Shown here piece by piece: positions 1 through 64,000 of a stretch of DNA of 64,000 nucleotides. The stretch comes from Lewinella sp. W8 (GTDB lineage: Bacteria > Bacteroidota > Bacteroidia > Chitinophagales > Saprospiraceae): positions 496,001 through 560,000 of the forward strand of contig NZ_SNAQ03000001.1 in NCBI RefSeq assembly GCF_004375085.3. Direction: 5' to 3'. The first letter of the stretch is position 1, and every line of letters begins with the position of its first letter. A program made the position numbers and the translations under genes. The notes below the pieces were generated by a model. The model had not been told where the DNA came from, made no database searches, and worked only from the letters and a program-made list of their open reading frames with translations.

Positions 1-195
1 GCTGAAATCCTGGTCGCCAAACATTTTGCCACAGAGCAGGGCAACCACCGGTCGAATGCGCTTCCCACCGAGTTGTAAAATGTAGTCGATGGGGGCGTAA
101 AGGCCCCGGGGCTCTTTTTCCCCGAATCCGCTCACCAGTTCCTTCAGGAAAAGCTGGCGAATATCGTCAATGGTTGTAATCGGAGGCTGTTGCAT
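1..195 (-). CDS. Polyprenyl synthetase family protein, N-terminal part
   Basis: The reverse strand encodes 65 residues from an ATG at 195 and runs off the left edge of the window. The segment contains LGGKRIRP, the conserved substrate-binding motif near the start of trans-isoprenyl diphosphate synthases, which condense isopentenyl diphosphate onto allylic diphosphates for quinone and undecaprenyl carriers. The Asp-rich catalytic motifs lie outside the window, so chain length cannot be judged. A TATGTTTG promoter element ends 4 bases before the ATG, implying a very short or absent leader. Family assignment is firm, exact product open. Confidence 0.85.
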   Translation of the reverse strand, partial: MQQPPITTIDDIRQLFLKELVSGFGEKEPRGLYAPIDYILQLGGKRIRPVVALLCGKMFGDQDFS

Positions 196-199
196 GGGG

Positions 200-207
200 C
201 AAACATA
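200..207 (-). promoter_or_regulatory. Bacteroidota -7 element of polyprenyl synthetase gene
   Basis: Reverse-strand TATGTTTG matches TAnnTTTG. The ATG at 195 follows almost at once, so the transcript should be leaderless or nearly so. Confidence 0.5.
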
Positions 208-503
208 CGAAGTGCCACTGGCTATAAACATCGATTCCTGCGGAACAGTCTTGCGGGTTGGGGGTTAATTTTATTGGGCAGTAGTTATTACTTCCGTTAC
301 TCCCCGGGTTTGCGAATGCCTGAACCAGGTTTGCCGTCGAATTAGGTGGATCGCGTCATCGCCATTGATGCGGGAAGCCAACTTCCGCTGGCGAATATTT
401 TTTGGGCACGTCGTGCAGGTGCCAGGCAAAAACCCGGGGAGCCAGAATGTTCTGGTTAGCTCCCGAAGAATGTTGTTCTGCCCAACCCAAAAGCGAAACC
501 TTT
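208..503. other. Intergenic region upstream of the YpdA-like gene
   Basis: About 300 bases between divergent genes. An in-frame upstream extension of the reductase gene exists (ATG at 402) but encodes a Cys- and Pro-rich stretch unlike the family, so I treat it as leader. No hairpin or repeat of note was seen. Confidence 0.4.
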
Positions 504-1484
504 ATGGAACACTACGATTTGATCATCATCGGTGGAGGTCCCTCGGGCATCAATGTGGGCATCAGTGCGGAGAAGGCCGGACTGAAGTACCTCATTCTGG
601 AAAAAGGGATGTTGGTCAACAGCCTCTTTAATTTTCCGGTGAACATGACTTTTTTCAGTACTTCGCTCAAACTGGAAATCCACCAGACTCCCTTCATCAG
701 CCACGGAGATAAACCCACCCGGGCCGAATCCCTGGAATATTACCGCCGCCTGGTCGACAGCTTCAACCTTAATCTGCACCTCTACGAAGCCGTGGAAAAA
801 ATGGAGGCTTCGGCCACGGGCGGTTACGTGGTGACCACCGAAAAGGATACTTACGCAGCCTCCTATGTATGCGTAGCTACCGGCTTTTACGATACGCCCA
901 ACCCATTGGACGTTCCCGGAGAAGACCTCCCGAAAGTGAAGCATTACTACGATGACCCTCATGCCTACATCGGTCAGGAAGTGGTGGTGGTCGGAGCGGC
1001 CAACTCCGCCTGCGATGCGGCCCTCGAATGCTGGCGCAAGGGCGCCCACGTAACGATGGTCATTCGCGGAGCAGAAATCTCTCCCCGGGTCAAGTACTGG
1101 ATTCGTCCCGACATTGAGAACCGAATCAAGGAGGGCAGCATCAAGGCCTACTTTCACAGCGAACTTGAGCGTATTGAGGAAACGGAGGTCGTGGTCCGCA
1201 CCCCCGAAGGAACCCTGGTACTCCCCAATGATTTCGTGCTGGCAATGACGGGCTACCGTCCAAACTATGACCTGCTGGAACGCCTGGGACTCCCCATCGA
1301 CGAAGAAGATGCCTGTAAGCCAATCTTCCGCAAGGAAACCCTGGAAACCACCCTGCCGGGAGTGTATATGGCCGGAGTCGTCTGTGCCGGCCTCCAGACC
1401 AGCAAACTCTTCATCGAAAATACCCGGGATCACGGAGACATCATTGTCGGAGATATCGTCCAAAAGCAGTCCGTGACGGCCTGA
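504..1484 (+). CDS. YpdA-like FAD/NAD(P)H-dependent thiol-disulfide reductase
   Basis: A 326-residue two-nucleotide-domain flavoprotein. The ATG at 504 is chosen because the FAD-binding Rossmann motif GGGPSG (residues 10-15) then follows immediately, as in relatives. A second nucleotide-binding motif, GAANSA, lies at 164-169. There is no CxxC redox pair, which is typical of YpdA proteins (bacillithiol disulfide reductases of Firmicutes and Bacteroidota) rather than thioredoxin reductase. From family knowledge it would use NADPH to keep a low-molecular-weight thiol reduced in the cytoplasm. It stands alone and ends at a strong hairpin shared with convergent rpsT. The actual substrate is inferred. 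Confidence 0.8.
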   Translation: MEHYDLIIIGGGPSGINVGISAEKAGLKYLILEKGMLVNSLFNFPVNMTFFSTSLKLEIHQTPFISHGDKPTRAESLEYYRRLVDSFNLNLHLYEAVEKMEASATGGYVVTTEKDTYAASYVCVATGFYDTPNPLDVPGEDLPKVKHYYDDPHAYIGQEVVVVGAANSACDAALECWRKGAHVTMVIRGAEISPRVKYWIRPDIENRIKEGSIKAYFHSELERIEETEVVVRTPEGTLVLPNDFVLAMTGYRPNYDLLERLGLPIDEEDACKPIFRKETLETTLPGVYMAGVVCAGLQTSKLFIENTRDHGDIIVGDIVQKQSVTA

Positions 1485-1510
1485 GGCCAAACAACCGGTA
1501 CCGAGAAACG

Positions 1511-1548
1511 CAAAACGCCGCTTCGTTCAAAAACGAAGCGGCGTTTTG
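1511..1548. terminator. Bidirectional terminator hairpin
   Basis: Perfect 17-bp stem (1511-1527 with 1532-1548) and a 4-base loop between the convergent reductase and rpsT genes. Short A and T runs in the stem ends make it usable from both strands. Confidence 0.85.
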
Positions 1549-1573
1549 CCTAGATTATATGCCCGGGGAAATA

Positions 1574-1828
1574 CTAGCCTAAGCTCTTAACGTGCTTAGA
1601 GAGACTAGACTTCAGGTTAGCGGCCTTGTTGGGGTGGAAGAGCCGGCGCTTGGCCAGACGGTCGATCATGCTGAACAGACCGGGAAGCTGCTTTTCGGCT
1701 TCGGCTTTATCTTCGGTGTCCCGCAGTTTGCGGATCGCCGTACGGGCAGATTTCTTGTAATAGCGGTTGTGAAGACGCTTTTTGGCGTCCTGACGAATGC
1801 GTTTCTTAGCTGACTGGTGATGTGCCAT
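1574..1828 (-). CDS. rpsT: 30S ribosomal protein S20
   Basis: 84 residues starting MAHHQSAKKRIRQ, very basic, with the helical pattern of bacterial S20 and the conserved tail segment HPNKAANLKSSL. S20 binds 16S rRNA in the small subunit body. Length is normal for the family. It is monocistronic, with a TACCTTTG promoter element 38 bases upstream and the strong hairpin downstream. Confidence 0.97.
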   Translation of the reverse strand: MAHHQSAKKRIRQDAKKRLHNRYYKKSARTAIRKLRDTEDKAEAEKQLPGLFSMIDRLAKRRLFHPNKAANLKSSLSKHVKSLG

Positions 1829-1866
1829 TTTCTACTGAAATTTATTTCCGGGCTTGAATCGGTCCG

Positions 1867-1874
1867 CAAAGGTA
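1867..1874 (-). promoter_or_regulatory. -7 promoter element of rpsT
   Basis: Reverse-strand TACCTTTG matches TAnnTTTG and gives a leader of roughly 30 bases before the rpsT ATG. The -33 TTG is not evident at the usual distance. Confidence 0.55.
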
Positions 1875-2050
1875 CGACTTTTTTCAATTCTGCGAAACCT
1901 TTACCTTTTTATTTATGAGCTTTAGATCCCGGTGGGGATCCTTAAACCTCACTTATGGAAATGCCTTTCTAAGGCCCGAAGTTGTCCTGAGGAGGAAATT
2001 CTGTCTTCTGGCCCAGGGATATGGTTCCGTCCTCCAATCCCTCACTACCC

Positions 2051-2083
2051 CCTAAATCCTCTAATCCTGAAACCTAAATCCTT
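2051..2083. repeat. Short CTAAATCCT / CTAATCCT repeats
   Basis: Three imperfect copies of an 8-9 base unit (CTAAATCCT, CTAATCCT, CTAAATCCT) just upstream of the response regulator. Similar runs occur near 50424-50445 and at 61551-61670, so this is a dispersed intergenic repeat rather than local chance. Confidence 0.45.
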
Positions 2084-2111
2084 TACCTTTACCCGGTAAC
2101 CTAGTGCTTTT

Positions 2112-2486
2112 ATGAAACGAGGAAAAATATTGCTGGTCGACGACGAGCCCGCAATAAGAACGGCGTTAGACTTTCTGGTGAGCAAGGCCGGGTATGAAAC
2201 GGCTGTGGCCAGCGACGGGAAAGAAGCCATCGCCGTGGCAACCACCTTTCAGCCCCAGGTAGCGGTCCTGGACGTCATGATGCCCGAAATGGACGGCTTC
2301 ACGGTGGCCGAAAGACTACGGGAAATCCCCGGCCTGAGTGATGTCCGCATCGTATTCCTTACCGCCCGGAGCCGTCCCGAAGACCGCTACGCCGGATACC
2401 AGCACGGTGGAGAAGTATACCTGACCAAGCCCTTCGACAACCAGGACCTGCTCGATGTTCTCGGGGATCTGTTCATCTACGGCTAA
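2112..2486 (+). CDS. Single-domain response regulator (CheY-like)
   Basis: 124 residues forming one receiver domain and nothing else. Visible landmarks are the acidic pair in LLVDDEP near residues 8-12, the phospho-acceptor Asp in AVLDVMMPEMDG (about residue 54), the switch Thr in FLTAR (about 84) and the Lys in LTKPF (about 104). With no output domain it probably acts by protein-protein contact or phosphotransfer. No histidine kinase lies in the window, so its partner is unknown. It ends 6 bases from the end of the convergent amylase gene. Confidence 0.92.
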   Translation: MKRGKILLVDDEPAIRTALDFLVSKAGYETAVASDGKEAIAVATTFQPQVAVLDVMMPEMDGFTVAERLREIPGLSDVRIVFLTARSRPEDRYAGYQHGGEVYLTKPFDNQDLLDVLGDLFIYG

Positions 2487-2492
2487 CCGTAC

Positions 2493-4976
2493 CTAGCGCG
2501 GACTGCGGACCACCCGAACCACCTGTTCTCCCCGCCGCAATACGTAAACCCCGGCGGGAACTTCCCCGAGATCTACGATAATCTCATTATCGTTGGCCGC
2601 GCGTACCGGCGCGGCGAAGCTGCGGCCATCGGCCGCCATAAGCTGCCAGCCCCTCGTGGCGCCGGTTCCCCTTACCCGGAGCAGGTGGTCCGTAGGGTTG
2701 GGGAAGGCGGCGAGTTGCCCGGATGGGTCTCCCCAAACGGTACGCACCTCGCTGAGGTGCTCGCTGCCGTCCAGCTCCCGGGTTCTTAATCGGTAATACC
2801 GAACGGAATTGATCCAGGGGCGATCGTCGAGATGACGGTACGTTGCCGGGCGATTGTTGGGAATAGCCTGGTGAAGCAAACGGAAGTTGAACCCATCCTC
2901 GCTGGTTTCCAGCACGAATTCCGCCAGGTCTTCTTCGAGGGAAGTAGACCAGTCCAGTTGAACGACGCCCTTGTCCAACGGCAGGGCGGTAAAGGCATTC
3001 AGCGTCAGGGGAAGGGCCTCCGAAAGAATGTAGACGGCGTAGGATCTGGCCGGTACGTCGATGAGCAATTTACGGTCGTTACCCAGCGTCGCCGTCGTAT
3101 TGAAGGCATTACCCGTCAACTCCAGAAAGGTAGACCCGCCACCAACGCCATTAGCGGGCGCCAATTCCTGATTCACCTTCAGGGTTTCGTAGGCGTAATT
3201 GATGGCTACCACCACCTGCTGGGCGCCGGCACCACCACTCATCTGGTAGATCAGCGATCGGCTGTCCTGGCCGGATTGATAATCGGCCGACCGGTTAGTC
3301 CCGAAGCGGTTCAGGTATTCGATGGTGGGAGAACCAAAAATGTGGGCGCGATGAATGGCCATGAGCTGACTGATCTCCGCGGAAAGGTTCACTGTAGGAG
3401 CGTTGGGGATGGGTTTGCCGAAGAAATCCGGATAGAATACCGTGGGCACGCCAATCTGGTTATTGGTCAGAATGTAGGCATACCCCAGCATGGGATCCTG
3501 CTGAATGGGTTCTCCGGGGCCGCGGAAGTCGTGGTTATTGACGAAGGTTACGGCGTTGAAGCCCGGCAGTCCGACGGCATCCCGCAGCGAGGCGTTGAAG
3601 ACGTTCCGCAAGTCGTAGCCGCCGTTGTCCGACGCCTCCTTCAGGGCATTGCGCAGGGTAAAATCAAAAACCCGCACGACGGCACTACTGGACGTGGTGG
3701 CCAGGGTAACGTCATCCACCCAGGCCTTCAGCAGGTTGGGGTTGCCGTCGAAGAGTTCGCCAACGACCATGTCGGGGGTTTGGCCGCGGCCGGCCAGGTC
3801 GTCGAGCAGCTGCCCGACGAAGGAAGGCGGGAAGTGCTTGACGGCATCCATTCTCAGGCCCCCTACGCCCACGTCGGTAAGCAACCAGTTGGTCCAGTCG
3901 TTGTAGGTGGTTGCGGTACTGGCTTCGGCCTGCACGATATCGTAAAAAAAGATCTTGCTGTCCCAGTCGCCGGACAGAAAGGTCGTGGCGGCGTTGCTGG
4001 TGTTGGGGCGGAAGTTCTCAAAGTTCATTCCGCCCTGCCCACTGGGCAGTGCGGTAAAGTCGGTGTAGGTCTGGTAGACCAGGTCCGACAGGGGAATATT
4101 GAATCCCGGGCTGCCGTCGGCGGGCTCGTAGTAAATATCGTAGATGCGGTGGTCCGAATAGCCGTTGGTGTTGTTCAGGAAAATCAGCAGATCGTCCCCG
4201 CCCGCGTTAAAGTCGGCGGCGGTGATGGTCAGGGCGAACTCGTCGGTGTAGCAACCGCTGAAGTCAAACAGCGTGGCGACGATATCCTGATTAAGCTGAG
4301 CAAGGTTGAAGGGTTGCCCGCAATCTCCGCCCCCGTTGGGCTCCGACTCGTTTACTTCTCCCTGATAGGGTAGGGACGAACTGGCGATCGTGGGGTAAAA
4401 TTTATAAGTCCGGCTGACGTAAGACGAAGCCTGGGTTTTTGAGCTGATTTTGATGTAGTAGGTGCCCGCTCCGTAGGCTCCGCCCAGCGGTAAGCGGCAG
4501 CGGAACCGGTCGCTGGGGTAGGGCTGCTTGCCGTTGCCGTTGAAGTGGGTTTCGATGTACGCTTTGACGGCGGGATTATCTTCCGGACTGCCGCCGTCGC
4601 GGTGGTTGTAGACCACGTCGGCTACGGCCTGCATACCACGGGCGTTCAGGGCACCAATGATGGCGTCCACTTCTCCCCGGGTTCCGAAACCGGTGCGGCC
4701 CAGGCCGAATTCTCCCAGGTCGTACAAATCCTTGGGGTCATAGCCGTTTGAGCAGGCACCGAAGCTGGCACGCGACATGGGCGGTAGCCACACGTAGGTG
4801 AAGCCCGCGTCGTCCAGGCTGTTGACCTGGCCGGCGAGGACGCTGGCCCAGTTGGGGCCGCTGTAGCCATTGCAGCCGTCTTTGTCGTAGTCCCAGTACC
4901 AGCCCTGGAGCATAAAGTCCTGAGCCGAAATCGATAAAGTCGCAAAGAGCAGTAGGGGGAGAAAAAGGGTACGCAT
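2493..4976 (-). CDS. Secreted GH13 alpha-amylase with T9SS sorting domain
   Basis: 827 residues from the ATG at 4976, chosen because a signal peptide (about 1-18, ending SISA) then begins the protein; the frame stays open upstream through a repeat array but that part is not convincing protein. GH13 signatures: region I DVVYNH (120-125), nucleophile Asp377 in GLRMDAVKHF, acid/base Glu407 in VVGELF and Asp483 in VNNHD. About 200 residues separate regions I and II, longer than a usual B domain, and include a beta-rich insert. The last ~75 residues, beginning around AAFPNPTDH, are a type A T9SS C-terminal domain, so the enzyme should be exported across the outer membrane to hydrolyse alpha-1,4-glucans outside the cell. 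The divergent gene at 5517 encodes another T9SS cargo. Confidence 0.93.
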   Translation of the reverse strand: MRTLFLPLLLFATLSISAQDFMLQGWYWDYDKDGCNGYSGPNWASVLAGQVNSLDDAGFTYVWLPPMSRASFGACSNGYDPKDLYDLGEFGLGRTGFGTRGEVDAIIGALNARGMQAVADVVYNHRDGGSPEDNPAVKAYIETHFNGNGKQPYPSDRFRCRLPLGGAYGAGTYYIKISSKTQASSYVSRTYKFYPTIASSSLPYQGEVNESEPNGGGDCGQPFNLAQLNQDIVATLFDFSGCYTDEFALTITAADFNAGGDDLLIFLNNTNGYSDHRIYDIYYEPADGSPGFNIPLSDLVYQTYTDFTALPSGQGGMNFENFRPNTSNAATTFLSGDWDSKIFFYDIVQAEASTATTYNDWTNWLLTDVGVGGLRMDAVKHFPPSFVGQLLDDLAGRGQTPDMVVGELFDGNPNLLKAWVDDVTLATTSSSAVVRVFDFTLRNALKEASDNGGYDLRNVFNASLRDAVGLPGFNAVTFVNNHDFRGPGEPIQQDPMLGYAYILTNNQIGVPTVFYPDFFGKPIPNAPTVNLSAEISQLMAIHRAHIFGSPTIEYLNRFGTNRSADYQSGQDSRSLIYQMSGGAGAQQVVVAINYAYETLKVNQELAPANGVGGGSTFLELTGNAFNTTATLGNDRKLLIDVPARSYAVYILSEALPLTLNAFTALPLDKGVVQLDWSTSLEEDLAEFVLETSEDGFNFRLLHQAIPNNRPATYRHLDDRPWINSVRYYRLRTRELDGSEHLSEVRTVWGDPSGQLAAFPNPTDHLLRVRGTGATRGWQLMAADGRSFAAPVRAANDNEIIVDLGEVPAGVYVLRRGEQVVRVVRSPR

Positions 4977-5229
4977 GATGGAGGGGGTTGGGCGGATAAA
5001 ATAATTAATAAATTTTATGTGTGCGGGCGAAATTTCCGGGTATGTCGCCATCAAGGGATGTGCAACGATGGCTGACGCGGGTGCCGTGTTTTTGGGTGAG
5101 GCCAGGTGAAGAGGGAGGACACAGTCGCAGTGAGCGATTGCTAACCCCCAGGCACCAATTTCCCTGGCTCTGGGCGGATAAACAAGGCACCTGCACGCCG
5201 TTGCCCAAGGGCTAGTCGCACAAGCACGT

Positions 5230-5443
5230 CGCTGCATTTTCTTAAAAATCAGTGATCCCGACGAGCTGAGCGGAACTCGGGACCGCTGCATTTTCTTAAA
5301 AATCAGCGATCCCGACGAGATGAGCGGAACTCGGGACCGCTGCATTTTCTTACAATCAGCGATCCCGACGAGCTGAGCGGAACTCGGGGCCGCTGCATTT
5401 TCTTACAATCAACTACCCCGAGGAAATTCGCGGAACTCGAAGG
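5230..5443. repeat. 54-bp tandem repeat array (about 3.9 units)
   Basis: Units start at 5230, 5284, 5338 and 5391 with CGCTGCATTTTCTTA and end in ACTCGGGAC or a variant. The first two are 54 bp, the third 53 bp, the fourth degenerates after CTTACAATCA. Each unit has complementary TCCCGA and TCGGGA segments that can form a short stem. The array lies in the 540-bp gap between the divergent amylase and 442-residue T9SS-cargo genes; nothing else was recognised in that gap apart from a GGCACCTGCA motif at 5186. Confidence 0.9.
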
Positions 5444-5516
5444 CGAGGGCCAAAAGCAAGGGTGCATCTTTAAGTGGCCCTGCTTATCTTACCTGACCTT
5501 TCAGAAAACATCTAAT

Positions 5517-6845
5517 ATGAAATTGGTTAATTGGCTCTTCCTTTGCCTGCTGGTGATGGGAGGTAACGTGGTGGCGCAAAACGGAATCATTGGCACGGGC
5601 TTCGCCAACGGCTGGACGGTACCCACGGACGGACTCTCCTTTTCGCCCTCCTTCGGCTCCAGCAACATCTTCATCGGCCAGCCCAACGGAACGGGACTTC
5701 AGTATTTCCGACTCTGGCGCAATGCCGGGGACACCGAATTTTACCAGAACGGACAGTTCGGCCCGCAGGGATGCGCCGCGGACCTCGACCGAACGGCCAA
5801 CGAGGGAGAAAACTACGTGATGACCGGCTGCGGAACGGTCGCTTTTTCCGTCGACGTCACGGACATGAGCCACAACTACGTGTTCAAAACCCCGAACCTT
5901 TTCGGAGACCCTACCTCCTTCCTCTACTTCAAAGTAGAAGGCCCCATTCAATCTATTTTCCAGACCGGGCAGCAGCCAGAACCAAATATGGAGGGAGAAA
6001 TTCCCGCCGATGAACCCGTCCTGGTGGGCGTCGTCACCACCGACGCGATGAGCCCCGGGCAGGCCGTCTATCTGCGCTACACCACCGATGGCTTCGCCAC
6101 CTCGACGGTCGTACCGATGGACAATGTTTTCGGGCCATTTTTCGAGTATTTGATTCCCGCCCAACCGGACGGTACCACCGTAGAATACTACCCCTTCACC
6201 TCCGGCGATGCGGTGCCACCGGCCGCCGACGGTTCCGATGCCGATTACCGCACGATCAACGGCGATACGAACGGAGGCAGCAATTTTCGTTACACCGTCA
6301 ACCGGGCTCTCCCCGTGACCTACCTCCGGTGGACCGGGCGCCGGCTGAAGCCCCAGGTGGTCGCCCTGGACTGGGAAACGGGAACCGAAGATCAAGCCAG
6401 CCACTTCGTGGTGGAGTGCAGTGAAAATGAAGGACAAAGCTGGTCGGAGCGGGCCATCGTTCCCGCCCGTAACCTCCCGGCCGGAGCGAAGTACACTTTC
6501 TTGGATGAAGGGGTATTCCCCGAGAGTTTACAGTACCGCTTACGGCAGGTAGATTTTGACGGTAGTGCGCACCTCTCGCCGATGATCGTCGTTCCGGCGT
6601 TGGAGCAGCTACTCCACGTATGGCCATCGCCAAGCAACGGTGTGATGAACCTGAACGTCCCCGAGGAGTTTGCGGGCGGAACGGCCAGGCTACTGAGCCT
6701 GAGTGGGCAAGTGCTGAATCTGGAACGTCTGTCCTCAGGCAGTCAGCAACTCATTGCCGGAGAGGTGCCCGCGGGCGTTTACCTGCTGCGGGTTAGCAGT
6801 GCCGACCAGCAACGGGTGGAGCAATTGCGGGTGGTCATTCAGTAG
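5517..6845 (+). CDS. Secreted T9SS cargo protein of unknown function
   Basis: 442 residues with a signal peptide (1 to about 20, ending VVAQ) and a C-terminal type A T9SS sorting domain (about 365-442: HVWPSPSNGVMNL, then GEVPAGVYLLRV). The middle is beta-rich; residues about 165-255 resemble an Ig-like or starch-binding-type sandwich (YLRYTTDGFAT, TTVEYYPF). A second beta domain (about 270-355, VALDWETGTEDQASHF) matches the linker module seen before many T9SS tails. No catalytic motif is recognisable. Its position head-to-head with the exported amylase suggests a polysaccharide-related surface role, which is only contextual inference. Confidence 0.8.
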   Translation: MKLVNWLFLCLLVMGGNVVAQNGIIGTGFANGWTVPTDGLSFSPSFGSSNIFIGQPNGTGLQYFRLWRNAGDTEFYQNGQFGPQGCAADLDRTANEGENYVMTGCGTVAFSVDVTDMSHNYVFKTPNLFGDPTSFLYFKVEGPIQSIFQTGQQPEPNMEGEIPADEPVLVGVVTTDAMSPGQAVYLRYTTDGFATSTVVPMDNVFGPFFEYLIPAQPDGTTVEYYPFTSGDAVPPAADGSDADYRTINGDTNGGSNFRYTVNRALPVTYLRWTGRRLKPQVVALDWETGTEDQASHFVVECSENEGQSWSERAIVPARNLPAGAKYTFLDEGVFPESLQYRLRQVDFDGSAHLSPMIVVPALEQLLHVWPSPSNGVMNLNVPEEFAGGTARLLSLSGQVLNLERLSSGSQQLIAGEVPAGVYLLRVSSADQQRVEQLRVVIQ

Positions 6846-6940
6846 CGCGTGATCGACGGTCAGGCCTGGAGTCAGCGGCAAAAGAGAGTATGGGGCAAAC
6901 CGGCTACCTGAAGCAATCCGAATAGCCGAACATAAAAAGA

Positions 6941-6972
6941 AAAGCCCCGCCAGCACGGGGCGGCGGGGCTTT
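6941..6972. terminator. Bidirectional terminator hairpin
   Basis: 11-bp perfect stem AAAGCCCCGCC / GGCGGGGCTTT (6941-6951 with 6962-6972) between convergent genes, preceded by an A-rich tract that serves as the U-run for etfA. Confidence 0.85.
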
Positions 6973-6995
6973 CAAGCATCTTCCTGGCAAGAGGT

Positions 6996-7955
6996 TTACC
7001 CTGCCTTATGTTCCTTGATGGCTTCGGTCAGCTTCGGAAGCACCTCGAAGAGGTCACCCACTACACCGTAGTCGGCGGCCTTGAAGAAGGGAGCCTCGGG
7101 GTCCTTGTTGACCACCACGATGGTCTTGGAGTTGTTGACCCCGGCCAGGTGCTGAATGGCACCGCTGATGCCGGCGGCAATGTACAGGTTGGGGCGAATG
7201 GCTACGCCGGTTTGTCCTACGTGCTCGTGGTGAGGGCGCCAACCTACGTCGGCTACCGGACGGCTACAGGCCGTGGTGGCTCCCAGGGCTTCGGCCAGGT
7301 CTTCAATGACGCCCCAGTTTTCGGGGCCCTTCAGGCCACGGCCGCCACTGACGACCAGTTCCGCTTCGGGAAGCGGAGTGGTTCCTTCCACCCGCTTGGT
7401 TTCGATTACTTTGGTTTTGGCGGCCGGCAGTTCCGGGGAGAAGCTCTCCACCGCTACCGCAGCACCGCTTTCCTCTACGGGGATAGAGTTACCGGCCAGG
7501 CTGATGACCTTGTATTCCGTCGTGAGGGTCACGTCGGCGTAGGCCTTACCGGAGAATACCGCTTTGCGTACCGTCAGTTGGTCTCCGTTGGCGGTCGGAA
7601 CGGCATTTACACCGGGGGCGGAGCCGGCCAGCAGGCGGGCGGCTAAACGACCCACCAGGTTTTTGCCCGTGGAGTTATGGGATAGGACGATCACTTTGGC
7701 ACCAACTTCTTTGGCGGCCGCAGCGATGGCGGCGGTGTACACCTGGCTGTCAAATTTGGCTACGCCCGGGCCACCGACGTTGAGCACCTTACTGGCACCG
7801 AAAACTCCGAGCTGGCCGGCGTCTTCTACCTCACCGATGGTGAGGGCGCAGCAATCCGTGCCGAGCACTTCGGCGGTTTTTTTAGCGTAGGTTACTGCTT
7901 CATGAGCAGCTTTCTTGAACTTTCCATTCGTGGCTTCAGCAAATACAAGCACCAT
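6996..7955 (-). CDS. etfA: Electron transfer flavoprotein subunit alpha
   Basis: 319 residues. The C-terminal half shows the FAD-binding signature of EtfA: SRPVADVGWRPHHEHVGQTG, then PNLYIAAGISGAIQHLAG and VVVNKDPEAPFFKAADYG. The N-terminal half is the Rossmann-like domain shared with EtfB. EtfAB is a soluble heterodimer that carries electrons from acyl-CoA and other flavin dehydrogenases to the quinone pool via ETF:quinone oxidoreductase. It follows etfB by 50 bp on the same strand, the second gene of a two-gene operon. Confidence 0.96.
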   Translation of the reverse strand: MVLVFAEATNGKFKKAAHEAVTYAKKTAEVLGTDCCALTIGEVEDAGQLGVFGASKVLNVGGPGVAKFDSQVYTAAIAAAAKEVGAKVIVLSHNSTGKNLVGRLAARLLAGSAPGVNAVPTANGDQLTVRKAVFSGKAYADVTLTTEYKVISLAGNSIPVEESGAAVAVESFSPELPAAKTKVIETKRVEGTTPLPEAELVVSGGRGLKGPENWGVIEDLAEALGATTACSRPVADVGWRPHHEHVGQTGVAIRPNLYIAAGISGAIQHLAGVNNSKTIVVVNKDPEAPFFKAADYGVVGDLFEVLPKLTEAIKEHKAG

Positions 7956-8005
7956 GGGAAGAGAATTTTTTTGTGGTTAGGGGGATGAGGTGGACGGACA
8001 ATTAA

Positions 8006-8740
8006 TTAAATGACACGGGCTTCTTCGTGTAGCAGGCGAACGAGTTCTTCCATATTGTCCGGGTCGATGAGCTTGACGGCGGTCTTCTCGGCGGGGAGCT
8101 CGTAGTGGTTGACCTGAGTGGTCTCGGGAAAATCTACGGGCTCGACTACGTTAAGCGGTTTGCGTTTGGCCATCATGATACCCCGCATATTGGGGATGCG
8201 CTGCTCGGCCATGCCCTTAGCGGCACTCACGGCGAAGGGCGTTTCCACTTCCACCACCTCAACGCCACCCTCAATGTCGCGGGTAACGGTGGCCTGGTTA
8301 CCGTTCATCTCCAGATTGCTGGCGTCACCCACGTAGGGTAAGCCCAGGAATTCAGCGACCATGGCGCCAACTTCCGAGCCATTGTAGTCGATGGTTTCCT
8401 TACCGAAGAAAATGATGTCGTAGCCAGCGGCCTGTTCGGCAATTTGCTTGGCGATGTACAGGCTGCTTCCGCCGTCGGTGTTCACCCGAATGGCGTCGTC
8501 GGCACCGATCGCCAGTCCCTTGCGGATGACCGTGTCGTTGTCTGCGGCACCCACGTTCAGGATGGTCACCGTGCCACCCACTGCTTCCTTGAGTTCCAGG
8601 GCACGCACCAGGGCGTACCATTCGTCGTAAGGATTCATGATGTACTGTACGCCGGACTTATCCAGGTCGGATTGATCGGCCGTCAGCTGAATCTTGGTTG
8701 TCGTTTCCGGCGTCTTACTGACGCATACGAGCAGCTTCAT
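8006..8740 (-). CDS. etfB: Electron transfer flavoprotein subunit beta
   Basis: 244 residues beginning MKLLVCVSKTPET, with the EtfB pattern NPYDEWYALVRALELKE and the adenine-nucleotide loop region around VGAADNDTVIRKGLAIGADDAI. It forms the heterodimer with EtfA and holds the AMP site. It is the promoter-proximal gene of etfBA. About 134 bases of leader separate the ATG from a TATCTTTG promoter, and a 24-bp perfect palindrome lies just upstream of that promoter. Confidence 0.96.
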   Translation of the reverse strand: MKLLVCVSKTPETTTKIQLTADQSDLDKSGVQYIMNPYDEWYALVRALELKEAVGGTVTILNVGAADNDTVIRKGLAIGADDAIRVNTDGGSSLYIAKQIAEQAAGYDIIFFGKETIDYNGSEVGAMVAEFLGLPYVGDASNLEMNGNQATVTRDIEGGVEVVEVETPFAVSAAKGMAEQRIPNMRGIMMAKRKPLNVVEPVDFPETTQVNHYELPAEKTAVKLIDPDNMEELVRLLHEEARVI

Positions 8741-8880
8741 ATGGTAAAGAAAATTTTTATGGTCTGGGTTCCTACGTAAAGGGAACTGTTAGGGCAAAAG
8801 ATAGTTGGCAAATGATCGGGAGTTCTTTCAGATAGGTTGAGTACCCGTCCAAAATCCCTCTGCCCAGAGCAAAAGCCGGC

Positions 8881-8888
8881 CAAAGATA
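8881..8888 (-). promoter_or_regulatory. -7 promoter element of etfBA
   Basis: Reverse-strand TATCTTTG, an exact TAnnTTTG. No good -33 TTG is present at 19-21 bases, so an activator may be needed. Confidence 0.5.
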
Positions 8889-8912
8889 ACACTCCAACCT
8901 GGCTGAAACTAA

Positions 8913-8936
8913 GATTTAGCGAAATTTCGCTAAATC
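8913..8936. promoter_or_regulatory. 24-bp perfect palindrome, candidate operator of etfBA
   Basis: Half-site GATTTAGCGAAA followed directly by its exact reverse complement. It begins 24 bases upstream of the etfBA -7 element, where a transcription activator or repressor dimer would bind. Confidence 0.5.
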
Positions 8937-8996
8937 GTGACTTGTGGATGAAATCGTGAACCTCTGGGGGTGATCTCGGGCGTCTGGGCAAAAAAA

Positions 8997-9018
8997 AAGA
9001 CCGATCGAAATCGGTCTT
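8997..9018 (-). terminator. Rho-independent terminator
   Basis: 9-bp stem AAGACCGAT / ATCGGTCTT with a CGAA loop. On the reverse strand it is followed by eight U residues. It ends the small gene at 9038-9268. Confidence 0.85.
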
Positions 9019-9037
9019 AAAGCGTTGGGTGAGGCCG

Positions 9038-9268
9038 TTAGGCTCGGCCCTGATTCTGGAGCCGTTGCTCGTAGACCCGTAAGGAGCGGGCCTGGTTTTC
9101 GGCTACGGCGTTAAGTACCTTGAGTTCTTCGTTGAGATCCTGATGGTGGACGCGATCGTTTCCGAAGATTCTTCGCTTGCGATTGATCTCAAGAATACTC
9201 TGAATGGTTTCGTTTAGGGCGATTTTAGTCTTCAGGTATTTATACTTAAGATTTCTTCGCGTACTCAT
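9038..9268 (-). CDS. Small basic helical protein, unknown
   Basis: 76 residues starting MSTRRNLKYKYLKTK, rich in Arg, Lys, Glu and Gln, predicted all-helical and probably coiled coil over LNEELKVLNAVAENQARSLRVYEQRLQ. No signal peptide or known motif. A clear terminator directly downstream supports a real transcript. The basic N-terminus could contact nucleic acid or ribosomes, but that is a guess. The 200 bp upstream are A/T-rich and hold no other gene. Confidence 0.65.
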   Translation of the reverse strand: MSTRRNLKYKYLKTKIALNETIQSILEINRKRRIFGNDRVHHQDLNEELKVLNAVAENQARSLRVYEQRLQNQGRA

Positions 9269-9469
9269 AAGCTCTTGGGTTTTGTTTGGTATACTAAAGG
9301 CGGTGAAAAGACGACGGAAGCTACAAAAAAATTGTAAAAATTCCCCGTTTTAAGAGGATCAAAAACCAGCTCCGTCAACTTCGATTGAAATCTACCCAAA
9401 GAACCCCACGAAGAAAAAAATGGTTGGCCAGAATTCAAAAAAGACATTCTCAAGACAAAGTCCCGGAGG

Positions 9470-10708
9470 CTAGTTCCGGGAGCTTACGGTACTTGCTTTG
9501 AAGGGACTGCGGGGCGTCCATGCCTGGGCGGTGTACACCGCCGGGGTGAACAGGGGGATAAGACGATTAATGATGCCACTCCGCGCCTTCAGTAAGCAGG
9601 CGAATTCTTTGGGAACCGCTCCGATGGAGCTTTTGATTTCCAGGGCCGTACGCCCGAAGTCCAGCTTTTGGAATCCACCTTCGATGGCTGATTCCAGGAG
9701 GTCAAAGAGGATATTATGGTACAGGTGATGACTGTGCTTAAAGGCATCTTCCATTCCCAGGTAATGCGCATGCAGGATGGGACCATTAGCGATGGTGGTC
9801 GTGAAGGCAACCAAATGATTGTACTGGTCAAAGTACCCCTTCACGTTAACTTCCTCCTGACCAGCGAGCCAGCCAAAATAGTCTTGCTTCAGCTTGGCGG
9901 CGTTAAAGTCAGCTCCGGAACTGGTCAGGGTATAAAGGTCGTAGATTCGGGGAAGATGGATATTGATCTCCAGAGGGGAAAGTGCCCGGGAAGACAACCC
10001 TTCCATTTTTCCCCTGGCCCGCCGGTACCGTACCCGGTACTTACTCGTAATGTCTTCCAGGTAATCGTCCATGGACCGCCAGTGGTCGGGAATCTCCAAC
10101 TCCATCACCGGGTCGGTGGGCAAGAGGAAATACCCCCGGTTTCGGAGTTCCTCGGTTGCGGAATGGTCCGTTGGGAATAGGTCCTTCAGTAATACCCCGG
10201 TATAGGAGGGGTCGTGCTGAAGAATGGAATCGGCAACGCCACTCAACAGGTCGATGCTCTCCCGTGGGGTGAGCAGTTCCAGGCCGTCCTGACAGTAATC
10301 ACCCGAGGTGAGAAATTGGCCCAGGCATAAAATTTTGAAGCTGAAGGGAGACAGCATTCTTCTCCGGAAATCAAAACGGGAAGTTTCTCCTTTGGCGTTG
10401 TCGCTCACCTGTCCGGCCAGGTGGAAGAAAAAGGTTTGCTCGGTGAGTAGAATTTGCCGCCCGGATGGCCGATGACGGAGCACCAGGCCCTTCGTCTCAA
10501 TTCCCTGCGGATTCTTTTCGAGGAACTGCAAATTTTTCTTCTGCACCCAGTAGTCGTCCGGCCGGTTGGCGCCGGGCCAGGAAACAGCGGAAGCCCCAAA
10601 GGCTTCCACCCGTAGGAGTTGCCAATCCGGAAAGTTGACGATGGGAATGACCCCGGTACGGGACACCGGGGCATGGGAACAGACCGTGGGTAAAAAAGCA
10701 ACTGGCAT
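9470..10708 (-). CDS. GNAT-fold acyltransferase-like protein (FemAB/BioF2-type)
   Basis: 412 residues from the ATG at 10708; a GTG at 10732 would add eight. The second half (about 215-385) has the layout of FemAB/BioF2-like proteins of the GNAT superfamily: the segment SMDDYLEDITSKYRVRYRRARGK with its basic run, a helix with LPRIYDLYTLTSSGADF, the core strand HAHYLGMEDAFKHSHHLYHNILFDLLESAIEGG, and LDFGRTALEIKSSIGA. Relatives transfer acyl or aminoacyl groups, often to cell-envelope molecules. The substrate cannot be told from sequence. No signal peptide or membrane helix. It is divergent from the stress-protein gene. Confidence 0.65.
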   Translation of the reverse strand: MPVAFLPTVCSHAPVSRTGVIPIVNFPDWQLLRVEAFGASAVSWPGANRPDDYWVQKKNLQFLEKNPQGIETKGLVLRHRPSGRQILLTEQTFFFHLAGQVSDNAKGETSRFDFRRRMLSPFSFKILCLGQFLTSGDYCQDGLELLTPRESIDLLSGVADSILQHDPSYTGVLLKDLFPTDHSATEELRNRGYFLLPTDPVMELEIPDHWRSMDDYLEDITSKYRVRYRRARGKMEGLSSRALSPLEINIHLPRIYDLYTLTSSGADFNAAKLKQDYFGWLAGQEEVNVKGYFDQYNHLVAFTTTIANGPILHAHYLGMEDAFKHSHHLYHNILFDLLESAIEGGFQKLDFGRTALEIKSSIGAVPKEFACLLKARSGIINRLIPLFTPAVYTAQAWTPRSPFKASTVSSRN

Positions 10709-10816
10709 ATGTGGCGCGGACAAACTATTCACTTACACAACGCAGCGAAACGGAAAATGGATGTCGGATAAGTTTTGATCGTGAGGACTTATCTTTCCCC
10801 CACCAAATTATTCCCT

Positions 10817-11638
10817 ATGTTCAGTCGTATTCTGGTTCCCGTTGATTTCAGTGATAATTCCGCCGTATCTCTTCGCTATGCCCTTGAGTTGGCCGATTTT
10901 GTCGGTACTGCCTCGGTGAAGGTCATTCACGTATTTACCCCTTCCGTGGCAACCGGCGACGCCATTACGATGTCTCCGGTGGGCGAACTTATGGCGCAAA
11001 GAGAAGAAGACCTGAAGCGTTTTATGGTCGACTTCGCTGTTCCGGCGGGCGTCACTCTGGATGCTGAACTAGTCCTGGGGTTTGCGGCGGATAAAATTGT
11101 GGAGGTAGCCGTTGATGCAGACCTGATCGTCATGGGGTCTACCGGCGATGCGGATTTGCTGGAGCAGGTATTTGGTAGTGTGTCCAGTTCGGTGGCCCAG
11201 CGGTCTCCCTGTCCGGTATTGCTGGTGCCGAAAAGCGGCCAGTTCCACGATTACGAGAATGTCCTTTACGCCAGTAATAACCTGTCCCTTTCCCGCCGTG
11301 CCGTGCTGAGACTGATGGATTTCAATGAACTGTTCCGCGCCCGGGTGCACTTTGTCCACGTCAACGATGAGGAGGGCAGCCACGAAGGGCAGCGGGAGAA
11401 GCTATTCGCTCCGTTGTTCTCCAATCCCGATCCAGAATTTTCTTTTGAGATCAAGGAAGTAAATGCGGACTCCGTGCAGGAAGGCCTGGTTGAATACCTG
11501 GATGGTCACCCCATTGACCTGGCCATTATGGTTACGAAAAACCGTGGCTTTTGGGAGCGACTCTTTCACCGTAGCGAGACCCGTCAGATGGTGCTCCACC
11601 CCCAGACGCCCCTGCTCATCATGCACGTAAACGAATAG
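10817..11638 (+). CDS. Tandem universal stress protein (UspA family)
   Basis: 273 residues from the ATG at 10817, where MFSRILVPVDFSDNS opens the first Usp fold. The first domain ends with the nucleotide-loop pattern VMGSTGDADLLEQVFGSVSSSVAQRSPCPVLLV (GxxG then about 10 residues then G/S). A second, more divergent domain follows (about 150-273) and ends TRQMVLHPQTPLLIMHV. Two-domain Usp proteins are common in Bacteroidota and are linked to stress and stationary phase. The first domain looks competent to bind ATP; the second seems to lack the full loop. Confidence 0.9.
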   Translation: MFSRILVPVDFSDNSAVSLRYALELADFVGTASVKVIHVFTPSVATGDAITMSPVGELMAQREEDLKRFMVDFAVPAGVTLDAELVLGFAADKIVEVAVDADLIVMGSTGDADLLEQVFGSVSSSVAQRSPCPVLLVPKSGQFHDYENVLYASNNLSLSRRAVLRLMDFNELFRARVHFVHVNDEEGSHEGQREKLFAPLFSNPDPEFSFEIKEVNADSVQEGLVEYLDGHPIDLAIMVTKNRGFWERLFHRSETRQMVLHPQTPLLIMHVNE

Positions 11639-11650
11639 GCATCAGCCAAA

Positions 11651-13579
11651 TCAGGCCGCCGCTTCGGCGGCCGTAGCCACTTCCGCTTCCTCAAGTTGCT
11701 CGGCATCCGGAGTGCCGTCCCCGTCCAGGTCCTCATCACGCTCGACCCGCAGGTTGTCGATAATGAAGTTCTGTCTGCTCGGCGTATTCTTGCCCATGTA
11801 ATAGGTGAGCAGATCGTCGATGTTGGTTTGCTCTCCGAGTACGACGGGCTCCAGCCGGATATCTTCCCCGATGAAATCCTTGAACTCCTTCGGGCTGATT
11901 TCCCCCAGTCCCTTAAAGCGGGTAATCTCCGGCTTGCCGCGCAGTTTCTGAATCGCTTCCTGTTTTTCCGCCTCACTGTAGCAGTAGAAGGTCTTCTGTT
12001 TGTCCCGAACCCGAAACAGCGGGGTTTCCAGAATGTACAGGTGGCCGGCTTCCACCATGTCGGGGAAGAACTGGAGGAAAAAGGTCAGCAGCAGCAGGCG
12101 GATGTGCATACCGTCCACGTCGGCGTCCGTGGCGATCACCACCCGGTTGTAGCGAAGTTCATCCACCCCGTCCTCGATGTTCAGAGCGTGCTGGAGCAGG
12201 TTGAACTCCTCGTTTTGGTACACCACCTTCTTCGTCTGTCCGTAGCAGTTGAGGGGCTTCCCGCGCAGGGAAAAAACCGCCTGCGTCTGAACGTCCCGTG
12301 CGACGGTAATCGATCCGCTGGCCGAGTCACCCTCCGTGATGAAGATGGTGGAAGCTAGTTTGATCTCCTGGTCAACCTTCTTGTTAGAGGAGTTGTAGTG
12401 GACCCGGCAGTCCCGCAGCTTTTTATTGTGCAGATTAGCCTTCTTGGCGCGTTGATTCGCCAGTTTTTTGATGCCGGCAATTTCCTTGCGTTCCCGCTCG
12501 GATTGTTTAACGCGTTTCTCAATGGCCTGGGCCACCTCGGGGTTCTTATGGAGGTAGTTATCCAGGCGCTCCACCAGGAAGTTGCGCATAAAAGTCTGCA
12601 CGGTGGGCAGTCCGGGCCCCATGTCCGTAGACCCCAACTTGGTCTTGGTCTGCGACTCAAAGACGGGCTCCTCGACCTTGACCGAAACGGCGGCTACGAT
12701 ACTGGCCAGGATGTCCTTGCGGTCGTAATTTTTGTTGAAGTGCTTCTGAATGGCTTCCACCATGGCCTGCTTGAAGGCATTCAGGTGGGTTCCCCCCTGG
12801 GTCGTATGCTGACCGTTGACGAAACTGAAGTAGGTTTCTCCGTAAGCATTACCGTGGGTGATGGCCACCTCAACGTCCTCATCCTTCAGGTGAACGACGG
12901 GGTAGCGCTGCTGCTCAACGTTTGTTTTCCGTTCCAGAAGGTCCCTCAGTCCGTTGCGGCTCACCAGGGTTTTTCCGTTGAAGTTCAGCTTCAGCCCGGC
13001 GTTCAGGTAGGCGTAGTTCCACAGCTGGTTTTCAACGAAGTCGGAACGGTATTTATACTTTTTGAAGATGCCCTTGTCGGCGCGGAAACTGACGAAGGTT
13101 CCGTTGGCTTCCTTGGTATTGCTTTGCCGGTGATCCTTGACGAGTTCGCCGTAGGCGAAATCCGCCTGCTTAAGTTTTCCTTCCCGTACCGCGTAAACCG
13201 TGAATTCTTCCGACAGGGCATTGGTGGCCTTCAGTCCCACGCCGTTGAGGCCGACGGATTTCTTAAAGGCTTTGCTATCGTACTTACCCCCGGTGTTGAT
13301 TTTGGACACTACGTCCACGACCTTACCCAACGGAATCCCGCGCCCAAAATCTCGAACGGACACCACACCATCTTCGATGTTGATGTCGATCTCCCGCCCG
13401 AAACCCATGACGTATTCATCAATGGAGTTATCAATAACCTCCTTGATCAGAATATAAATACCGTCATCCGGGCTTGCGCCGTCCCCGAGTTTACCGATGT
13501 ACATCCCCGGACGCATCCGGATGTGCTCCTTCCAGTCTAGTGAGCGAATGTTGTCTTCGGTATAGTTAGATTGGGCCAT
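11651..13579 (-). CDS. parE: DNA topoisomerase IV subunit B
   Basis: 642 residues. Order of domains: GHKL ATPase ([48 protein letters not shown]), transducer, then TOPRIM ([10 protein letters not shown], about residue 415, and [14 protein letters not shown]). The short form with a compact TOPRIM tail distinguishes ParE from the longer GyrB. With ParC it decatenates daughter chromosomes using ATP. parC is not in the window. The last residues are Ala/Glu-rich and low-complexity. A TATGTTTG promoter gives a leader of about 16 bases. Confidence 0.93.
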
Positions 13580-13601
13580 TAAGTTGTATTTCTTAGCTCT
13601 G

Positions 13602-13609
13602 CAAACATA
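13602..13609 (-). promoter_or_regulatory. -7 promoter element of parE
   Basis: Reverse-strand TATGTTTG; TTG lies 24 bases upstream, slightly further than the usual 19-21. Confidence 0.5.
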
Positions 13610-13693
13610 CGAAACTGCGCCGAAAGGTTAAAACAATTTGTGGGGTAAATGGCAGCCAGCTTGGAATGTGTTGTTTTGCCCGTCCGCTTCACC

Positions 13694-14590
13694 CTAAAGC
13701 TTGAACACCACACCGGTATTAAGGCGGTTGCTACGGCCGATGAACTCTCCATCCGTAATCCAGGCGCCGCCCACCATGGCCCCAACCCAGGGGCGCACGG
13801 GGACGTAAAAGGTTGCTCCCAGTCGCTGCCAGCTGCTGCCCGTTCCCCCGGCGGCGGCCTGTACGCCGGTGCCACTTTCCAGCGCGGTGACAAATTCAAT
13901 CCAGCCCTCCACGTAGAAATATTTGTTGCCGTAACCCGACCGGAGCAGGAGCGGCCAGGAGGATCGCGCGTCCGGCGTGAACTGGAAATCAATGCCGGTC
14001 TGCGCGTGCAGGAACCAACCGGCGTCGTGCTGAAATTGATAGGCCAGCCGTCCCTGAAAGACGCCACCCCGTTGCCCGATGGCCGCAATCCCGTCGGGAG
14101 AGTAATTCCCCACGGGGAAACTCAGTCCGACGGCGGTAAAGAACCGGCTGTGCCCCCTCTTGAGGCGCTTGTCGGCGTTCATGTATTTAATCCACAGGGA
14201 GCCGTCCTGCAGGCTGCCTTGCCCGTTATTGACCTGCATCCAGGGCAGGGTAGCTACGAGAGCAGTATGCTCGTTGAGGCCGGCCTCCACGAACAGATTA
14301 TAGCTTACCGTTTCGATGTTTCGCGCTTCCTCCCGGCCATTTTCCTGCAGGTAGGTGTCGTACTGCTCAAAGGAGTAACCCAACGCAACCGCAATTTCTC
14401 CCTTGGGGGCCGGGAATCCACTAATGGGGCCCTGGGCGTGACCGCAGGTGCCCAGCAACATTAGGAAGGAGCAAAGCCAGAAAGTAGGGGAGGATAGGGG
14501 GATCTTAAGGGACACTTGGGGGGATTTTATACCGTTCTGGAGGGTAATTATTACAGAATTATTGTTTGCGGAGGAAGGCACGGTCTTCAT
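13694..14590 (-). CDS. Outer-membrane beta-barrel protein
   Basis: Up to 298 residues from the ATG at 14590; a GTG at 14515 would remove 25 residues and put the hydrophobic signal segment (FWLCSFLMLLGTCGHA) at a more normal place, so the start is uncertain. After cleavage the chain alternates polar and hydrophobic residues with many Tyr, Trp and Gly (EIAVALGYSFEQYDTYL, HTALVATLPWMQV, TAVGLSFPVGNYS) and ends in a hydrophobic strand closing with Leu, as expected for an outer-membrane barrel. It resembles the MetA/phenol-degradation transporter-like barrel group. Cargo is unknown. Divergent from the glycosyltransferase gene. Confidence 0.7.
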   Translation of the reverse strand: MKTVPSSANNNSVIITLQNGIKSPQVSLKIPLSSPTFWLCSFLMLLGTCGHAQGPISGFPAPKGEIAVALGYSFEQYDTYLQENGREEARNIETVSYNLFVEAGLNEHTALVATLPWMQVNNGQGSLQDGSLWIKYMNADKRLKRGHSRFFTAVGLSFPVGNYSPDGIAAIGQRGGVFQGRLAYQFQHDAGWFLHAQTGIDFQFTPDARSSWPLLLRSGYGNKYFYVEGWIEFVTALESGTGVQAAAGGTGSSWQRLGATFYVPVRPWVGAMVGGAWITDGEFIGRSNRLNTGVVFKL

Positions 14591-14607
14591 CAGTGACGGC
14601 TACGTTC

Positions 14608-14615
14608 TATCTTTG
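14608..14615 (+). promoter_or_regulatory. -7 promoter element of the GT2 gene
   Basis: TATCTTTG, exact TAnnTTTG, 22 bases before the GTG start. It lies beyond the 5' end of the divergent barrel gene. Confidence 0.5.
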
Positions 14616-14637
14616 CCCGACTTAATCCGAAGCTGAA

Positions 14638-15360
14638 GTGAGCGATAGCCTGGTCATCATACCTACCTATAACGAAAAGGAGAACATCGAAAAGATGATC
14701 GATACGGTGTTCCATCTGTCGTATCCCTTTCATTTACTCATTGTGGATGACGGCTCCCCCGACGGAACGGCGAATATCGTCCGGGAGCTCCAGCAAAAAT
14801 ACCCCGATCAGCTCCACTTACTCGAGCGGTCGGGCAAACTCGGCCTCGGGACGGCCTACCTCGACGGGTTCCGCTGGGGACTGAAGCGCCCCGAGAATTA
14901 CGAGTACTTCTTTGAAATGGACGCCGATTTCAGCCACACTCCGGCGGATCTGATCCGGCTGCGGGAAGCCTGCCACACCGGTGGCGGTGACGTGGCGGTC
15001 GGCTCCCGGTACACCAGGGGCGGACGGGTAGAAAACTGGCCCTGGGATCGCATCGCCCTTTCCTACGGTGCTTCCCTCTACGTGCGGGCGGTGACCTGGA
15101 TGCCCGTCAAAGATCCCACCGCGGGCTTTATGTGCTACACCCGCCGGGTGCTGGAAGCCATTGATTTTTCTTCCATCCAGTTTATTGGCTACGCCTTCCA
15201 GATCGAGATGAAATACACCGCCCGTCAACTTGGGTTCCGGATCGTCGAAGTCCCGATCACCTTCACGGACCGGGTACTGGGAGCCAGTAAAATGCAGGGC
15301 GCCATCATCAAGGAAGCCGTACTGGGCGTTCTGGCCCTGCGGTTTCGGAGTAAGAAATAG
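14638..15360 (+). CDS. Polyprenol-phosphate mannosyltransferase-like GT2
   Basis: 240 residues starting at GTG (no in-frame ATG precedes SLVIIPTYNEKENI). Family 2 glycosyltransferase of the dolichol-phosphate mannose synthase type: PTYNEKENIEKM (8-19), LLIVDDGSPDGT, the metal-binding DAD in EMDADFSHTP (about 97) and the C-terminal GYAFQIEMKYTARQLGFRIVEVPITFTDR. There are no C-terminal membrane helices, as in the soluble Dpm1-like form. It would load a sugar from GDP- or UDP-sugar onto polyprenyl phosphate for glycosylation outside the cytoplasm. The sugar is an inference. Confidence 0.88.
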   Translation: MSDSLVIIPTYNEKENIEKMIDTVFHLSYPFHLLIVDDGSPDGTANIVRELQQKYPDQLHLLERSGKLGLGTAYLDGFRWGLKRPENYEYFFEMDADFSHTPADLIRLREACHTGGGDVAVGSRYTRGGRVENWPWDRIALSYGASLYVRAVTWMPVKDPTAGFMCYTRRVLEAIDFSSIQFIGYAFQIEMKYTARQLGFRIVEVPITFTDRVLGASKMQGAIIKEAVLGVLALRFRSKK

Positions 15361-15537
15361 GGGGCAATTTTGGGTGCCCGTCGGGGACTGATGGACGATG
15401 ATCGAAAATCGGTAACGGCTCGGAGAAAAAGTTCCTAGCTTTATCCGCCTTCTCAGAATTGGCAAAATTTTGGCCGTGATGGCTGCTTTAGCGTAAGCAG
15501 CGGCCCGGATCATTCATGGAGTAATAAATATTCACTA

Positions 15538-17598
15538 ATGAAAATTTCCCTCTGGCGTGCCCTCTGCGCACTGCCGCTCTTTTCCCTACTCTTGACGGGT
15601 TGTGGTGCCGACGGCACCACGGCCGAGGACACCACCGAACGTGGCATTATCCTCTCCAATATGGACACCACCGTTAGTCCGAAAGATGACTTCTACAACT
15701 ACGTAAACGGCACGTGGATGCAGGAAACCCAAATCCCCGATGACCGCAGCTCATGGGGCGGTTTTAGTGTCCTCCGTAAGTCGACCGATAAGGACGTTCT
15801 GGACATCATCGCCAAGGCGCAGGAAGAAAATCGCTACGCTCCGGGTACCGATCAGGCCAAGGCCATCGCCATGTTCAACGGACAGATGGATACCCTGGCC
15901 CGCAACGAACTGGGCATCACCCCGCTCAAGTCTGCCCTGAACGATATCGAGGGTATTGAGTCCCTGGCCGATATGCAACGCGTCCTGGCGACCAACAATG
16001 CCATATCCCAACCCTTCTTCGGCATCACGGCCTTCCCCGACCTCAATAACAGTACGGTAAATGCGGCCTACCTCGCGCCCCAGGGCCTCGGCCTTCCCGA
16101 CCGGGACTACTACCTGGAAGAAGACACCAAGTCTAAGGAAATCCGCGAGGAGTACGTCCAGCACGTTTCCCGGATGCTGCAATTCCTGGGTGACGAAGAA
16201 AACACCGCCCTGGCCGCCGCCCGGAAGATTCTCGATTTCGAAACCCAGCTGGCCGAACCCCGCTTTGACAAGGTGCAAAGCCGCGACGCCCGCAACTTCA
16301 ACAACCGGCACTCCATCGCCGAAGTACAGGAAATGCTTCCCTCCGTGGATCTGCAACAGCTCATGGCGGACATGAACATCGAGGAACCACTGGATAGCCT
16401 CATCGTCATGCAGCCGAACTACACCATGGCCCTGCAGAGCTTCCTGACGACCACCCCGCTGGAAGACCTGAAGACCATGCTGCGCTGGAGCACCATCCGC
16501 TCCGCCGCGGGCATGCTGACCACGGAAACCAACCGGGCCAACTGGGAGTTCTACGGCAAGTACCTCAACGGTGCCAAGGAGCAGCGCCCGGCGGACGAGC
16601 GGGCCCTGGCCACCGTAAACGGTAACCTCGGGGAAGCGCTCGGTAAAGTTTACGTGGACGAGAAGTTCCCCCCCGAAGCCAAAGAAAAGGCCGAGACGAT
16701 GATCGCCAACGTGATCAAGGCCTTCCAAAACCGGATTCAACAACTTGACTGGATGACGGAAGACACCAAGCGCAACGCCATTGAGAAGCTGGACAAGTTC
16801 ACGGTGAAGATCGGCTACCCCGACGAATGGGAAGACTACTCCAATATGGAGGTGAGCGAAGACAAGACGTACTTCGAGAATATGCTGGCCGCGGATCAAT
16901 GGGCCACGGAGAAAAACATCTCCGAAATTGGCAAGCCCGTGGATAAGTCAGAATGGGGGATGTCTCCCCAGACGGTTAACGCCTACTTTAATCCCCTCAA
17001 TAACGAAATCGTGTTCCCGGCCGCCATCCTGCAGCCTCCCTTCTACGATTACCTGGCGGACGAGGCGGTCAACTACGGCGGTATCGGCGCGGTGATCGGC
17101 CACGAAATCTCCCACGCCTTTGACGACTCCGGCGCCCGCTTTGACGGCGACGGTAACCTCGCCAACTGGTGGACCGAAGAAGACCTGACGGAATTCACCA
17201 AACGCGGCGATGCCCTGGCCGAGCAGTACAGTGCCATTGAGGTGCTCGACAGCGTATTCATCAACGGTAAGTTCACCCTCGGGGAGAACATCGGCGACCT
17301 CGGCGGCGTGCTTGGTGCCTACGATGGCCTGCAGCTCTTCTACGCGGAGAACGGCCGCCCGGAACCCATCGATGGGTTTACGGCCGAGCAGCGCTTCTTC
17401 ATGAGTTGGGCCACCATCTGGCGCACCCTCGCCCGGGAAGAATCCCTCCGGACTCAGGTGATGACCGATCCTCACTCTCCGGGGCGCTACCGTGCTACCC
17501 AGCCCCTGGTTAACGTCGATGCCTTCTACGAAGCCTTCGACATTAAGGAAGGAGACGGCATGTACCTTGAACCCGAGAAGCGGGTAAGAATCTGGTAA
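15538..17598 (+). CDS. M13 family zinc metallopeptidase (neprilysin-like lipoprotein)
   Basis: 686 residues. The N-terminus is a lipoprotein signal with lipobox LLTGC and Cys22 as the lipid attachment site. M13 hallmarks are DDFYNYVNGTWM near the start, NAYFNP before the active site, the zinc motif HEISH at 522-526 and the third ligand Glu583 in GENIGDLGG. Length fits neprilysin/PepO enzymes. It should cleave oligopeptides at the periplasmic or outer face of the envelope. It is a single gene ending at a 40-bp palindromic hairpin. Confidence 0.95.
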   Translation: MKISLWRALCALPLFSLLLTGCGADGTTAEDTTERGIILSNMDTTVSPKDDFYNYVNGTWMQETQIPDDRSSWGGFSVLRKSTDKDVLDIIAKAQEENRYAPGTDQAKAIAMFNGQMDTLARNELGITPLKSALNDIEGIESLADMQRVLATNNAISQPFFGITAFPDLNNSTVNAAYLAPQGLGLPDRDYYLEEDTKSKEIREEYVQHVSRMLQFLGDEENTALAAARKILDFETQLAEPRFDKVQSRDARNFNNRHSIAEVQEMLPSVDLQQLMADMNIEEPLDSLIVMQPNYTMALQSFLTTTPLEDLKTMLRWSTIRSAAGMLTTETNRANWEFYGKYLNGAKEQRPADERALATVNGNLGEALGKVYVDEKFPPEAKEKAETMIANVIKAFQNRIQQLDWMTEDTKRNAIEKLDKFTVKIGYPDEWEDYSNMEVSEDKTYFENMLAADQWATEKNISEIGKPVDKSEWGMSPQTVNAYFNPLNNEIVFPAAILQPPFYDYLADEAVNYGGIGAVIGHEISHAFDDSGARFDGDGNLANWWTEEDLTEFTKRGDALAEQYSAIEVLDSVFINGKFTLGENIGDLGGVLGAYDGLQLFYAENGRPEPIDGFTAEQRFFMSWATIWRTLAREESLRTQVMTDPHSPGRYRATQPLVNVDAFYEAFDIKEGDGMYLEPEKRVRIW

Positions 17599-17622
17599 AT
17601 CATCGGCCTCACCAACGATGAC

Positions 17623-17662
17623 CACGACGCGCCATCCCGATCGATCGGGATGGCGCGTCGTG
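17623..17662. terminator. 40-bp perfect palindrome, terminator-like hairpin
   Basis: 18-base arms beginning CACGACGCGCC around TCGA, all 40 bases self-complementary, between the convergent M13 and trypsin-like genes. There is no U-run on either strand, so its use as an intrinsic terminator is likely but not certain. Confidence 0.7.
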
Positions 17663-17688
17663 CTTTGGGGCCGTTGCTTCCCGAAATC

Positions 17689-18792
17689 TTAGTTCAGCCA
17701 CTGCGCCCCGTACTCCTCGACCAGGATGTTGTCGTATTCGTCGGCTTTCTCGAAGAGGTGTTCGAAACGGGGAAGGGCGGTTTCCACGGTCAGATAACGA
17801 TCGTAGATCAGGAGAGAAAGCACGACGTCGCGGCCGTAGGTACTAAAGGTCAGCTGGGGTAGCTTGAAATTTTCTTTGAGTAGGAAAGAAAACAGTTCTG
17901 GCCGTGGGATGTCCGGCAGACGGCAGAGGTAGGCATCGCCGGTCACCAGTCCAGAATCCTCGTGGTAGGCCATCTGAATGATGGCACTGCCCTGGCGGAT
18001 GCTCCACAGATTAGGACCCCGGCGGGCCAGTTGTGGATTGTGTCCGGCGGTTTTGATGATGTCTTCCACCGTAGCAGAGACTCCGGTGGGTTCATAATCT
18101 TCGACCAGATCGGGCGTCACCAGGGGGTTGCCGCAGTTGGGGCAGTGACCGTTGGGGTTTACGATGACTTCAAAGATGATCTCCCGGCAACTGAAGCAGC
18201 GGGCGGCGGGCCGGCCGTGGCCGGCCTTGAAATGGTCGAGGCATTCCTTGATCGTGGCCGTGGGCAGGCTGAGCGCGCGCCCCTTACCCTCCTGAATGTC
18301 GTACATATTGATACCGGCCAGGTGGCCGGCCTTCGTGAACAGGGGGCCACCGCTGTGGCTGGCCTCCTGCCAGGCGTCATGAACGATGAAGGAAATACCG
18401 TGGTGCAGGTGACCGAGTTCCAGCACCTTGCCTTCGCTGATGCGCATGGAGTGCCCGAAATGCTGGCCGAGGGCCAGCACCTCCGTGCCCGGCTCGGGTG
18501 GCGTTTCGGCCAGGGGAAGTTCCGGAAGGTCGAAGGGCCGGGCCGGTCGCAAAAAAGCCAGATCGTAGTAGGCGTCCAGGTACACCACGGCGGCGAGCTG
18601 TTCGGACTCCCGCTCACTGCCGATCACGACGGTAGCGTTGTCCCGCACGACGTGCTCGTTGGTGACCAGCAACTCCCGTCGGGGAAGGTAAACCCCCGTA
18701 CCCGTACTGAAGGGCGTGGCTACCTGGAAAACGTAATCTGATAACTTCGCGATAAGGCAAGGCTTTGGTAACGGCGAATCTACAAAATTCAC
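17689..18792 (-). CDS. Cytoplasmic trypsin-like protease with zinc ribbon and C-terminal YbjN-like domain
   Basis: 367 residues from a GTG at 18792; no nearby ATG fits. Three parts are visible. (1) A chymotrypsin-fold protease with His47 (LLVTNEHVV), Asp77 (YYDLAFL) and Ser147 (ASHSGGPLF). (2) A four-Cys zinc ribbon, Cys199, Cys202, Cys217 and Cys220. (3) About 130 C-terminal residues of alternating helices and strands (DIIKTAGHN to FEHLFEKADEYDNIL) resembling the YbjN/type III secretion chaperone-like fold. No signal peptide, so it probably works in the cytoplasm, unlike DegP relatives. It is divergent from the membrane MutS-like gene, with a 59-bp gap. The third-domain assignment is tentative. 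Confidence 0.75.
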   Translation of the reverse strand: MNFVDSPLPKPCLIAKLSDYVFQVATPFSTGTGVYLPRRELLVTNEHVVRDNATVVIGSERESEQLAAVVYLDAYYDLAFLRPARPFDLPELPLAETPPEPGTEVLALGQHFGHSMRISEGKVLELGHLHHGISFIVHDAWQEASHSGGPLFTKAGHLAGINMYDIQEGKGRALSLPTATIKECLDHFKAGHGRPAARCFSCREIIFEVIVNPNGHCPNCGNPLVTPDLVEDYEPTGVSATVEDIIKTAGHNPQLARRGPNLWSIRQGSAIIQMAYHEDSGLVTGDAYLCRLPDIPRPELFSFLLKENFKLPQLTFSTYGRDVVLSLLIYDRYLTVETALPRFEHLFEKADEYDNILVEEYGAQWLN

Positions 18793-18851
18793 CCCGATCG
18801 TACTACCAAAGAGGTCCGGGCAGTCGCCCGAAGATCGTACCTTCGCCGTCG

Positions 18852-20642
18852 ATGAGTGACCCTAGTCAGTACTACCAAACCCTTTGGCAATCGGCTTCTA
18901 CGGAAGCAGCATATTTTGCGCGTCGTTACGAACGATTTTCCCTGATTCGGCTCTTCCTCGTCCTGGCGTGGGTGGCCGGACTGATCCTGGTTTTTTCCTG
19001 GGACTGGCGTTTTGGCCTGCTATTTTTTGCCCTATCCGTACCCGTCATTGCCCGGGGCGTCCGGTGGCACCGCAGCCTCGAACGAGCGTCTTCCCTCGCC
19101 AGTATCCGGGCTAAGCTGGCCCGGGCGGAGCTGCAATCCCTGGAGCACGACTTCAGCGCCTGGGAAGACGGGAGCACCTTTCTGCATCCTCAGCACCCCT
19201 ACGCGCTGGACCTGGATGTTTTCGGACCGCATAGTCTGTTTCAATTCCTCAATCGAACCGTTACGGCCCCCGGTCAGGCCTATCTGGCCGAGCAGTTGCT
19301 GGTGCCCGCGAAAGAGGAAGCGGCGGCGCGGACGCAGGTGCAAAGTATTGCCCTGGCGGCCGTGCCCGACTGGTGCATCGAGTTCCGCGCCCTCGGCGAC
19401 GCCCTGGAGGATACCGCCCAACACCAGCAGCGGCTACTCGCCTGGCTGGACCGACCGGCCGTGGTGGAAGGTCGTTGGGACAAAACGATGCTCTGGCTGG
19501 CCGTCCCGCTGACCTTAATCTCCATTGCCTGGATGCTCTTCATGCCGATCTGGCAACTGGGCGTGCTTTTCCTCGTACCGACCTTCCTGCAACTGCGGAA
19601 ATACAAGGAACGGATTGAACGCGAACACGCCTACGTTTCTGAGATGGGAAAACTGCTGGGGCAGTACGCCGATTTACTGGCCCAGTTGGAATCTGCTCCG
19701 GAAGTGGTGCAACCGAAGGCCAACCGTACGCCTTCGATCCCCGCCATGCGGCGGTTGGGGTACCTCATCAGTCAACTGGACGTGCGCTACAACCCCTTCG
19801 TGATTTTGCTGGAGGTGTCCGGATTATGGAGCTTGCAGTGGCTCTCCCGCCTGGACGCCTGGCGGGAAAGTCACCGGGCGGCCCTGCCCGGGTGGCTGGA
19901 AACGATGGCGCGGACGGACGCCCTGGTCAGTTGGGCGACCCTGCGCTTCAATCAGCCCGAATGGACCGATGCGGAATGGACCCGGGAGCCCCTCCTGGAG
20001 GCCAGTGAACTGGGGCATCCTCTGCTGCATCCTTCCAGCAGGGTGACGAACGATATCCGCATGCGCACCGACGGGCACATTCAGCTCGTGACCGGTAGCA
20101 ACATGGCCGGAAAATCGACCTGGCTGCGGACGGTGGGGGTGAACCTCGTGCTGATGCAGGCCGGAGGCCCCGTATGTGCCCGGCACCTGCGCTCCGGCGC
20201 CCTGAACGTCTGGACGAGTATGCGCACCCAGGATGACCTGAGCGAAAGCACCTCGAGTTTTTACGCTGAACTGAAGCGACTGAAGGCCATCATTGAGGCC
20301 GTGGCGGACCCCCAACAGCAGGTCTTTTTTCTGCTCGACGAAATTCTCAAGGGAACCAACTCCCGCGACCGCCACACCGGCGCCCGGGCCCTTATTCGCC
20401 AGCTGATTCGGGACCTCGGGGCCGGGATCATCGCAACCCACGACCTGGAACTGGCCGCTCTGGAGGGAGAACCCGGCAGCAAGGTGGAAAATTATGCGAT
20501 GGAGGTACAGACCGAAGGAGATCAGCTAACGTTTGACTATAAACTCCATCGCGGGGTGAGTAAGAGCTTTAACGCTACGGCCCTCATGGCCCGGATGGGC
20601 ATCGAGATTCCGCCGGACGAAATCAAACTCCACCACGACTAA
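18852..20642 (+). CDS. Membrane-anchored MutS-like ATPase
   Basis: 596 residues from the ATG at 18852. Two hydrophobic pairs, about 30-65 and 215-250, look like membrane helices. The C-terminal third is a MutS ATPase domain: Walker A GSNMAGKST from 415, the glycine-rich ESTSSFYAELKRL signature segment, Walker B FFLLDEILKGTNS and the switch His in IIATHD. The mismatch-recognition domain of true MutS (with its Phe-X-Glu) is missing, and a full mutS gene is elsewhere in the window. Such membrane MutS-like proteins are common in Bacteroidota and have no established role. galE begins 15 bp after its stop, so the two are probably cotranscribed. Confidence 0.85.
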   Translation: MSDPSQYYQTLWQSASTEAAYFARRYERFSLIRLFLVLAWVAGLILVFSWDWRFGLLFFALSVPVIARGVRWHRSLERASSLASIRAKLARAELQSLEHDFSAWEDGSTFLHPQHPYALDLDVFGPHSLFQFLNRTVTAPGQAYLAEQLLVPAKEEAAARTQVQSIALAAVPDWCIEFRALGDALEDTAQHQQRLLAWLDRPAVVEGRWDKTMLWLAVPLTLISIAWMLFMPIWQLGVLFLVPTFLQLRKYKERIEREHAYVSEMGKLLGQYADLLAQLESAPEVVQPKANRTPSIPAMRRLGYLISQLDVRYNPFVILLEVSGLWSLQWLSRLDAWRESHRAALPGWLETMARTDALVSWATLRFNQPEWTDAEWTREPLLEASELGHPLLHPSSRVTNDIRMRTDGHIQLVTGSNMAGKSTWLRTVGVNLVLMQAGGPVCARHLRSGALNVWTSMRTQDDLSESTSSFYAELKRLKAIIEAVADPQQQVFFLLDEILKGTNSRDRHTGARALIRQLIRDLGAGIIATHDLELAALEGEPGSKVENYAMEVQTEGDQLTFDYKLHRGVSKSFNATALMARMGIEIPPDEIKLHHD

Positions 20643-20657
20643 ACACATTGACCCAGC

Positions 20658-21683
20658 ATGAAGAAGAAAAGAATTCTGGTAACCGGAGGAGCGGGATACA
20701 TTGGTAGTCATACCATCGTTGATCTGATTGAAAGCGGCTACGAGGTCGTCAGTGCGGACAACTTCCACAATGCCCGCCCCGAGACCTTCGCGGGAATTCG
20801 TGCGATCACCGGGGTGGAGGTGAAAAATTACGCCATCGACCTGGCGGACTCCCGGGCGGCCGCCGCCATGTTTGCCCGGGAAGAGTTTGACGGAGCCATC
20901 CACTTTGCGGCCTACAAACTCGTGGGGGAAAGCGTGGAAAAGCCGTTGGCTTACTTCCGCAATAACCTCAACAGCCTCCTCAACGTCATGGAGGGCCTAC
21001 GGAGCCAGGGCAGTTCTAATCTGGTGTTTTCCAGTTCCTGTTCGGTCTACGGCAACGCCCGGGAACTTCCCGTGACGGAGGCCACTCCGCGGCAGGAAGC
21101 GGAAAGCCCCTACGCGCGGACCAAGCAAATGGGGGAAGACATCATCTTCGATTTTTGTCGGGCCAATCCCTACTGCCGGGCAACGATCCTGCGGTACTTC
21201 AATCCGGCCGGGGCACACGAGAGTGGCAAAATCGGGGAGGACCCCGCCAACTCCCCTTCTAACCTGGTGCCGGTCATCACGGCCGTAGCGGCGGGGAAAC
21301 TGGAAAAACTCACGGTATTCGGGGATGATTATCCGACGCGGGACGGTTCCTGCGTGCGGGATTACATCCACGTGATGGACCTGGCCCGGGCCCACACCCT
21401 GGCACTCCGGCACATGCTGGAAGACAAGGTGCCCAATAATCCCGAGGTGTTTAACCTGGGCATCGGGGAGGGCCTGACGGTGCTTGAGGTGATCGATGCC
21501 TTCGAGCGGGTATCCGGCGTGAAGCTGAATTACGAAATCGGTCCTCGCCGCCCCGGTGACGTCGTGGCGGTATACGCCGACCGGACCCGGGCGGCCATCG
21601 AGCTGGGCTGGACGCCGGAGCGTGGAGTAGAAGACATCATGGCCACGGCCTGGGCCTGGGAGAAGCAGCTTGGCAAGGGATAG
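20658..21683 (+). CDS. galE: UDP-glucose 4-epimerase
   Basis: 341 residues. Extended SDR with the NAD motif GGAGYIGS (9-16), the substrate-side motif FAAYKLVGESVEKP, catalytic Ser-Ser-Ser region FSSSCSVYG and catalytic Tyr152/Lys156 in YARTK. RYFNPAGAHESG and DGSCVRDYIHVMDLA are typical of GalE. It interconverts UDP-glucose and UDP-galactose for envelope glycans and galactose use. Second gene of a likely pair with the MutS-like ATPase. Confidence 0.95.
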   Translation: MKKKRILVTGGAGYIGSHTIVDLIESGYEVVSADNFHNARPETFAGIRAITGVEVKNYAIDLADSRAAAAMFAREEFDGAIHFAAYKLVGESVEKPLAYFRNNLNSLLNVMEGLRSQGSSNLVFSSSCSVYGNARELPVTEATPRQEAESPYARTKQMGEDIIFDFCRANPYCRATILRYFNPAGAHESGKIGEDPANSPSNLVPVITAVAAGKLEKLTVFGDDYPTRDGSCVRDYIHVMDLARAHTLALRHMLEDKVPNNPEVFNLGIGEGLTVLEVIDAFERVSGVKLNYEIGPRRPGDVVAVYADRTRAAIELGWTPERGVEDIMATAWAWEKQLGKG

Positions 21684-21762
21684 GCCGGTCGGTCAGGGCC
21701 TTGCCATGTTTGGGGACCATTTTCCCGAATACAGATGGGGATAGACCGATTGGCATCGGATC

Positions 21763-21954
21763 TAGGGTGATAAAAATTTCGCGTTTAAGCTATATATACA
21801 TCTAGTGTTCGGACGCCATTTCACTCGGCTAGGCCTTCGTGAAACAAGCTTCCGACCACGGTTTAGCCCTGGTCTGAATAGTGTATGACGAAGCCGATAG
21901 CTTTCGGGGTCGGCAAGGAAGGTCCGGTCAGAACAGTGGATGTTTATCACCCTA
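21763..21954. mobile_element. 192-bp MITE-like element with TIRs and target duplication
   Basis: Perfect 12-bp terminal inverted repeats, TAGGGTGATAAA at 21763-21774 and its complement at 21943-21954. They are flanked outside by CATCGGATC (21754-21762) and CATTGGATC (21955-21963), an 8-of-9 direct repeat that reads as a target-site duplication. The interior has no transposase; a 67-codon reverse frame inside it resembles nothing I know. This is the expected form of a non-autonomous element mobilised in trans. It fills most of the gap between galE and the hydrolase gene. Confidence 0.75.
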
Positions 21955-22033
21955 CATTGGATCAACTAAAAGAGTGCGCCAGTAGGGGCGGGAAACACAA
22001 CCCTTCGGGATGCCTGATCATTTACTACTTACA

Positions 22034-22813
22034 ATGACCTCAGAGCCAACTTTAACCATTGTGGGCACGGCTACCTCTCAGGGAGTTCCGGTGCTGGGCT
22101 GTGACTGTCCGGTGTGCACCTCCGGTGACCCCAGGGACCAGCGCCTGCGGGCGAGCGTGTTGTTGCGGAACGGAACGGAAACCCTGGCCGTAGACGCGGG
22201 GCCGGATTTTCGGACGCAGCTGTTGCGGGAGCGCGTGCACTCCCTGGCGGGACTTATTCTGACGCACGAACACAATGATCATACCGCCGGACTGGACGAC
22301 GTGCGCCCATATTGTTTCCGGCAAAAGATTGATATGCCGGTGTATTGCCTGCCCAGAGTGGCCGAAGAGCTCCGGAGCCGGTTTGCCTACGCCTTTAGTG
22401 ATTATCCCGGGGTGCCCCGACTGGACATCCGGGAGGTTGGCTTTGGGGAGGAGATCAACTTTAATGGGCGGGCCGTGACCCTGTTGGAGGTACTTCACGG
22501 CAAGCTGCCTATTTTGGGGTTGCGTATTGGCGACCTTGCTTACCTAACGGATGCAAAGACCCTGCCGGAGCGGACCCTGAGACAATTACGTGGGGTGAAG
22601 ACCGTCATTATTTCTGCCCTGCATCACCAGGGGACCCATTCTCATCTTTCCCTGGAAGAGGCCCTGGAATACGTGGAGCGAATCGGTGCTGAACGTGGGG
22701 TAATCACTCACCTGAGTCACCGGATGGGGACCGCTGCAGCGGTGGAGGCCATGTTGCCGGATAAGGTCCGGTGCGGATTTGATGGAATGCGAATAATCAT
22801 TGGCCGAAGCTAA
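22034..22813 (+). CDS. PhnP-like metallo-beta-lactamase-fold hydrolase
   Basis: 259 residues from the ATG at 22034, chosen over an ATG at 22010 because family members begin just before the strand leading to GTATSQGVPVLGC. Metal motif HEHNDH at 78-83, further ligands in LTDAKT and the ISALHHQGTHSHLSLEEAL segment, and a Cys cluster GCDCPVC at 22-28 as in the structural zinc site of PhnP-type phosphodiesterases. It probably hydrolyses a cyclic or linear phosphodiester in the cytoplasm. The substrate is unknown; no phn genes are nearby. Confidence 0.88.
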   Translation: MTSEPTLTIVGTATSQGVPVLGCDCPVCTSGDPRDQRLRASVLLRNGTETLAVDAGPDFRTQLLRERVHSLAGLILTHEHNDHTAGLDDVRPYCFRQKIDMPVYCLPRVAEELRSRFAYAFSDYPGVPRLDIREVGFGEEINFNGRAVTLLEVLHGKLPILGLRIGDLAYLTDAKTLPERTLRQLRGVKTVIISALHHQGTHSHLSLEEALEYVERIGAERGVITHLSHRMGTAAAVEAMLPDKVRCGFDGMRIIIGRS

Positions 22814-23212
22814 GATTGGGCGGGAGCAAACTTCAGTAAAAAATCAGGAGGGACGATACTTGCATAGACAAGGATTGCATTTCTCCTTCCAATCACCCGA
22901 TCTTTAGGGAATTAGGCCCAGGAGTGAAGCCTTTGCCCTTTTGGGAGAATTTACTTGTTTATAGTCTCGAAACGATTGGCCCCAATACGCAACTGCCGTA
23001 TTGGGGTTTAATTTTGGTGAGATACCGGTGCGGAAGGAGGCTGGTATCGCGATAGGTGTTGGGGCAATTATTTAGCAGTTTTGCTTCACATCATCATATT
23101 TTAATCGACTTGTTTTATATAATTTATCCCCTTCATTTGTAGGCGCCTCAGAGGCAGCGTTAAACGCAGGGAATACCTATATTGGTGGTTCCCCTCACCT
23201 AAAATACTACTT
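22814..23212. other. 400-bp intergenic region with terminator hairpin
   Basis: Holds a hairpin at 22980-23006 (10-bp stem CCCCAATACG, 7-base loop, then TTTAATTTT) that can terminate forward transcription about 170 bases after the hydrolase gene. The remainder becomes A/T-rich toward the next gene. No further gene or repeat seen. Confidence 0.55.
22980..23013 (+). terminator. Rho-independent terminator
   Basis: 10-bp stem CCCCAATACG / CGTATTGGGG followed by a T-rich tail, on the strand of the PhnP-like gene. Confidence 0.65.
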
Positions 23213-24433
23213 GTGCAAGATCAAGAGTACCCATTAAATAAGTACCGCATTGACCTTGAAGAGACTTACCGCGAGCTGAAAGAAACAGAGTGGAGCAATA
23301 AGCACGAGCTTCCTAAAAAAATGGCGCTACTATCCTGGCAGGCGGATCGGCAGTACTTGCTTTATCAATGCCGACTCTTCATGCGGTATCAACTCTACCC
23401 TACAATATTCCGGGCGGACAAGCTGCCCCTGGCGGAAGAGCACTTTGAGGAGTTCAAGATGCTGTTGGGGCGACGGGCCGTGCAAATACAATCTGAGCCC
23501 ATGCTACTGGCCTACCAAAAGGTCAGCACTATTTTTTCCAGGGAATTAAATGATCCTACGTTGGAAGACGAGGTTGAAGACTTTTTCTTCTTCATGGAGG
23601 CTAACGTATCGAAGATTACCCTGGAGGACTACGTGGACCTTTTGGGGTGCATTGGTTCTTTTGCTACGATGGCCAGTAATAAGGGAGTCGAGGCGATGGG
23701 GCCCATTAGCTTTCGGGCCAAGTTGATGGTGATTGACCGAAAGTACGGAGCTAGTTGGTCATCGGGAACCACCAACGACCTGCCGGCGTCCTACCTGACC
23801 AATGTGGTGATTCAGGCCATCAGATTCCGGGAAGAATTTGAATGGTCAATGGTGCCGGTTGACGGAATTGAGAATACGGACGAAAGCCGCAGTGTTCATG
23901 AGTGGGCGCACCGTTTCGTAGGTATTTATGGCAGTAAGGTGCATAGAAATGACCGGGGATTCTCCCTGGCCTTTTGTCGGGCGCTGCTTTTCCTGGATGA
24001 AGGGAAATACCGGGAGGCGATTCCTCACCTTAAAACGAGGAGTAAAACTAATCAGGATGAGCGAAAATTGGCGCTGAAGAAGCTCACCATCCAGACGTAT
24101 TATGACCTGATGCATACGGGGCAAAAGGGAGACCCCCAGGCGGCGCGGAAACTGATCAAAAATTTTCCGGCCTTCTTGAAAAACTACGATGCGATGATTA
24201 ATGATTTGGAGCTGCGTAAGCAGAAGCTTGCGTACCAGTTCCAGCTACATCGTAATTTCTTATCGGTTTTCCGAGAAATGCTCAAGTTGGAGGATTATTT
24301 GAATGATACCCCTGAATCCATCAAACGATCGCGTCATTTGAACGCAGAAAGAAAGCGACTGCTAGCGCAGCTGGCACAAAATGGTCGGAGCAGTGACCTC
24401 TGGTTGCAGGAACACTTAAGGAGGTTAAATTAA
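23213..24433 (+). CDS. Helical protein of unknown function
   Basis: 406 residues from a GTG at 23213; the first in-frame ATG lies 37 codons in and would cut into a regular helix, so GTG is preferred. I do not recognise the family. The protein looks almost fully alpha-helical, with a TPR-like segment around FCRALLFLDEGKYREAIPHL (about 255-275) and a long basic/acidic helix pair near the C-terminus (NDLELRKQKLAYQFQLHRNFLSV). No signal peptide or catalytic motif. Base use is more A/T-rich than the galE region. It opens the accessory island and ends at a perfect 30-bp palindrome. Confidence 0.7.
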   Translation: MQDQEYPLNKYRIDLEETYRELKETEWSNKHELPKKMALLSWQADRQYLLYQCRLFMRYQLYPTIFRADKLPLAEEHFEEFKMLLGRRAVQIQSEPMLLAYQKVSTIFSRELNDPTLEDEVEDFFFFMEANVSKITLEDYVDLLGCIGSFATMASNKGVEAMGPISFRAKLMVIDRKYGASWSSGTTNDLPASYLTNVVIQAIRFREEFEWSMVPVDGIENTDESRSVHEWAHRFVGIYGSKVHRNDRGFSLAFCRALLFLDEGKYREAIPHLKTRSKTNQDERKLALKKLTIQTYYDLMHTGQKGDPQAARKLIKNFPAFLKNYDAMINDLELRKQKLAYQFQLHRNFLSVFREMLKLEDYLNDTPESIKRSRHLNAERKRLLAQLAQNGRSSDLWLQEHLRRLN

Positions 24434-24435
24434 AA

Positions 24436-24465
24436 AGGGGAAGTAGCCGATCGGCTACTTCCCCT
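24436..24465. terminator. 30-bp perfect palindrome between convergent genes
   Basis: AGGGGAAGTAGCCGA followed by its exact complement. It starts 3 bases after the upstream stop codon; a short A-tract before it could serve as a U-run for the reverse gene. Confidence 0.75.
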
Positions 24466-24482
24466 CTCACTCATATCGGGGG

Positions 24483-24830
24483 TTAGAAAACCCAAACCGC
24501 CAGAACTTCCGGACCACTTACGCCATGGTAATAAACCAGGAACCGGTTGGTAGGAGCCGAGGCCATCATCAAGGCTGACAATTGGTCAGTGGTGGTAGGC
24601 CAGAGAACTCCATCGGGAGTTTTGATGATTGCTTCGTTATCCGCGGTGGGAGCGGTAAAGGACCAAGTGGCCAGGTCAGACCCCGCAATTGAGGTCGGAG
24701 TGGCATTGGTCCCGCTGTTCGGAGACGCGGCCCAGTAGGCCAGATCTTCCGCGGATTGTGCGGATAAGGAAAATGAGCTGACTACGATCATTAGGGTGAT
24801 CGCACTGATGAAAAACGATTGCTGAAGCAT
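24483..24830 (-). CDS. Small secreted protein, unknown
   Basis: 115 residues with a clear signal peptide (MLQQSFFISAITLMIVVSSFSLSAQS, cleavage near 24). The mature part is about 90 residues, rich in Ala, Ser and Thr (SPNSGTNATPTSIAGSDLATWSF) and ends in hydrophobic VLAVWVF. No Cys, no T9SS tail, no known domain. Real expression is supported by the signal peptide and by the palindrome at its 3' end. Confidence 0.6.
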   Translation of the reverse strand: MLQQSFFISAITLMIVVSSFSLSAQSAEDLAYWAASPNSGTNATPTSIAGSDLATWSFTAPTADNEAIIKTPDGVLWPTTTDQLSALMMASAPTNRFLVYYHGVSGPEVLAVWVF

Positions 24831-25132
24831 AGTGTCCAGTATTGAGGGATGGTCTCCTCTGTTTTGGCTTTGGAGAAAAGGCCATCAGTGCACTGAAATC
24901 TGCTATAGCTATCACGCCCGTCGGCGCGTGTCGACCAATTTGTTGGAGGCGGCTTTTCGGGGAGGTGGAGGCGTGACGATGGCACGGCTCTGCCTGGTCC
25001 CGGAGCTGCTCTCGGGAAAGCGAGGTTCATATTTTGTGTCGTTCAAGTTTTTGGATATCAGGGTTTTATGTGTAGGGTGGTGTTTGAGGGGATAGGTTCT
25101 GAGTAGGGTTAGGATGCTGACGCCTTGTAATC

Positions 25133-25226
25133 GCAGGCTGAGGGACAGACCTTTGGGGTAGGCGGGTAGCCTGAGGCTACCTCATTGTGATTCTTAGCCT
25201 GCCCGTGTAGTGCGGGCAGGTTTTTT
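25133..25226 (+). ncRNA. Candidate structured RNA ending in a terminator
   Basis: Three pairings are visible on the forward strand: hairpin GGTAGCC-TGA-GGCTACC (25165-25181); a terminator hairpin CCTGCCCG / CGGGCAGG (25198-25205 with 25213-25220) followed by six U; and a longer helix joining GCAGGCTGAG (25133-25142) to CTTAGCCTGC (25193-25202), which overlaps the terminator stem and would exclude it. No forward gene follows within 1.2 kb, so it may be a small RNA or a decayed attenuator. The 5' end is unknown. Confidence 0.4.
25198..25226 (+). terminator. Rho-independent terminator of an orphan forward transcript
   Basis: 8-bp GC-rich stem, 7-base loop, six T. No T-run on the reverse strand, so it does not serve the convergent coiled-coil gene. 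Confidence 0.8.
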
Positions 25227-25245
25227 AGCCTTGGGTAGTGGGTGG

Positions 25246-25935
25246 TCAGGCGCCGGGGAGGGTGTCCCGGGACGGACCGTATAGAATGCTTGAGAAGAGG
25301 AGGCCCAGCATCATGATGAGTAGGCCGGTTGGTAGCTGATAAAGAGGGATTCCGAATTGGGCTAATGCGTACTGGGCGGTGGCTTCCAATCGGCGCTTAT
25401 TATTGCTCCGTATTGCTTCGTTCTTGCGGTGGAGTTGCTGGAAGGCAAGTAGGAGAGAATCCATACTGGCTTGCCGTTCACTGGCAAAGGACGATAACCT
25501 TTCATTGTCCTCACGCAAGTGGGCCGCCAATTGGCGATAGCCGTTCAGGCTATCCTGCTGAATACCGTTGCGTTGTTTCAATTGATCAACGTAGGTGTTG
25601 ATCTTCGCCAGCTCATCATCGGCGGACTCAATTTGTCCCTGGAGGTTGGCGAGCTGCTGGACCTGGCGGTCATTGAGCTTCCGTAATTGAGATTTTTCCT
25701 CCCGGAGGGTGCCGATCTGGGCGTTGGCGTCCTCCAGGGCTTGTCGGGCCCGTTGCTGCTGTGCTTTAATGCCCTGGGCCCATTGTTTCCATTCGGCTAA
25801 CTGCTGGTTTTGGTCACGAATGGTTCGTTGCTGAAAGTCCGACGTAACGCGATGTTCCACTCTCTTTTCATCCTGGAACTTATTAAAGTAGTACATCGCG
25901 ACGCAAACTAAGAAAATTAGAAAGACGTACTTCAT
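25246..25935 (-). CDS. Coiled-coil protein with membrane helix at each end
   Basis: 229 residues. An N-terminal hydrophobic helix (YVFLIFLVCVAMYYF, about 3-17), about 165 residues of uninterrupted coiled coil rich in Gln, Arg, Glu and Leu (ALEDANAQIGTLREEKSQL), and a C-terminal hydrophobic helix (GLLIMMLGLLFSSILYG, about 204-220). The topology suggests a membrane tether or spacer rather than an enzyme. No family recognised. In an island with a CHAT protease it might be a scaffold or target; that is speculation. Confidence 0.65.
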   Translation of the reverse strand: MKYVFLIFLVCVAMYYFNKFQDEKRVEHRVTSDFQQRTIRDQNQQLAEWKQWAQGIKAQQQRARQALEDANAQIGTLREEKSQLRKLNDRQVQQLANLQGQIESADDELAKINTYVDQLKQRNGIQQDSLNGYRQLAAHLREDNERLSSFASERQASMDSLLLAFQQLHRKNEAIRSNNKRRLEATAQYALAQFGIPLYQLPTGLLIMMLGLLFSSILYGPSRDTLPGA

Positions 25936-26064
25936 GACGAAGGTCTTGTTTGTAGACGGGCCATTTACTACCTTACGTATGATTACTACACTACGTACAC
26001 CTAAAGCTAAAGATCCTTACTTCACTAGCTTGGCGGTAACAAATGTGCCGTCGGTTAGAGAATG

Positions 26065-26104
26065 GCCTGGTCTCCTTCCGTTGAAGGAGCCAGGCTCTTT
26101 TTTT
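26065..26104 (+). terminator. Rho-independent terminator
   Basis: Arms from GCCTGGTCTCCTTC (26065-26078) and GAAGGAGCCAGGC (26083-26095) with one bulged base, CGTT loop, followed by TC and eight T. It ends a forward transcript of unknown origin. Confidence 0.85.
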
Positions 26105-26256
26105 GCGGCAAAACAAAGGAAGGGCGTTTTTCCCGAAAAAACAAGTGATTCGATTAAAAAAAACGGATCTTAATTCTTTTTTCTTTGAAATGATTCAAAA
26201 TAAAAAATTATAAATTGACGATTCGTTTCTTTAATTTGATTATTTTATCTCATATA

Positions 26257-26287
26257 TTGTATGGTATAATCGAAACAATTATCTTTG
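26257..26287 (+). promoter_or_regulatory. Complete Bacteroidota promoter for the gene at 26437
   Basis: -33 TTG at 26257-26259, 20-base spacer, -7 TATCTTTG at 26280-26287, exactly the consensus TTG-N19-21-TAnnTTTG. The start site would be near 26294, giving a leader of about 140 bases with a T-run. Confidence 0.7.
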
Positions 26288-26436
26288 CGCCCCCACGTTT
26301 AGTTTTTTTCTGAATCACGATTGCCTCCCTTGGTGGCAAGCCTAAAAAATGAATCCGCTGTAGCCTTCATCAGAATGTGTTTCGATTACCGAAAATGACC
26401 GGACGATTCTTGATAGCCGCATGACTCAACCAAATT

Positions 26437-27585
26437 ATGACCAATTCACCTAATGTATCCCGGGGCCAGGGAAGGCGCGTTTCTGGTAAGCCACTCTCCG
26501 TTAATTCTGATATGACTGCCAAGCAGTTTGCCGACAGCCTAAAGAAAGCCGAACGAGAAGTTGAGGAAGTCGCCATTAATGGATTTCATCATTTCCTTTT
26601 ATGTAGTGGCCCGAAGAAGCGAGAACGCCTGACATCCCTGATTACCAATACGCCCGTAACGGTAAAATTTGAAGATGATTTCCCCTTTACTCAGGACGAG
26701 CTTCGACTACGGGCGAAGATCAACTCCTTTTTCGTCCAGCCAAAGGAAGATGAGACTAACCGGAACCTGAGCTATGTTCCCGGTGATCAGATGACGATTG
26801 AGGAAAGGACCAAACGAGCCGCGCTAAAAAAGCAGCAGATCGCGGAGTTTGATCCGGACACCCAAAGGTTACGGAGGCGAATTGTCCAGTTAAAGGCCGA
26901 GCGTCTGACCGAAAGAGATATTGTAGACATTCTGAAGGAGGAAAAACTCAAGACGAAGAATAATAAAGAGATTCTGCAGGGTACGGTAAACCGGCTTTAC
27001 CGTTCATATCTCGACATGTATGATAATCTGTTTCCACGCAGGGGGTTAAACCCTGCATTGCTTGGCCCCGACGACGATTCTGTAGACAGCCATGCACATA
27101 AAGATGTTACCAGCCCGATGAAGGCGAGCTCTGGATTAAGGCTGCTGGGAATCGACAAGGACTACAAAATGTTAAATGCGGAGGAGTATCTTGACCTTGC
27201 TTTTCCACTTGATGAATTTCCCCGAGAAGGAGTTTTTCTTAAGTTTTACCTGAATGGGGCGTATGAACCCCTAAGCGGGGACCTGAGATTTATTGACGAG
27301 CAAGTGGAAAAAGAAGTGAATGATCGTGCTCCCATTCTCGTAGAAACTTTGAGAATTCCACTGCGACATTTGGATGAAGCGGGTAAAATCTCTATTGATA
27401 TCAAGGAGGAGACCTTACTTCGGCCGGGGCTTTACCGGGTAGAGCTTTTTGACGAAAAGGCAATGAGCGATAATGAGCCTCTCCGGATTTATGGATTAAG
27501 AATTGGGGAAAAGTTTACCGAAGTACCAAAGGTTCGCATGACCTGGTCCAATCGCAGGGGGCAATACGTTCCGGGTATGGCATAG
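26437..27585 (+). CDS. HTH-containing protein with C-terminal beta domain, unknown
   Basis: 382 residues, family not recognised. The N-terminal 145 residues are charged and helical (SLKKAEREVEEVAI, TIEERTKRAALKKQQ). Residues about 157-188 (LTERDIVDILKEEKL, then GTVNRLYRSY) have the shape of the helix-turn-helix found after serine recombinase and phage regulator cores, suggesting DNA contact. From about 235 on the chain is beta-rich (VFLKFYLNG, LVETLRIPLRHLDEAGKISIDI, GLYRVELFD). It has its own strong promoter and converges on the CHAT protease gene with 37 bp between stops. A regulatory or sensor partner role for the protease is plausible but only from position. Confidence 0.7.
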   Translation: MTNSPNVSRGQGRRVSGKPLSVNSDMTAKQFADSLKKAEREVEEVAINGFHHFLLCSGPKKRERLTSLITNTPVTVKFEDDFPFTQDELRLRAKINSFFVQPKEDETNRNLSYVPGDQMTIEERTKRAALKKQQIAEFDPDTQRLRRRIVQLKAERLTERDIVDILKEEKLKTKNNKEILQGTVNRLYRSYLDMYDNLFPRRGLNPALLGPDDDSVDSHAHKDVTSPMKASSGLRLLGIDKDYKMLNAEEYLDLAFPLDEFPREGVFLKFYLNGAYEPLSGDLRFIDEQVEKEVNDRAPILVETLRIPLRHLDEAGKISIDIKEETLLRPGLYRVELFDEKAMSDNEPLRIYGLRIGEKFTEVPKVRMTWSNRRGQYVPGMA

Positions 27586-27622
27586 TGCCCTTGTCTACTG
27601 CGCCAGGAGCCATAAGCTTGTG

Positions 27623-30600
27623 TCATTGCCCCGGATTTAGCAGGGCCTTTACGTCGGACCACTTCAGGGTAAGGTCTCCCATGAGGGTGTAACCTCCCCA
27701 GTGGATTGGATGACGGTGGGAAAGCCGTCGCCGCGGATGCCCCTCGATCATCCCCCCCCGTCGAATGTCCTCTATGGTCTGCATGATGGCTTCGCCAAGG
27801 GTAGTGTCTCCCTCCTCCAGCCAGTATTCCATGAAGAGCTCGCCGAAGAGTGCGGCGGTTGTTGAAGTAATGGCTACGTGTGTTCCGATGACTGCCTGTA
27901 CGCCTGCCCATAAGTAGGCCGACATCAAGGAATTGGGGAGATACCCTATCCGGTGGTCACCCTGAGCGGCTTCGCACCCATTCAGGAAGACGAGAAAGCA
28001 GTTTCGCAGATCATTTTCCTTGATTTCGTCCAGGTACAGATGTTTTGGGTTGCGGTCAAAGGCATCCCCGTAGTGACGGTCTTCTCTCTCCTTCTTGGCG
28101 GATTTCTTTCCGGAGAGGATGAGCTTTTTCCTTCCGTACTTTCTTTCCTCGTAGCTGATGTGGCCATAAAAGTATTTGATCAGGGCAAATGGGCTGCCCT
28201 GGATGACATGATCTTTGATGGTGTCCATGCCCGTAAGGTCATCCGGCAGGAAAATTGCGCGGTAATTTAAGTTCAGGTTTTGGGTGATGTGCTTCAAGGC
28301 ATCAAAGATGAGAACCCCCTGCTTGGTTTCTTCATCCGGCGGAGAGGAGGCCTGTCTAACGGCCAGAAAGCTCAGCATGGAATTCAGCGTATCCGCGGAC
28401 GGCACCTGATCATCCGGTGGAGTCGAAGTTTTTCTGAGTCGCCAGAGCCAGCTTACGGAAGGGATGATGGCAAGTTGATACCGTAGCCCCAGAAAGTCGA
28501 GGTGGTTGAAGTCCCGTTCTTCTCCGGCATCCGGAAGGTCTCCGGTGTAGAGCATACTGAGGGGAAGGCGCTGCAGATGTTCATCGTTGGAGACCAAATA
28601 CAGCCGGTCAATGGATTTCGGGATAGAAACCTTCTCGAAAAGGAATTCGGCAAGGGCCCGTCCCGTCCGCAAGAAAGTCGAATTGATGGCGTCGGCCTCC
28701 TGCGGTGTTAACTGCTTCCCGATGATCGTATCCGGAAGGTGCTCATTGGTCTTCTGATACCTCAACGTTTTCTGCTCGACCACGAGCTTCCGATTGTGAT
28801 CATCCTGCAGGCTTTCGATGACCTTGGCCAGGGCATTTTGAAAATCTGCGGTCAGGCTGATGAAGGTATCCATCGACCGACGCTGCTCATCGTCGGTAAT
28901 GGCGACGAACTTACGGTGAGAATCTCCCTTGGCAGTTTTCGCCAGTACGTAAGCGTAGACGTGTCGGTAGCCCGTATAAATGGCCAAAACTCCACCTCCG
29001 CCATCACCATCAAAATGTTCTATGACTGCACTTTCGGAAGGGTAGGAGCCCACCCGCCAGGCGGGGTTTTTGCCGGTTCCCTCACCCAATTGGTCCATGT
29101 GGTACTGAGACACATCATTGGCGAACGAAAAGAACTGTTCGTTATATTCATCCGTCAGGTCTTCTTCATTGCTGTGCAGGAGCCGCCAGAAGCTTGCCGT
29201 TTGTAGAATGTGCATTTTCCCCAGGGGCCCAAGTTGTGCGTTAGGTTCCACTTCCGCCAGCTTTCCGGGAAAGCGAGGACTCCGGCTGACGTCTGGCTGA
29301 GAAAACATAAACACCCGGTGAATGCGATCCATCCGATAGTCCTCCTCCTCCTGGCTGACCGGCTGGTAAAGGGAGGCCGCTTCGAGCATAAGTTCCCCCA
29401 CGGACCGGTGCTCTTTCAGCAGAGACTCCCGGGATTCGCTGAAGGTCAGCCAGGTTAAACACTCCGATATCTTTTTTTCACAGCGGTGATAGCCGGCAGC
29501 AACCGCTCGGAACACTTGCCGGGGAGAAGCGTCAAATATCGTGGGGTATTTAAGGGTAATGAACTTGCATTCCATTTCTCGCTGCTCCGTCCGAAAGCAC
29601 TGATAGCGGTCAACGACCTGGTGCATCGCTCCGGAAGCGGCTTTCTGCAGCGCGATTGATTGTTCCCGTTCTCTTTTATCCCGCTGAATAACGTCCAGCG
29701 GTTTCCGATTAATTTTTTTCGCTTTGGCCAGGGAGAATTCTGCCCGTTGGAGGTATTTTTTGGCCTCCTTTTTCTTCCCCTCCTGGGCGAAAGCTTCGGC
29801 CAACATCCAGAGACACTTACCCCGGTGGTTGTAGGCCCGGACCAGGGTAGGGTGGGGAACGTGATTGAAGAATTTCAATCTCATTTTGATCTCCCGGCGG
29901 TAGAGGCGATCGGCCTGTTTTAACCGATGGACCACCCAGGGAATGTATTTTCGTCCGTTCATGCCCAGGACCGCATAGGCGGCCACCAATTTCGCCCGGG
30001 CCCTCAAGCGCAGATGGTGGGCCTTTCGCCGATGGTTCTTCCTGCCCTTGAGTGCATGATGGGTAATCCGCATGGCGTCAGCCATGGGCTCGTTGAATTT
30101 ATCTTCCCAGGATAAGGTTTGGTGAATGGGGGGCTTATCCTCCCGGTGCAAAAGCTCCTTGGCATGCTTACGCCAGTTTTTTCTGGCCATGCCCACCACG
30201 TAACGCGCCCGGAGTTCATCTAATTCTGCGTAGCAGAGGTGCTTCCGGTCTTGGTGCTCAAAGGACCTTTTGTACACCAACTCAGCTTTTTCCAAGTAGT
30301 CATAAATTTCCTGCATTTGTTTCCAGTCAAAAAATGACCGGGCGAAGGCCGTGTGAATACGGCCCAGCGTGAGTGGCGCCTGACCATTTTGCTGGTTTTT
30401 CTTACCGTAGAAGAAATAGTTATAGGCCAGCCCATAATCCATCCGGGCGAGTGCGTGATCGCGGTCGCGATTCAGGGTTTTTCCTCGTAACAGATGAATG
30501 CGGGGTAGTAAAAAATTCTTCGTTCCGATGTGCTTGTTCTCATGGCGGTCAATCTCCTGGAGCAACTTAGAGAGCATCTCCCGGCAACGATGATTGTATC

Positions 30601-30895
30601 CCTGATGGTAGGCGATCTCCGCCCGCAGTAATTGGATCTCGAATTTCCATTTGCCTGCCTTTCCCAGGGAGGAGATTATGTTTCCACGAGAAGGTCCCGT
30701 AGGGTCCGGACGCTGATCCAGGTATTTTTCCACCTTGCGGTGACCGTAGTAAATGAGCCACAGGTGCATGGCATTGATGAATGCCTTTGCGGCCTTGTTC
30801 GGTTTGGTCTGCCGGAGTTCTTCATAAGTGCTTAAGTAGGCCTGGCTATCGGAAGCATAGTCATTGGCGTACAGATAATCATAGTACTTTTTCAT
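27623..30895 (-). CDS. Helical-repeat CHAT-domain protease
   Basis: 1,090 residues from the ATG at 30895; a TTG at 30940 would add 15. Residues 1 to about 480 are alpha-helical with TPR-like pairs rich in Lys, Arg, His and Tyr (AYNHRGKCLWMLAEAFAQEGKKKEAKKYLQRAE). The C-terminal ~450 residues form a CHAT caspase-like domain: catalytic His912 in YFYGHISY, Cys974 in VFLNGCEAAQGD, and the closing HPIHWGGYTLMGD. The 62-residue His-Cys spacing is typical. CHAT proteases joined to TPR repeats act in bacterial conflict and regulated cell death (for example Csx29 of type III-E CRISPR); no CRISPR or caspase gene is near. Substrate and trigger are unknown. Confidence 0.85.
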   Translation of the reverse strand: MKKYYDYLYANDYASDSQAYLSTYEELRQTKPNKAAKAFINAMHLWLIYYGHRKVEKYLDQRPDPTGPSRGNIISSLGKAGKWKFEIQLLRAEIAYHQGYNHRCREMLSKLLQEIDRHENKHIGTKNFLLPRIHLLRGKTLNRDRDHALARMDYGLAYNYFFYGKKNQQNGQAPLTLGRIHTAFARSFFDWKQMQEIYDYLEKAELVYKRSFEHQDRKHLCYAELDELRARYVVGMARKNWRKHAKELLHREDKPPIHQTLSWEDKFNEPMADAMRITHHALKGRKNHRRKAHHLRLRARAKLVAAYAVLGMNGRKYIPWVVHRLKQADRLYRREIKMRLKFFNHVPHPTLVRAYNHRGKCLWMLAEAFAQEGKKKEAKKYLQRAEFSLAKAKKINRKPLDVIQRDKREREQSIALQKAASGAMHQVVDRYQCFRTEQREMECKFITLKYPTIFDASPRQVFRAVAAGYHRCEKKISECLTWLTFSESRESLLKEHRSVGELMLEAASLYQPVSQEEEDYRMDRIHRVFMFSQPDVSRSPRFPGKLAEVEPNAQLGPLGKMHILQTASFWRLLHSNEEDLTDEYNEQFFSFANDVSQYHMDQLGEGTGKNPAWRVGSYPSESAVIEHFDGDGGGGVLAIYTGYRHVYAYVLAKTAKGDSHRKFVAITDDEQRRSMDTFISLTADFQNALAKVIESLQDDHNRKLVVEQKTLRYQKTNEHLPDTIIGKQLTPQEADAINSTFLRTGRALAEFLFEKVSIPKSIDRLYLVSNDEHLQRLPLSMLYTGDLPDAGEERDFNHLDFLGLRYQLAIIPSVSWLWRLRKTSTPPDDQVPSADTLNSMLSFLAVRQASSPPDEETKQGVLIFDALKHITQNLNLNYRAIFLPDDLTGMDTIKDHVIQGSPFALIKYFYGHISYEERKYGRKKLILSGKKSAKKEREDRHYGDAFDRNPKHLYLDEIKENDLRNCFLVFLNGCEAAQGDHRIGYLPNSLMSAYLWAGVQAVIGTHVAITSTTAALFGELFMEYWLEEGDTTLGEAIMQTIEDIRRGGMIEGHPRRRLSHRHPIHWGGYTLMGDLTLKWSDVKALLNPGQ

Positions 30896-31535
30896 GCCCA
30901 ATGTGCTGTAGTCGTCCCTTATTGAAACTGCCCGAATCAAGGCTAATGCCTATTCCGGAAATTTCCCTTCATACCCCCATACATAAAACATGGAAAAGGT
31001 ATCCATCAAGCGAATGGAAATGTGGAGAGGAAATGGACTGGAGTAGTTGGTTTGCAGATCGCCAGCGAGTAGTTAAATGTGAAATTTTCGACCGGAAATA
31101 TCAATGTTTTTTCGGCAGCAAAACGCGTAAAAAGAAGACTGCAGTTTTTTCGACATTTTTTTCTGCAAAGCTAATGTCTGATTATCAGCTACTTAGAAAG
31201 ATGTTATTTCAAGATATTTTTTTGAAAAAAAAGTTCCGTTGCCGCTTAGGGTGAAAAGCCCTAAGGAAGCGGTGATATTTGAAGTGCAGTTGTTTTGAAT
31301 TGTTTTTAGATAATTCAATGATACTTTATCAATGAGTTTGTCTATTGTTTTTTACATGATTAGCCAATGTTTTTTTTGCCCCTGAATCCCTATTAGTGAA
31401 GTGTCTCTTATAGTAATTCTATTCGTTTTTGGAAGTAAACACCTAAACCCTATTATTAACGGATTTTGTACTCATGAAGGGAGCACTTAGCTAAGTGTGC
31501 AATAAACCTTTCCACAAAATCACTCTCCTGAAATT
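30896..31535. other. 640-bp A/T-rich gene-free stretch
   Basis: Between the CHAT gene start and the small gene at 31536. Contains hairpin CTTAGGG / CCCTAAG at 31245-31265, several T and A runs and the palindrome CACTTAGCTAAGTG at 31484-31497. The forward frame at 30781-31254 is not convincing. The CHAT promoter should lie here; only a partial match (TACCTTTT, reverse strand, near 30997) was found. Confidence 0.45.
31484..31497. promoter_or_regulatory. Palindrome upstream of the gene at 31536, candidate operator
   Basis: CACTTAGCTAAGTG is a perfect 14-base palindrome 38 bases before the ATG, a usual position for a dimeric regulator. Confidence 0.35.
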
Positions 31536-32009
31536 ATGATTACCGTTGAATTGCGAATCCGCCATACCGAACAGGCATGGTCTGGACAAAAAATTGCCTT
31601 CAGTATCGTCGGACCCAAGCGCGGCTGGACGAAGACAATGACTACGAACAAAGAAGGGAAAGTGACCTTTCGGATAAAGCCCGGCAACCGAGCGATTCTA
31701 TACCACAACGGGGTACGCAAAATGATCTGCTCCCTAAAGGAGTGCAACCTGATTTATCACGATTTTTCCGAGAAAGAAATGGTCTCCCCGCCCCCCGGTC
31801 AGCGCACAAGCTCGTTCATTCCGGAAATTCAGAACTCCCGGGTAGCCATGGCAATTGCTCCACATGCACTTGTATTGCCTGATCCGGACGGCCTCCTTTT
31901 ACCGACGACGCCATCTACGGTGCTTCACCGGGAAAGTTTTGCACCTGCGCTCGCGCCATTACAACAGCTTTCACCGGTTACCTACGGAGGTAGACGGCGG
32001 GAGGAATAA
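31536..32009 (+). CDS. Small protein with N-terminal beta-sandwich, unknown
   Basis: 157 residues. The first ~75 (VELRIRHTEQAWSGQKIAFSI, then KTMTTNKEGKVTFRIKPGNRAILYHNGVRK) look like a single Ig- or CarboxypepD_reg-like sandwich with the usual Gly-Lys-Val-Thr-Phe strand. The second half is Pro-, Ser- and Ala-rich and probably disordered (PPPGQRTSS, LPTTPSTVL). No signal peptide, so it may be a cytoplasmic adaptor. It converges on mrdA with 20 bp between stops and ends the accessory island. Confidence 0.6.
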   Translation: MITVELRIRHTEQAWSGQKIAFSIVGPKRGWTKTMTTNKEGKVTFRIKPGNRAILYHNGVRKMICSLKECNLIYHDFSEKEMVSPPPGQRTSSFIPEIQNSRVAMAIAPHALVLPDPDGLLLPTTPSTVLHRESFAPALAPLQQLSPVTYGGRRREE

Positions 32010-32029
32010 GCCCGATGTGGAAAAGGCTG

Positions 32030-33919
32030 TTATTTCGTCACGCGAATGGAGCTCTTACCCCGTTCCCGCATGTCGAGGTTTTTCATCCGGTCTTCCAGCC
32101 ATTTTCGGTTCGGGGGAATACTGCCGTTGACGTATTTTTCGATCATCAGACTGGCGATTGGTGCGGCAACGGACCCTCCGTATCCTCCGTTCTCAATGTA
32201 GACGAGAATGGCAATTTTGGGGTTGTCCTTCGGAGCGAAAGCCGTAAATACGGAGTGGTCCCCGAAGCTGTTTTGTACGGTGCCCGTTTTGCCACAAATC
32301 TCTACTCCGGGGGCGTTGGCAACTCTCGCAGTTCCCTCCGTAACGGTCTTTCTCATACCCGACACCACGGTTTCAAAGTATTCGGCATCGATGGAAATGT
32401 CGTGCCGCTGAGGTTGGATTACCCGACGGATCCCTTCGTTTCCTTCCCGGGCTTCCTTCACCAGGTGCGGGGTATACCAGTAGCCCCGGTTAGCGATGGC
32501 GGCGATGAAGTTGGCAATCTGCAGGCTGGTCAACTCGTATTCACCCTGTCCGATGGCCAGGGAGCGGAGCCATATGGCCCGCCAGTATTGCTCGTCCTCG
32601 AACCGCTTGGCGAAGAATTCACTGGTAGGAATAAAGCCGGATATCTCTCCCGGAAAATCGATGCCGAGCTTATTTCCTAGCCCAAACTCTTCCAGATATC
32701 GGTTGAAAGAGTCAAATCCTTCGGTGGGGGAGAGGGACCCGAACTGGTTGATATTTTCCAGCCAGGTGGTCACGAAGTAGTTATTGCAACTTTGGGCGAT
32801 GGCGTCCTCCACATTTTTACAGTAGGGGTGGCCGTGGCAGCCCAGCAGCATTCTACCCCCGCTATAAAATCCCCCCTGGCAGGCCATCCCTCGATTGGGA
32901 TTGAGGGTCCCGTCCTGCATGGCAATCAGGGCCACGAGGGTCTTGAAGGGAGAACCCGGGGCATATTTTCCGTTGATGGCCCGGTTGAGCAGGGGCTGGA
33001 GGGTATCCCGGGACAACTCCGTGAAGGCTCTGCTTCGCTCCCGACCAATTTTTAAGCTGGCCGGATCGTAGGTGGGCGCGGAAATCATGGCCAGCACCTC
33101 GCCGGTAGCGGGTTCCAGGGCAATGACGGTCCCGAGTTTGTTGGCCATCAATTCTTCTCCGTATTGCTGGAGCTCCACGTCCAGGGTGGTGACCAGGTCG
33201 GCCCCTACCTCGGCACTCTGGTTGGCCCGGCCTTCGAGGACTTCCCCTACTTCCCGCCCGAGTCGGTCCCGATAGACCCAGCGTTCTCCCTTGTCGCCCC
33301 GCAATAGGGTCTCGTACTGATACTCCAGGCCGGAGATGCCGTGGTAATCGCCCTGTACGTACCTGCCTTCCCCCCGATCTATGGCCGCCTGGTTAACTTC
33401 CCCCATGTAGCCGAGGACGTGGGCGGCGTAGGGCGCCGGGTAGTCGCGGGAACTCCGCAGACTGGCGGAAAAACCCGGAAATTTGAAGAGCTTCTCCTGG
33501 AAGGTCGCAAAACGCTCCGGTGCCACGTGGTTCAGGAAAATAAAGGGTTTGCTGCGGCTGTACCGTCCGGTCCACCGGCGGGGTATGGCTTCCTCAAAAT
33601 ACTCGCGGCTGATGTTGAGGAGTTTGCAGAACTCCGTCGTGTCAAAGGTTTCCCGGTGGGGATAGAACTGGTTGTAGGTGAGCTCAACCTGATAGACGGG
33701 CTTGTTCAGGGTCAGGAGCTTGCCGTTCCGGTCGGTCATCAGGCCGCGGGCAGGATACAGGGTTTGCTTGCTGTAGCCTACTTTATCCGCCCGTACCCGC
33801 CAGCTCTCGCTGGCTACCTGCAGGTGGAAAGCCTTGACGAGCAGCAAGCCACACAGCAGGGCCATGATGACCTTAATGGTCAACCCACGGGGATCAGCCT
33901 TGGGGGAGGAGACACTCAT
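32030..33919 (-). CDS. mrdA: Penicillin-binding protein 2 (peptidoglycan transpeptidase)
   Basis: 629 residues: short cytoplasmic tail, one membrane helix (VIMALLCGLLLVKAFHL, about 17-33), a dimerisation/pedestal region and a class B transpeptidase domain with SPFK (active Ser323, Lys326), SCN in AQSCNNYF and KTG in ICGKTGT. The stretch LGCHGHPYC with an earlier Cys corresponds to the zinc-binding loop of PBP2. It cross-links wall peptides in the elongasome with MreBCD and RodA. Its ATG follows the mreD stop with no gap. The usual downstream rodA is absent; the accessory island starts there. Confidence 0.95.
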   Translation of the reverse strand: MSVSSPKADPRGLTIKVIMALLCGLLLVKAFHLQVASESWRVRADKVGYSKQTLYPARGLMTDRNGKLLTLNKPVYQVELTYNQFYPHRETFDTTEFCKLLNISREYFEEAIPRRWTGRYSRSKPFIFLNHVAPERFATFQEKLFKFPGFSASLRSSRDYPAPYAAHVLGYMGEVNQAAIDRGEGRYVQGDYHGISGLEYQYETLLRGDKGERWVYRDRLGREVGEVLEGRANQSAEVGADLVTTLDVELQQYGEELMANKLGTVIALEPATGEVLAMISAPTYDPASLKIGRERSRAFTELSRDTLQPLLNRAINGKYAPGSPFKTLVALIAMQDGTLNPNRGMACQGGFYSGGRMLLGCHGHPYCKNVEDAIAQSCNNYFVTTWLENINQFGSLSPTEGFDSFNRYLEEFGLGNKLGIDFPGEISGFIPTSEFFAKRFEDEQYWRAIWLRSLAIGQGEYELTSLQIANFIAAIANRGYWYTPHLVKEAREGNEGIRRVIQPQRHDISIDAEYFETVVSGMRKTVTEGTARVANAPGVEICGKTGTVQNSFGDHSVFTAFAPKDNPKIAILVYIENGGYGGSVAAPIASLMIEKYVNGSIPPNRKWLEDRMKNLDMRERGKSSIRVTK

Positions 33920-34444
33920 CTACAGTCTTGGTCTGAGGAAAGATACTAAGATCAACGAAAGCAAATAGGAAACCGGGATGGAGAGCAGGCACTTTAGCAG
34001 AATATCCTGCCAAAAAACGGGCGAAAAGGCTTCTACGGAAAAGTAGAAGACACAGTAAAACACCGTGACGTAGGCCAGGTAGCGAACCCACCAGGCCTGT
34101 CCGAGATCCCGGCCTTCCGGGGTAGATTTTGTTTTGTAGCCATCCTTGGGTTCCAGGAACTTAAGTGGAAATTGTCGGAAGTAGCCGGTGGCCGTTGCGG
34201 CAGAGGCGTGCAACCCCAGGGTGCCGTAAGCGATATCAACGGACAAACCGGCCAGGAACGCCAGGGCCACCACTCCGGGCCTCGGGGTTCTCAGGGGTAG
34301 GGCCGCAATGAACAGCGGGTACAACCATATGAACAGATACTCCTTGCCACTCCAACCGAGGCTTACCTGCCGGAAAACAAAAACCTGCAGGAAAAAGAGC
34401 AGCACGAAGCGCCCAACGTTGGCTCCCAGACTATTCCCCCTCAT
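33920..34444 (-). CDS. mreD: Rod shape-determining protein MreD
   Basis: 174 residues, almost entirely hydrophobic with about five or six membrane helices (FVLLFFLQVFVF, LFIWLYPLFIAALP, VVALAFLAGLSVDIAYGTLGLHA). Inner-membrane part of the elongasome, weakly conserved in sequence but fixed in position between mreC and mrdA. Its ATG overlaps the mreC stop by 4 bases (ATGA), a sign of translational coupling. Confidence 0.88.
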   Translation of the reverse strand: MRGNSLGANVGRFVLLFFLQVFVFRQVSLGWSGKEYLFIWLYPLFIAALPLRTPRPGVVALAFLAGLSVDIAYGTLGLHASAATATGYFRQFPLKFLEPKDGYKTKSTPEGRDLGQAWWVRYLAYVTVFYCVFYFSVEAFSPVFWQDILLKCLLSIPVSYLLSLILVSFLRPRL

Positions 34445-35259
34445 TCGGTTGTATTTAGGTTTTCCAGTTCCTCCTTGAACAGGTCCTGCACGACGTAGGC
34501 GAGGTCCTGCCGCAGGGGGTCATTGATCAGCCGCACGCGGAGGAGCTGATTACCCGTACCGGGCTGCACCTCGATTTCACTAATGGTTCCAATGGCGATG
34601 CCGGTGGGGAATACGTTCGAGTAGCCGGTCGTATATACCGTATCCTGCGGGTTGACCGTGATGTATTCGGGAATGTCCGATAAACTCATGTAGCGGGCGT
34701 CCTGCCCGTCCCAGCGCAGGGTGCCAAAGGCCTTGTTTTTGAGGCCCGCACTGATCCTGGTGTCCAGGTGCAGGATGGAAATTGCCCGGGCGTAGCGGGA
34801 GGTCGTCACGTCGATGATGCCCAGCAATCCGGATTCCCCCACGACTCCCTGGCCCGGGATAACCCCGAGCTGTTCCCCCCGGTCCAGCACGAACGTATTG
34901 TTGGGGTTGTAGGGGGTGCGGTTGACCACCCGGGTGGCCAGATAGGTAAACCGCTGCAGGCGAGCTTCGTCTTCGATGCTGTCCTGATCGACGGTAGTAT
35001 CGTAGTAAGACTCCGGAAGCTTGGCCCGGAGCTGGGCGTTCTCCCGCAGCAGGATCTCGTTCTCTTCGTCGAGGTCAAGGTAATTATCAATGACGTCCTT
35101 ACCACTCCGGAACCAACCACCGTAAAGCGACCAGGTTTCCGAGGCGATCTCGCTCTGGGTGCTGTTGTAGTTGATAATCAGCCAGAAGCAGACAATCTGT
35201 AACCCGAAGAAGGTGAAAAAGCTGCCGTTTGCGAGGAAGATTCTGAGTATGCGTTCCAT
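34441..35259 (-). CDS. mreC: Rod shape-determining protein MreC
   Basis: 272 residues: an N-terminal membrane helix (FFTFFGLQIVCFWLIINY), a coiled-coil stretch (DLDEENEILLRENAQLRAKL) and the periplasmic double beta-barrel domain with NNTFVLDRGEQLGVIPGQGVVG and LGIIDVTTSRYARAISI. MreC links MreB filaments to PBP2 and other wall enzymes. It starts 20 bp after mreB on the same strand. Confidence 0.94.
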   Translation of the reverse strand: MERILRIFLANGSFFTFFGLQIVCFWLIINYNSTQSEIASETWSLYGGWFRSGKDVIDNYLDLDEENEILLRENAQLRAKLPESYYDTTVDQDSIEDEARLQRFTYLATRVVNRTPYNPNNTFVLDRGEQLGVIPGQGVVGESGLLGIIDVTTSRYARAISILHLDTRISAGLKNKAFGTLRWDGQDARYMSLSDIPEYITVNPQDTVYTTGYSNVFPTGIAIGTISEIEVQPGTGNQLLRVRLINDPLRQDLAYVVQDLFKEELENLNTTE

Positions 35260-35279
35260 CCGGCGGGCGGTTGATCAGA

Positions 35280-36317
35280 CTAGCTGACGCTGCTTGCGGG
35301 AATCAGGATGGCCTTGAATCTGTCCGTGTCGGAGAGGGCTTTGCTCGTTCCCCGGACGACCGCCGTCAGCGGATCCTCCGCTACGTGCACCGGAAGTTGG
35401 GTCTTCTTGCTGAGGCGCTTGTCCAGCCCCCGCAGCATGGCTCCCCCGCCGGTCAGGTAAAGTCCCGTGGAATAAATATCACTGGCCAGTTCGGGTGGCG
35501 TGGTTTCCAGGGCCCGGATGACGGCCTCCTCAATGGAGACAATGCTTTCGTCCAGTGCCTCGGCAATTTCCTGGTAAGTAACCGTGATCTGCCGGGGAAT
35601 ACCGTTGAGGAGATCCCGGCCGTTAACGGCGTACTCGGGGGGAGGGTTATCCAGTTCCGTCAGGGCCGAACCCACGTTGATTTTAATCTGCTCCGCCGTC
35701 CGCTCGCCGATCAGGATGTTGTGCTGGCGCCGCATGTGCTGCACGATGTTGTCCGTGAATTCGTCACCGGCCACCCGGATACTCTGGTCACAAACGATAC
35801 CGGACAGGGCAATCACCGCAATTTCCGTCGTTCCGCCCCCAATGTCTACGATCATGTTGCCCACGGGCTCCTCGACGTCAAGTCCGATACCCAGGGCGGC
35901 AGCCATGGGCTCGTGAATCAGGTAGGTTTCCTTGGAATCCACCCGGGCCGCACTTTCAAAAACGGCGCGTTTCTCGACCTCGGTGATCCCCGAAGGAATG
36001 CAAATGACCATTTTCAGGTGGGTGAAGAAGGGCCGTTTACTGCCGATCATTTCGATCATGCCCTTGATCATGTGCTCGGCCGCGCGGAAGTCGGCAATCA
36101 CGCCGTCCTTCAGGGGGCGCACGGTATTGATGTTGTCGTGGGTTTTTTCGTGCATCTGCATGGCACGACGTCCCACGGCAATCGTCTCTTCCGTTTTACG
36201 GTCAATGGCGACAATAGAAGGCTCATCCACCACCACTTGATCGTTCTGGATGATGAGCGTATTAGCCGTGCCCAAATCGATGGCCAGCTCTTGTTTAAAT
36301 AGGTTGAAAAACCTCAT
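35280..36317 (-). CDS. mreB: Rod shape-determining protein MreB (bacterial actin)
   Basis: 345 residues. Actin-fold nucleotide-binding signatures: LAIDLGTANTLI near the N-terminus, NMIVDIGGGTTEIAVIALSG in the middle and GLYLTGGGAMLRGLDKRL near the end. MreB polymerises under the inner membrane and directs lateral wall synthesis. First gene of the mreB-mreC-mreD-mrdA operon, with gaps or overlaps of 20, -4 and 0 bp. Confidence 0.97.
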   Translation of the reverse strand: MRFFNLFKQELAIDLGTANTLIIQNDQVVVDEPSIVAIDRKTEETIAVGRRAMQMHEKTHDNINTVRPLKDGVIADFRAAEHMIKGMIEMIGSKRPFFTHLKMVICIPSGITEVEKRAVFESAARVDSKETYLIHEPMAAALGIGLDVEEPVGNMIVDIGGGTTEIAVIALSGIVCDQSIRVAGDEFTDNIVQHMRRQHNILIGERTAEQIKINVGSALTELDNPPPEYAVNGRDLLNGIPRQITVTYQEIAEALDESIVSIEEAVIRALETTPPELASDIYSTGLYLTGGGAMLRGLDKRLSKKTQLPVHVAEDPLTAVVRGTSKALSDTDRFKAILIPASSVS

Positions 36318-36589
36318 CTAGTTGCTTAATATATCGTTCCCTGGGGATAGTCCGGCAAAAGTCGGAAAAAAGGCTGGCAAAACGATGTTTTCGGGGGGGA
36401 TATTCCCAAGAATGTGCCCCTTTTCTTCGTCGCCGGCTAATTTATCTTAAAAATGCCCTCCGGGGAAGTTTTTTATTAGTGGAAAACCCAAATTATGGCG
36501 CGGTCGCAGGTGCCTGAGACCCTGGTGCGGCAATGGATATTCGCATTAACGCTATCCGGCAATTTTTATGATCCGACCGGTACCGTTTT
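36318..36589. other. Intergenic region upstream of mreB
   Basis: 272 bp that should contain the mreBCD-mrdA promoter; no exact TAnnTTTG was found. It carries one copy of the GGCACCTGCG motif on the reverse strand (36505-36514). Confidence 0.4.
36505..36514 (-). repeat. GGCACCTGCG motif, copy 1
   Basis: Reverse strand GGCACCTGCG followed by ACCGCGCCATAAT. One of four intergenic copies in the window with the same 3' layout. Confidence 0.35.
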
Positions 36590-37924
36590 TCAGCGGTTGA
36601 GGGGCAGGGTAGGGTCCGTTACGGGAGTGGCTTCCGGCAGGCGGTCCGCTCCCCCCACAATGACCTCCTTGTCCTCCTCCGGCCGCAAATGCTTCTGGGC
36701 AACCGTCAGGAGCTCCTGGGGGGAAATGTCCCGGATGGTTTCGTGCAGCCTCCGTAAAAAGGATACGGGCTCGTAGTCCTTGATGATGGCGGAACGGTAA
36801 CGCCACCCGTGGCCAAAGGGCCCGTCAAGTTCCATGGCGATGCTGCCACCCAGGTAGGCGCGTACCATGTCCAGTTCGGCGGCGGGGACCGGCGTTTGGC
36901 GAAGCTTATCGATTTCCACCAGAATTTCCTGCCGGACCTCCTGGAGGTTGTCGTTGGCTACGTCCGCCGAAATCTCCATACTGCCGTCAAAGCGGTAGGT
37001 ATCCAGTTCGGAATCGATCCCGTAGGTAAAGCCCTTTTCCTCCCGGATGTTGCGCATCAGGCGGCTGCCGAAGTAGCCCCCGAGTACGGTGTCCAGGACG
37101 ACCAGCGCCGGGTAATCCGGGTCTTTGATGTGAATGCCGGCCCGACCACGGCGAATCATCGTCTGTTGCGCCCGCGGGCGCAACAACTGCAGGCAGGCCG
37201 CCCCGGAAGGAGTGGGCGGGAGTACGGGAGGGGCCACTGCCGGACCGGGAGGGAGTTGGCCGAAAGTGGCGTCCAGCAGCCGTTCGGTGCTTGCATCAAT
37301 TTGCCCGATGACCAGCAAGGTCCCGTTGGCGGCGTGAAAGTGCCCGTGATAGAACGCTTTGATGTCGTCCAGCCGGAGGCGGTCGTAATCCGGAAAGAAA
37401 CCGTTGTATCCGTAGGGGTGGTCACTGCCGTAGGTGGCCTCGGTGATCAACCGGTAGGCCAGGGTGTCGTTGTCGGTCAGGTTCTCCCGCAGCTGTTGCC
37501 GGCGCTGCCGCATGAAGCGGCGGAAGGCCGTTTGGGCGAAGGCGGGTTCTGCGATTACTTCGGCCATCACCGGTAGTACGGTCTCGGCGTGCTTGTTCAG
37601 GGTGGACACGCTCAGATTACCCGTGTCGGTCACGTTGGGGGTTTCCAGGCTGGTCCCGTACTGTTCGAAAAAGTGCTCTAACTGGGAAGCCGTTCGCTTC
37701 CGGGTGCCCTCAACCACCAGGTCGGTGGCCGCTCCCGCCACCAGCCGCTGATTTTCGTAGGGACGGCCACCCTGACAGAGGAACTCTACGCGAAGGATGG
37801 GGGCCTCCGCCCCCCCGATGGCGACTACCGGCAACCCGTTGCTGAGCCGGAACCGATGGGCGGGACCCAGCGCCGGAATGACCGGCGTACGCACGGGCGG
37901 AGCCGTACGTAGGGAGGTGTTCAT
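36590..37924 (-). CDS. M16 family peptidase homologue lacking the zinc site
   Basis: 444 residues from the ATG at 37924; a longer frame exists but starts upstream of the TATCTTTG promoter element. Both M16 half-domains are recognisable (LSNGLPVVAIGGAEAPILRVEFLCQGG, then VLDTVLGGYFGSRLMRNIREEKGFTYGIDSEL). The HxxEH zinc motif expected after GGRPYEN is replaced by AGAATDLVVEG, so this should be a non-catalytic partner, as in two-subunit M16 enzymes. The usual active partner is not adjacent; a different, active M16 gene lies 1.6 kb away beyond dnaN. No signal peptide is visible. Confidence 0.85.
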   Translation of the reverse strand: MNTSLRTAPPVRTPVIPALGPAHRFRLSNGLPVVAIGGAEAPILRVEFLCQGGRPYENQRLVAGAATDLVVEGTRKRTASQLEHFFEQYGTSLETPNVTDTGNLSVSTLNKHAETVLPVMAEVIAEPAFAQTAFRRFMRQRRQQLRENLTDNDTLAYRLITEATYGSDHPYGYNGFFPDYDRLRLDDIKAFYHGHFHAANGTLLVIGQIDASTERLLDATFGQLPPGPAVAPPVLPPTPSGAACLQLLRPRAQQTMIRRGRAGIHIKDPDYPALVVLDTVLGGYFGSRLMRNIREEKGFTYGIDSELDTYRFDGSMEISADVANDNLQEVRQEILVEIDKLRQTPVPAAELDMVRAYLGGSIAMELDGPFGHGWRYRSAIIKDYEPVSFLRRLHETIRDISPQELLTVAQKHLRPEEDKEVIVGGADRLPEATPVTDPTLPLNR

Positions 37925-37980
37925 CAATTTGGGGGAAGGCTTGCGCAAGGAGTAGTGGATTATTGCCCGGTCGTATCGTG

Positions 37981-37988
37981 CAAAGATA
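37981..37988 (-). promoter_or_regulatory. -7 promoter element of the M16 homologue
   Basis: Reverse-strand TATCTTTG, 57 bases upstream of the chosen ATG; this supports the start at 37924 rather than a longer protein. Confidence 0.5.
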
Positions 37989-38200
37989 GTTTGCGTGGGA
38001 GTGACGGGCATGGGTGAACGAATTTTGGGCGACCGTAGTTTTAATGCACCCCCTCCCACGCGGCATGATCAGCAAATTTTACCCAAAAAGAAGGGTATGG
38101 GAAGGCCGAAATTGTGGCCCGATCTCGGAATCCACACCCTGGTGGAAAAAATCATGCCGAGACATTGTTCTACATACTGGTGTGCTACCGGACTAATCCG

Positions 38201-38208
38201 TAAGTTTG
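38201..38208 (+). promoter_or_regulatory. -7 promoter element of dnaN
   Basis: TAAGTTTG ends only 4 bases before the dnaN ATG, so transcription should start at or next to the start codon (leaderless mRNA). Confidence 0.5.
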
Positions 38209-38212
38209 CCCT

Positions 38213-39331
38213 ATGAAGTTTAGTGTTTCCTCCTCCGATCTGCAAAAGAAACTGACCCTGGCCGGTGGTGCCATCAGTTCCAATCCCGTCCTCCCCATTC
38301 TCGAGGATTTTCTCTTTACGGTTAGCGGCAATCAATTGACCATTGCCGCCACCGATCTGGAGACGAGTGTAATCACCACCATTGAGGTAAATGCAGACGG
38401 CGACGGCTCCGTGGCCGTACCGGCGAAAATTCTGATCGATACGCTGAAGGCACTGCCCCAGCAACCCGTCACTTTCGTCATCAACGAAGACAACTTCGGC
38501 ATTGAAATTACCTCCGCCTACGGTAAGTATAAACTGGCCGGAGAAAACGGAGACGACTACCCAGATATCCCCGTACCCAACGAGGCCGATGAAATCAGTG
38601 TTTCTGCGCTGAACTTGCTCGAAGGCATTAACAAGACACTTTTCGCCACGTCGACCGATGAACTGCGTCCGGCCATGACGGGCGTCTACTTCCAGGTGGA
38701 TTTTTCCAAGCTCATCATGGTCGCTACCGACGCCCACAAGCTGGTCAAGTACACCCTGAGCGATATTTCCGGCGAAGTGACGAGCAACTTCATCGTGCCC
38801 AAAAAAGCGCTAAACCTCCTCAAGAGTGCGCTTCCCAGCACGGACGAACAGGTATCGGTCTCCTTCGACAAGGCCAATGCTTTCTTCACTTTTGGCGATA
38901 CGAACATGGCCTGCCGCCTGATTGACGCCCGTTACCCGGACTACAATGCCGTCATCCCGGTAGACAACCCGAACGTACTGTTGATCAACCGGGCTGATTT
39001 CCAGAACAGCCTGAAGCGGATCGTTATCTACGCCAACAAGACCACCAACCAGGTTATCCTGACCATCGCCGACGGTTCCCTTACCGTTTCGGCCCAGGAT
39101 CTTGACTTCAGCAATGAGGCCACCGAACAGTTGGCCTGCTCTTACAACGGAGACCCGCTGACGATTGGCTTCAACGCCAAGTTCCTCGTGGAAATGCTGG
39201 GCGTACTGGAAGGCGAGGAAGTCAAACTCGAAATGAGCACCGCTACCCGCGCCGGTATCTTGCTGCCCACGGAACAAGCCGGCGGCCAGGAAATCATGAT
39301 GCTCGTCATGCCCGTCATGCTGAGTAACTAA
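38213..39331 (+). CDS. dnaN: DNA polymerase III sliding clamp (beta subunit)
   Basis: 372 residues with the three repeated clamp domains. Typical segments are MKFSVSSSDLQKKL at the start, PILEDFLFTVSGNQLTIAATDLE in domain 1, RPAMTGVYFQVD and DAHKLVKY in domain 2, and the C-terminal MMLVMPVMLSN that forms part of the partner-binding pocket (usual form LxMPMRL). The ring-shaped dimer tethers the replicative polymerase. It is not next to dnaA, as is common in Bacteroidota. A 44-codon gene follows after 14 bp. Confidence 0.97.
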   Translation: MKFSVSSSDLQKKLTLAGGAISSNPVLPILEDFLFTVSGNQLTIAATDLETSVITTIEVNADGDGSVAVPAKILIDTLKALPQQPVTFVINEDNFGIEITSAYGKYKLAGENGDDYPDIPVPNEADEISVSALNLLEGINKTLFATSTDELRPAMTGVYFQVDFSKLIMVATDAHKLVKYTLSDISGEVTSNFIVPKKALNLLKSALPSTDEQVSVSFDKANAFFTFGDTNMACRLIDARYPDYNAVIPVDNPNVLLINRADFQNSLKRIVIYANKTTNQVILTIADGSLTVSAQDLDFSNEATEQLACSYNGDPLTIGFNAKFLVEMLGVLEGEEVKLEMSTATRAGILLPTEQAGGQEIMMLVMPVMLSN

Positions 39332-39345
39332 GGCCCCCACGATTG

Positions 39346-39480
39346 ATGGATAAGCAACCCGAGATCGACCCCAAACGGCTGTACTACTGGCTCAAAATCC
39401 TCATTCTTGCGGTCGGTGGCCTTTACCTGGCCGGGAAAGCCCTCGGAGAGTTTGCCTACTATATGGGGTGGGAACTCTAA
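39346..39480 (+). CDS. Small single-helix membrane protein downstream of dnaN
   Basis: 44 residues: a polar N-terminus MDKQPEIDPKRLYYWL, a membrane helix ILILAVGGLYLAGKALG and a short tail ending MGWEL. It starts 14 bases after the dnaN stop, ends just before a strong terminator, and so shares the dnaN transcript. No known family. The clean helix and the placement make it a credible small gene rather than a chance frame. Confidence 0.6.
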   Translation: MDKQPEIDPKRLYYWLKILILAVGGLYLAGKALGEFAYYMGWEL

Positions 39481-39485
39481 AAAAA

Positions 39486-39516
39486 ATGAGGCCCGGATCA
39501 TCGATCCGGGCCTCAT
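39486..39516. terminator. Bidirectional terminator hairpin
   Basis: 14-bp stem ATGAGGCCCGGATC / GATCCGGGCCTCAT with a 3-base loop. An A-tract before it gives a U-run for the convergent M16 gene. Confidence 0.85.
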
Positions 39517-39539
39517 GCTTTAGCGATAAGTCGGTTCCC

Positions 39540-42275
39540 TTACGGGCGCTTGGCTTCTACTCGCTTAAAGTCTCCGGCACGAATCATGACCATTTTGTCC
39601 GCATCAATGTATTTCTTGATGGCGGCGTTGATCTTTTCGGGCGTGAGGTCCATCATCTTTTGCTCCAGACGCTTGGACCACTGCATCGTATGGTCGAGGA
39701 AAAGATTATTGCTCAGGGTACCGGCCATGGACCGATCCTGCGAACGGTTCAGCTGCTGGCTCTGGCGCCAACCGCTTTTCGCGGCTTCAATTTCCTCCGC
39801 CGTAAAGCCTTCCGTCCGGACCTTTTCGATTTCTTCCTTAAAGGCCTTCTCCAGGGCCTCCCGGTTTTCGGGATTGTAGATCGCGTAGGCCATAAAGCTG
39901 GCGTTGCGGTCAATTGACCCGGCGTTGAATACACTGCCGACACCGTAGCTTAATCCTTCTTCCTGCCGGATTCGGGTAGCCAGGCGGCTATTCAAAAATC
40001 CGCCACCCAGCATGTAGTTACCCATGACGAGGGCCGCGTAGTCCGGGTGATCCTTGCTGAGGGGGAAGGTCTGGGTGGCCACGAACCAGGCGTTGGCCTT
40101 GTCCGGCGTTTCTACCTTCACCATGTCGGGCTTCACGGCGCGGTAAGGCCGGTTGATCCGTTTGTACTCTTTCGGACTCTTCCACTTGCCGAAGTTTCGG
40201 TCGAGGGCGGCAATGACGGCCTCCGTATCCATGTCCCCACTGGCTCCGAAGGTAATGTTGGAGCCCCCGTAAAAATCTTCGTAAAAAGCACGGACGTCGT
40301 CAATGGTCGTGCTCTTCAAAAGCTCCACGTCTTCGTCAAAGTTGGTGGGGTAGTAGGGGTGATCTTCGGGGAAGTCGTTGGTCCGCTTTTGCATCTCGGT
40401 AAAGACGATGGCCTGCGGATCACTCCGGGATTCCTCAATGGAAGCCAGTTCCTCCTTGACCATTTTGTTGAATTCTTCCTCGGGGAAGGTGGGGGTCTTG
40501 AGGATTTCACCCACGAAGTCAATCACCGCGGCCAGGTTCTTATTTTCCGTTTCGATGGAAACGTACGCATTGTTTACGCTCCCTCCCACGAATACGCGCG
40601 CCTTCAGCTCATCCAGTTTGTCCTGGATTTCCTGGCGGGTATAGTTTTCGGAGCCCATCATCAGCATTCTGCCGGCCATCTCTCCGGCCTTGGCGCGACC
40701 CTTCAGGGCCTCAAGATTGCCGAAGCGAACGGACATCTGAGCGTTTACGCTGTTGCCCCGGGTTTCTTTGGCCAGCAGACTGTATTCCACCTTCGTCTTA
40801 CCCACGGTTCCGGATACGGTACGGGCGTCAATGTTGTCGTAATCGGGGTCAAATTCCTCCCCGGCATCAATGTCTTCGCGGCCCTGGTAACCGTCCGTCA
40901 GAGCAGAAAGATTGTTCACCTCGGGAATCTCGGCCCGGTCGGGGGCTTCGGTGGGGAAGAAACGGCCTACCGTGCGGTTGGCGGGTTTGAAGTATTCCTG
41001 GGCCACGCGCAGTACGTCCTCCGCCGTAACCTGCTCCACGCGGTCCCGGTAGATGAAACCCAGTCGCCAGTCGCCCTGGGCGATGTAGCTGCTCATGGTG
41101 AGACCGACGCGGTTGGCGTCGCGCTGACCGAGTTCAAAATTCTTGAGGATCCGCTCTTTGGCCCGATTGACCTCCTCTTCGGTGGGGGCTTCTTCCCGGA
41201 CTTTCTCAAGGGTAGCCTTAAAGGCTTCCTCCACCGAAGCAAGGTCATTTTCCTTCAGTACGTTGACGTTGAACATGGCGAAGCTGGGTTCGGCCAGGGC
41301 CGGAGCAAAGCCCCAAACCAGGCTGGCGTCACCGTCTTCCACCAGGGTGGTGTAGAGGCGGCCGCTGGGCTGGCTGGTCAGGATGTTCATCAGTACGCTG
41401 ATGGCCGCGTAGTCGGCGTGCGGACCGGCGGGAATGTGGTAGGCGGCCTGCATGACCTGTACGTCGCCCACGCGGCGCAGCTCCACGAAGCGTTCCCCGT
41501 CCTGGACGGGTTCGCGGGTGTAGGTCGGGTAGAGCTTACGCTCCGGACGGGGGATTTTGCCAAATTTCTCCTTGATCAGATTAAGGGTCTTCTCCTCCTC
41601 AATTTTTCCGGCTACCACCAGCACGGCATTGTCCGGCTGGTAGTATTTCCGGTAAAAACCCTGCAGGCGTTCGATGGGTACGTTTTCCAGGTCGGCCTTG
41701 GAGCCGATGGTGGACTTTCCGTAATTATGCCACAGGTAGGCGGTGCTGAGCACCCGCTCCATCAGGACGCCGCCGGGGTCGTTTTCTCCGCTCTCAAACT
41801 CATTGCGGACCACGGTCATCTCGCTGTCCAGGTCTTCCTTGGCGATGAAGGAATTTACCATCCGGTCGGCCTCCATGTCTAGGGCCCAGTCCAGGTTCTC
41901 GTCGCTGGCGGCAAAGGTTTCGAAGTAGTTCGTCCGGTCGTACCAGGTGGTACCGTTGGGTCGGGCACCGTGCTCGGTAAGCTCCTGGGGAATGTCGGGG
42001 TGATCGGGAGTACCCTTGAACACGAGGTGTTCCAGCAGGTGCGCCATGCCCGTTTCTCCGTACGCTTCGTGGCGGGAGCCCACCTTGTAGGTGACGTTTA
42101 CGGTGATGGTGGGAACGGATTGATCCGGGAACAGCAGGACCTGCAGCCCGTTATCTAATTGGTATTCGGTGATGCCTTCAACGGTGGTGATCTTTTTGAT
42201 GGACGGCGCTGCGTCCTGGGCAAAAAGGAATCCCCCGCAAAAAAGTAATAGGGTGGCGAGTATATTTATTCGCAT
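39540..42275 (-). CDS. Secreted M16 zinc metalloprotease (two M16 units)
   Basis: 911 residues with a signal peptide (MRINILATLLLFCGGFLFAQ). The first M16 unit has the inverted zinc motif HLLEH at 79-83 in GMAHLLEHLVFKGTPDHPD, followed downstream by the conserved Glu region (NEFESGENDPGG). The second unit, from about 510, keeps the fold (NAWFVATQTFPLSKDHPDYAALVMGNYMLGG) but not the zinc motif. Pitrilysin-like enzymes of this type degrade peptides in the periplasm. Converges on the dnaN pair across a shared hairpin. Confidence 0.94.
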   Translation of the reverse strand: MRINILATLLLFCGGFLFAQDAAPSIKKITTVEGITEYQLDNGLQVLLFPDQSVPTITVNVTYKVGSRHEAYGETGMAHLLEHLVFKGTPDHPDIPQELTEHGARPNGTTWYDRTNYFETFAASDENLDWALDMEADRMVNSFIAKEDLDSEMTVVRNEFESGENDPGGVLMERVLSTAYLWHNYGKSTIGSKADLENVPIERLQGFYRKYYQPDNAVLVVAGKIEEEKTLNLIKEKFGKIPRPERKLYPTYTREPVQDGERFVELRRVGDVQVMQAAYHIPAGPHADYAAISVLMNILTSQPSGRLYTTLVEDGDASLVWGFAPALAEPSFAMFNVNVLKENDLASVEEAFKATLEKVREEAPTEEEVNRAKERILKNFELGQRDANRVGLTMSSYIAQGDWRLGFIYRDRVEQVTAEDVLRVAQEYFKPANRTVGRFFPTEAPDRAEIPEVNNLSALTDGYQGREDIDAGEEFDPDYDNIDARTVSGTVGKTKVEYSLLAKETRGNSVNAQMSVRFGNLEALKGRAKAGEMAGRMLMMGSENYTRQEIQDKLDELKARVFVGGSVNNAYVSIETENKNLAAVIDFVGEILKTPTFPEEEFNKMVKEELASIEESRSDPQAIVFTEMQKRTNDFPEDHPYYPTNFDEDVELLKSTTIDDVRAFYEDFYGGSNITFGASGDMDTEAVIAALDRNFGKWKSPKEYKRINRPYRAVKPDMVKVETPDKANAWFVATQTFPLSKDHPDYAALVMGNYMLGGGFLNSRLATRIRQEEGLSYGVGSVFNAGSIDRNASFMAYAIYNPENREALEKAFKEEIEKVRTEGFTAEEIEAAKSGWRQSQQLNRSQDRSMAGTLSNNLFLDHTMQWSKRLEQKMMDLTPEKINAAIKKYIDADKMVMIRAGDFKRVEAKRP

Positions 42276-42528
42276 GAAATAATGGATTAGGGTTAACTAA
42301 AACAAAGCTTTAAGGTCGTAAACGATCCGACCAGTGGTCAGGGTATTTCGATCAACGGCCGTAACAATCGACTAACGGCCGAATTATTGGCCGGATACGT
42401 CAGCTGGCTTGCAATAACGGAAGCACTGCCGCCAGCGGGTAGCCTTGCGCGTCTGCCCTTCGCTACACCATGAACTACGATCGATTAGCTCTTTTTTGGC
42501 TAGCTTACGCACCAAGTAAAGCACATCC

Positions 42529-44016
42529 ATGGCGGAACAACTCGGCTTCCTCACCCTGATCCCTCCCGTAGTGGCCATCTTACTGGCCATCCTCACCCGG
42601 CAGGTATTTATTTCTTTACTCACCGGCATTTTTCTGGGCTACGTCATTCTGGCCGGAGGTAACCTTTGGCTTGGGTTCCTCGATACCCTGCAGGGCATGG
42701 TGGACGTGTTTGCGGATGCCGGCAACACCCGCACCATCATGTTCTGTGCCCTGGTGGGGGCGCTGATCGTGTTTATGCAGGCTTCGGGGGGCGTGGCGGG
42801 CTTCATCGCCGCCGTGGAGCGTAGGCTCCAGCACTACGAGAACCAGCGGGATGGTCGGGGCCGGATCGTCGTGCAGTTACTGGCCTGGCTGACGGGAGCC
42901 CTGGTTTTTGTGGAGTCCAGCATTAGCGTGCTGACGGTCGGTACCCTGTACCGGCCCATATTCGATAAGCTGGGACTGAGCCGCGAAAAGCTGGCCTACA
43001 TCGCCGATTCCAGTTCGGCACCTTCGTCCATCCTCATCCCCTTCAATGGCTGGGGCGCCTTCATCATGACCCTGCTGGCCGCCGAGGGATTTGCCAATCC
43101 ATTTGGCACCATGATCCAGGCCCTTGGATATAATTTTTACGCCATCCTGGCGCTGCTGCTGGTGCCCGTCATCATCCTTTCGGGCCGCGACTTCGGACCC
43201 ATGAAGAAGGCGCAGGAACGTGCCGCCTCCGGACGGGTGTTGAGTAAAGGTGCCACACCGGTGGTGGATACGGAACTGACGGATATTGCCCCCAAGGAAG
43301 GGGTGCGTCCGCGATCCCGGAACATGATTATCCCGATCATCGTGATGGTGTTTTTCATGCCCGTAATGCTGGCCTATACCGGCTGGGCGGATGCCCGGGA
43401 GCTGTTGGGAGAGGGCGCGAACGCAGGTGCCATGCTGTTCCAGTCCATCGGCAGTGGAAGTGGGTCCACGGCCGTACTGACCGCCGTAACCCTGTCGATA
43501 CTCGTATCCATCATCGTCTATAAGGCCCAGGGCATTTTTGGCATCCGCGAATCCGTGGACCTGGTGCTGAAGGGAATTGCCGGACTGATCCCGCTGGCCC
43601 TGCTGATGTTGCTGGCCTTTGCCATTGGCGCCCTGTGCCGGAAACTGGAGACGGGAATTTACGTCTCCGAGGTCGCGCAGCAATTCATCACGCCGGGCCT
43701 GGTCCCCTTTCTGGTTTTTCTGGTCACCTGCTTCATCGCCTTCAGCACCGGAACGAGTTGGGGAACCTTCGCGATTATGGTGCCGATTGCCGTGCCGATG
43801 GCCACCGAAATGGACGCGAACGTACTGATGGCCGTGGCCGCCGTGCTGGGCGGAGGGGTGTTCGGCGATCACTGCTCCCCGATTTCCGACACCACGATCC
43901 TGTCCAGTATGGCTTCGGCGACGGACCACGTGGACCACGTCAAGACCCAGTTGCCCTACGCCGGTATCGCCGGTGGAGCGGCGGCCCTGATTTACCTGTT
44001 GCTCGGCTTGCTCTGA
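42529..44016 (+). CDS. NhaC-type Na+/H+ antiporter
   Basis: 495 residues with about 11-12 membrane helices. NhaC-family landmarks are TGIFLGYVILAGG, ALVFVESSISVLTVGTLYRPIFDKLGLSREKLAYIADSSSAPSS with its charged and Ser-rich re-entrant region, and the C-terminal FSTGTSWGTFAIMVPIAVPMA and FGDHCSPISDTTILSS. It probably exchanges Na+ for H+ at the inner membrane, in keeping with a marine organism. The ion pair is inferred from family. Single gene. Confidence 0.9.
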   Translation: MAEQLGFLTLIPPVVAILLAILTRQVFISLLTGIFLGYVILAGGNLWLGFLDTLQGMVDVFADAGNTRTIMFCALVGALIVFMQASGGVAGFIAAVERRLQHYENQRDGRGRIVVQLLAWLTGALVFVESSISVLTVGTLYRPIFDKLGLSREKLAYIADSSSAPSSILIPFNGWGAFIMTLLAAEGFANPFGTMIQALGYNFYAILALLLVPVIILSGRDFGPMKKAQERAASGRVLSKGATPVVDTELTDIAPKEGVRPRSRNMIIPIIVMVFFMPVMLAYTGWADARELLGEGANAGAMLFQSIGSGSGSTAVLTAVTLSILVSIIVYKAQGIFGIRESVDLVLKGIAGLIPLALLMLLAFAIGALCRKLETGIYVSEVAQQFITPGLVPFLVFLVTCFIAFSTGTSWGTFAIMVPIAVPMATEMDANVLMAVAAVLGGGVFGDHCSPISDTTILSSMASATDHVDHVKTQLPYAGIAGGAAALIYLLLGLL

Positions 44017-44027
44017 GGGTAAGGCCG

Positions 44028-44037
44028 GGCACCTGCG
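44028..44037 (+). repeat. GGCACCTGCG motif, copy 2
   Basis: GGCACCTGCG followed by GTGACGCCCAAAT, 11 bases after the antiporter stop codon. Confidence 0.35.
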
Positions 44038-44123
44038 GTGACGCCCAAATGCCCCTTCCCGTCGGGTAAAACACTAAACCAGGCGGCTGATTTTTGGTTT
44101 TTGGGATTAACTAAACGCCCGCC

Positions 44124-45023
44124 ATGAAACCCATCAGCCTCCTCCTTTTTTGCTGCTTTGCCCTATCGTCTTCCCTGTTTTCCCAGACCAGATCGGCGGT
44201 AGTCATTGATGCTGAAGACGGCACGCCGATCACCTTTGCGGCCGTGGCCATCAAGGGGCGGCTGGAGGGTCAGTACACGGATATGCTGGGGCGTTTCAAG
44301 TTTTACGACGTGGCGCAGGTGGAAGAACTTCTTTTTTCCGCCCTGGGCTACGAAGACCGAAAAATCAGGGCCGGTGATTTGCCGGATACCGTGAAACTGA
44401 CGCCTTCCAGCCTGGAGTTGCCGACCATCGAACTGCAACGCTCCGGGAGAATGACCCGCCGGGCGTCCGGTAGCCTCAACGCCCCCGGCACCTGGGGTTT
44501 TTCCGCCCCCAAGGGCTTCACGATCGTCCGCTACCTGCCGGGAAATCGACGGCCAGGATGGTTGCGGTCGGTAATGGCCAAATTGAACAACAACCAGGCC
44601 TGCGGCGGCCTGTTCCGCCTCCGGCTGTTCAGCGTGGTGGAAAAGGAGAAAGAACGGGCCCCGGGCGGGAGTTTGCTACAACGGACCATTGAGGTGTACG
44701 TTCCCGCCGGACAAAAAATGCTGGAGGTTAACCTACGGGAGGAAGACATTTTCCTGCCGCGGTCGGGGGCCTTCATCGGGCTGGAATTTCTGCAGCCCGA
44801 CGCCTCCTGCCCGACGGACGAGCAGGACATCCAAAAAAGCCCCAATCTGGCCCTCGGCGTAGAGGGGAACCGGACTACGACCTACCTACGCTACCCCGGA
44901 GATGAATGGGGCTACTGGCACAGTTATTTTGACGAGGAGGAATGGGAAGCCTATTTCCCGCGGGGAGTGAAGACCCTTCACCTGCAAATTCGCGCCGAGC
45001 TGGGGTATTTCCGACAACCTTGA
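44124..45023 (+). CDS. Exported CarboxypepD_reg-like domain protein
   Basis: 299 residues with a signal peptide (MKPISLLLFCCFALSSSLFS). Residues about 24-100 form a carboxypeptidase-regulatory-like sandwich (VVIDAEDGTPITFAAVAIKG, YTDMLGRFKF, LLFSALGYEDRKI), the module that opens TonB-dependent receptors and many Bacteroidota envelope proteins. The remaining 200 residues are beta-rich (ACGGLFRLRLFSVVEKEKE) without a plug or barrel or T9SS tail. Function unknown, probably periplasmic or outer-membrane associated. Ends 4 bp from the stop of the convergent reductase. Confidence 0.78.
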   Translation: MKPISLLLFCCFALSSSLFSQTRSAVVIDAEDGTPITFAAVAIKGRLEGQYTDMLGRFKFYDVAQVEELLFSALGYEDRKIRAGDLPDTVKLTPSSLELPTIELQRSGRMTRRASGSLNAPGTWGFSAPKGFTIVRYLPGNRRPGWLRSVMAKLNNNQACGGLFRLRLFSVVEKEKERAPGGSLLQRTIEVYVPAGQKMLEVNLREEDIFLPRSGAFIGLEFLQPDASCPTDEQDIQKSPNLALGVEGNRTTTYLRYPGDEWGYWHSYFDEEEWEAYFPRGVKTLHLQIRAELGYFRQP

Positions 45024-45027
45024 TGGA

Positions 45028-46458
45028 TTACCGGTTCTTCAGCCGGTAGAACCAACGGAGGATGCTGGTCACCCGATCCGAGAGGAGGAATTCGGAGGTG
45101 CGGTCCCGGGCGGGCTTTTGGTTAATGCGGCTGCCCACGGGATAGGCGTAAATCTTGTTGGTCAGCGTACTGTACTTTTTGCCGAGGAGTTGGAGCAGTT
45201 GTAACTCCTGGATCATTTCCCCGGCACCGGGGGCGGCCATGGCGCCGCCAAGGATTTTTCCTCCTCCCCAGAAACCTTTGGACAGGCAGAGCATCAGGTG
45301 CCCTTCCCGGTAATCGGCCGCTACGGCCCGGTCGTCGTGGTCAAAGGATTGCTGCACGAGGTCGAAGTCAATACCAGCTTCCCGCAGCTGTCGGGGTGTC
45401 TGACCGAATACCGCAATTTCGGGGTCGGTAAAGGTGACCCAACTGAAGGCCTCCAGGCGATGCTTTTTGCGCAGGGGACTCAGGAAATTATTCCACAGGT
45501 CGGTGTTGTGCTTTTCCGCTCCGTGGCTGAACATTTCCCGGCCGTAGGCATCTCCCACGGTGTATACGTGTGGGTTGGTAGTCCGGTAGTAGTCGTCGGT
45601 GACGATTTTTCCGTCCCGGACTTCAATGCCCGCAGCGGCCAGGCCGATCCCCTCCGTGCGTACTTCCCGGCCGATGGCGGCCAGTAGGTGCGTAAAGGTT
45701 ATGGTTTGTCCATCGTTCAGGGTGGCGGAATGGGGCCCATCAAATTTGGTGATGGTGGTTTCGAAGCGGAGGTCGACGCCTTCCTGACGCAGTCGGTTGG
45801 CGAGGATGTTGCCCATGACGGCCGGGTCCTTTTCCAGCAACTGCTTGGCCCGGACGAGCAGCGTAACCTTACTGCCCAGGCGAACGAAAGCCTGGGCCAT
45901 TTCGCAGCTGATGGGGCCGCCCCCGACGATCAGGAGGTGTTCGGGGAGGGTGTCCAGTTCCCAGAACAGGCTTTCGTTGTCCCATTGCCGGACGTCATCC
46001 GCTCCGGGAACCTCGAGGTGGCGGGGGACGGAGCCGGTGGCCAGGACAATCCGCCGCGCCGTCAATTTCCGGTCGTTGACGGTCACCTCCCGTGCCGCTG
46101 AAAATTTGGCCTCGCCGATGATGGACTCCAGACCATACTCTTTTTCGAGGTACTCGGGTGTTTCGTGGGCCCGGATGATGTCCTGCTGCTCGTGGACGTA
46201 GCGCATGACGGCCGGGAAGTCGGCCTGGCCCGAGGTTTTCAGTCCGAAGCGTTCGGCTTGCTTTCCGCCGGCGAAGAGGGAGGCTACGTGGAGCAGCGCT
46301 TTGCTCGGGACGCAACCGTAGTTGAGGCAGTCCCCTCCAAAATTTTTGGCGGAGCGATCGATGAGGGCCACCTTCAGCCCGATGGCGGCCCCGAAGCCGG
46401 CGGCCCCGAGGCCGCCCGACCCGGCACCGATCACGATGAGGTCATGGGTATATTTCAT
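45028..46458 (-). CDS. Pyridine nucleotide-disulfide oxidoreductase (MerA/LpdA-like)
   Basis: 476 residues. FAD motif GAGSGG (11-16), redox pair Cys44 and Cys49 in GGDCLNYGCVPSK, NAD motif VGGGPISCEMA and the second FAD motif YTVGDAYG. The dimerisation domain lacks the His-Glu dyad of dihydrolipoamide dehydrogenase: where HPT-x-SE is expected the chain reads YAYPVGSRINQ. That Tyr-for-His change is seen in mercuric-reductase-like and other uncharacterised members, so lipoamide is unlikely to be the substrate. The C-terminus is extended and basic. Substrate unknown. Confidence 0.85.
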   Translation of the reverse strand: MKYTHDLIVIGAGSGGLGAAGFGAAIGLKVALIDRSAKNFGGDCLNYGCVPSKALLHVASLFAGGKQAERFGLKTSGQADFPAVMRYVHEQQDIIRAHETPEYLEKEYGLESIIGEAKFSAAREVTVNDRKLTARRIVLATGSVPRHLEVPGADDVRQWDNESLFWELDTLPEHLLIVGGGPISCEMAQAFVRLGSKVTLLVRAKQLLEKDPAVMGNILANRLRQEGVDLRFETTITKFDGPHSATLNDGQTITFTHLLAAIGREVRTEGIGLAAAGIEVRDGKIVTDDYYRTTNPHVYTVGDAYGREMFSHGAEKHNTDLWNNFLSPLRKKHRLEAFSWVTFTDPEIAVFGQTPRQLREAGIDFDLVQQSFDHDDRAVAADYREGHLMLCLSKGFWGGGKILGGAMAAPGAGEMIQELQLLQLLGKKYSTLTNKIYAYPVGSRINQKPARDRTSEFLLSDRVTSILRWFYRLKNR

Positions 46459-46509
46459 ACCTATGCATAAGGTCTGGAGTGGGGTTTATGTTTGGTGATG
46501 GCGGAATGA

Positions 46510-46763
46510 CCGGCTTGTTGGGAGCGCTTTTCGGGGGAGTGGTGGTTCAGGTCTGGTCTGTAGGCTGGTTGGTTGTCAGGCTGAACGCCCGGCTTGCGGA
46601 GCAAGCCTTTTCCGGTGTGGTGGTGGATTAGGTCTGCTCCGCAGGCCGGTCGGTTGAGAACGAAAAATGACCCTTGATATGAAGCAGTTCTCTCCCGCTA
46701 ACGCCCGGCTTGCGGAGCAAGCCTTTTCCGGTGTGGTGGTGGATTAGGTCTGCTCCGCAGGCC
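46510..46763. repeat. Upstream REP/BIME array of the RAYT locus
   Basis: Two intact inverted REP pairs and one decayed pair. REP type A, GGCTTGCGGAGCAAGCC, at 46591-46607 and 46707-46723; type B, GGTCTGCTCCGCAGGCC, at 46631-46647 and 46747-46763. B is the same hairpin in opposite orientation (its complement reads GGCCTGCGGAGCAGACC, core TGCGGAGCA). Decayed A and B copies are at 46510-46526 and 46550-46568. Each A is preceded by CCC or CC and followed by CTTTTCCGG. Confidence 0.85.
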
Positions 46764-46845
46764 GGTCGTCGATCAGTTATACAGATCTTGTCTGAAAATA
46801 CCGTAGCTTGGAAAGCCTTTTGTTTTTTTTACCCTATTAATTGTT

Positions 46846-47487
46846 ATGGCCTTCACCGAAAAGCAAAACCGGCTTCCACACCGTGATTTGGGGGAAGATT
46901 ATGTTCATCTCGTGTACCGAACCTTTGACTCCTTACCCCAGCGGGTGGCGGAAGAATTTTGGCGAAAACATCAAATTGAGCTGCTAACGATACGGCAATC
47001 CCCTACACTTGCACCCGAGTCAATAATGTGTTTTGAACAAAGAGCCACTGAGCGTGCCCAGAAAAAATTTCATCGCCTATCGGCTAAATTCCGGAAAGGA
47101 AAGGGACTGCTTCACCGTATAGAGTGTAAGCGGGTGGTTATTGATTCTTGGAAGTTTCTCGCCGACAAAGGAGACCTTGAATTGATTGCGGTATGCGTGA
47201 TGAATAATCACGTGCATGTCTTGATTGGGGGCGGAACAAATCTGGTTGATCTACCAGAGCTCATGCACCGACACAAAACGTTCACCGCAGTAAAGTGCAA
47301 TAAACTGCTCGGCCGCAAAGGTAAATTCTGGGCGTACGACTTTTTTGATCGTGATCTGAGGCCAGGAACCTTTCATCAAGTGCTGAGCTATATTTTAAAC
47401 AATCCCGTAGCGGCTCGTTCAGTACAACACTGGACAGAATATCCGGGGGTTTACTTGACGGAGGAATTGGTTGGAAAATATACGTAG
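46846..47487 (+). CDS. REP-associated tyrosine transposase (RAYT, Y1/HUH)
   Basis: 213 residues. The HUH motif is His122-Val-His124 in VCVMNNHVHVLIGGG, and the catalytic Tyr182 sits in HQVLSYILNNP, the Y1 transposase helix. Between them KGKFWAYDFFDRDLR is a family signature. Compared with IS200/IS605 TnpA it is longer at the N-terminus, as RAYTs are. It is bracketed by REP hairpin pairs of one family, the arrangement expected of a domesticated single-strand transposase that moves or copies REPs. The open frame is intact and probably functional. Leader region 46764-46845 is A/T-rich. Confidence 0.9.
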   Translation: MAFTEKQNRLPHRDLGEDYVHLVYRTFDSLPQRVAEEFWRKHQIELLTIRQSPTLAPESIMCFEQRATERAQKKFHRLSAKFRKGKGLLHRIECKRVVIDSWKFLADKGDLELIAVCVMNNHVHVLIGGGTNLVDLPELMHRHKTFTAVKCNKLLGRKGKFWAYDFFDRDLRPGTFHQVLSYILNNPVAARSVQHWTEYPGVYLTEELVGKYT

Positions 47488-47498
47488 GGTTATTGCCC

Positions 47499-47700
47499 GG
47501 CTTGCGGAGCAAGCCTCTTCCGGGGTGGGGAATTGGGATTAGGTCTGCTCCGCAGGCCGGTCGGTTGAGAACGAAAAATGACCCTTGATATGAAGCAGTT
47601 CTCTCCCGCTAAACGCCCGGCTTGCGGAGCAAGCCTTTTCCGGGGGGTGCTGGAGAGAGATTGATTATGCGGGCGGGTTGTTAGCAAGCCTCTTCCGGAG
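47499..47700. repeat. Downstream REP/BIME array of the RAYT locus
   Basis: Type A REP at 47499-47515 and 47619-47635, type B at 47542-47558, and a decayed fragment (AGCAAGCCTCTTCCGGA) at about 47682-47698, reaching mutS. The block 47542-47643 is almost identical to 46631-46731 upstream, differing by one inserted A, including the 50-base spacer GGTTGAGAACGAAAAATGAC and onward. Confidence 0.85.
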
Positions 47701-47706
47701 GCGCTT

Positions 47707-50394
47707 CTACTCCTCCAGCAATTGCTTGAGCTCATTCAGCTTCATCATGCATTCGATGGGCGTCATGTTGTTGATGCTGATTTCTTCGAGGGCCGCCTTG
47801 AGTTTTCCGGCGGTGGGGTCGACGGTTTCGAAGATGGAAAGTTGCATTGCTTCGGTGGACAGCGAGGCGGTGGCGGCGGTTTGGGCCTGGGGAGCATGGC
47901 CGTTCCCGGAAACTTCGGCACCTGCGCTTGCGCCCTGCTGATCACCGTCGGCAGTAATGTGCTGTTGCTCCAATTGGGCGAGGATGTCCGTGGCCCGGGC
48001 AACAATGCTGCGGGGCATTCCGGCCATCTGGGCGACGTGGATACCGAAACTGTGCTGACTTCCGCCGGGCACCAGTTTGCGCAGGAAAATGATGCGGTTG
48101 CCGTGCTCCTTGATGGCTACGGAATAGTTCTTGATGCGTTCCAGTCGGCCGGCCAGCTCGTTGAGCTCGTGGTAGTGGGTGGCGAAAAGCGTTTTGGGCC
48201 GCGTCTGCCCGTTGCTGTGTAGGTATTCGGCAATGGCCCAGGCGATGCTGATGCCGTCGAAAGTACTGGTTCCCCGGCCGATTTCATCGAGCAGGATGAG
48301 GCTGCGGTCGGTGATGTTGTTCATGATCGAGGCCGTCTCGTTCATCTCCACCATGAAGGTGGATTCTCCGCTGGAAATGTTGTCGCTGGCCCCCACGCGG
48401 GTGAAGACGCGATCGATGAGGCCGAGACGGGCCTGCTGGGCGGGCACGAAGCTCCCCATCTGCGCCATGAGGGCGATGAGGGCCGTCTGGCGGAGGAGCG
48501 CCGATTTACCCGACATGTTCGGCCCAGTGATCATGATGATCTGCTGTTCCTCCGGATCGAGGCGAACGTCGTTGGGGATGTACTGCTCCCCGACCGCCAA
48601 CTGTTGTTCGATGACGGGGTGGCGGCCCTGGGTGATGTCGATGTCCTGGCTCTCGTCCAGCTCCGGCATCACGTAACGGTGCTGGTTCGCCACCTTGGCG
48701 AAGGACAGCAGGCAGTCGAGCTGCCCGATCAGGGCGGCGTTGTGCTGGATGGGCGCAATGAACTGCTGCAACCAGACCACCAGTTCCTCGTAAAGCTCTT
48801 CCTCCCGCTGCAGGATTTTGTCTTCCGCGTTGAGGATCTTATTCTCCAGCTCCTTGAGTTCTTCGGTGATGTAGCGTTCGGCGTTGGTGAGCGTCTGCTT
48901 GCGGGTCCACTCTTCAGGAACGTCGTTCTTGTACTTATTGGTGACCTCCAAATAGTACCCGAACACGTTGTTGAAGCCGATCTTCAAACTACTGATGCCG
49001 GTGCGCTCCACCTCCCGCTGCTGAATTGCGGCCAAGCGCCCCTTGCCGTTGCGGGTGATGTCCCGCAGTTCATCCAGCGCTGGATCGAATCCGTCGGCAA
49101 TCACGCCCCCCTTATTGAGGTTGACGGCCGGAGACTCCTGCACCTGGCGGTCGATTTCGGCGCATACCTCGGGCAGGTCATCCAGCTTACCGGCAATGTG
49201 GGCCAGGACTTCGTTTTTCGCGTCGGCGATCAGCGCCTTAATGGGGCCGATGGCGCAAAGGGCATCGCGCAGCGCCCGGATTTCCCGGGGATTGATTTTA
49301 CCGAGGGGAACCTTGCTGATGAGGCGTTCCAGGTCGCCGATCTGCTTCAGGCAGCCGTCCAGATCCTGCAGCAGGACGGGGGAGCCAACGAAGGTATTGA
49401 CCACGGCGTGCCGTGACCGGATGGCCTTGAGGTCAATGAGCGGCAAGACGACCCACTTGCGGAGCAAGCGTCCACCCATGGGCGTGACCGTGTGGTCGAG
49501 CACCCGCACCAACGGTACGCCGTTGTCGTGCGGACTGTGCAGCAGCTCCAGGTTGCGAATCGTGAAGCGGTCCAGCCAGACGTAGCGGTCGTTGGCCAGT
49601 CGGCTGATGCGCGTAATGTGCTGCAGGTTCTTGTTTTCGGTGGTCTCCAGGTAGTGTAAGATGGACCCCGCGGCCAGTTGGGCGAGCTGCATTTCCTCCA
49701 CCCCGAATCCCTTCAGGCTGGTGGCGTTGAACTGCCGAAGGAGCTTTTCCTGGGTGTAGTCTTCAGTGAAGATCCATTCGTCGAGCGGACTGAGGTAAAA
49801 CCGATCTCCGAAACGTTCCAGAAAAGTTTTTTTGCGGTCCTTGCTGAGCAGCACTTCCTTGGGGGTGAAGCTTTGGAGAAGTTTATCCACGTAATCGCCC
49901 GAGCCTTCGGCGACGAGAAATTCTCCCGTGCTGATGTCGAGCAGGGACAATCCAAAGACGTCCTTTTTGCCCCCGGACCAGGCCACCGAGGCCAGGAAGT
50001 TGTTGCTCTTGTGGTCCAGCAGTTTATCGTCTACGGCCAGGCCGGGGGTGACGATTTCCGTGACGCCCCGCCGGACAATCTTCTTCTCCTTACTGGGTTT
50101 TTCCAGCTGCTCGCAGATGGCTACCCGGTAGCCGGCCTTGACGAGGCGGGGCAGGTACATGTCCAGACTGTGGTAGGGGAAGCCCGCCAGTTCCACGTCG
50201 CTGCCGCCGTTGTTGCGGCTGGTCAGGATGATCCCCAGTACCTGGGCGGCCTTGACGGCATCCTCGCCGAAGGTCTCGTAAAAGTCGCCCACCCGGAACA
50301 GCAGCAAACTTTCCGGGTGCTTGGCCTTCACCTGGTTGTATTGCTGCATCAGCGGAGTGACCTTCTTGGAGCGCTTCTTGGATGTCTTTGCCAT
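47707..50394 (-). CDS. mutS: DNA mismatch repair protein MutS
   Basis: 895 residues. The mismatch-recognition motif Phe-Tyr-Glu is in VGDFYETFGEDA (about 37-48), and the ATPase has Walker A GPNMSGKS (624-631), the SSGESTFMVEMNET signature, Walker B SLILLDEIGRGTSTFDG and the ATHYHEL switch. A helix-turn-helix and a beta-clamp-binding tail region close the protein (QHITADGDQ linker). Full-length MutS1, which recognises mismatches with MutL. Its 3' end abuts the RAYT/REP locus. Confidence 0.97.
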   Translation of the reverse strand: MAKTSKKRSKKVTPLMQQYNQVKAKHPESLLLFRVGDFYETFGEDAVKAAQVLGIILTSRNNGGSDVELAGFPYHSLDMYLPRLVKAGYRVAICEQLEKPSKEKKIVRRGVTEIVTPGLAVDDKLLDHKSNNFLASVAWSGGKKDVFGLSLLDISTGEFLVAEGSGDYVDKLLQSFTPKEVLLSKDRKKTFLERFGDRFYLSPLDEWIFTEDYTQEKLLRQFNATSLKGFGVEEMQLAQLAAGSILHYLETTENKNLQHITRISRLANDRYVWLDRFTIRNLELLHSPHDNGVPLVRVLDHTVTPMGGRLLRKWVVLPLIDLKAIRSRHAVVNTFVGSPVLLQDLDGCLKQIGDLERLISKVPLGKINPREIRALRDALCAIGPIKALIADAKNEVLAHIAGKLDDLPEVCAEIDRQVQESPAVNLNKGGVIADGFDPALDELRDITRNGKGRLAAIQQREVERTGISSLKIGFNNVFGYYLEVTNKYKNDVPEEWTRKQTLTNAERYITEELKELENKILNAEDKILQREEELYEELVVWLQQFIAPIQHNAALIGQLDCLLSFAKVANQHRYVMPELDESQDIDITQGRHPVIEQQLAVGEQYIPNDVRLDPEEQQIIMITGPNMSGKSALLRQTALIALMAQMGSFVPAQQARLGLIDRVFTRVGASDNISSGESTFMVEMNETASIMNNITDRSLILLDEIGRGTSTFDGISIAWAIAEYLHSNGQTRPKTLFATHYHELNELAGRLERIKNYSVAIKEHGNRIIFLRKLVPGGSQHSFGIHVAQMAGMPRSIVARATDILAQLEQQHITADGDQQGASAGAEVSGNGHAPQAQTAATASLSTEAMQLSIFETVDPTAGKLKAALEEISINNMTPIECMMKLNELKQLLEE

Positions 50395-50423
50395 GACTGG
50401 CGAAGATAGAAAACCAGGAGGAT

Positions 50424-50445
50424 TTAGGACTGAGGATTAAGGATA
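50424..50445. repeat. AATCCT-type short repeats upstream of mutS
   Basis: GGATTTAGGACTGAGGATTAAGGAT on the forward strand is, read in reverse, a run of ATCCTTAATCCTCAGTCC, the same unit as at 2051-2083 and 61650-61672. Confidence 0.4.
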
Positions 50446-50499
50446 AAGGCGGGGGCTGAGGAGAAGGAAGACAGGAAGAAGGAAGACAGAAGTAGCGTT

Positions 50500-50656
50500 C
50501 ATCGGATGTCTCCGGAGCGAAGCGGAGGGTCATCCGATGCATCGCGGGGTCGTTTGGGAAAAGCCAGATGGCTACGGGGATCAATTTTTTGAGAGAAATG
50601 GGGTAAGTTCAGAAGAAAGCTAAGGAAAAGGAAGGGCCATCCAATGCATCGCGGGG
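50500..50656. repeat. CATCGGATG hairpin repeat between mutS and the S8 gene
   Basis: Arms CATCGGATG (50500-50508) and CATCCGATG (50531-50539) with an inner CTCCG / CGGAG stem. The right side continues CATCGCGGGG, and CATCCAATGCATCGCGGGG recurs at 50638-50656. A related hairpin is at 61601-61638. This 325-bp gap between divergent genes holds no other feature besides purine-rich GGAAGACAG copies. Confidence 0.6.
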
Positions 50657-50719
50657 GAAGGAGTAAGAGAGCGGATAAATCTGGCGATACCTTCCGCCAT
50701 TCTTTCCTATCTTCCCAGC

Positions 50720-52699
50720 ATGAAGGAGATTAAAGTACAATCGGAGTCCGGAGACCTTGCCCTGAGAAAATCCAGTAAGCTGGTGGGGTTGCGGAAAAAC
50801 CGGGAGGAAAAGGAGGTGGATGCCGTGGAAACGAACGTCATCCCCGACCTGGGAGGATTCCAGGTGGTTTCTTTACGTCAGGATAAAAACATCGACGACG
50901 CCCTGGATGAGGTGCGCCGGGATGATTCTGTCGACGTCGGCACCCACGTGTACTTTGTGGACGGGGATAACCGTCCGGTGGTGCCCACCGGCATCATCTA
51001 CTGCCATTTGGCCGAAGGGGTCGGGAAGGAAGAAAGTCAGGTAATTTTTGACACCTTTGCCCTCGAAGTACTCGAGCAGCGGGAAGACGGCACCTGCGTG
51101 CTGCAGGTAACTCCCAAGAGTCCGAACCCCCTAAAGGTAGCCGTGGCGCTCCAGAAGCTCAGCATGGTGGAGAAAGCCATTCCGGACCTGGACGTTCCCC
51201 TGGACCAGTATTTCGTCGAACCCCGCGACGGCCTACTCTCCCACCAGTGGCACCTACAGAATAACGGTAGGGTAGCGGACGTACCCAACTTCCCGCTGAA
51301 GCCCGGGGCGGACGCCAAGGTGCGTGCCGCCTGGCGGCGCCTGGGTAACCTCGGCAGCTCCTCCATCACCGTGGCCGTCATCGACAACGGCTTTGACCTG
51401 AACCACCCCGATTTACGGGGTAAGGTGGTCGCACCCCTGAGCATCTCCAGCGGTAGCGCCCAACTCCCGACGGGCTCGGCGGTGGGCAACCACGCCACCC
51501 CCTGTGCGAGCGTGGCCATCGGCGCGGCCAACGGCAGCGGCCTGGTGGGCGCCGCCCCCCTATCACGGCTGATGCCCCTGCACGGACTGACCTACTCCAA
51601 GTGGCTCACCGAACGGATGTTCAGCCACTGCATCCGCAACGGGGCCGACGTTATCTCCTGTTCCTGGGGCACCATCGACCCCCGTTTCCGTCCGGGGAAC
51701 GAACATATCCAGTCCGTACGGCGGGCCATCACCAGCGGACGAAACGGCAAGGGTTCCGTGGTGGTCTTTGCGGCCGGTAACGAGGGCCGGGAGTACATTA
51801 ATTATTACGCCACCATTCCCGGCGTGATTGCCGTGGGGGCCAGCACCAGCAACGATACCCACGCCAGCTACAGCAACCGGGGCACCGGCCTGAGCGTGGT
51901 GGCCCCCAGCGACGGCGGCTGGCCGATTCTGGCCGCCCGCGCCAGCTGGGACGGCGGCAACCCCGGGATGCCGGCCAATAAACGGTATTACGTCGACGGC
52001 ATCGACCGTGGGCCCTTCTACAAGCACTTCGGGGGCACCAGCTCCGCTACGCCCCTGGTGGCGGGAATCTGCGCGCTGATGCTGTCGGCCAATCCCAACC
52101 TGACCAGCGCCCAGGTGAAAAGCATCCTGGAGTCCACGGCCGATAAGATCGGCAACCGTTGGGATTACGACGCCCGGGGATATTCCACCAAGTATGGCTT
52201 TGGCCGGGTGAACGCCGAACGGGCCGTGGCCGAGGCCCAGCGACTGGCGGGCGTCGGAACGACTCCGCCCCCGATCACCACGCCAACCACGCCTCCCGCA
52301 GGAGGGACGACCACGCCACCGATTACCACTCCGCCGCCAACCCCCACACCGCCGCCGGTCACGACGCCAACTACCCCCACCACGCCACCGCCGGTTTCCG
52401 CGCCCGTGTCCGGCAACGATCTGATCCGGATTTCGGTCAGCGGACAATCCCGCAGCGGATTCGGCCTGCAGGTGGCCGTGAATAAGGAATTTGAGAACGT
52501 GCTGAAAAAAGTACAGGAACTGGAAGCTAAATTCCGCCTGCCGGTGCTGATTCACATCAGTGAGGTCAACGGGGCCACGGCCTTCAAGATCATCGTGGGG
52601 CCGTTCGCTACGCGGAGTGCCGCCGAAAGCGCCAAAAGTCGCCTGATCGCCGGGGGAATCCGCCAGCCGTGGCTGCGCTCCCTCAGTTCGGTGGTATAA
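50720..52699 (+). CDS. Subtilisin-family (S8) protease with C-terminal SPOR-like domain, no signal peptide
   Basis: 659 residues. N-terminal ~170 residues resemble a propeptide (VSLRQDKNIDDALDEV, VFDTFALEVL, MVEKAIPDLDVPLDQYF) but no signal peptide precedes it. Catalytic triad: Asp222 in AVIDNGFDLNHPD, His258 in GNHATPCASVA (Ala where HGT is usual) and Ser441 in GGTSSATPLVAG. Then a Pro/Thr linker (about 515-570) and a SPOR-like domain (about 575-655: GFGLQVAVNKEFENVLKK, FKIIVGPFATRSAAESAK). SPOR domains bind denuded peptidoglycan, which needs export, so the missing signal is odd. A small lipoprotein gene follows after 64 bp. Confidence 0.85.
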   Translation: MKEIKVQSESGDLALRKSSKLVGLRKNREEKEVDAVETNVIPDLGGFQVVSLRQDKNIDDALDEVRRDDSVDVGTHVYFVDGDNRPVVPTGIIYCHLAEGVGKEESQVIFDTFALEVLEQREDGTCVLQVTPKSPNPLKVAVALQKLSMVEKAIPDLDVPLDQYFVEPRDGLLSHQWHLQNNGRVADVPNFPLKPGADAKVRAAWRRLGNLGSSSITVAVIDNGFDLNHPDLRGKVVAPLSISSGSAQLPTGSAVGNHATPCASVAIGAANGSGLVGAAPLSRLMPLHGLTYSKWLTERMFSHCIRNGADVISCSWGTIDPRFRPGNEHIQSVRRAITSGRNGKGSVVVFAAGNEGREYINYYATIPGVIAVGASTSNDTHASYSNRGTGLSVVAPSDGGWPILAARASWDGGNPGMPANKRYYVDGIDRGPFYKHFGGTSSATPLVAGICALMLSANPNLTSAQVKSILESTADKIGNRWDYDARGYSTKYGFGRVNAERAVAEAQRLAGVGTTPPPITTPTTPPAGGTTTPPITTPPPTPTPPPVTTPTTPTTPPPVSAPVSGNDLIRISVSGQSRSGFGLQVAVNKEFENVLKKVQELEAKFRLPVLIHISEVNGATAFKIIVGPFATRSAAESAKSRLIAGGIRQPWLRSLSSVV

Positions 52700-52763
52700 A
52701 TTTGGCGATGGTTGTAACGGAAAAAGACGACTCAGCATAAAGAACCAAAACAACCCCTTATTC

Positions 52764-53093
52764 ATGTACAAGTTCTTGTATCCCGTTTTGCTCTTTGCCG
52801 CCATTTTCGTAGCCGCCTGTGGCGACGACGATGATCCGGTTACCCCCAACAACTGTACCAGCGCGGCCTTTAGTACGGCCCTAAGCGACGCGGTGATGGC
52901 CCTCAGTGATGCGGCCGTTGCCTACGGAAATGATCCCACCCAGGCCAATTGTGACGCCTGGCGTCAGGAGGCCAATGATTACCTGGACGCCGTCGAGGGC
53001 TTCGAAACCTGTGCTGCGGTGACCAGCACCCAGGAATACCAGGATGCGCTGGCGCAAGCTCGCCAGGAAGTCAATAATTTTTCCTGCAATTAA
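52764..53093 (+). CDS. Small lipoprotein, unknown
   Basis: 109 residues with a lipoprotein signal; Cys19 in FVAACGDDDDP is the lipidation site, followed by the acidic run common in Bacteroidota surface lipoproteins. The mature part is helical with three further Cys (NNCTS, ANCDAW, ETCAAV) and a C-terminal FSCN, so two disulfides are possible. No known domain. Same strand as the S8 protease, 64 bp apart. Confidence 0.75.
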   Translation: MYKFLYPVLLFAAIFVAACGDDDDPVTPNNCTSAAFSTALSDAVMALSDAAVAYGNDPTQANCDAWRQEANDYLDAVEGFETCAAVTSTQEYQDALAQARQEVNNFSCN

Positions 53094-53191
53094 TGATTCT
53101 ACTCCTTCGGATAATTGCGTCCGGGGGCTGAAGGATGGATGACCTAGGCGGTTCAGTTCGTAAAAAGAGACTATTGTTCCGGATGCCGAGA

Positions 53192-53240
53192 CCTCCGAGC
53201 AGCAATCCGGGCCTCCGACCCAGTAAAGACTGCTCGGAGG
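53192..53240. repeat. 11-bp inverted repeat with 27-base loop
   Basis: Perfect arms CCTCCGAGCAG and CTGCTCGGAGG; no U-run, about 100 bases after the lipoprotein stop. Confidence 0.6.
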
Positions 53241-53442
53241 ACCGGCAATGATACCTTAGACTAGAGCGCTCCTCGGAGCCGTCGAGTGCAACGATTTGCT
53301 CCGAGGTGTCGCGAAAGTCGGTGACGCACCCAATTTTCGCGTGGCTCGTCGGGATCGCCGAATTGAAACAATTGCGACGGCGCGCGGGTGCCGTGCGGTG
53401 GGTGAAGCCATGATCTATGATCTTGGCTCCGCTGGGCATCTT

Positions 53443-53452
53443 GGCACCTGCG
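53443..53452 (+). repeat. GGCACCTGCG motif, copy 3
   Basis: GGCACCTGCG followed by CCCCGTCGCATAAT, 142 bases upstream of the M61 gene. Confidence 0.35.
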
Positions 53453-53593
53453 CCCCGTCGCATAATATTTCCGCCACTCCAAAATGAAGGAAAAACCGGG
53501 TCGGTAGTGCGCCCAATCCGGGAAATCCCGCCGGGACTGCCTTGGGGGTAAGCGGTTTATGCCGTAATTAGCGGACAATAAACAACTAATACG

Positions 53594-55438
53594 ATGCTCC
53601 GAGCTTTGATGGGCCGCAGTTTGGCCCTTTGCCTTGCCCTTCTGTTATCTTCCTCCCTCGCCGCCCAGTTGGAATGGGTCGCCGATCACCCCGCCACCAT
53701 TAAGTACCACCTGGACCTGCAGAACGTGCAGCAACACGAGCTGCGCATCACGATCGACTTTCCGGCCGTGGGGCCGGGGGTGTTCTACGTATCCATGCCG
53801 CAGTCGAGCCCGGGGCGTTATGCGGTCCATAACTTCGCCAAGAACGTCTACGACCTTGAAGCCCGGGACGCGCAGGGCGATCCCATTGCCGTCCACCGCG
53901 ACGGCATCACCCGCTGGGCCATTGCCGGCCACGGGGGGGCGGTGCAACTGTCCTACACCCTGTTCGCCAACGGCGGTGACGGCACCTACTCGGGCATCGA
54001 CGACCGCAAGCTTCACCTCAACATGCCCGCCAGCTTCATTTACGGAGAGGGGCTCAACGACCGCCCGGTCACCCTGGAGCTGGCCAACGGCCAGCGCCCC
54101 GACTGGACGGTCGCTACCCAACTGGTCGCCCTGGGCGGCCGGAAGTTCGCCGCGCCGGACTACTACTATTTCTACGATTCCCCGACCATCGCCGGCGACA
54201 TCATGCGCGACGAATGGGCGGTGAAAAACCCGGACGGCAAAACCCAGATCATCGAGGTGGCCATGATGCACGAGGGCACCCGGGAGCAGTTCGACGACTA
54301 CGTCGCATGGACGAAGGACATCGTCGCCACCCAGCAAAAGGTATTCGGGGAACTGCCCAATTTCGACTTTGGTCGCTACGTCTTCCTGTGCGCCTATAAC
54401 CCCTGGATCGGCGGCGACGGTATGGAGCACCGCAACTCCACCATCTGTTCGGCGCCCGTCGGACTGGAAGAATACGCCGACCGCCTGATCGGCACCGTCA
54501 GCCACGAATTTTTCCACTGCTGGAACGTTGAGCGCATCCGCCCCGCCAGCCTGGAGCCCTTCCACTTCGACCACGCCAACCAGAGTGGGGAGCTCTGGTT
54601 CGCCGAAGGCTTTACGAGTTACTACGATGATTTGAGCCTGGTTCGGGCCGGCATCCTCAGTCAGGAGGACTACGCCTCCGGCCTGACCGGGCAGCTGAAC
54701 TACGTGCTGCTCCGTCCCGGCCGGGAGCACCGCAATCCGATCGAAATGAGCCAGGAGGCTCCCTTCTTGGATGCCGCCACCGCCAACGACCCCGACAACT
54801 ACGGCAACACCTTCGTGAGTTACTACTCCTACGGCGCCACCATGGCCCTCGCCCTGGACCTCACCCTCCGCGAGCGCGGCCACACCCTAGATGAGGTGAT
54901 GCGCCTGATCTGGCGGCGCTACGGTATTACGGAAATCCCCTACCACATCCGCGACCTCCAACTCGCCCTGGGCGATGTCGTCGAGGATCAGGACTGGGCC
55001 GCCGAGTGGTTTGACCGCCACGTATACGGCAGTGAGTTACCCGACTTCGGCGCCCTCCTGGACAACTACGGCATCAGCGTCCGGCAGAACGATGCGGACA
55101 CCCCCGGTTTCGCCGGTCTGCGGCTGCGGGAGGACGATGGCGTGGTGAAGGTCCGTGGATCGGTGGCCGAAAACAATCCCCTCTACGCCGCCGGCGTAGA
55201 CGCCGGCAGTACTATCCTGACGCTCAACGGCGTGGCCATCACCAGCGTGGAGCAATTCAACGAAGTTGCCGATGGCCTCACTCTCGGCCAATCTTACTCC
55301 ATTACCTTCCGGCAGCTCGGCCGCGAGCGCAGCGGCACCTTCACGGCGACCACCGACCCGGCCTTTTCCGTCAGCATGGACGAGGAGGTGAAGAAGAAGG
55401 TGGTGAAATTGCGGAATGGTTGGTTGGGGGAGCAGTAG
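53594..55438 (+). CDS. M61 family glycyl aminopeptidase with PDZ domain
   Basis: 614 residues with a signal peptide (SLALCLALLLSSSLAAQ). The beta-rich N-terminal domain is followed by a thermolysin-like catalytic domain: HEFFH from His304 to His308 in SHEFFHCWNVERIRP and the third ligand Glu338 in LWFAEGFTSYYDDL. A PDZ domain closes the protein (about 500-595: GLRLREDDGVVKVRGSVAENNPLYAAGVDAGSTILTLNG). M61 enzymes remove N-terminal Gly or Ala from peptides, here probably in the periplasm. Single gene. Confidence 0.93.
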   Translation: MLRALMGRSLALCLALLLSSSLAAQLEWVADHPATIKYHLDLQNVQQHELRITIDFPAVGPGVFYVSMPQSSPGRYAVHNFAKNVYDLEARDAQGDPIAVHRDGITRWAIAGHGGAVQLSYTLFANGGDGTYSGIDDRKLHLNMPASFIYGEGLNDRPVTLELANGQRPDWTVATQLVALGGRKFAAPDYYYFYDSPTIAGDIMRDEWAVKNPDGKTQIIEVAMMHEGTREQFDDYVAWTKDIVATQQKVFGELPNFDFGRYVFLCAYNPWIGGDGMEHRNSTICSAPVGLEEYADRLIGTVSHEFFHCWNVERIRPASLEPFHFDHANQSGELWFAEGFTSYYDDLSLVRAGILSQEDYASGLTGQLNYVLLRPGREHRNPIEMSQEAPFLDAATANDPDNYGNTFVSYYSYGATMALALDLTLRERGHTLDEVMRLIWRRYGITEIPYHIRDLQLALGDVVEDQDWAAEWFDRHVYGSELPDFGALLDNYGISVRQNDADTPGFAGLRLREDDGVVKVRGSVAENNPLYAAGVDAGSTILTLNGVAITSVEQFNEVADGLTLGQSYSITFRQLGRERSGTFTATTDPAFSVSMDEEVKKKVVKLRNGWLGEQ

Positions 55439-55477
55439 GGGCTGAATTATAGCGCAATAGCTCCCTGTTTCTGTTGC

Positions 55478-55506
55478 GTTGTTAGCGGGAAAACACCGGT
55501 AACAAC
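55478..55506 (+). terminator. Terminator-like hairpin after M61
   Basis: GTTGTTAGCGG / CCGGTAACAAC, 10 of 11 pairs, 7-base loop, then a T-rich stretch (CTTTTCACGCTTTTC). It marks the left edge of the AT-rich segment. Confidence 0.55.
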
Positions 55507-55668
55507 GTCAACTTTTCACGCTTTTCTGTCGTGAGAGGCCCCGTTTTTGGCTATTTTGGAGTGCCCTGATTGCGTAGTTAGGACTTTAGCCTACATATAC
55601 TGGTGTATGTGCAATGCGGATGCAACTATGTTGTGTGCCATCAAGAAAAAACGAAATCCGAAAATAGA

Positions 55669-56301
55669 TTAAGCTCCCTCAATCATAACTGCTCTACGGT
55701 CAAATGAAGTATCATTTAGGCAATGCACGAAAAACTTAGCGACATCAGAACGAGAAATGAATTTGGGAAAGAAAACGGTTGGCTTTTCAATAATTCGATA
55801 TTTTCCTTTTCCTTGTTTATTGGTAAGTCCAGCGGGGCGGATAGCAACAAAAGGAACATCCTTTGCTTCAAGCACTCTCTTTTCGGCTTTTTCAAAATCT
55901 GCAAAGCCCTCTTTTCCTCCAATTTGTTGAAGAAGAAACTTGACGAACCAAGACGACCCACCGATACCAATACTTGAAATCATTAAGCAACGTGGTGTAT
56001 TAGGTTGGTCAGATGCAGCCAACATTATATTCTCATAGGCTTTATCCATTATATAGATTTTTTTCTTTGGTGGATTGCCTAAACAACTGACTACAATATC
56101 AACTCCTGATACAGCCTTTTCTACATCATCATAATTAGTCGCATCTCCTTTAAATACTTCAATATTGACATTATCTGAAAGATAATATTTTTCAGGGGTT
56201 CTTACAAAAGCTCTGATTCTATAACCTGCATCCAAAGCTTGCTTAACAAAATGACTGCCCAAATTGCCATTTGCACCAAATACTAAAACTGTTTTACTCA
56301 T
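55669..56301 (-). CDS. NAD(P)H-binding atypical short-chain dehydrogenase (NmrA-like)
   Basis: 210 residues. Rossmann motif GANGNLGSH at 9-17 after VLVFG, then RAFVRTPEKY (NADP-selecting Arg), VVSCLGNPPKKK and AIRPAGLTN, all typical of atypical SDR or NmrA-type proteins. No Tyr-x-x-x-Lys at the usual place, so it may be a sensor or quinone-type reductase. Codons are strikingly A/T-rich compared with flanking genes. Its start lies 2 bases after the stop of the DoxX-like gene, forming a two-gene operon divergent from an HxlR regulator. Confidence 0.85.
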   Translation of the reverse strand: MSKTVLVFGANGNLGSHFVKQALDAGYRIRAFVRTPEKYYLSDNVNIEVFKGDATNYDDVEKAVSGVDIVVSCLGNPPKKKIYIMDKAYENIMLAASDQPNTPRCLMISSIGIGGSSWFVKFLLQQIGGKEGFADFEKAEKRVLEAKDVPFVAIRPAGLTNKQGKGKYRIIEKPTVFFPKFISRSDVAKFFVHCLNDTSFDRRAVMIEGA

Positions 56302-56303
56302 TG

Positions 56304-56669
56304 TTATATACTTTGTCTTATGAAATAAAAAGCAGCAACAAGTACAAGAACTACAATAGGTCCAACCATTGCAGCAAACGGTTCACTTGCTTTATATTGT
56401 AGGATTAGCTCAACAACTTTAAGGACAAAAAGAACCAAACAAGCCCAAGGCACAAGTTTGTCATTGAAACCTCCTTTGCTAAAAAGACTGAAAAGAATAA
56501 CACCAGCCGCACCCACTTCTAAACCTCCGAATGCACTCATAAAAGGTTTGGCGATACCCAATTTATTCATCCAATCCAGAGCCATTTTCCCTCCAAGTTG
56601 TTTTCCAATTCCTGCTGCCATTTCAAAGGCAACTAATCCAAGACTTACTATCCAAAATAATATTTTCAT
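56304..56669 (-). CDS. DoxX-like small membrane protein
   Basis: 121 residues with four hydrophobic helices (ILFWIVSLGLVAFEMAAGIG, GLEVGAAGVILFSLF, WACLVLFVLKVVELIL, VVLVLVAAFYFI). The opening helix, the KPFMSAFGGLEVGAAG segment and size fit the DoxX/DUF4149-like group linked to redox stress and often paired with HxlR regulators. First gene of the pair with the SDR. AT-rich codons. Confidence 0.75.
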   Translation of the reverse strand: MKILFWIVSLGLVAFEMAAGIGKQLGGKMALDWMNKLGIAKPFMSAFGGLEVGAAGVILFSLFSKGGFNDKLVPWACLVLFVLKVVELILQYKASEPFAAMVGPIVVLVLVAAFYFIRQSI

Positions 56670-56697
56670 TTTTTACTGTTTAAAATTAACGATGACG

Positions 56698-56759
56698 CAA
56701 AACTATGAAACAAATACTATACATTCTATAGTGCTATACCAAAGTATAGTGTATCTTTG
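56698..56759. promoter_or_regulatory. Divergent promoters with paired operators for HxlR and DoxX/SDR
   Basis: Forward -7 TATCTTTG at 56752-56759 serves the regulator; reverse -7 TAGTTTTG (56705 to 56698) serves the DoxX/SDR pair. Between them are two perfect inverted repeats: ACTATA-N5-TATAGT (56716-56732) and CTATAC-N4-GTATAG (56734-56749). They are the probable binding sites of the HxlR protein, controlling both directions. Confidence 0.65.
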
Positions 56760-56774
56760 CAAAAACGGATAGCA

Positions 56775-57200
56775 ATGGATAGGGCATTAAAAGATAAAAT
56801 TGAAGAGTTTAAGAGTTACAGAATAGACAAACCTCCTTTAGAAATAATCGAACATTATCGAAAGGAATTACAAGCTATTCAAGATACAATGGAGATTGTG
56901 CAAGGAAGGTGGAAAATGCCGATAATTGCATTACTCTGTAATGGAGAGTTTAGATATTCTGAATTGGAGAAAGGGATACCGAAAATTACTCCAAGAATGT
57001 TATCAAAAGAATTGAAAGATTTAGAGATAAATGAATTGGTAAAAAGAAAAGTGTACGACACCATTCCAGTAAAAGTAACTTATAAACTTACGGATTATGG
57101 ATATACACTCGTACCTTTAATAATAGAATTGACAAAATGGGGAAAGCAACATCGAGAATATTTAATGAAAGAAAAAAGACGAGAGCACAACAAAGGCTAA
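56775..57200 (+). CDS. HxlR family transcriptional regulator
   Basis: 141 residues from the ATG at 56775; a TTG at 56757 lies within the promoter and is rejected. Winged-helix domain of the HxlR/MarR type: IVQGRWKMPIIALLCNGEFRYSELEKGIPKITPRMLSKELKDLE, then wing VYDTIPVKVTYKLTDYG and the dimer helix LIIELTKWGKQHREYL. No Cys, so it is not a YodB-like thiol sensor. It probably represses its own gene and the divergent DoxX/SDR operon through the two inverted repeats. A/T-rich codons. Its stop codon lies inside the arm of a folded element. Confidence 0.9.
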   Translation: MDRALKDKIEEFKSYRIDKPPLEIIEHYRKELQAIQDTMEIVQGRWKMPIIALLCNGEFRYSELEKGIPKITPRMLSKELKDLEINELVKRKVYDTIPVKVTYKLTDYGYTLVPLIIELTKWGKQHREYLMKEKRREHNKG

Positions 57201-57240
57201 AACGGCAATAGGCTCGATTCCTCGCCTACTGCGTTTAGCC
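57195..57240. repeat. Folded element at the HxlR stop codon, attC-like
   Basis: Arms GGCTAAAACGGCAATAGGC (57195-57213) and GCCTACTGCGTTTAGCC (57224-57240) pair with two single bulged bases and one mismatch around a 10-base loop. The right arm holds GTTTAGC, one base from the attC R' box GTTRRRY. There is no U-run after it, so a plain terminator is less likely. The 57241-57411 stretch carries GC-rich small palindromes (CTCCGCTGCGCTCCG, TCGAGCTTCGCTCGA) and no gene. Confidence 0.4.
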
Positions 57241-57411
57241 GAACCGTTGGAGAGAAAGTCTCCGCTGCGCTCCGCCCTTCCGCTGACACCATGCCTACGG
57301 CAAATTCCAAAATTTTTTTTCGAGCTTCGCTCGATACAATTTCCGTAATTTCAAAACTGCGCCGAGCACCTTATCGTTGAAAAATGAAGTAGTCAGGCCC
57401 AAACATCTAGC

Positions 57412-57891
57412 ATGATTGATACTAAACTTCTAGCCGCAATTGAAAACTTTTTCAATCACCCGCAACAGATAAAATTCGAAGGGGAGAAAGAAGATGAAAA
57501 CGGTTTCGGTTCGCTGCCTAATGAATTAAAGGCTGCGCTTCCACCGTGGTACGTTGAATTTTTGACTACGTTTCCCATCAATGGATTGATCATAGATTTT
57601 GAGGTTAATCCAGACGACGAAAGAAGTATTGAGTTTGTCGGCTTCGAAGGGGTGCAAGACGAATTTTATGACCTGTATCCAGGATGCGCTATCGGGCAGT
57701 TAGGATACATATGCATAGGTGAGGACCCCACGGGAAGTGGCGACCCATACTTTATAAATATTCATGAAGGGGAGAATCCGCCCGTATATCAGATTTATCA
57801 CGACGTGAGTGATGTTGGTGAAGAAATAATTCAGGGAGGAAGGGATAAGGTAGCTGGTCAGCTATCTGAATTGTTTGTGGTCGGGCAATGA
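57412..57891 (+). CDS. SMI1/KNR4 (SUKH) family protein
   Basis: 159 residues. SUKH features: an N-terminal helix pair, PNELKAALPPWYVEFLTTFPING (family pattern with P-x-x-Y/W-x-x-F), GCAIGQLGYICIGEDPTGSGDPYFINI, and a C-terminal NPPVYQIYHDV segment. SUKH proteins are often immunity proteins against nuclease toxins, but many stand-alone copies have other roles. No toxin gene is adjacent. Codon use is intermediate. Probably part of the acquired segment. Confidence 0.8.
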   Translation: MIDTKLLAAIENFFNHPQQIKFEGEKEDENGFGSLPNELKAALPPWYVEFLTTFPINGLIIDFEVNPDDERSIEFVGFEGVQDEFYDLYPGCAIGQLGYICIGEDPTGSGDPYFINIHEGENPPVYQIYHDVSDVGEEIIQGGRDKVAGQLSELFVVGQ

Positions 57892-57910
57892 AAATGGATG
57901 GGGTCTAATT

Positions 57911-57926
57911 GCCAAACATGTTTGGC
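57911..57926. repeat. 16-bp perfect palindrome
   Basis: GCCAAACATGTTTGGC, 20 bases after the SUKH stop; a possible operator or weak terminator between the SUKH and DUF1801 genes. Confidence 0.4.
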
Positions 57927-58029
57927 GCAAGCCCGTAAATAATCAGCATTCTAAACAATAGAAGATGCTGCAAAAGGGGGGAGGTTACAATATGGCGGGC
58001 CGAACGATAGAAAGCCGGTATTTTCCTGA

Positions 58030-58419
58030 ATGGAAGAACCTAATCGAATACAGATGAAACCATCAACCGTAGAAGAATACATGAACCAACTGCCCGAAGT
58101 CGCACAAGCCAAGGCGGAGGAACTACGGGCAATCTTAAAGAAGATTGCGCCCGAAGCAGATGAAGTGTTGAAGTGGGGCAAACCTGCCTTTGAAATGAAG
58201 ACCATTTTGTTTGCCTACGCCGCACATAAAAATCACCTGACTTTTCTGCCAACGGGTCCCGCCATGAAGCCTTTTGAGGAGGAAATTGCCGGGTATGCTG
58301 TGAATAAAGACTCCATTAGATTTCAATATGCAGACCCTCTGCCGGTGATACTCATCGAGAAAATAGCGAAGTTCAGGGTAGAGGATGTATTGGAACGAGA
58401 CGCAAAATGGAAATACTGA
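58030..58419 (+). CDS. DUF1801 (YdhG-like) domain protein
   Basis: 129 residues from the ATG at 58030; the ATG at 58054 would give the more usual family start MKPSTVEEYMNQLP. Typical DUF1801 layout: LPEVAQAKAEELRAILKKIAPEADEVLKWGKPAFEM, the HKNHLTFLPTGPAMKPFEEE strand, and DSIRFQYADPLPVILIEKIAKFRV. Soluble, often linked to iron handling (frataxin-like fold) but function unproven. Ends at a strong shared terminator. Confidence 0.85.
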   Translation: MEEPNRIQMKPSTVEEYMNQLPEVAQAKAEELRAILKKIAPEADEVLKWGKPAFEMKTILFAYAAHKNHLTFLPTGPAMKPFEEEIAGYAVNKDSIRFQYADPLPVILIEKIAKFRVEDVLERDAKWKY

Positions 58420-58422
58420 CGA

Positions 58423-58461
58423 AAAAAGCCCCCGCACCAAACCATGATGCGGGGGCTTTTT
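58423..58461. terminator. Bidirectional terminator hairpin
   Basis: 14-bp stem AAAAAGCCCCCGCA / TGCGGGGGCTTTTT (58423-58436 with 58448-58461), with A and T runs giving a U-run in both directions between convergent genes. Confidence 0.9.
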
Positions 58462-58479
58462 CATTTCAATCAGCAGTTG

Positions 58480-60903
58480 CTACCGCACCTGCTTCCGATT
58501 CTTCACGTACTTCTCCAGCCACTGGTCCTGCTCCCAGAGCAGGTGGAGGATGCTTTCCTTGGCCCGGTAGCCGTGGCTCTCTTTGGGGAGCATGACGAGC
58601 CGGACGGTGGCGCCCAGTCCCTTGAGGGCGTTGAAGTAGCGCTCACTCTGGAGGGGGTAGGTGCCGGAGTTGTTGTCGGCCTGCCCGTGGGTGAGCAGGA
58701 GCGGGGTCTTCATTTTGTCGGCGTGCATGAAGGGGGACATGGTGTAGTAGACCTCCGGGGCCTCCCAGTAGCTGCGCTGCTCGCTCTGGAAGCCGAAGGG
58801 CGTCAGGGTGCGGTTGTAGGCGCCCGAGCGGGCGATGCCCGCCGCGAAGAGGTCGGAGTGCGACAGCAGGTTGGCCACCATGAAGGCCCCGTAGCTGTGT
58901 CCACCCACGGCCACGCGATCCCGGTCGATGTAGCCGAGGGCATCCACGGCGTCAATGGCGGCCTTGGCGTTGGCGACCAGCTGCCGCCGGAAGGAATCGT
59001 TGGGCTCTTCGTCACCCTCCCCGACGATGGGAAAGGCCGCACCGGACAGTACCACGTAGCCCCGGGTCACCCAGTATACGGGGCTTCCCCAGGATGGGCG
59101 CGTGAACTCGTTCGGGTTGGCCGTGGTCTGAGAGGCGCTGGCCTTGTCCTTGTATTCCCGGGGGTAGGCCCAGAGGATCATGGGCATCTTTTCCTTTTTC
59201 TCCATGTCATAGCCAACGGGGAGGTACAGGGTCCCGGACAACTCCAGCCCATCGTCGCGCTTGTAGGTGATGACTTCCTTGTGGACGTCGGCCAGGGCTT
59301 TGTAGGGATTGGCGAAGTTGGTGACCTGGGTCAGTTCGCCGTCCTTATTCAGCTCGCGGAAGTAGTAGTTGGGGTAATCCGTGCTGGACTCAATCCGGAC
59401 CATCAGCCGACCGGTTGCCGGGTCATAATCATTGAGGTTTTCCAGCTTGTCGGTGTAGGTGGAGCGGTAGAGTTCCTTATTATCCCCCGTTTTCAGGTTG
59501 TACTGGTGGAGGAAGGGGAATTGTCCCTCTTCGCTGTAGCCGGCACCGATCAGGAAGGTGTTGCCTTCCTGCATGGCCAGCACCGAGCGACCGAACTGGT
59601 TACGCTTGGTGACGAAGTTGCCGGGATCACTGTAGCGATCCTGGTAGTTACGATCGGCGATGATTTTGGCGCCCTTGCCGGGATTGCCGGGCGCAAAGAC
59701 GTAGGTCTTGGCGTTACGGGTGGGCCACCAGCGATCGTAAGCGATCGCCGTATTGTCGTCGCCCCAGAGGACGTAGGACATCCGGTTGACCGTTTTCATC
59801 AGGCTGCGGGGCGTGCCGTTGTAGGGGGCTTCCAGTTCGAAAAGTTCGTCCCGGTATTCGGCCTCCCGGTTCTGGTCGCCGCCGTCGAGGGCCTGCACGA
59901 AGGTCAGGGTGGCGGGGCGGTCAGCCCGCCAGCTGAGGTCGCGCCGGCCGGTCCGGGTGGACATGAAGCCCGTGGGCAGGTCCTCGATGAGCGGCACCTT
60001 GGATACGTTCTGTACCAGCTTGCCGTCGGCGGCGTAAATGTTGGTGATGGAGGGGAAGCGAGAGTAGGGGACGAGGTAAGAGAAGGGGCGTTCCACCGTA
60101 GAGACCATGACGTAGTTGCCGTCCGGACTGAAGGAAACGCTGCGGTACATGGCCGTCGGGAGCCACTGTTCGGTGCTGCCGTCGAGCTTCACCTTGACGA
60201 GGGTAGACTTGGCCAGCTGCTCGAAATTGTGCTCGTCGTTGGGGTTTTTGAGCAAATCCTGGTAGGTCCGGTTCTGGGCCTTTTTGCCGTCGGCCACCGA
60301 GATCGTGGGCCCCTCGGGCACCGCCTCAGCGACGTTGATGAGGGGCTGCCGGTCTTCGGGAAGCATCTTGACGAGGATGGCACTGCCATCCTGGAACCAG
60401 TTGATCACGTCACGCAGGTTGGCGTTGATGGTGGGGCCGGTGAGGCGGCGGACGTTGGCGTTGGCCACGTCCAGTACCCACACTTCCACCCCTTCACTGG
60501 TGGTGTTGGTGACGGCGACCATGGACTGGTCCGGCGACCAGGTCGGGTTCGCCAGGCGGGCGTTCTTCGGCAGACCCTGTACGCTGCGGGCCGTGCCGCC
60601 GCTTACGGGCTTCACCTTGATGTCCTTAAAGTAGGTGGTGCGGCTGCCGATGTTGGTTTTCGGGTCAATGCGGAGTCCGCCGAGGCGCATTTCCGTTTCG
60701 GAGAGTTCGGCGATGGTCTTGTAGGCATCCCGGTAGAGGAGGAGCATGAATTCCTTGTCTTCGTCCATCAGCACGGAGGGTGCCAGGGGGACGTCGACGA
60801 GTTCCATGATTTCTTTCGGAGGCTGTTGGTAATCAAGCTTTACCTGAGCCAGGCTGAGGCCGGAGACTGCCAGAAGCAGTACCAGCAAGAAGGTAGTACG
60901 CAT
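58480..60903 (-). CDS. Secreted S9 family peptidase (S9D glutamyl endopeptidase-like)
   Basis: 807 residues with a signal peptide (FLLVLLLAVSGLSLAQ). An N-terminal beta-propeller (PTWSPDQSMVAVTN, VSFSPDGNYVMVSTVERPFSYLVPYSRFP) is followed by an alpha/beta hydrolase domain with Ser670 in GGHSYGAFM, Asp743 in HGQADNNSG and His777 in KESHGYRA. The propeller segment RPFSYLVPYSRFP and the EDLPTGF phrase resemble the chloroplast-type glutamyl endopeptidases (S9D). It probably trims peptides in the periplasm. G/C-rich, unlike the neighbouring AT-rich segment. Confidence 0.93.
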   Translation of the reverse strand: MRTTFLLVLLLAVSGLSLAQVKLDYQQPPKEIMELVDVPLAPSVLMDEDKEFMLLLYRDAYKTIAELSETEMRLGGLRIDPKTNIGSRTTYFKDIKVKPVSGGTARSVQGLPKNARLANPTWSPDQSMVAVTNTTSEGVEVWVLDVANANVRRLTGPTINANLRDVINWFQDGSAILVKMLPEDRQPLINVAEAVPEGPTISVADGKKAQNRTYQDLLKNPNDEHNFEQLAKSTLVKVKLDGSTEQWLPTAMYRSVSFSPDGNYVMVSTVERPFSYLVPYSRFPSITNIYAADGKLVQNVSKVPLIEDLPTGFMSTRTGRRDLSWRADRPATLTFVQALDGGDQNREAEYRDELFELEAPYNGTPRSLMKTVNRMSYVLWGDDNTAIAYDRWWPTRNAKTYVFAPGNPGKGAKIIADRNYQDRYSDPGNFVTKRNQFGRSVLAMQEGNTFLIGAGYSEEGQFPFLHQYNLKTGDNKELYRSTYTDKLENLNDYDPATGRLMVRIESSTDYPNYYFRELNKDGELTQVTNFANPYKALADVHKEVITYKRDDGLELSGTLYLPVGYDMEKKEKMPMILWAYPREYKDKASASQTTANPNEFTRPSWGSPVYWVTRGYVVLSGAAFPIVGEGDEEPNDSFRRQLVANAKAAIDAVDALGYIDRDRVAVGGHSYGAFMVANLLSHSDLFAAGIARSGAYNRTLTPFGFQSEQRSYWEAPEVYYTMSPFMHADKMKTPLLLTHGQADNNSGTYPLQSERYFNALKGLGATVRLVMLPKESHGYRAKESILHLLWEQDQWLEKYVKNRKQVR

Positions 60904-61600
60904 GGTATGGTTTTATGGGTTACGGAGACCGGTAGACCGGTCCGGAAAATGGTTCCGTAAGAAAAGAAATTTGCGCGAGACTTCCCGTACCCGCCGCGAA
61001 CGCCCGGAGTTTCCCGGGGATTACTGACCGGCGGCTGACGAAAAGGGGGTGGTGGTGAGTATTTTCCCTCTCCCCAAAGCCCTCTCCGGCCGCTCGTGCC
61101 TCGCAGGAGAGGGGCTTGACGGTTGGCTTTTTCTGAAAAGGTAGGAGAGACCCATCAACATTTCTTTTGGAGAGATAATAAATGACTTAGGCATCTGGTG
61201 TTTCCTTTCCCCGAAAGGAAACCCAATCGGTTCTGGGGTACCCAGATACTTCCCAGAACAGCTTGAGTAAACTGATCGTGTACAATCTCAACCACTATGC
61301 TGGTGTGGTCGCCTTTCGGGGAAAGACGACTCCAGATAGCCAAACGCAGTAGACCCTAAAATCTTCGATTTTTCAGATACTTTGCGAAGGCCAGAACAGC
61401 TCCGGCGTGACCTCGAAGTGTGTAGCGCTGAACCGGAGGTTCGTGTCGTTACTCCTTTGAGAGTCACCTTGGAGGCAACACCTATACTTGATTTAGTTGC
61501 TGGTTTCTTGGTGATTAGTGACTCGTAAGTGACGAGGGGAGGAGAAACAGGATTTAGGCCCGAGGATGTGGACTTTAGGAGCTTGTCCGAGGGCGTGACA

Positions 61601-61638
61601 CATCGGATGAGCTCCGCTGCGCTCCGACGCATCCGATG
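61601..61638. repeat. CATCGGATG hairpin repeat, second copy
   Basis: Arms CATCGGATG (61601-61609) and CATCCGATG (61630-61638) enclosing AGCTCCGCTGCGCTCCGACG. Same outer arms as 50500-50539, and again followed (61650-61672) by CTAAATCCTTAATCCT-type repeats. Confidence 0.6.
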
Positions 61639-61680
61639 AGCACTTTGCCCTAAATCCTTAATCCTCGATCCTGAAAATCT

Positions 61681-61690
61681 GGCACCTGCG
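61681..61690 (+). repeat. GGCACCTGCG motif, copy 4
   Basis: GGCACCTGCG followed by GTCCCTCGCCCCAATAA, 107 bases upstream of the GH3 gene. Confidence 0.35.
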
Positions 61691-61796
61691 GTCCCTCGCC
61701 CCAATAAGGCATAGCAACGACCAGGAAAAATGGTCAACCCTTCGTGAAGTGGTGTAGTTCGTGTTGTAGATTTAGGACCCATCTGACCTACCGCAT

Positions 61797-63752
61797 ATGA
61801 AAATCCTGAAGTGGCTGCTGCTCGGTATCCTTGGCCTTTTTCTGCTGGCGCTCCTGGCCGTCGGCATCGTACAGTGGCAGATGCATGCTGCCGCCAACAA
61901 ACGACTGGCGACGCTGGGGGAGGAAGCGCCCCGGCTCACCCAGGACGGCATCAGCTTTCGCGACCTGAACAAGAACGGCACCCTGGACGATTACGAAAAC
62001 CCCACGCTTGATCCGGACGCACGGGTGCAGGATTTGCTGGGCAGAATGACGCTGGAAGAGAAGGCGGGCACCATGTTCATCACCATGGTGGGCATGACCA
62101 GTGAGGGGGAGCCCCAGGACGCCATGGAGTTCAGTGGCGATCCCTTCGGCCTCATCCTGCCGCTGATGATGGGGACGAGTGCGGAGATGCTGGTGGACAG
62201 GCACATGAACAGCTTCAACATCGTCAACGGCTTTGATGCCGAGGTGCTGGCCCGCCACAATAACCTGCTCCAAAAGCGGGCGGAACGCACCCGGCTGGGT
62301 ATTCCGGTGACCATCGCCTCCGACCCCCGCCACGTCGGGGCCTTTAATCCCGGAGCGGTGATTTCGACCTCCTCCTTTTCGCAGTGGCCCGGGCCCCTCG
62401 GACTGGCCGCCCTGCGCGATTCTGCGCTGGTGCAGGAATTTGGCGACATCGCCCGCCAGGAGTACCTGGCCACGGGCATTCGCCTGGCCCTGCACCCCAT
62501 GGCCGACCTGGCCACGGAACCCCGCTGGGCCCGCGCCAACGGCACCTTCGGCGAGGACGCGGGCCTCTCGGCTAAACTGACCGCCGCCTACGTGCGCGGG
62601 TTCCAGGGAGACTCCCTGCACCGGCAGAGTGTGGCCTGCATGACCAAGCACTTCAGTGGGGGTGGTCCGCAAAAGGACGGGGAAGACGCCCACTTCGGTT
62701 ACGGCGCCGAGCAGGTGTATCCGGGCGACAATTTTGCCTATCACCTCCTGCCCTTCAGCGAGGGCGCCCTGCCCGCCAGAACGGCGCAGATCATGCCCTA
62801 CTACGGCATTCCGGTGGGGCAGACGGACGAAGACGTGGCCTTCGGTTTCAACAAGGCCGTCATTACCCGCTTGCTGCGCGACTCGCTGGGCTTCGACGGG
62901 GTAGTGTGTACCGACTGGAACATCATCACCGACGGGGCCCTCGGCAAGGGCCGCGCCTGGGGCGTGGAGGGTTTGAGTGAAAAGGAAAGGGTGCAGAAAT
63001 CGCTGGAGGCCGGCTGCGATCAGTTTGGCGGGGAGGCCTGTCCGCAGTACGTTGTAGAACTGGTCCGGGAAGGCGCCGTGCGGGAAGACCGCATTGACGT
63101 CTCGGTGGCGCGCATCCTGCGGGATAAATTCATCCTCGGACTGTTTGACGACCCCTACGTGGAGGAGTCCGCCGCCACCGCGGTGGCGGGGAAGGAAGCC
63201 TTCCGGCAAGCGGGGATGGACGCCCAGGAGCGCTCCATGGTGCTGCTGAAGAATGACGATCTGCTGCCGCTGGCGGAGGGGACGAAGCTCTTCGTGGTCG
63301 GTGCCCAGGAAACGGAGGCCTACGCAGCCTTCGGGGAGGTGGTGGACGAGCCGGCGGCGGCGGACGTGGTCGTCTACCGCGTCAACACGCCCTACGATCC
63401 CCGTAGTGATGAATTTCTGGAGTCTTTCTTCCACCAGGGCAGACTGCACTTCAGTGAGGAGGAACTGAATACCATCCTGCCGGTGTTGAACCAAAAACCG
63501 GCCGTGGTAATTGCCAATCTGGAACGCGCGGCCATCCTCACGGAGCTGGACGCCGCGGCGACCGCCCTGCTGGCGGAATTCGGTAGCTCGGACCGTGCCG
63601 TGGCCCGGGTGCTCTTCGGGGCCGCCCGGCCCGAGGGGAAACTTCCCATCGAGCTTCCACGGACAAAGGAAGCGGTGGAAAACCAGGCCGAAGACCTGCC
63701 GTACGATTCCGAAAATCCGCTCTATCCTTTCGGAGCCGGAATAAGTTATTGA
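61797..63752 (+). CDS. GH3 family glycoside hydrolase (beta-glucosidase-like), membrane-anchored
   Basis: 651 residues. An N-terminal hydrophobic helix (LLLGILGLFLLALLAVGIVQW, about 7-27) without a clear cleavage site suggests anchoring in the inner membrane. GH3 N-terminal barrel: LLGRMTLEEKAGTMF, PVTIASDPRH, ATEPRWARANGTFGED, VACMTKHFSGGG and the nucleophile Asp373 in GVVCTDWN. The C-terminal sandwich runs from ERSMVLLKNDDLLPL to EGKLPIELP and YPFGAGISY. It should release terminal beta-linked sugars. Complete in length. The next gene starts 31 bp later on the same strand. Confidence 0.92.
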   Translation: MKILKWLLLGILGLFLLALLAVGIVQWQMHAAANKRLATLGEEAPRLTQDGISFRDLNKNGTLDDYENPTLDPDARVQDLLGRMTLEEKAGTMFITMVGMTSEGEPQDAMEFSGDPFGLILPLMMGTSAEMLVDRHMNSFNIVNGFDAEVLARHNNLLQKRAERTRLGIPVTIASDPRHVGAFNPGAVISTSSFSQWPGPLGLAALRDSALVQEFGDIARQEYLATGIRLALHPMADLATEPRWARANGTFGEDAGLSAKLTAAYVRGFQGDSLHRQSVACMTKHFSGGGPQKDGEDAHFGYGAEQVYPGDNFAYHLLPFSEGALPARTAQIMPYYGIPVGQTDEDVAFGFNKAVITRLLRDSLGFDGVVCTDWNIITDGALGKGRAWGVEGLSEKERVQKSLEAGCDQFGGEACPQYVVELVREGAVREDRIDVSVARILRDKFILGLFDDPYVEESAATAVAGKEAFRQAGMDAQERSMVLLKNDDLLPLAEGTKLFVVGAQETEAYAAFGEVVDEPAAADVVVYRVNTPYDPRSDEFLESFFHQGRLHFSEEELNTILPVLNQKPAVVIANLERAAILTELDAAATALLAEFGSSDRAVARVLFGAARPEGKLPIELPRTKEAVENQAEDLPYDSENPLYPFGAGISY

Positions 63753-63783
63753 TTTTTGGTGTTCCCATAAACCCCTATCCGTA

Positions 63784-64000
63784 ATGTCCAAAAGAAAAAG
63801 CCCGTTCTCCATCAAGGGGTGGAAAGACTATCTGTTACAGGTGTCCCTAATCCTATTGTCCCTGTTCATTGCCGTAGGGGTGGACCGTTGTAATCAATCC
63901 CTGAAGGATGAGGATCGGCGGGTAGCCTACTTGGAAGCCATTGAGGTGGATTTGCTCGAAGAGATGCAGTCCAATAAGCTCAACCTCATCGATTGCGAAA
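63784..64000 (+). CDS. Membrane protein, N-terminal part, unknown
   Basis: 72 residues before the window edge: MSKRKSPFSIKGWKDYL, a membrane helix QVSLILLSLFIAVGVD, then a charged helical stretch (KDEDRRVAYLEAIEVDLLEEMQSNK). The pattern of a single N-terminal helix followed by a charged coiled region resembles the many small Bacteroidota DUF6090-like membrane proteins, but the assignment is tentative. Likely cotranscribed with the GH3 gene. Confidence 0.6.
   Translation, partial: MSKRKSPFSIKGWKDYLLQVSLILLSLFIAVGVDRCNQSLKDEDRRVAYLEAIEVDLLEEMQSNKLNLIDCE

Follow-up and report, generated by a model that had tools for sequence, protein, structure and literature searches.

An intact RAYT gene enclosed by its own REP hairpins in head-to-head pairs, and a private dispersed REP family, in Lewinella sp. 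W8

The window analysed here is a stretch of 64,000 nucleotides of Lewinella sp. W8 (bases 496001-560000 of contig 11; the genome has 6.18 Mb in 91 contigs). It carries a RAYT/TnpAREP gene, an open reading frame (ORF) with no internal stop, between mutS and a gene for a pyridine nucleotide-disulphide oxidoreductase, called lpd here (Table 1). On both sides, the RAYT gene is flanked by REP hairpins that have copies elsewhere in the genome. The host had been predicted to be of Saprospiria type, which agrees with the named members of the genus, those of Neolewinella.

Table 1. Genes, catalytic codons and repeats at the RAYT locus (window positions)
Feature	Position	Strand	Remark
Pyridine nucleotide-disulphide oxidoreductase gene (lpd)	45028..46458	-	flanks RAYT
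Decayed A-B pair	46508..46575		by eye, unscored
REP type A copy 1	46591..46607	-	foot CCGGAAAA on minus strand; 30-nt element 46586-46615
77-nt B-plus-spacer unit	46625..46701	+	identical to 47536-47612
REP type B copy 1	46631..46647	+	foot GTGGATTA on plus strand
REP type A copy 2	46707..46723	-	
REP type B copy 2	46747..46763	+	
RAYT/TnpAREP gene	46846..47487	+	213 aa
His122 codon	47209-47211	+	within RAYT gene
His124 codon	47215-47217	+	within RAYT gene
Tyr182 codon	47389-47391	+	within RAYT gene
REP type A copy 3	47499..47515	-	begins 12th base past RAYT stop codon
77-nt unit, second copy	47536..47612	+	other side of gene; identical to 46625-46701
REP type B copy 3	47542..47558	+	
REP type A copy 4	47619..47635	-	
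Decayed REP remains	47640..47705		47683-47701 scored, rest by eye
mutS	47707..50394	-	flanks RAYT

Two hairpin types were distinguished, type A (GGCTTGCGGAGCAAGCC) with four exact copies and type B (GGTCTGCTCCGCAGGCC) with three. Two type A copies lie upstream and two downstream of the gene, and two type B copies upstream and one downstream, exactly as the original prediction had counted them. When up to three mismatches were allowed, type A gave 12 matches against 0.27 expected from shuffled windows and type B 8 against 0.20, counts that take in A/B cross-matches and reverse matches of the palindromes. The copies at the locus form inverted doublets. Additionally, tandem units were found, with 69 nt identical between 46584 and 46700. 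Decayed pairs had been predicted further out; downstream, this was borne out by a type A remnant resembling the 3' half (89% over 19 nt, 47683-47701), and the upstream pair was recognised by eye. An assignment to a known RNA family was rejected, since no part of the locus scored up to an Rfam gathering threshold.

The window protein matched the Pfam Y1_Tnp profile with 31.5 bits (cut-off 23) and the NCBIfam profile REP_Tyr_transpos (NF047646) with an E value of 7e-17 and 61.7 bits, under the curated cut-off of 80. Six other RAYT-like proteins from the genome included one that reached 80.6 with NF047646, and 6 of 14 control genomes contained a match, only 1 of them above the cut-off; we take this cut-off as strict rather than as a defining trait. 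An intact Y1/HUH transposase had been claimed from the sequence, and His122, His124 and Tyr182 indeed fall into invariant columns of a 44-sequence alignment that includes the window protein. Searched against solved structures, the profile of these 44 sequences found E. coli TnpAREP (4ER8) as the top match (E 6.1e-8). The AlphaFold2 model of the protein (mean pLDDT 92.1) likewise had 4ER8 as its top Foldseek match (E 9.8e-6, TM-score over the query 0.46), with IS200/IS605 transposases closely after it. With a HUH motif and a single catalytic tyrosine in a Y1 fold, the protein is a RAYT/TnpAREP, and its closest solved relative by profile and fold is TnpAREP, not IS200/IS605 TnpA. Save for the NCBIfam score below the curated cut-off, the profile search thus returned the RAYT relatives whose lack had been named as an argument against the assignment. 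The gene is not a multi-copy insertion sequence, its next-best copy in the same genome being 42% identical. Across 59 related genomes, the best full-length relative was also 42% identical, partial matches reached 47%, and the window protein sits on a long branch of the tree.

The neighbourhood of the gene was compared among 20 sister genomes. In nine of them lpd adjoins mutS; the gap between the aligned ends is 55-117 bp long and has no RAYT gene, compared with 1248 bp here. In ten others lpd was not found beside mutS, two of these (L078 and L086) being uninformative contig ends within 468 and 15 bp, and one genome gave no mutS match. Because lpd and mutS are direct neighbours in nine sister genomes, the RAYT locus probably arose between them. 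Insertion in this lineage is the simplest reading of the gap, the alternative being loss elsewhere. In sister genome G014, a RAYT-like ORF (L081, 3198-3833, minus strand) lies about 0.8 kb from mutS; it scored 41.3 bits with NF047646, below the cut-off, and gave no Pfam match at 1e-5. The idea of a RAYT hotspot beside mutS was dropped, with two cases only.

The hairpins are not confined to the locus, the outcome that the original prediction had regarded as adverse; they belong to a family spread through the genome. Its 13-nt core CTTGCGGAGCAAG occurred 55 times in this genome (reversed control 0) and 7 times across all 20 sister genomes (reversed control 8). Two of the 55 matches (L014 and L024) are without the flanking consensus and look like chance. 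On the foot strand the REP consensus reads CCGGAAAAGGCTTGCTCCGCAAGCCGGTCGT. A type A covariance model gave at least 146 matches in the genome at E<=1 and at least 123 at E<=0.001, both lower bounds because only the best 150 of 5415 first-look candidates were scored. The 22-base form of the REP was found in no record of an 84,980-species collection, from which the genome's own and very near records were possibly left out. The REP family is private to this species.

As single-stranded DNA, the element folds into a 7-bp hairpin; an equally good fold was reached by 1 and 2 of 200 shuffles for the two type A strands, and by 12 for type B. A smaller covariance search of 59 fetched sources gave 124 matches at E<=0.001, with 95.2% of the stem cells paired. 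Two-sided changes were seen in 22 stem cells against 5.2 in shuffles, confined to two of the seven pairs, in an alignment that had been fitted to the covariance model. Two of five stem measures did not exceed the shuffles, namely pairs with two-sided change (2 vs 1.8) and further pair types (7 vs 7.7).

The canonical 5' GT[AG]G foot is absent from type A and most dispersed copies, which read CCGGAAAA, CCGGAATA or close to it; GTGG is present in two of the three type B copies, 4 nt off the stem. A different REP core had been predicted, and both core and foot are unlike the GT[AG]G type. The four type A copies of the locus differ from the dispersed consensus at 1, 1, 1 and 3 of 30 bases, and in A1, 44 of 45 dispersed rows have GACC where the three locus rows have GCCC. 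Because of these differences, the dispersed copies do not derive directly from those at the locus.

An inverted partner with exact core within 150 nt was found for 4 of 53 exact copies, all four at the locus, and for none of the 49 copies outside it. With one mismatch allowed, 6 of 53 copies and thus 2 of 49 outside the locus had such a partner, compared with 30 of 505 random positions. Direct partners with exact core accompany 14 of the 53. Among the matches listed, neighbours within 250 bp pointed in the same direction 52 times and were inverted twice, in a count that uses the type A model and partly misses type B copies, among them those of the locus pairs. The matches listed form at least about 81 REP sites (1-kb clusters), 44 of them with one model match, and the direct arrays have tandem periods of about 67, 102, 120 and 179 bp. 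Since none of the 49 has an exact-core inverted partner, the dispersed copies are single or direct arrays and not BIMEs; the BIME reading of the original prediction holds for the inverted A-B pairs of the locus only.

Many dispersed REPs (for example, L164, L169 and L171) sit in a degenerate purine-rich (GGCTNA)n tract, a feature that came to notice only once the loci had been inspected. The pattern AGGCTNAGGCTNAGG matched 86 times in this genome, where its reversed control gave 0 matches; all 20 sister genomes combined gave 12 matches, and 14 for the reversed control. The tract is thus private to this genome. Within 100 bp of a listed REP model match lay 45 of the 86 (0.4 expected), and the tract was locked to the strand carrying the REP foot (45:0). 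Counted as sites, 30 of 52 lay within 500 bp of a listed REP match, compared with 1.2 expected. The 36 exact matches more than 500 bp from a scored REP may belong to REPs beyond the best 150 of the 5415 candidates, or may be tracts without REPs. A shorter pattern, GGCTNAGG, occurred 139 times near REPs and 32 times farther away at 57 loci (two without a usable REP), with a strand ratio relative to the REP of 137:2; this count and that of AGGCTNAGGCTNAGG overlap. The tract was missing at ten sites each of two other REP families (46 and 34 matches) and was not found at the RAYT locus. On the REP-foot strand, it offers C|T every six bases. According to the available part of PMC8266576, E. coli TnpAREP cleaves at C|T on the 5' or the 3' side of its REP and requires a C at the joining end, and the Marinomonas enzyme also cuts CA. 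By analogy, the tract would fit a role as cutting and joining site.

The 52:2 orientation bias among the matches listed and the tandem periods are also what would be seen if the direct arrays and the hexamer tract had grown by replication slippage or unequal exchange, with no part for the RAYT in the present copy number. Such growth is compatible with a first arrival by way of the RAYT, but slippage cannot place copies at the at least about 81 separate sites, and it gives no reason for a genome-private tract or for its absence at 20 sites of two other families. We regard this account as possible but doubtful.

Outside mechanically called ORFs of at least 100 aa lay 51 of 62 scanned copies (7 of the 62 at the locus), and 11 lay inside. 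Because the REP plus tract is open in several reading frames, most of the 11 are presumed to lie in chance ORFs, and a location inside real genes was set aside. The genome-wide hairpin search proposed in the original prediction thus upheld a spread family, mostly outside called ORFs, but not the expected inverted pairs. Such a location would also suit repeats that are retained because they serve the host (in transcription termination, mRNA stability or protein binding), with the RAYT domesticated for another task, and host roles have been proposed for REPs elsewhere in the accessible parts of PMC3733652 and PMC2817692. The family is, however, absent from all 20 sister genomes, so any host function is not shared in the genus, and we consider this explanation unlikely.

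RAYT relatives are common in the genus. The RAYT profile matches twelve loci in this genome, in 13 stretches of which two belong to a single gene; no match exceeds the cut-off. Relatives are present in 19 of the 20 sister genomes. A hairpin common to both flanks was present, by our own criterion and with no chance estimate, at 41 of the 48 genus RAYT ORFs that have both motifs. Most genes differ in their stems, although close relatives and some other genes have a common one, such as GGACC-TCC-GGTCC in L045, L048, L049 and L057. Compared with at least 123 copies of the window REP, the other families of this genome number 46 (C4, 3 at their own RAYT), 34 (C1, at L118 on contig 1, 8 at their own RAYT and 26 elsewhere), 14 exact copies (C88, 6 at their own RAYT) and 8 (C22, at L116 on contig 22, all at their own RAYT), rough numbers, since the patterns were of unequal length and allowed unequal numbers of mismatches. 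No match to the C88 or C22 family was found in the 20 sister genomes. A REP of the contig 1 family (GGTTTCCTTTCGGGGAAAGGAAAC) also lies inside the window (61200-61223, minus strand). A GGA/TCC triloop was considered as a conserved recognition feature and rejected: it recurs in many REPs of the genus, but GGA is also the commonest background triloop (34 of 396), and TGT, TGC, TAT and TTT loops also occur.

The eleven further RAYT-like loci could act on the window REPs, and together with the differences between the locus A copies and the dispersed consensus they raise the question of whether another RAYT, living or lost, spread the dispersed REPs, the window locus merely carrying related hairpins. 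At the flanks of these eleven loci, however, eight have other repeated hairpins, three (L036, L038 and L041) have none by the criterion, and the window hairpin is listed at none; moreover, the four other REP families counted in the genome have different hairpins. Spread by another RAYT is therefore judged improbable.

In E. coli, the region that binds the GTAG foot comprises W94, Q95, E100, H101 and R104 (available parts of PMC6006769 and PMC8266576; residues numbered along the 4ER8 alignment). In the window protein, the corresponding stretch is W-A-Y-D-F-F-D-R. A clade of seven genus proteins keeps W-Q (Gln95 in 7 of 7) and has GTAG-type feet where these are readable, and all 39 rows of the clade holding the window protein have lost it. 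That this loss alone caused the changed foot was rejected because of exceptions outside the genus, which combine Gln95 with GG feet (L238, L265 and L268) or Glu95 with GT feet (L231 and L258). Among 71 proteins with a foot call from several phyla ("?" rows dropped, the foot rule set after seeing the data, and the foot GGTCGA readable either way), Tyr at E. coli position 98 was present in 23 of 26 proteins with a GG foot and in 3 of 45 with a GT foot (Fisher 2e-12, kinship disregarded). Against this trend, the window protein combines Phe at this position with a GG foot. In a tree-aware pair test with seven foot changes, 1.8 pairs went the same way, 0.1 the other way and 3.1 showed no difference (median p 0.5). 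Tyr at position 98 is, on these alignments, a possible lead to the choice between GG and GT feet.

The published feet are GT[AG]G in the accessible parts of PMC2817692, PMC3733652 and PMC6006769, and E. coli TnpAREP needs this foot according to the available part of PMC8266576. CGTC-tagged repeats without an adjoining RAYT (PMC3733652, in part) and atypical structures without GT[AG]G in subclass 2.6 and class 3 (PMC6006769, in part) have also been described. Apparent GGAG/GGAA feet instead of GT[AG]G were seen at RAYTs of Acidobacteria, Gammaproteobacteria, Akkermansia and Bacteroidetes MAGs (L265, L268, L274, L282 with one copy only, L267 and L288). A literature search, mostly without subscription literature, found no paper on REPs in Saprospir- hosts or on REPs with a hexanucleotide tract and transposase, listed none on REPs in Neolewinella and gave nothing related to GGAG-foot REPs.

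Taken together, we read the locus as a REPtron, in which an intact RAYT, a member of the single-tyrosine HUH nucleases for single-stranded DNA, is enclosed by its own REPs in head-to-head pairs; it most likely entered the lpd-mutS gap in this lineage, and its REP family multiplied in this species (probability about 0.8). We infer that the protein would recognise the foot and hairpin on one strand, would use Tyr182 to cut at C|T steps close by and would join the ends. Such cutting and joining may have moved or multiplied the REPs, and the direct arrays may have grown by such joining or by later slippage. More tentatively, and with rather low confidence, the RAYT might spread, rather than an inverted REP doublet, a single REP joined to a (GGCTNA)n tract that runs one way on the REP's own strand; C|T cutting and joining would then produce direct arrays of REP and tract and seed single REPs, and position 98 (Tyr vs Ser/Thr) may help decide between GG and GT feet.

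In this field, REP DNA has been cut by the enzyme in vitro, and the moving unit and its mode of landing are unsettled. Here, one genome offers a dozen RAYT-like loci and five REP families in the same background, ranging from locus-confined to at least about 81 sites, and the strand-locked CT tract predicts directly, and in a testable way, the cutting sites of the enzyme. With its natural variety of feet and hairpins, a single genus could help to work out DNA recognition by RAYTs, and a private REP family in an unusual one-way arrangement is a good setting for studying repeat spread.

Like E. coli TnpAREP (4ER8), the window protein has a HUH motif and one tyrosine, keeps the Trp and Arg of the guide region (W162 and R172 here, W94 and R104 there) and is encoded between REP pairs. 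It differs in length (213 residues, 165 in E. coli) and in having Ala in the place of Gln95, and unlike the E. coli y/z REPs, the REP here has a TCC loop on a perfect stem of 7 bp, and neither a bulge nor a GTAG foot. The group 3/subclass 2.5 REPtrons of Stenotrophomonas and Marinomonas, as described in the available part of PMC8266576, share short perfect palindromes with 3-4 nt loops and often several REPtrons per genome, but they have a GTAG foot, whereas CCGGAAAA or GTGGATTA is found here, and the dispersed copies here are without inverted doublets. The original description of RAYT/REP systems as best described in Proteobacteria is fair, yet Bacteroidetes TnpAREP subclasses have been published (2.4 and 2.6, accessible part of PMC6006769). 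These share the phylum and flanking hairpins with genome copies elsewhere, and subclass 2.6 also does without GT[AG]G; compared by the listed motifs, they have WQ and YIxNNP or YIH[QN]NP, whereas the window protein has W-A and YILNNP. Finally, as in the REPINs of PMC8049555 (available part), head-to-head pairs adjoin the RAYT; inverted doublets are mobile and singlets are remnants in REPINs, whereas here 44 of 81 sites among the matches listed are single and the arrays are direct.
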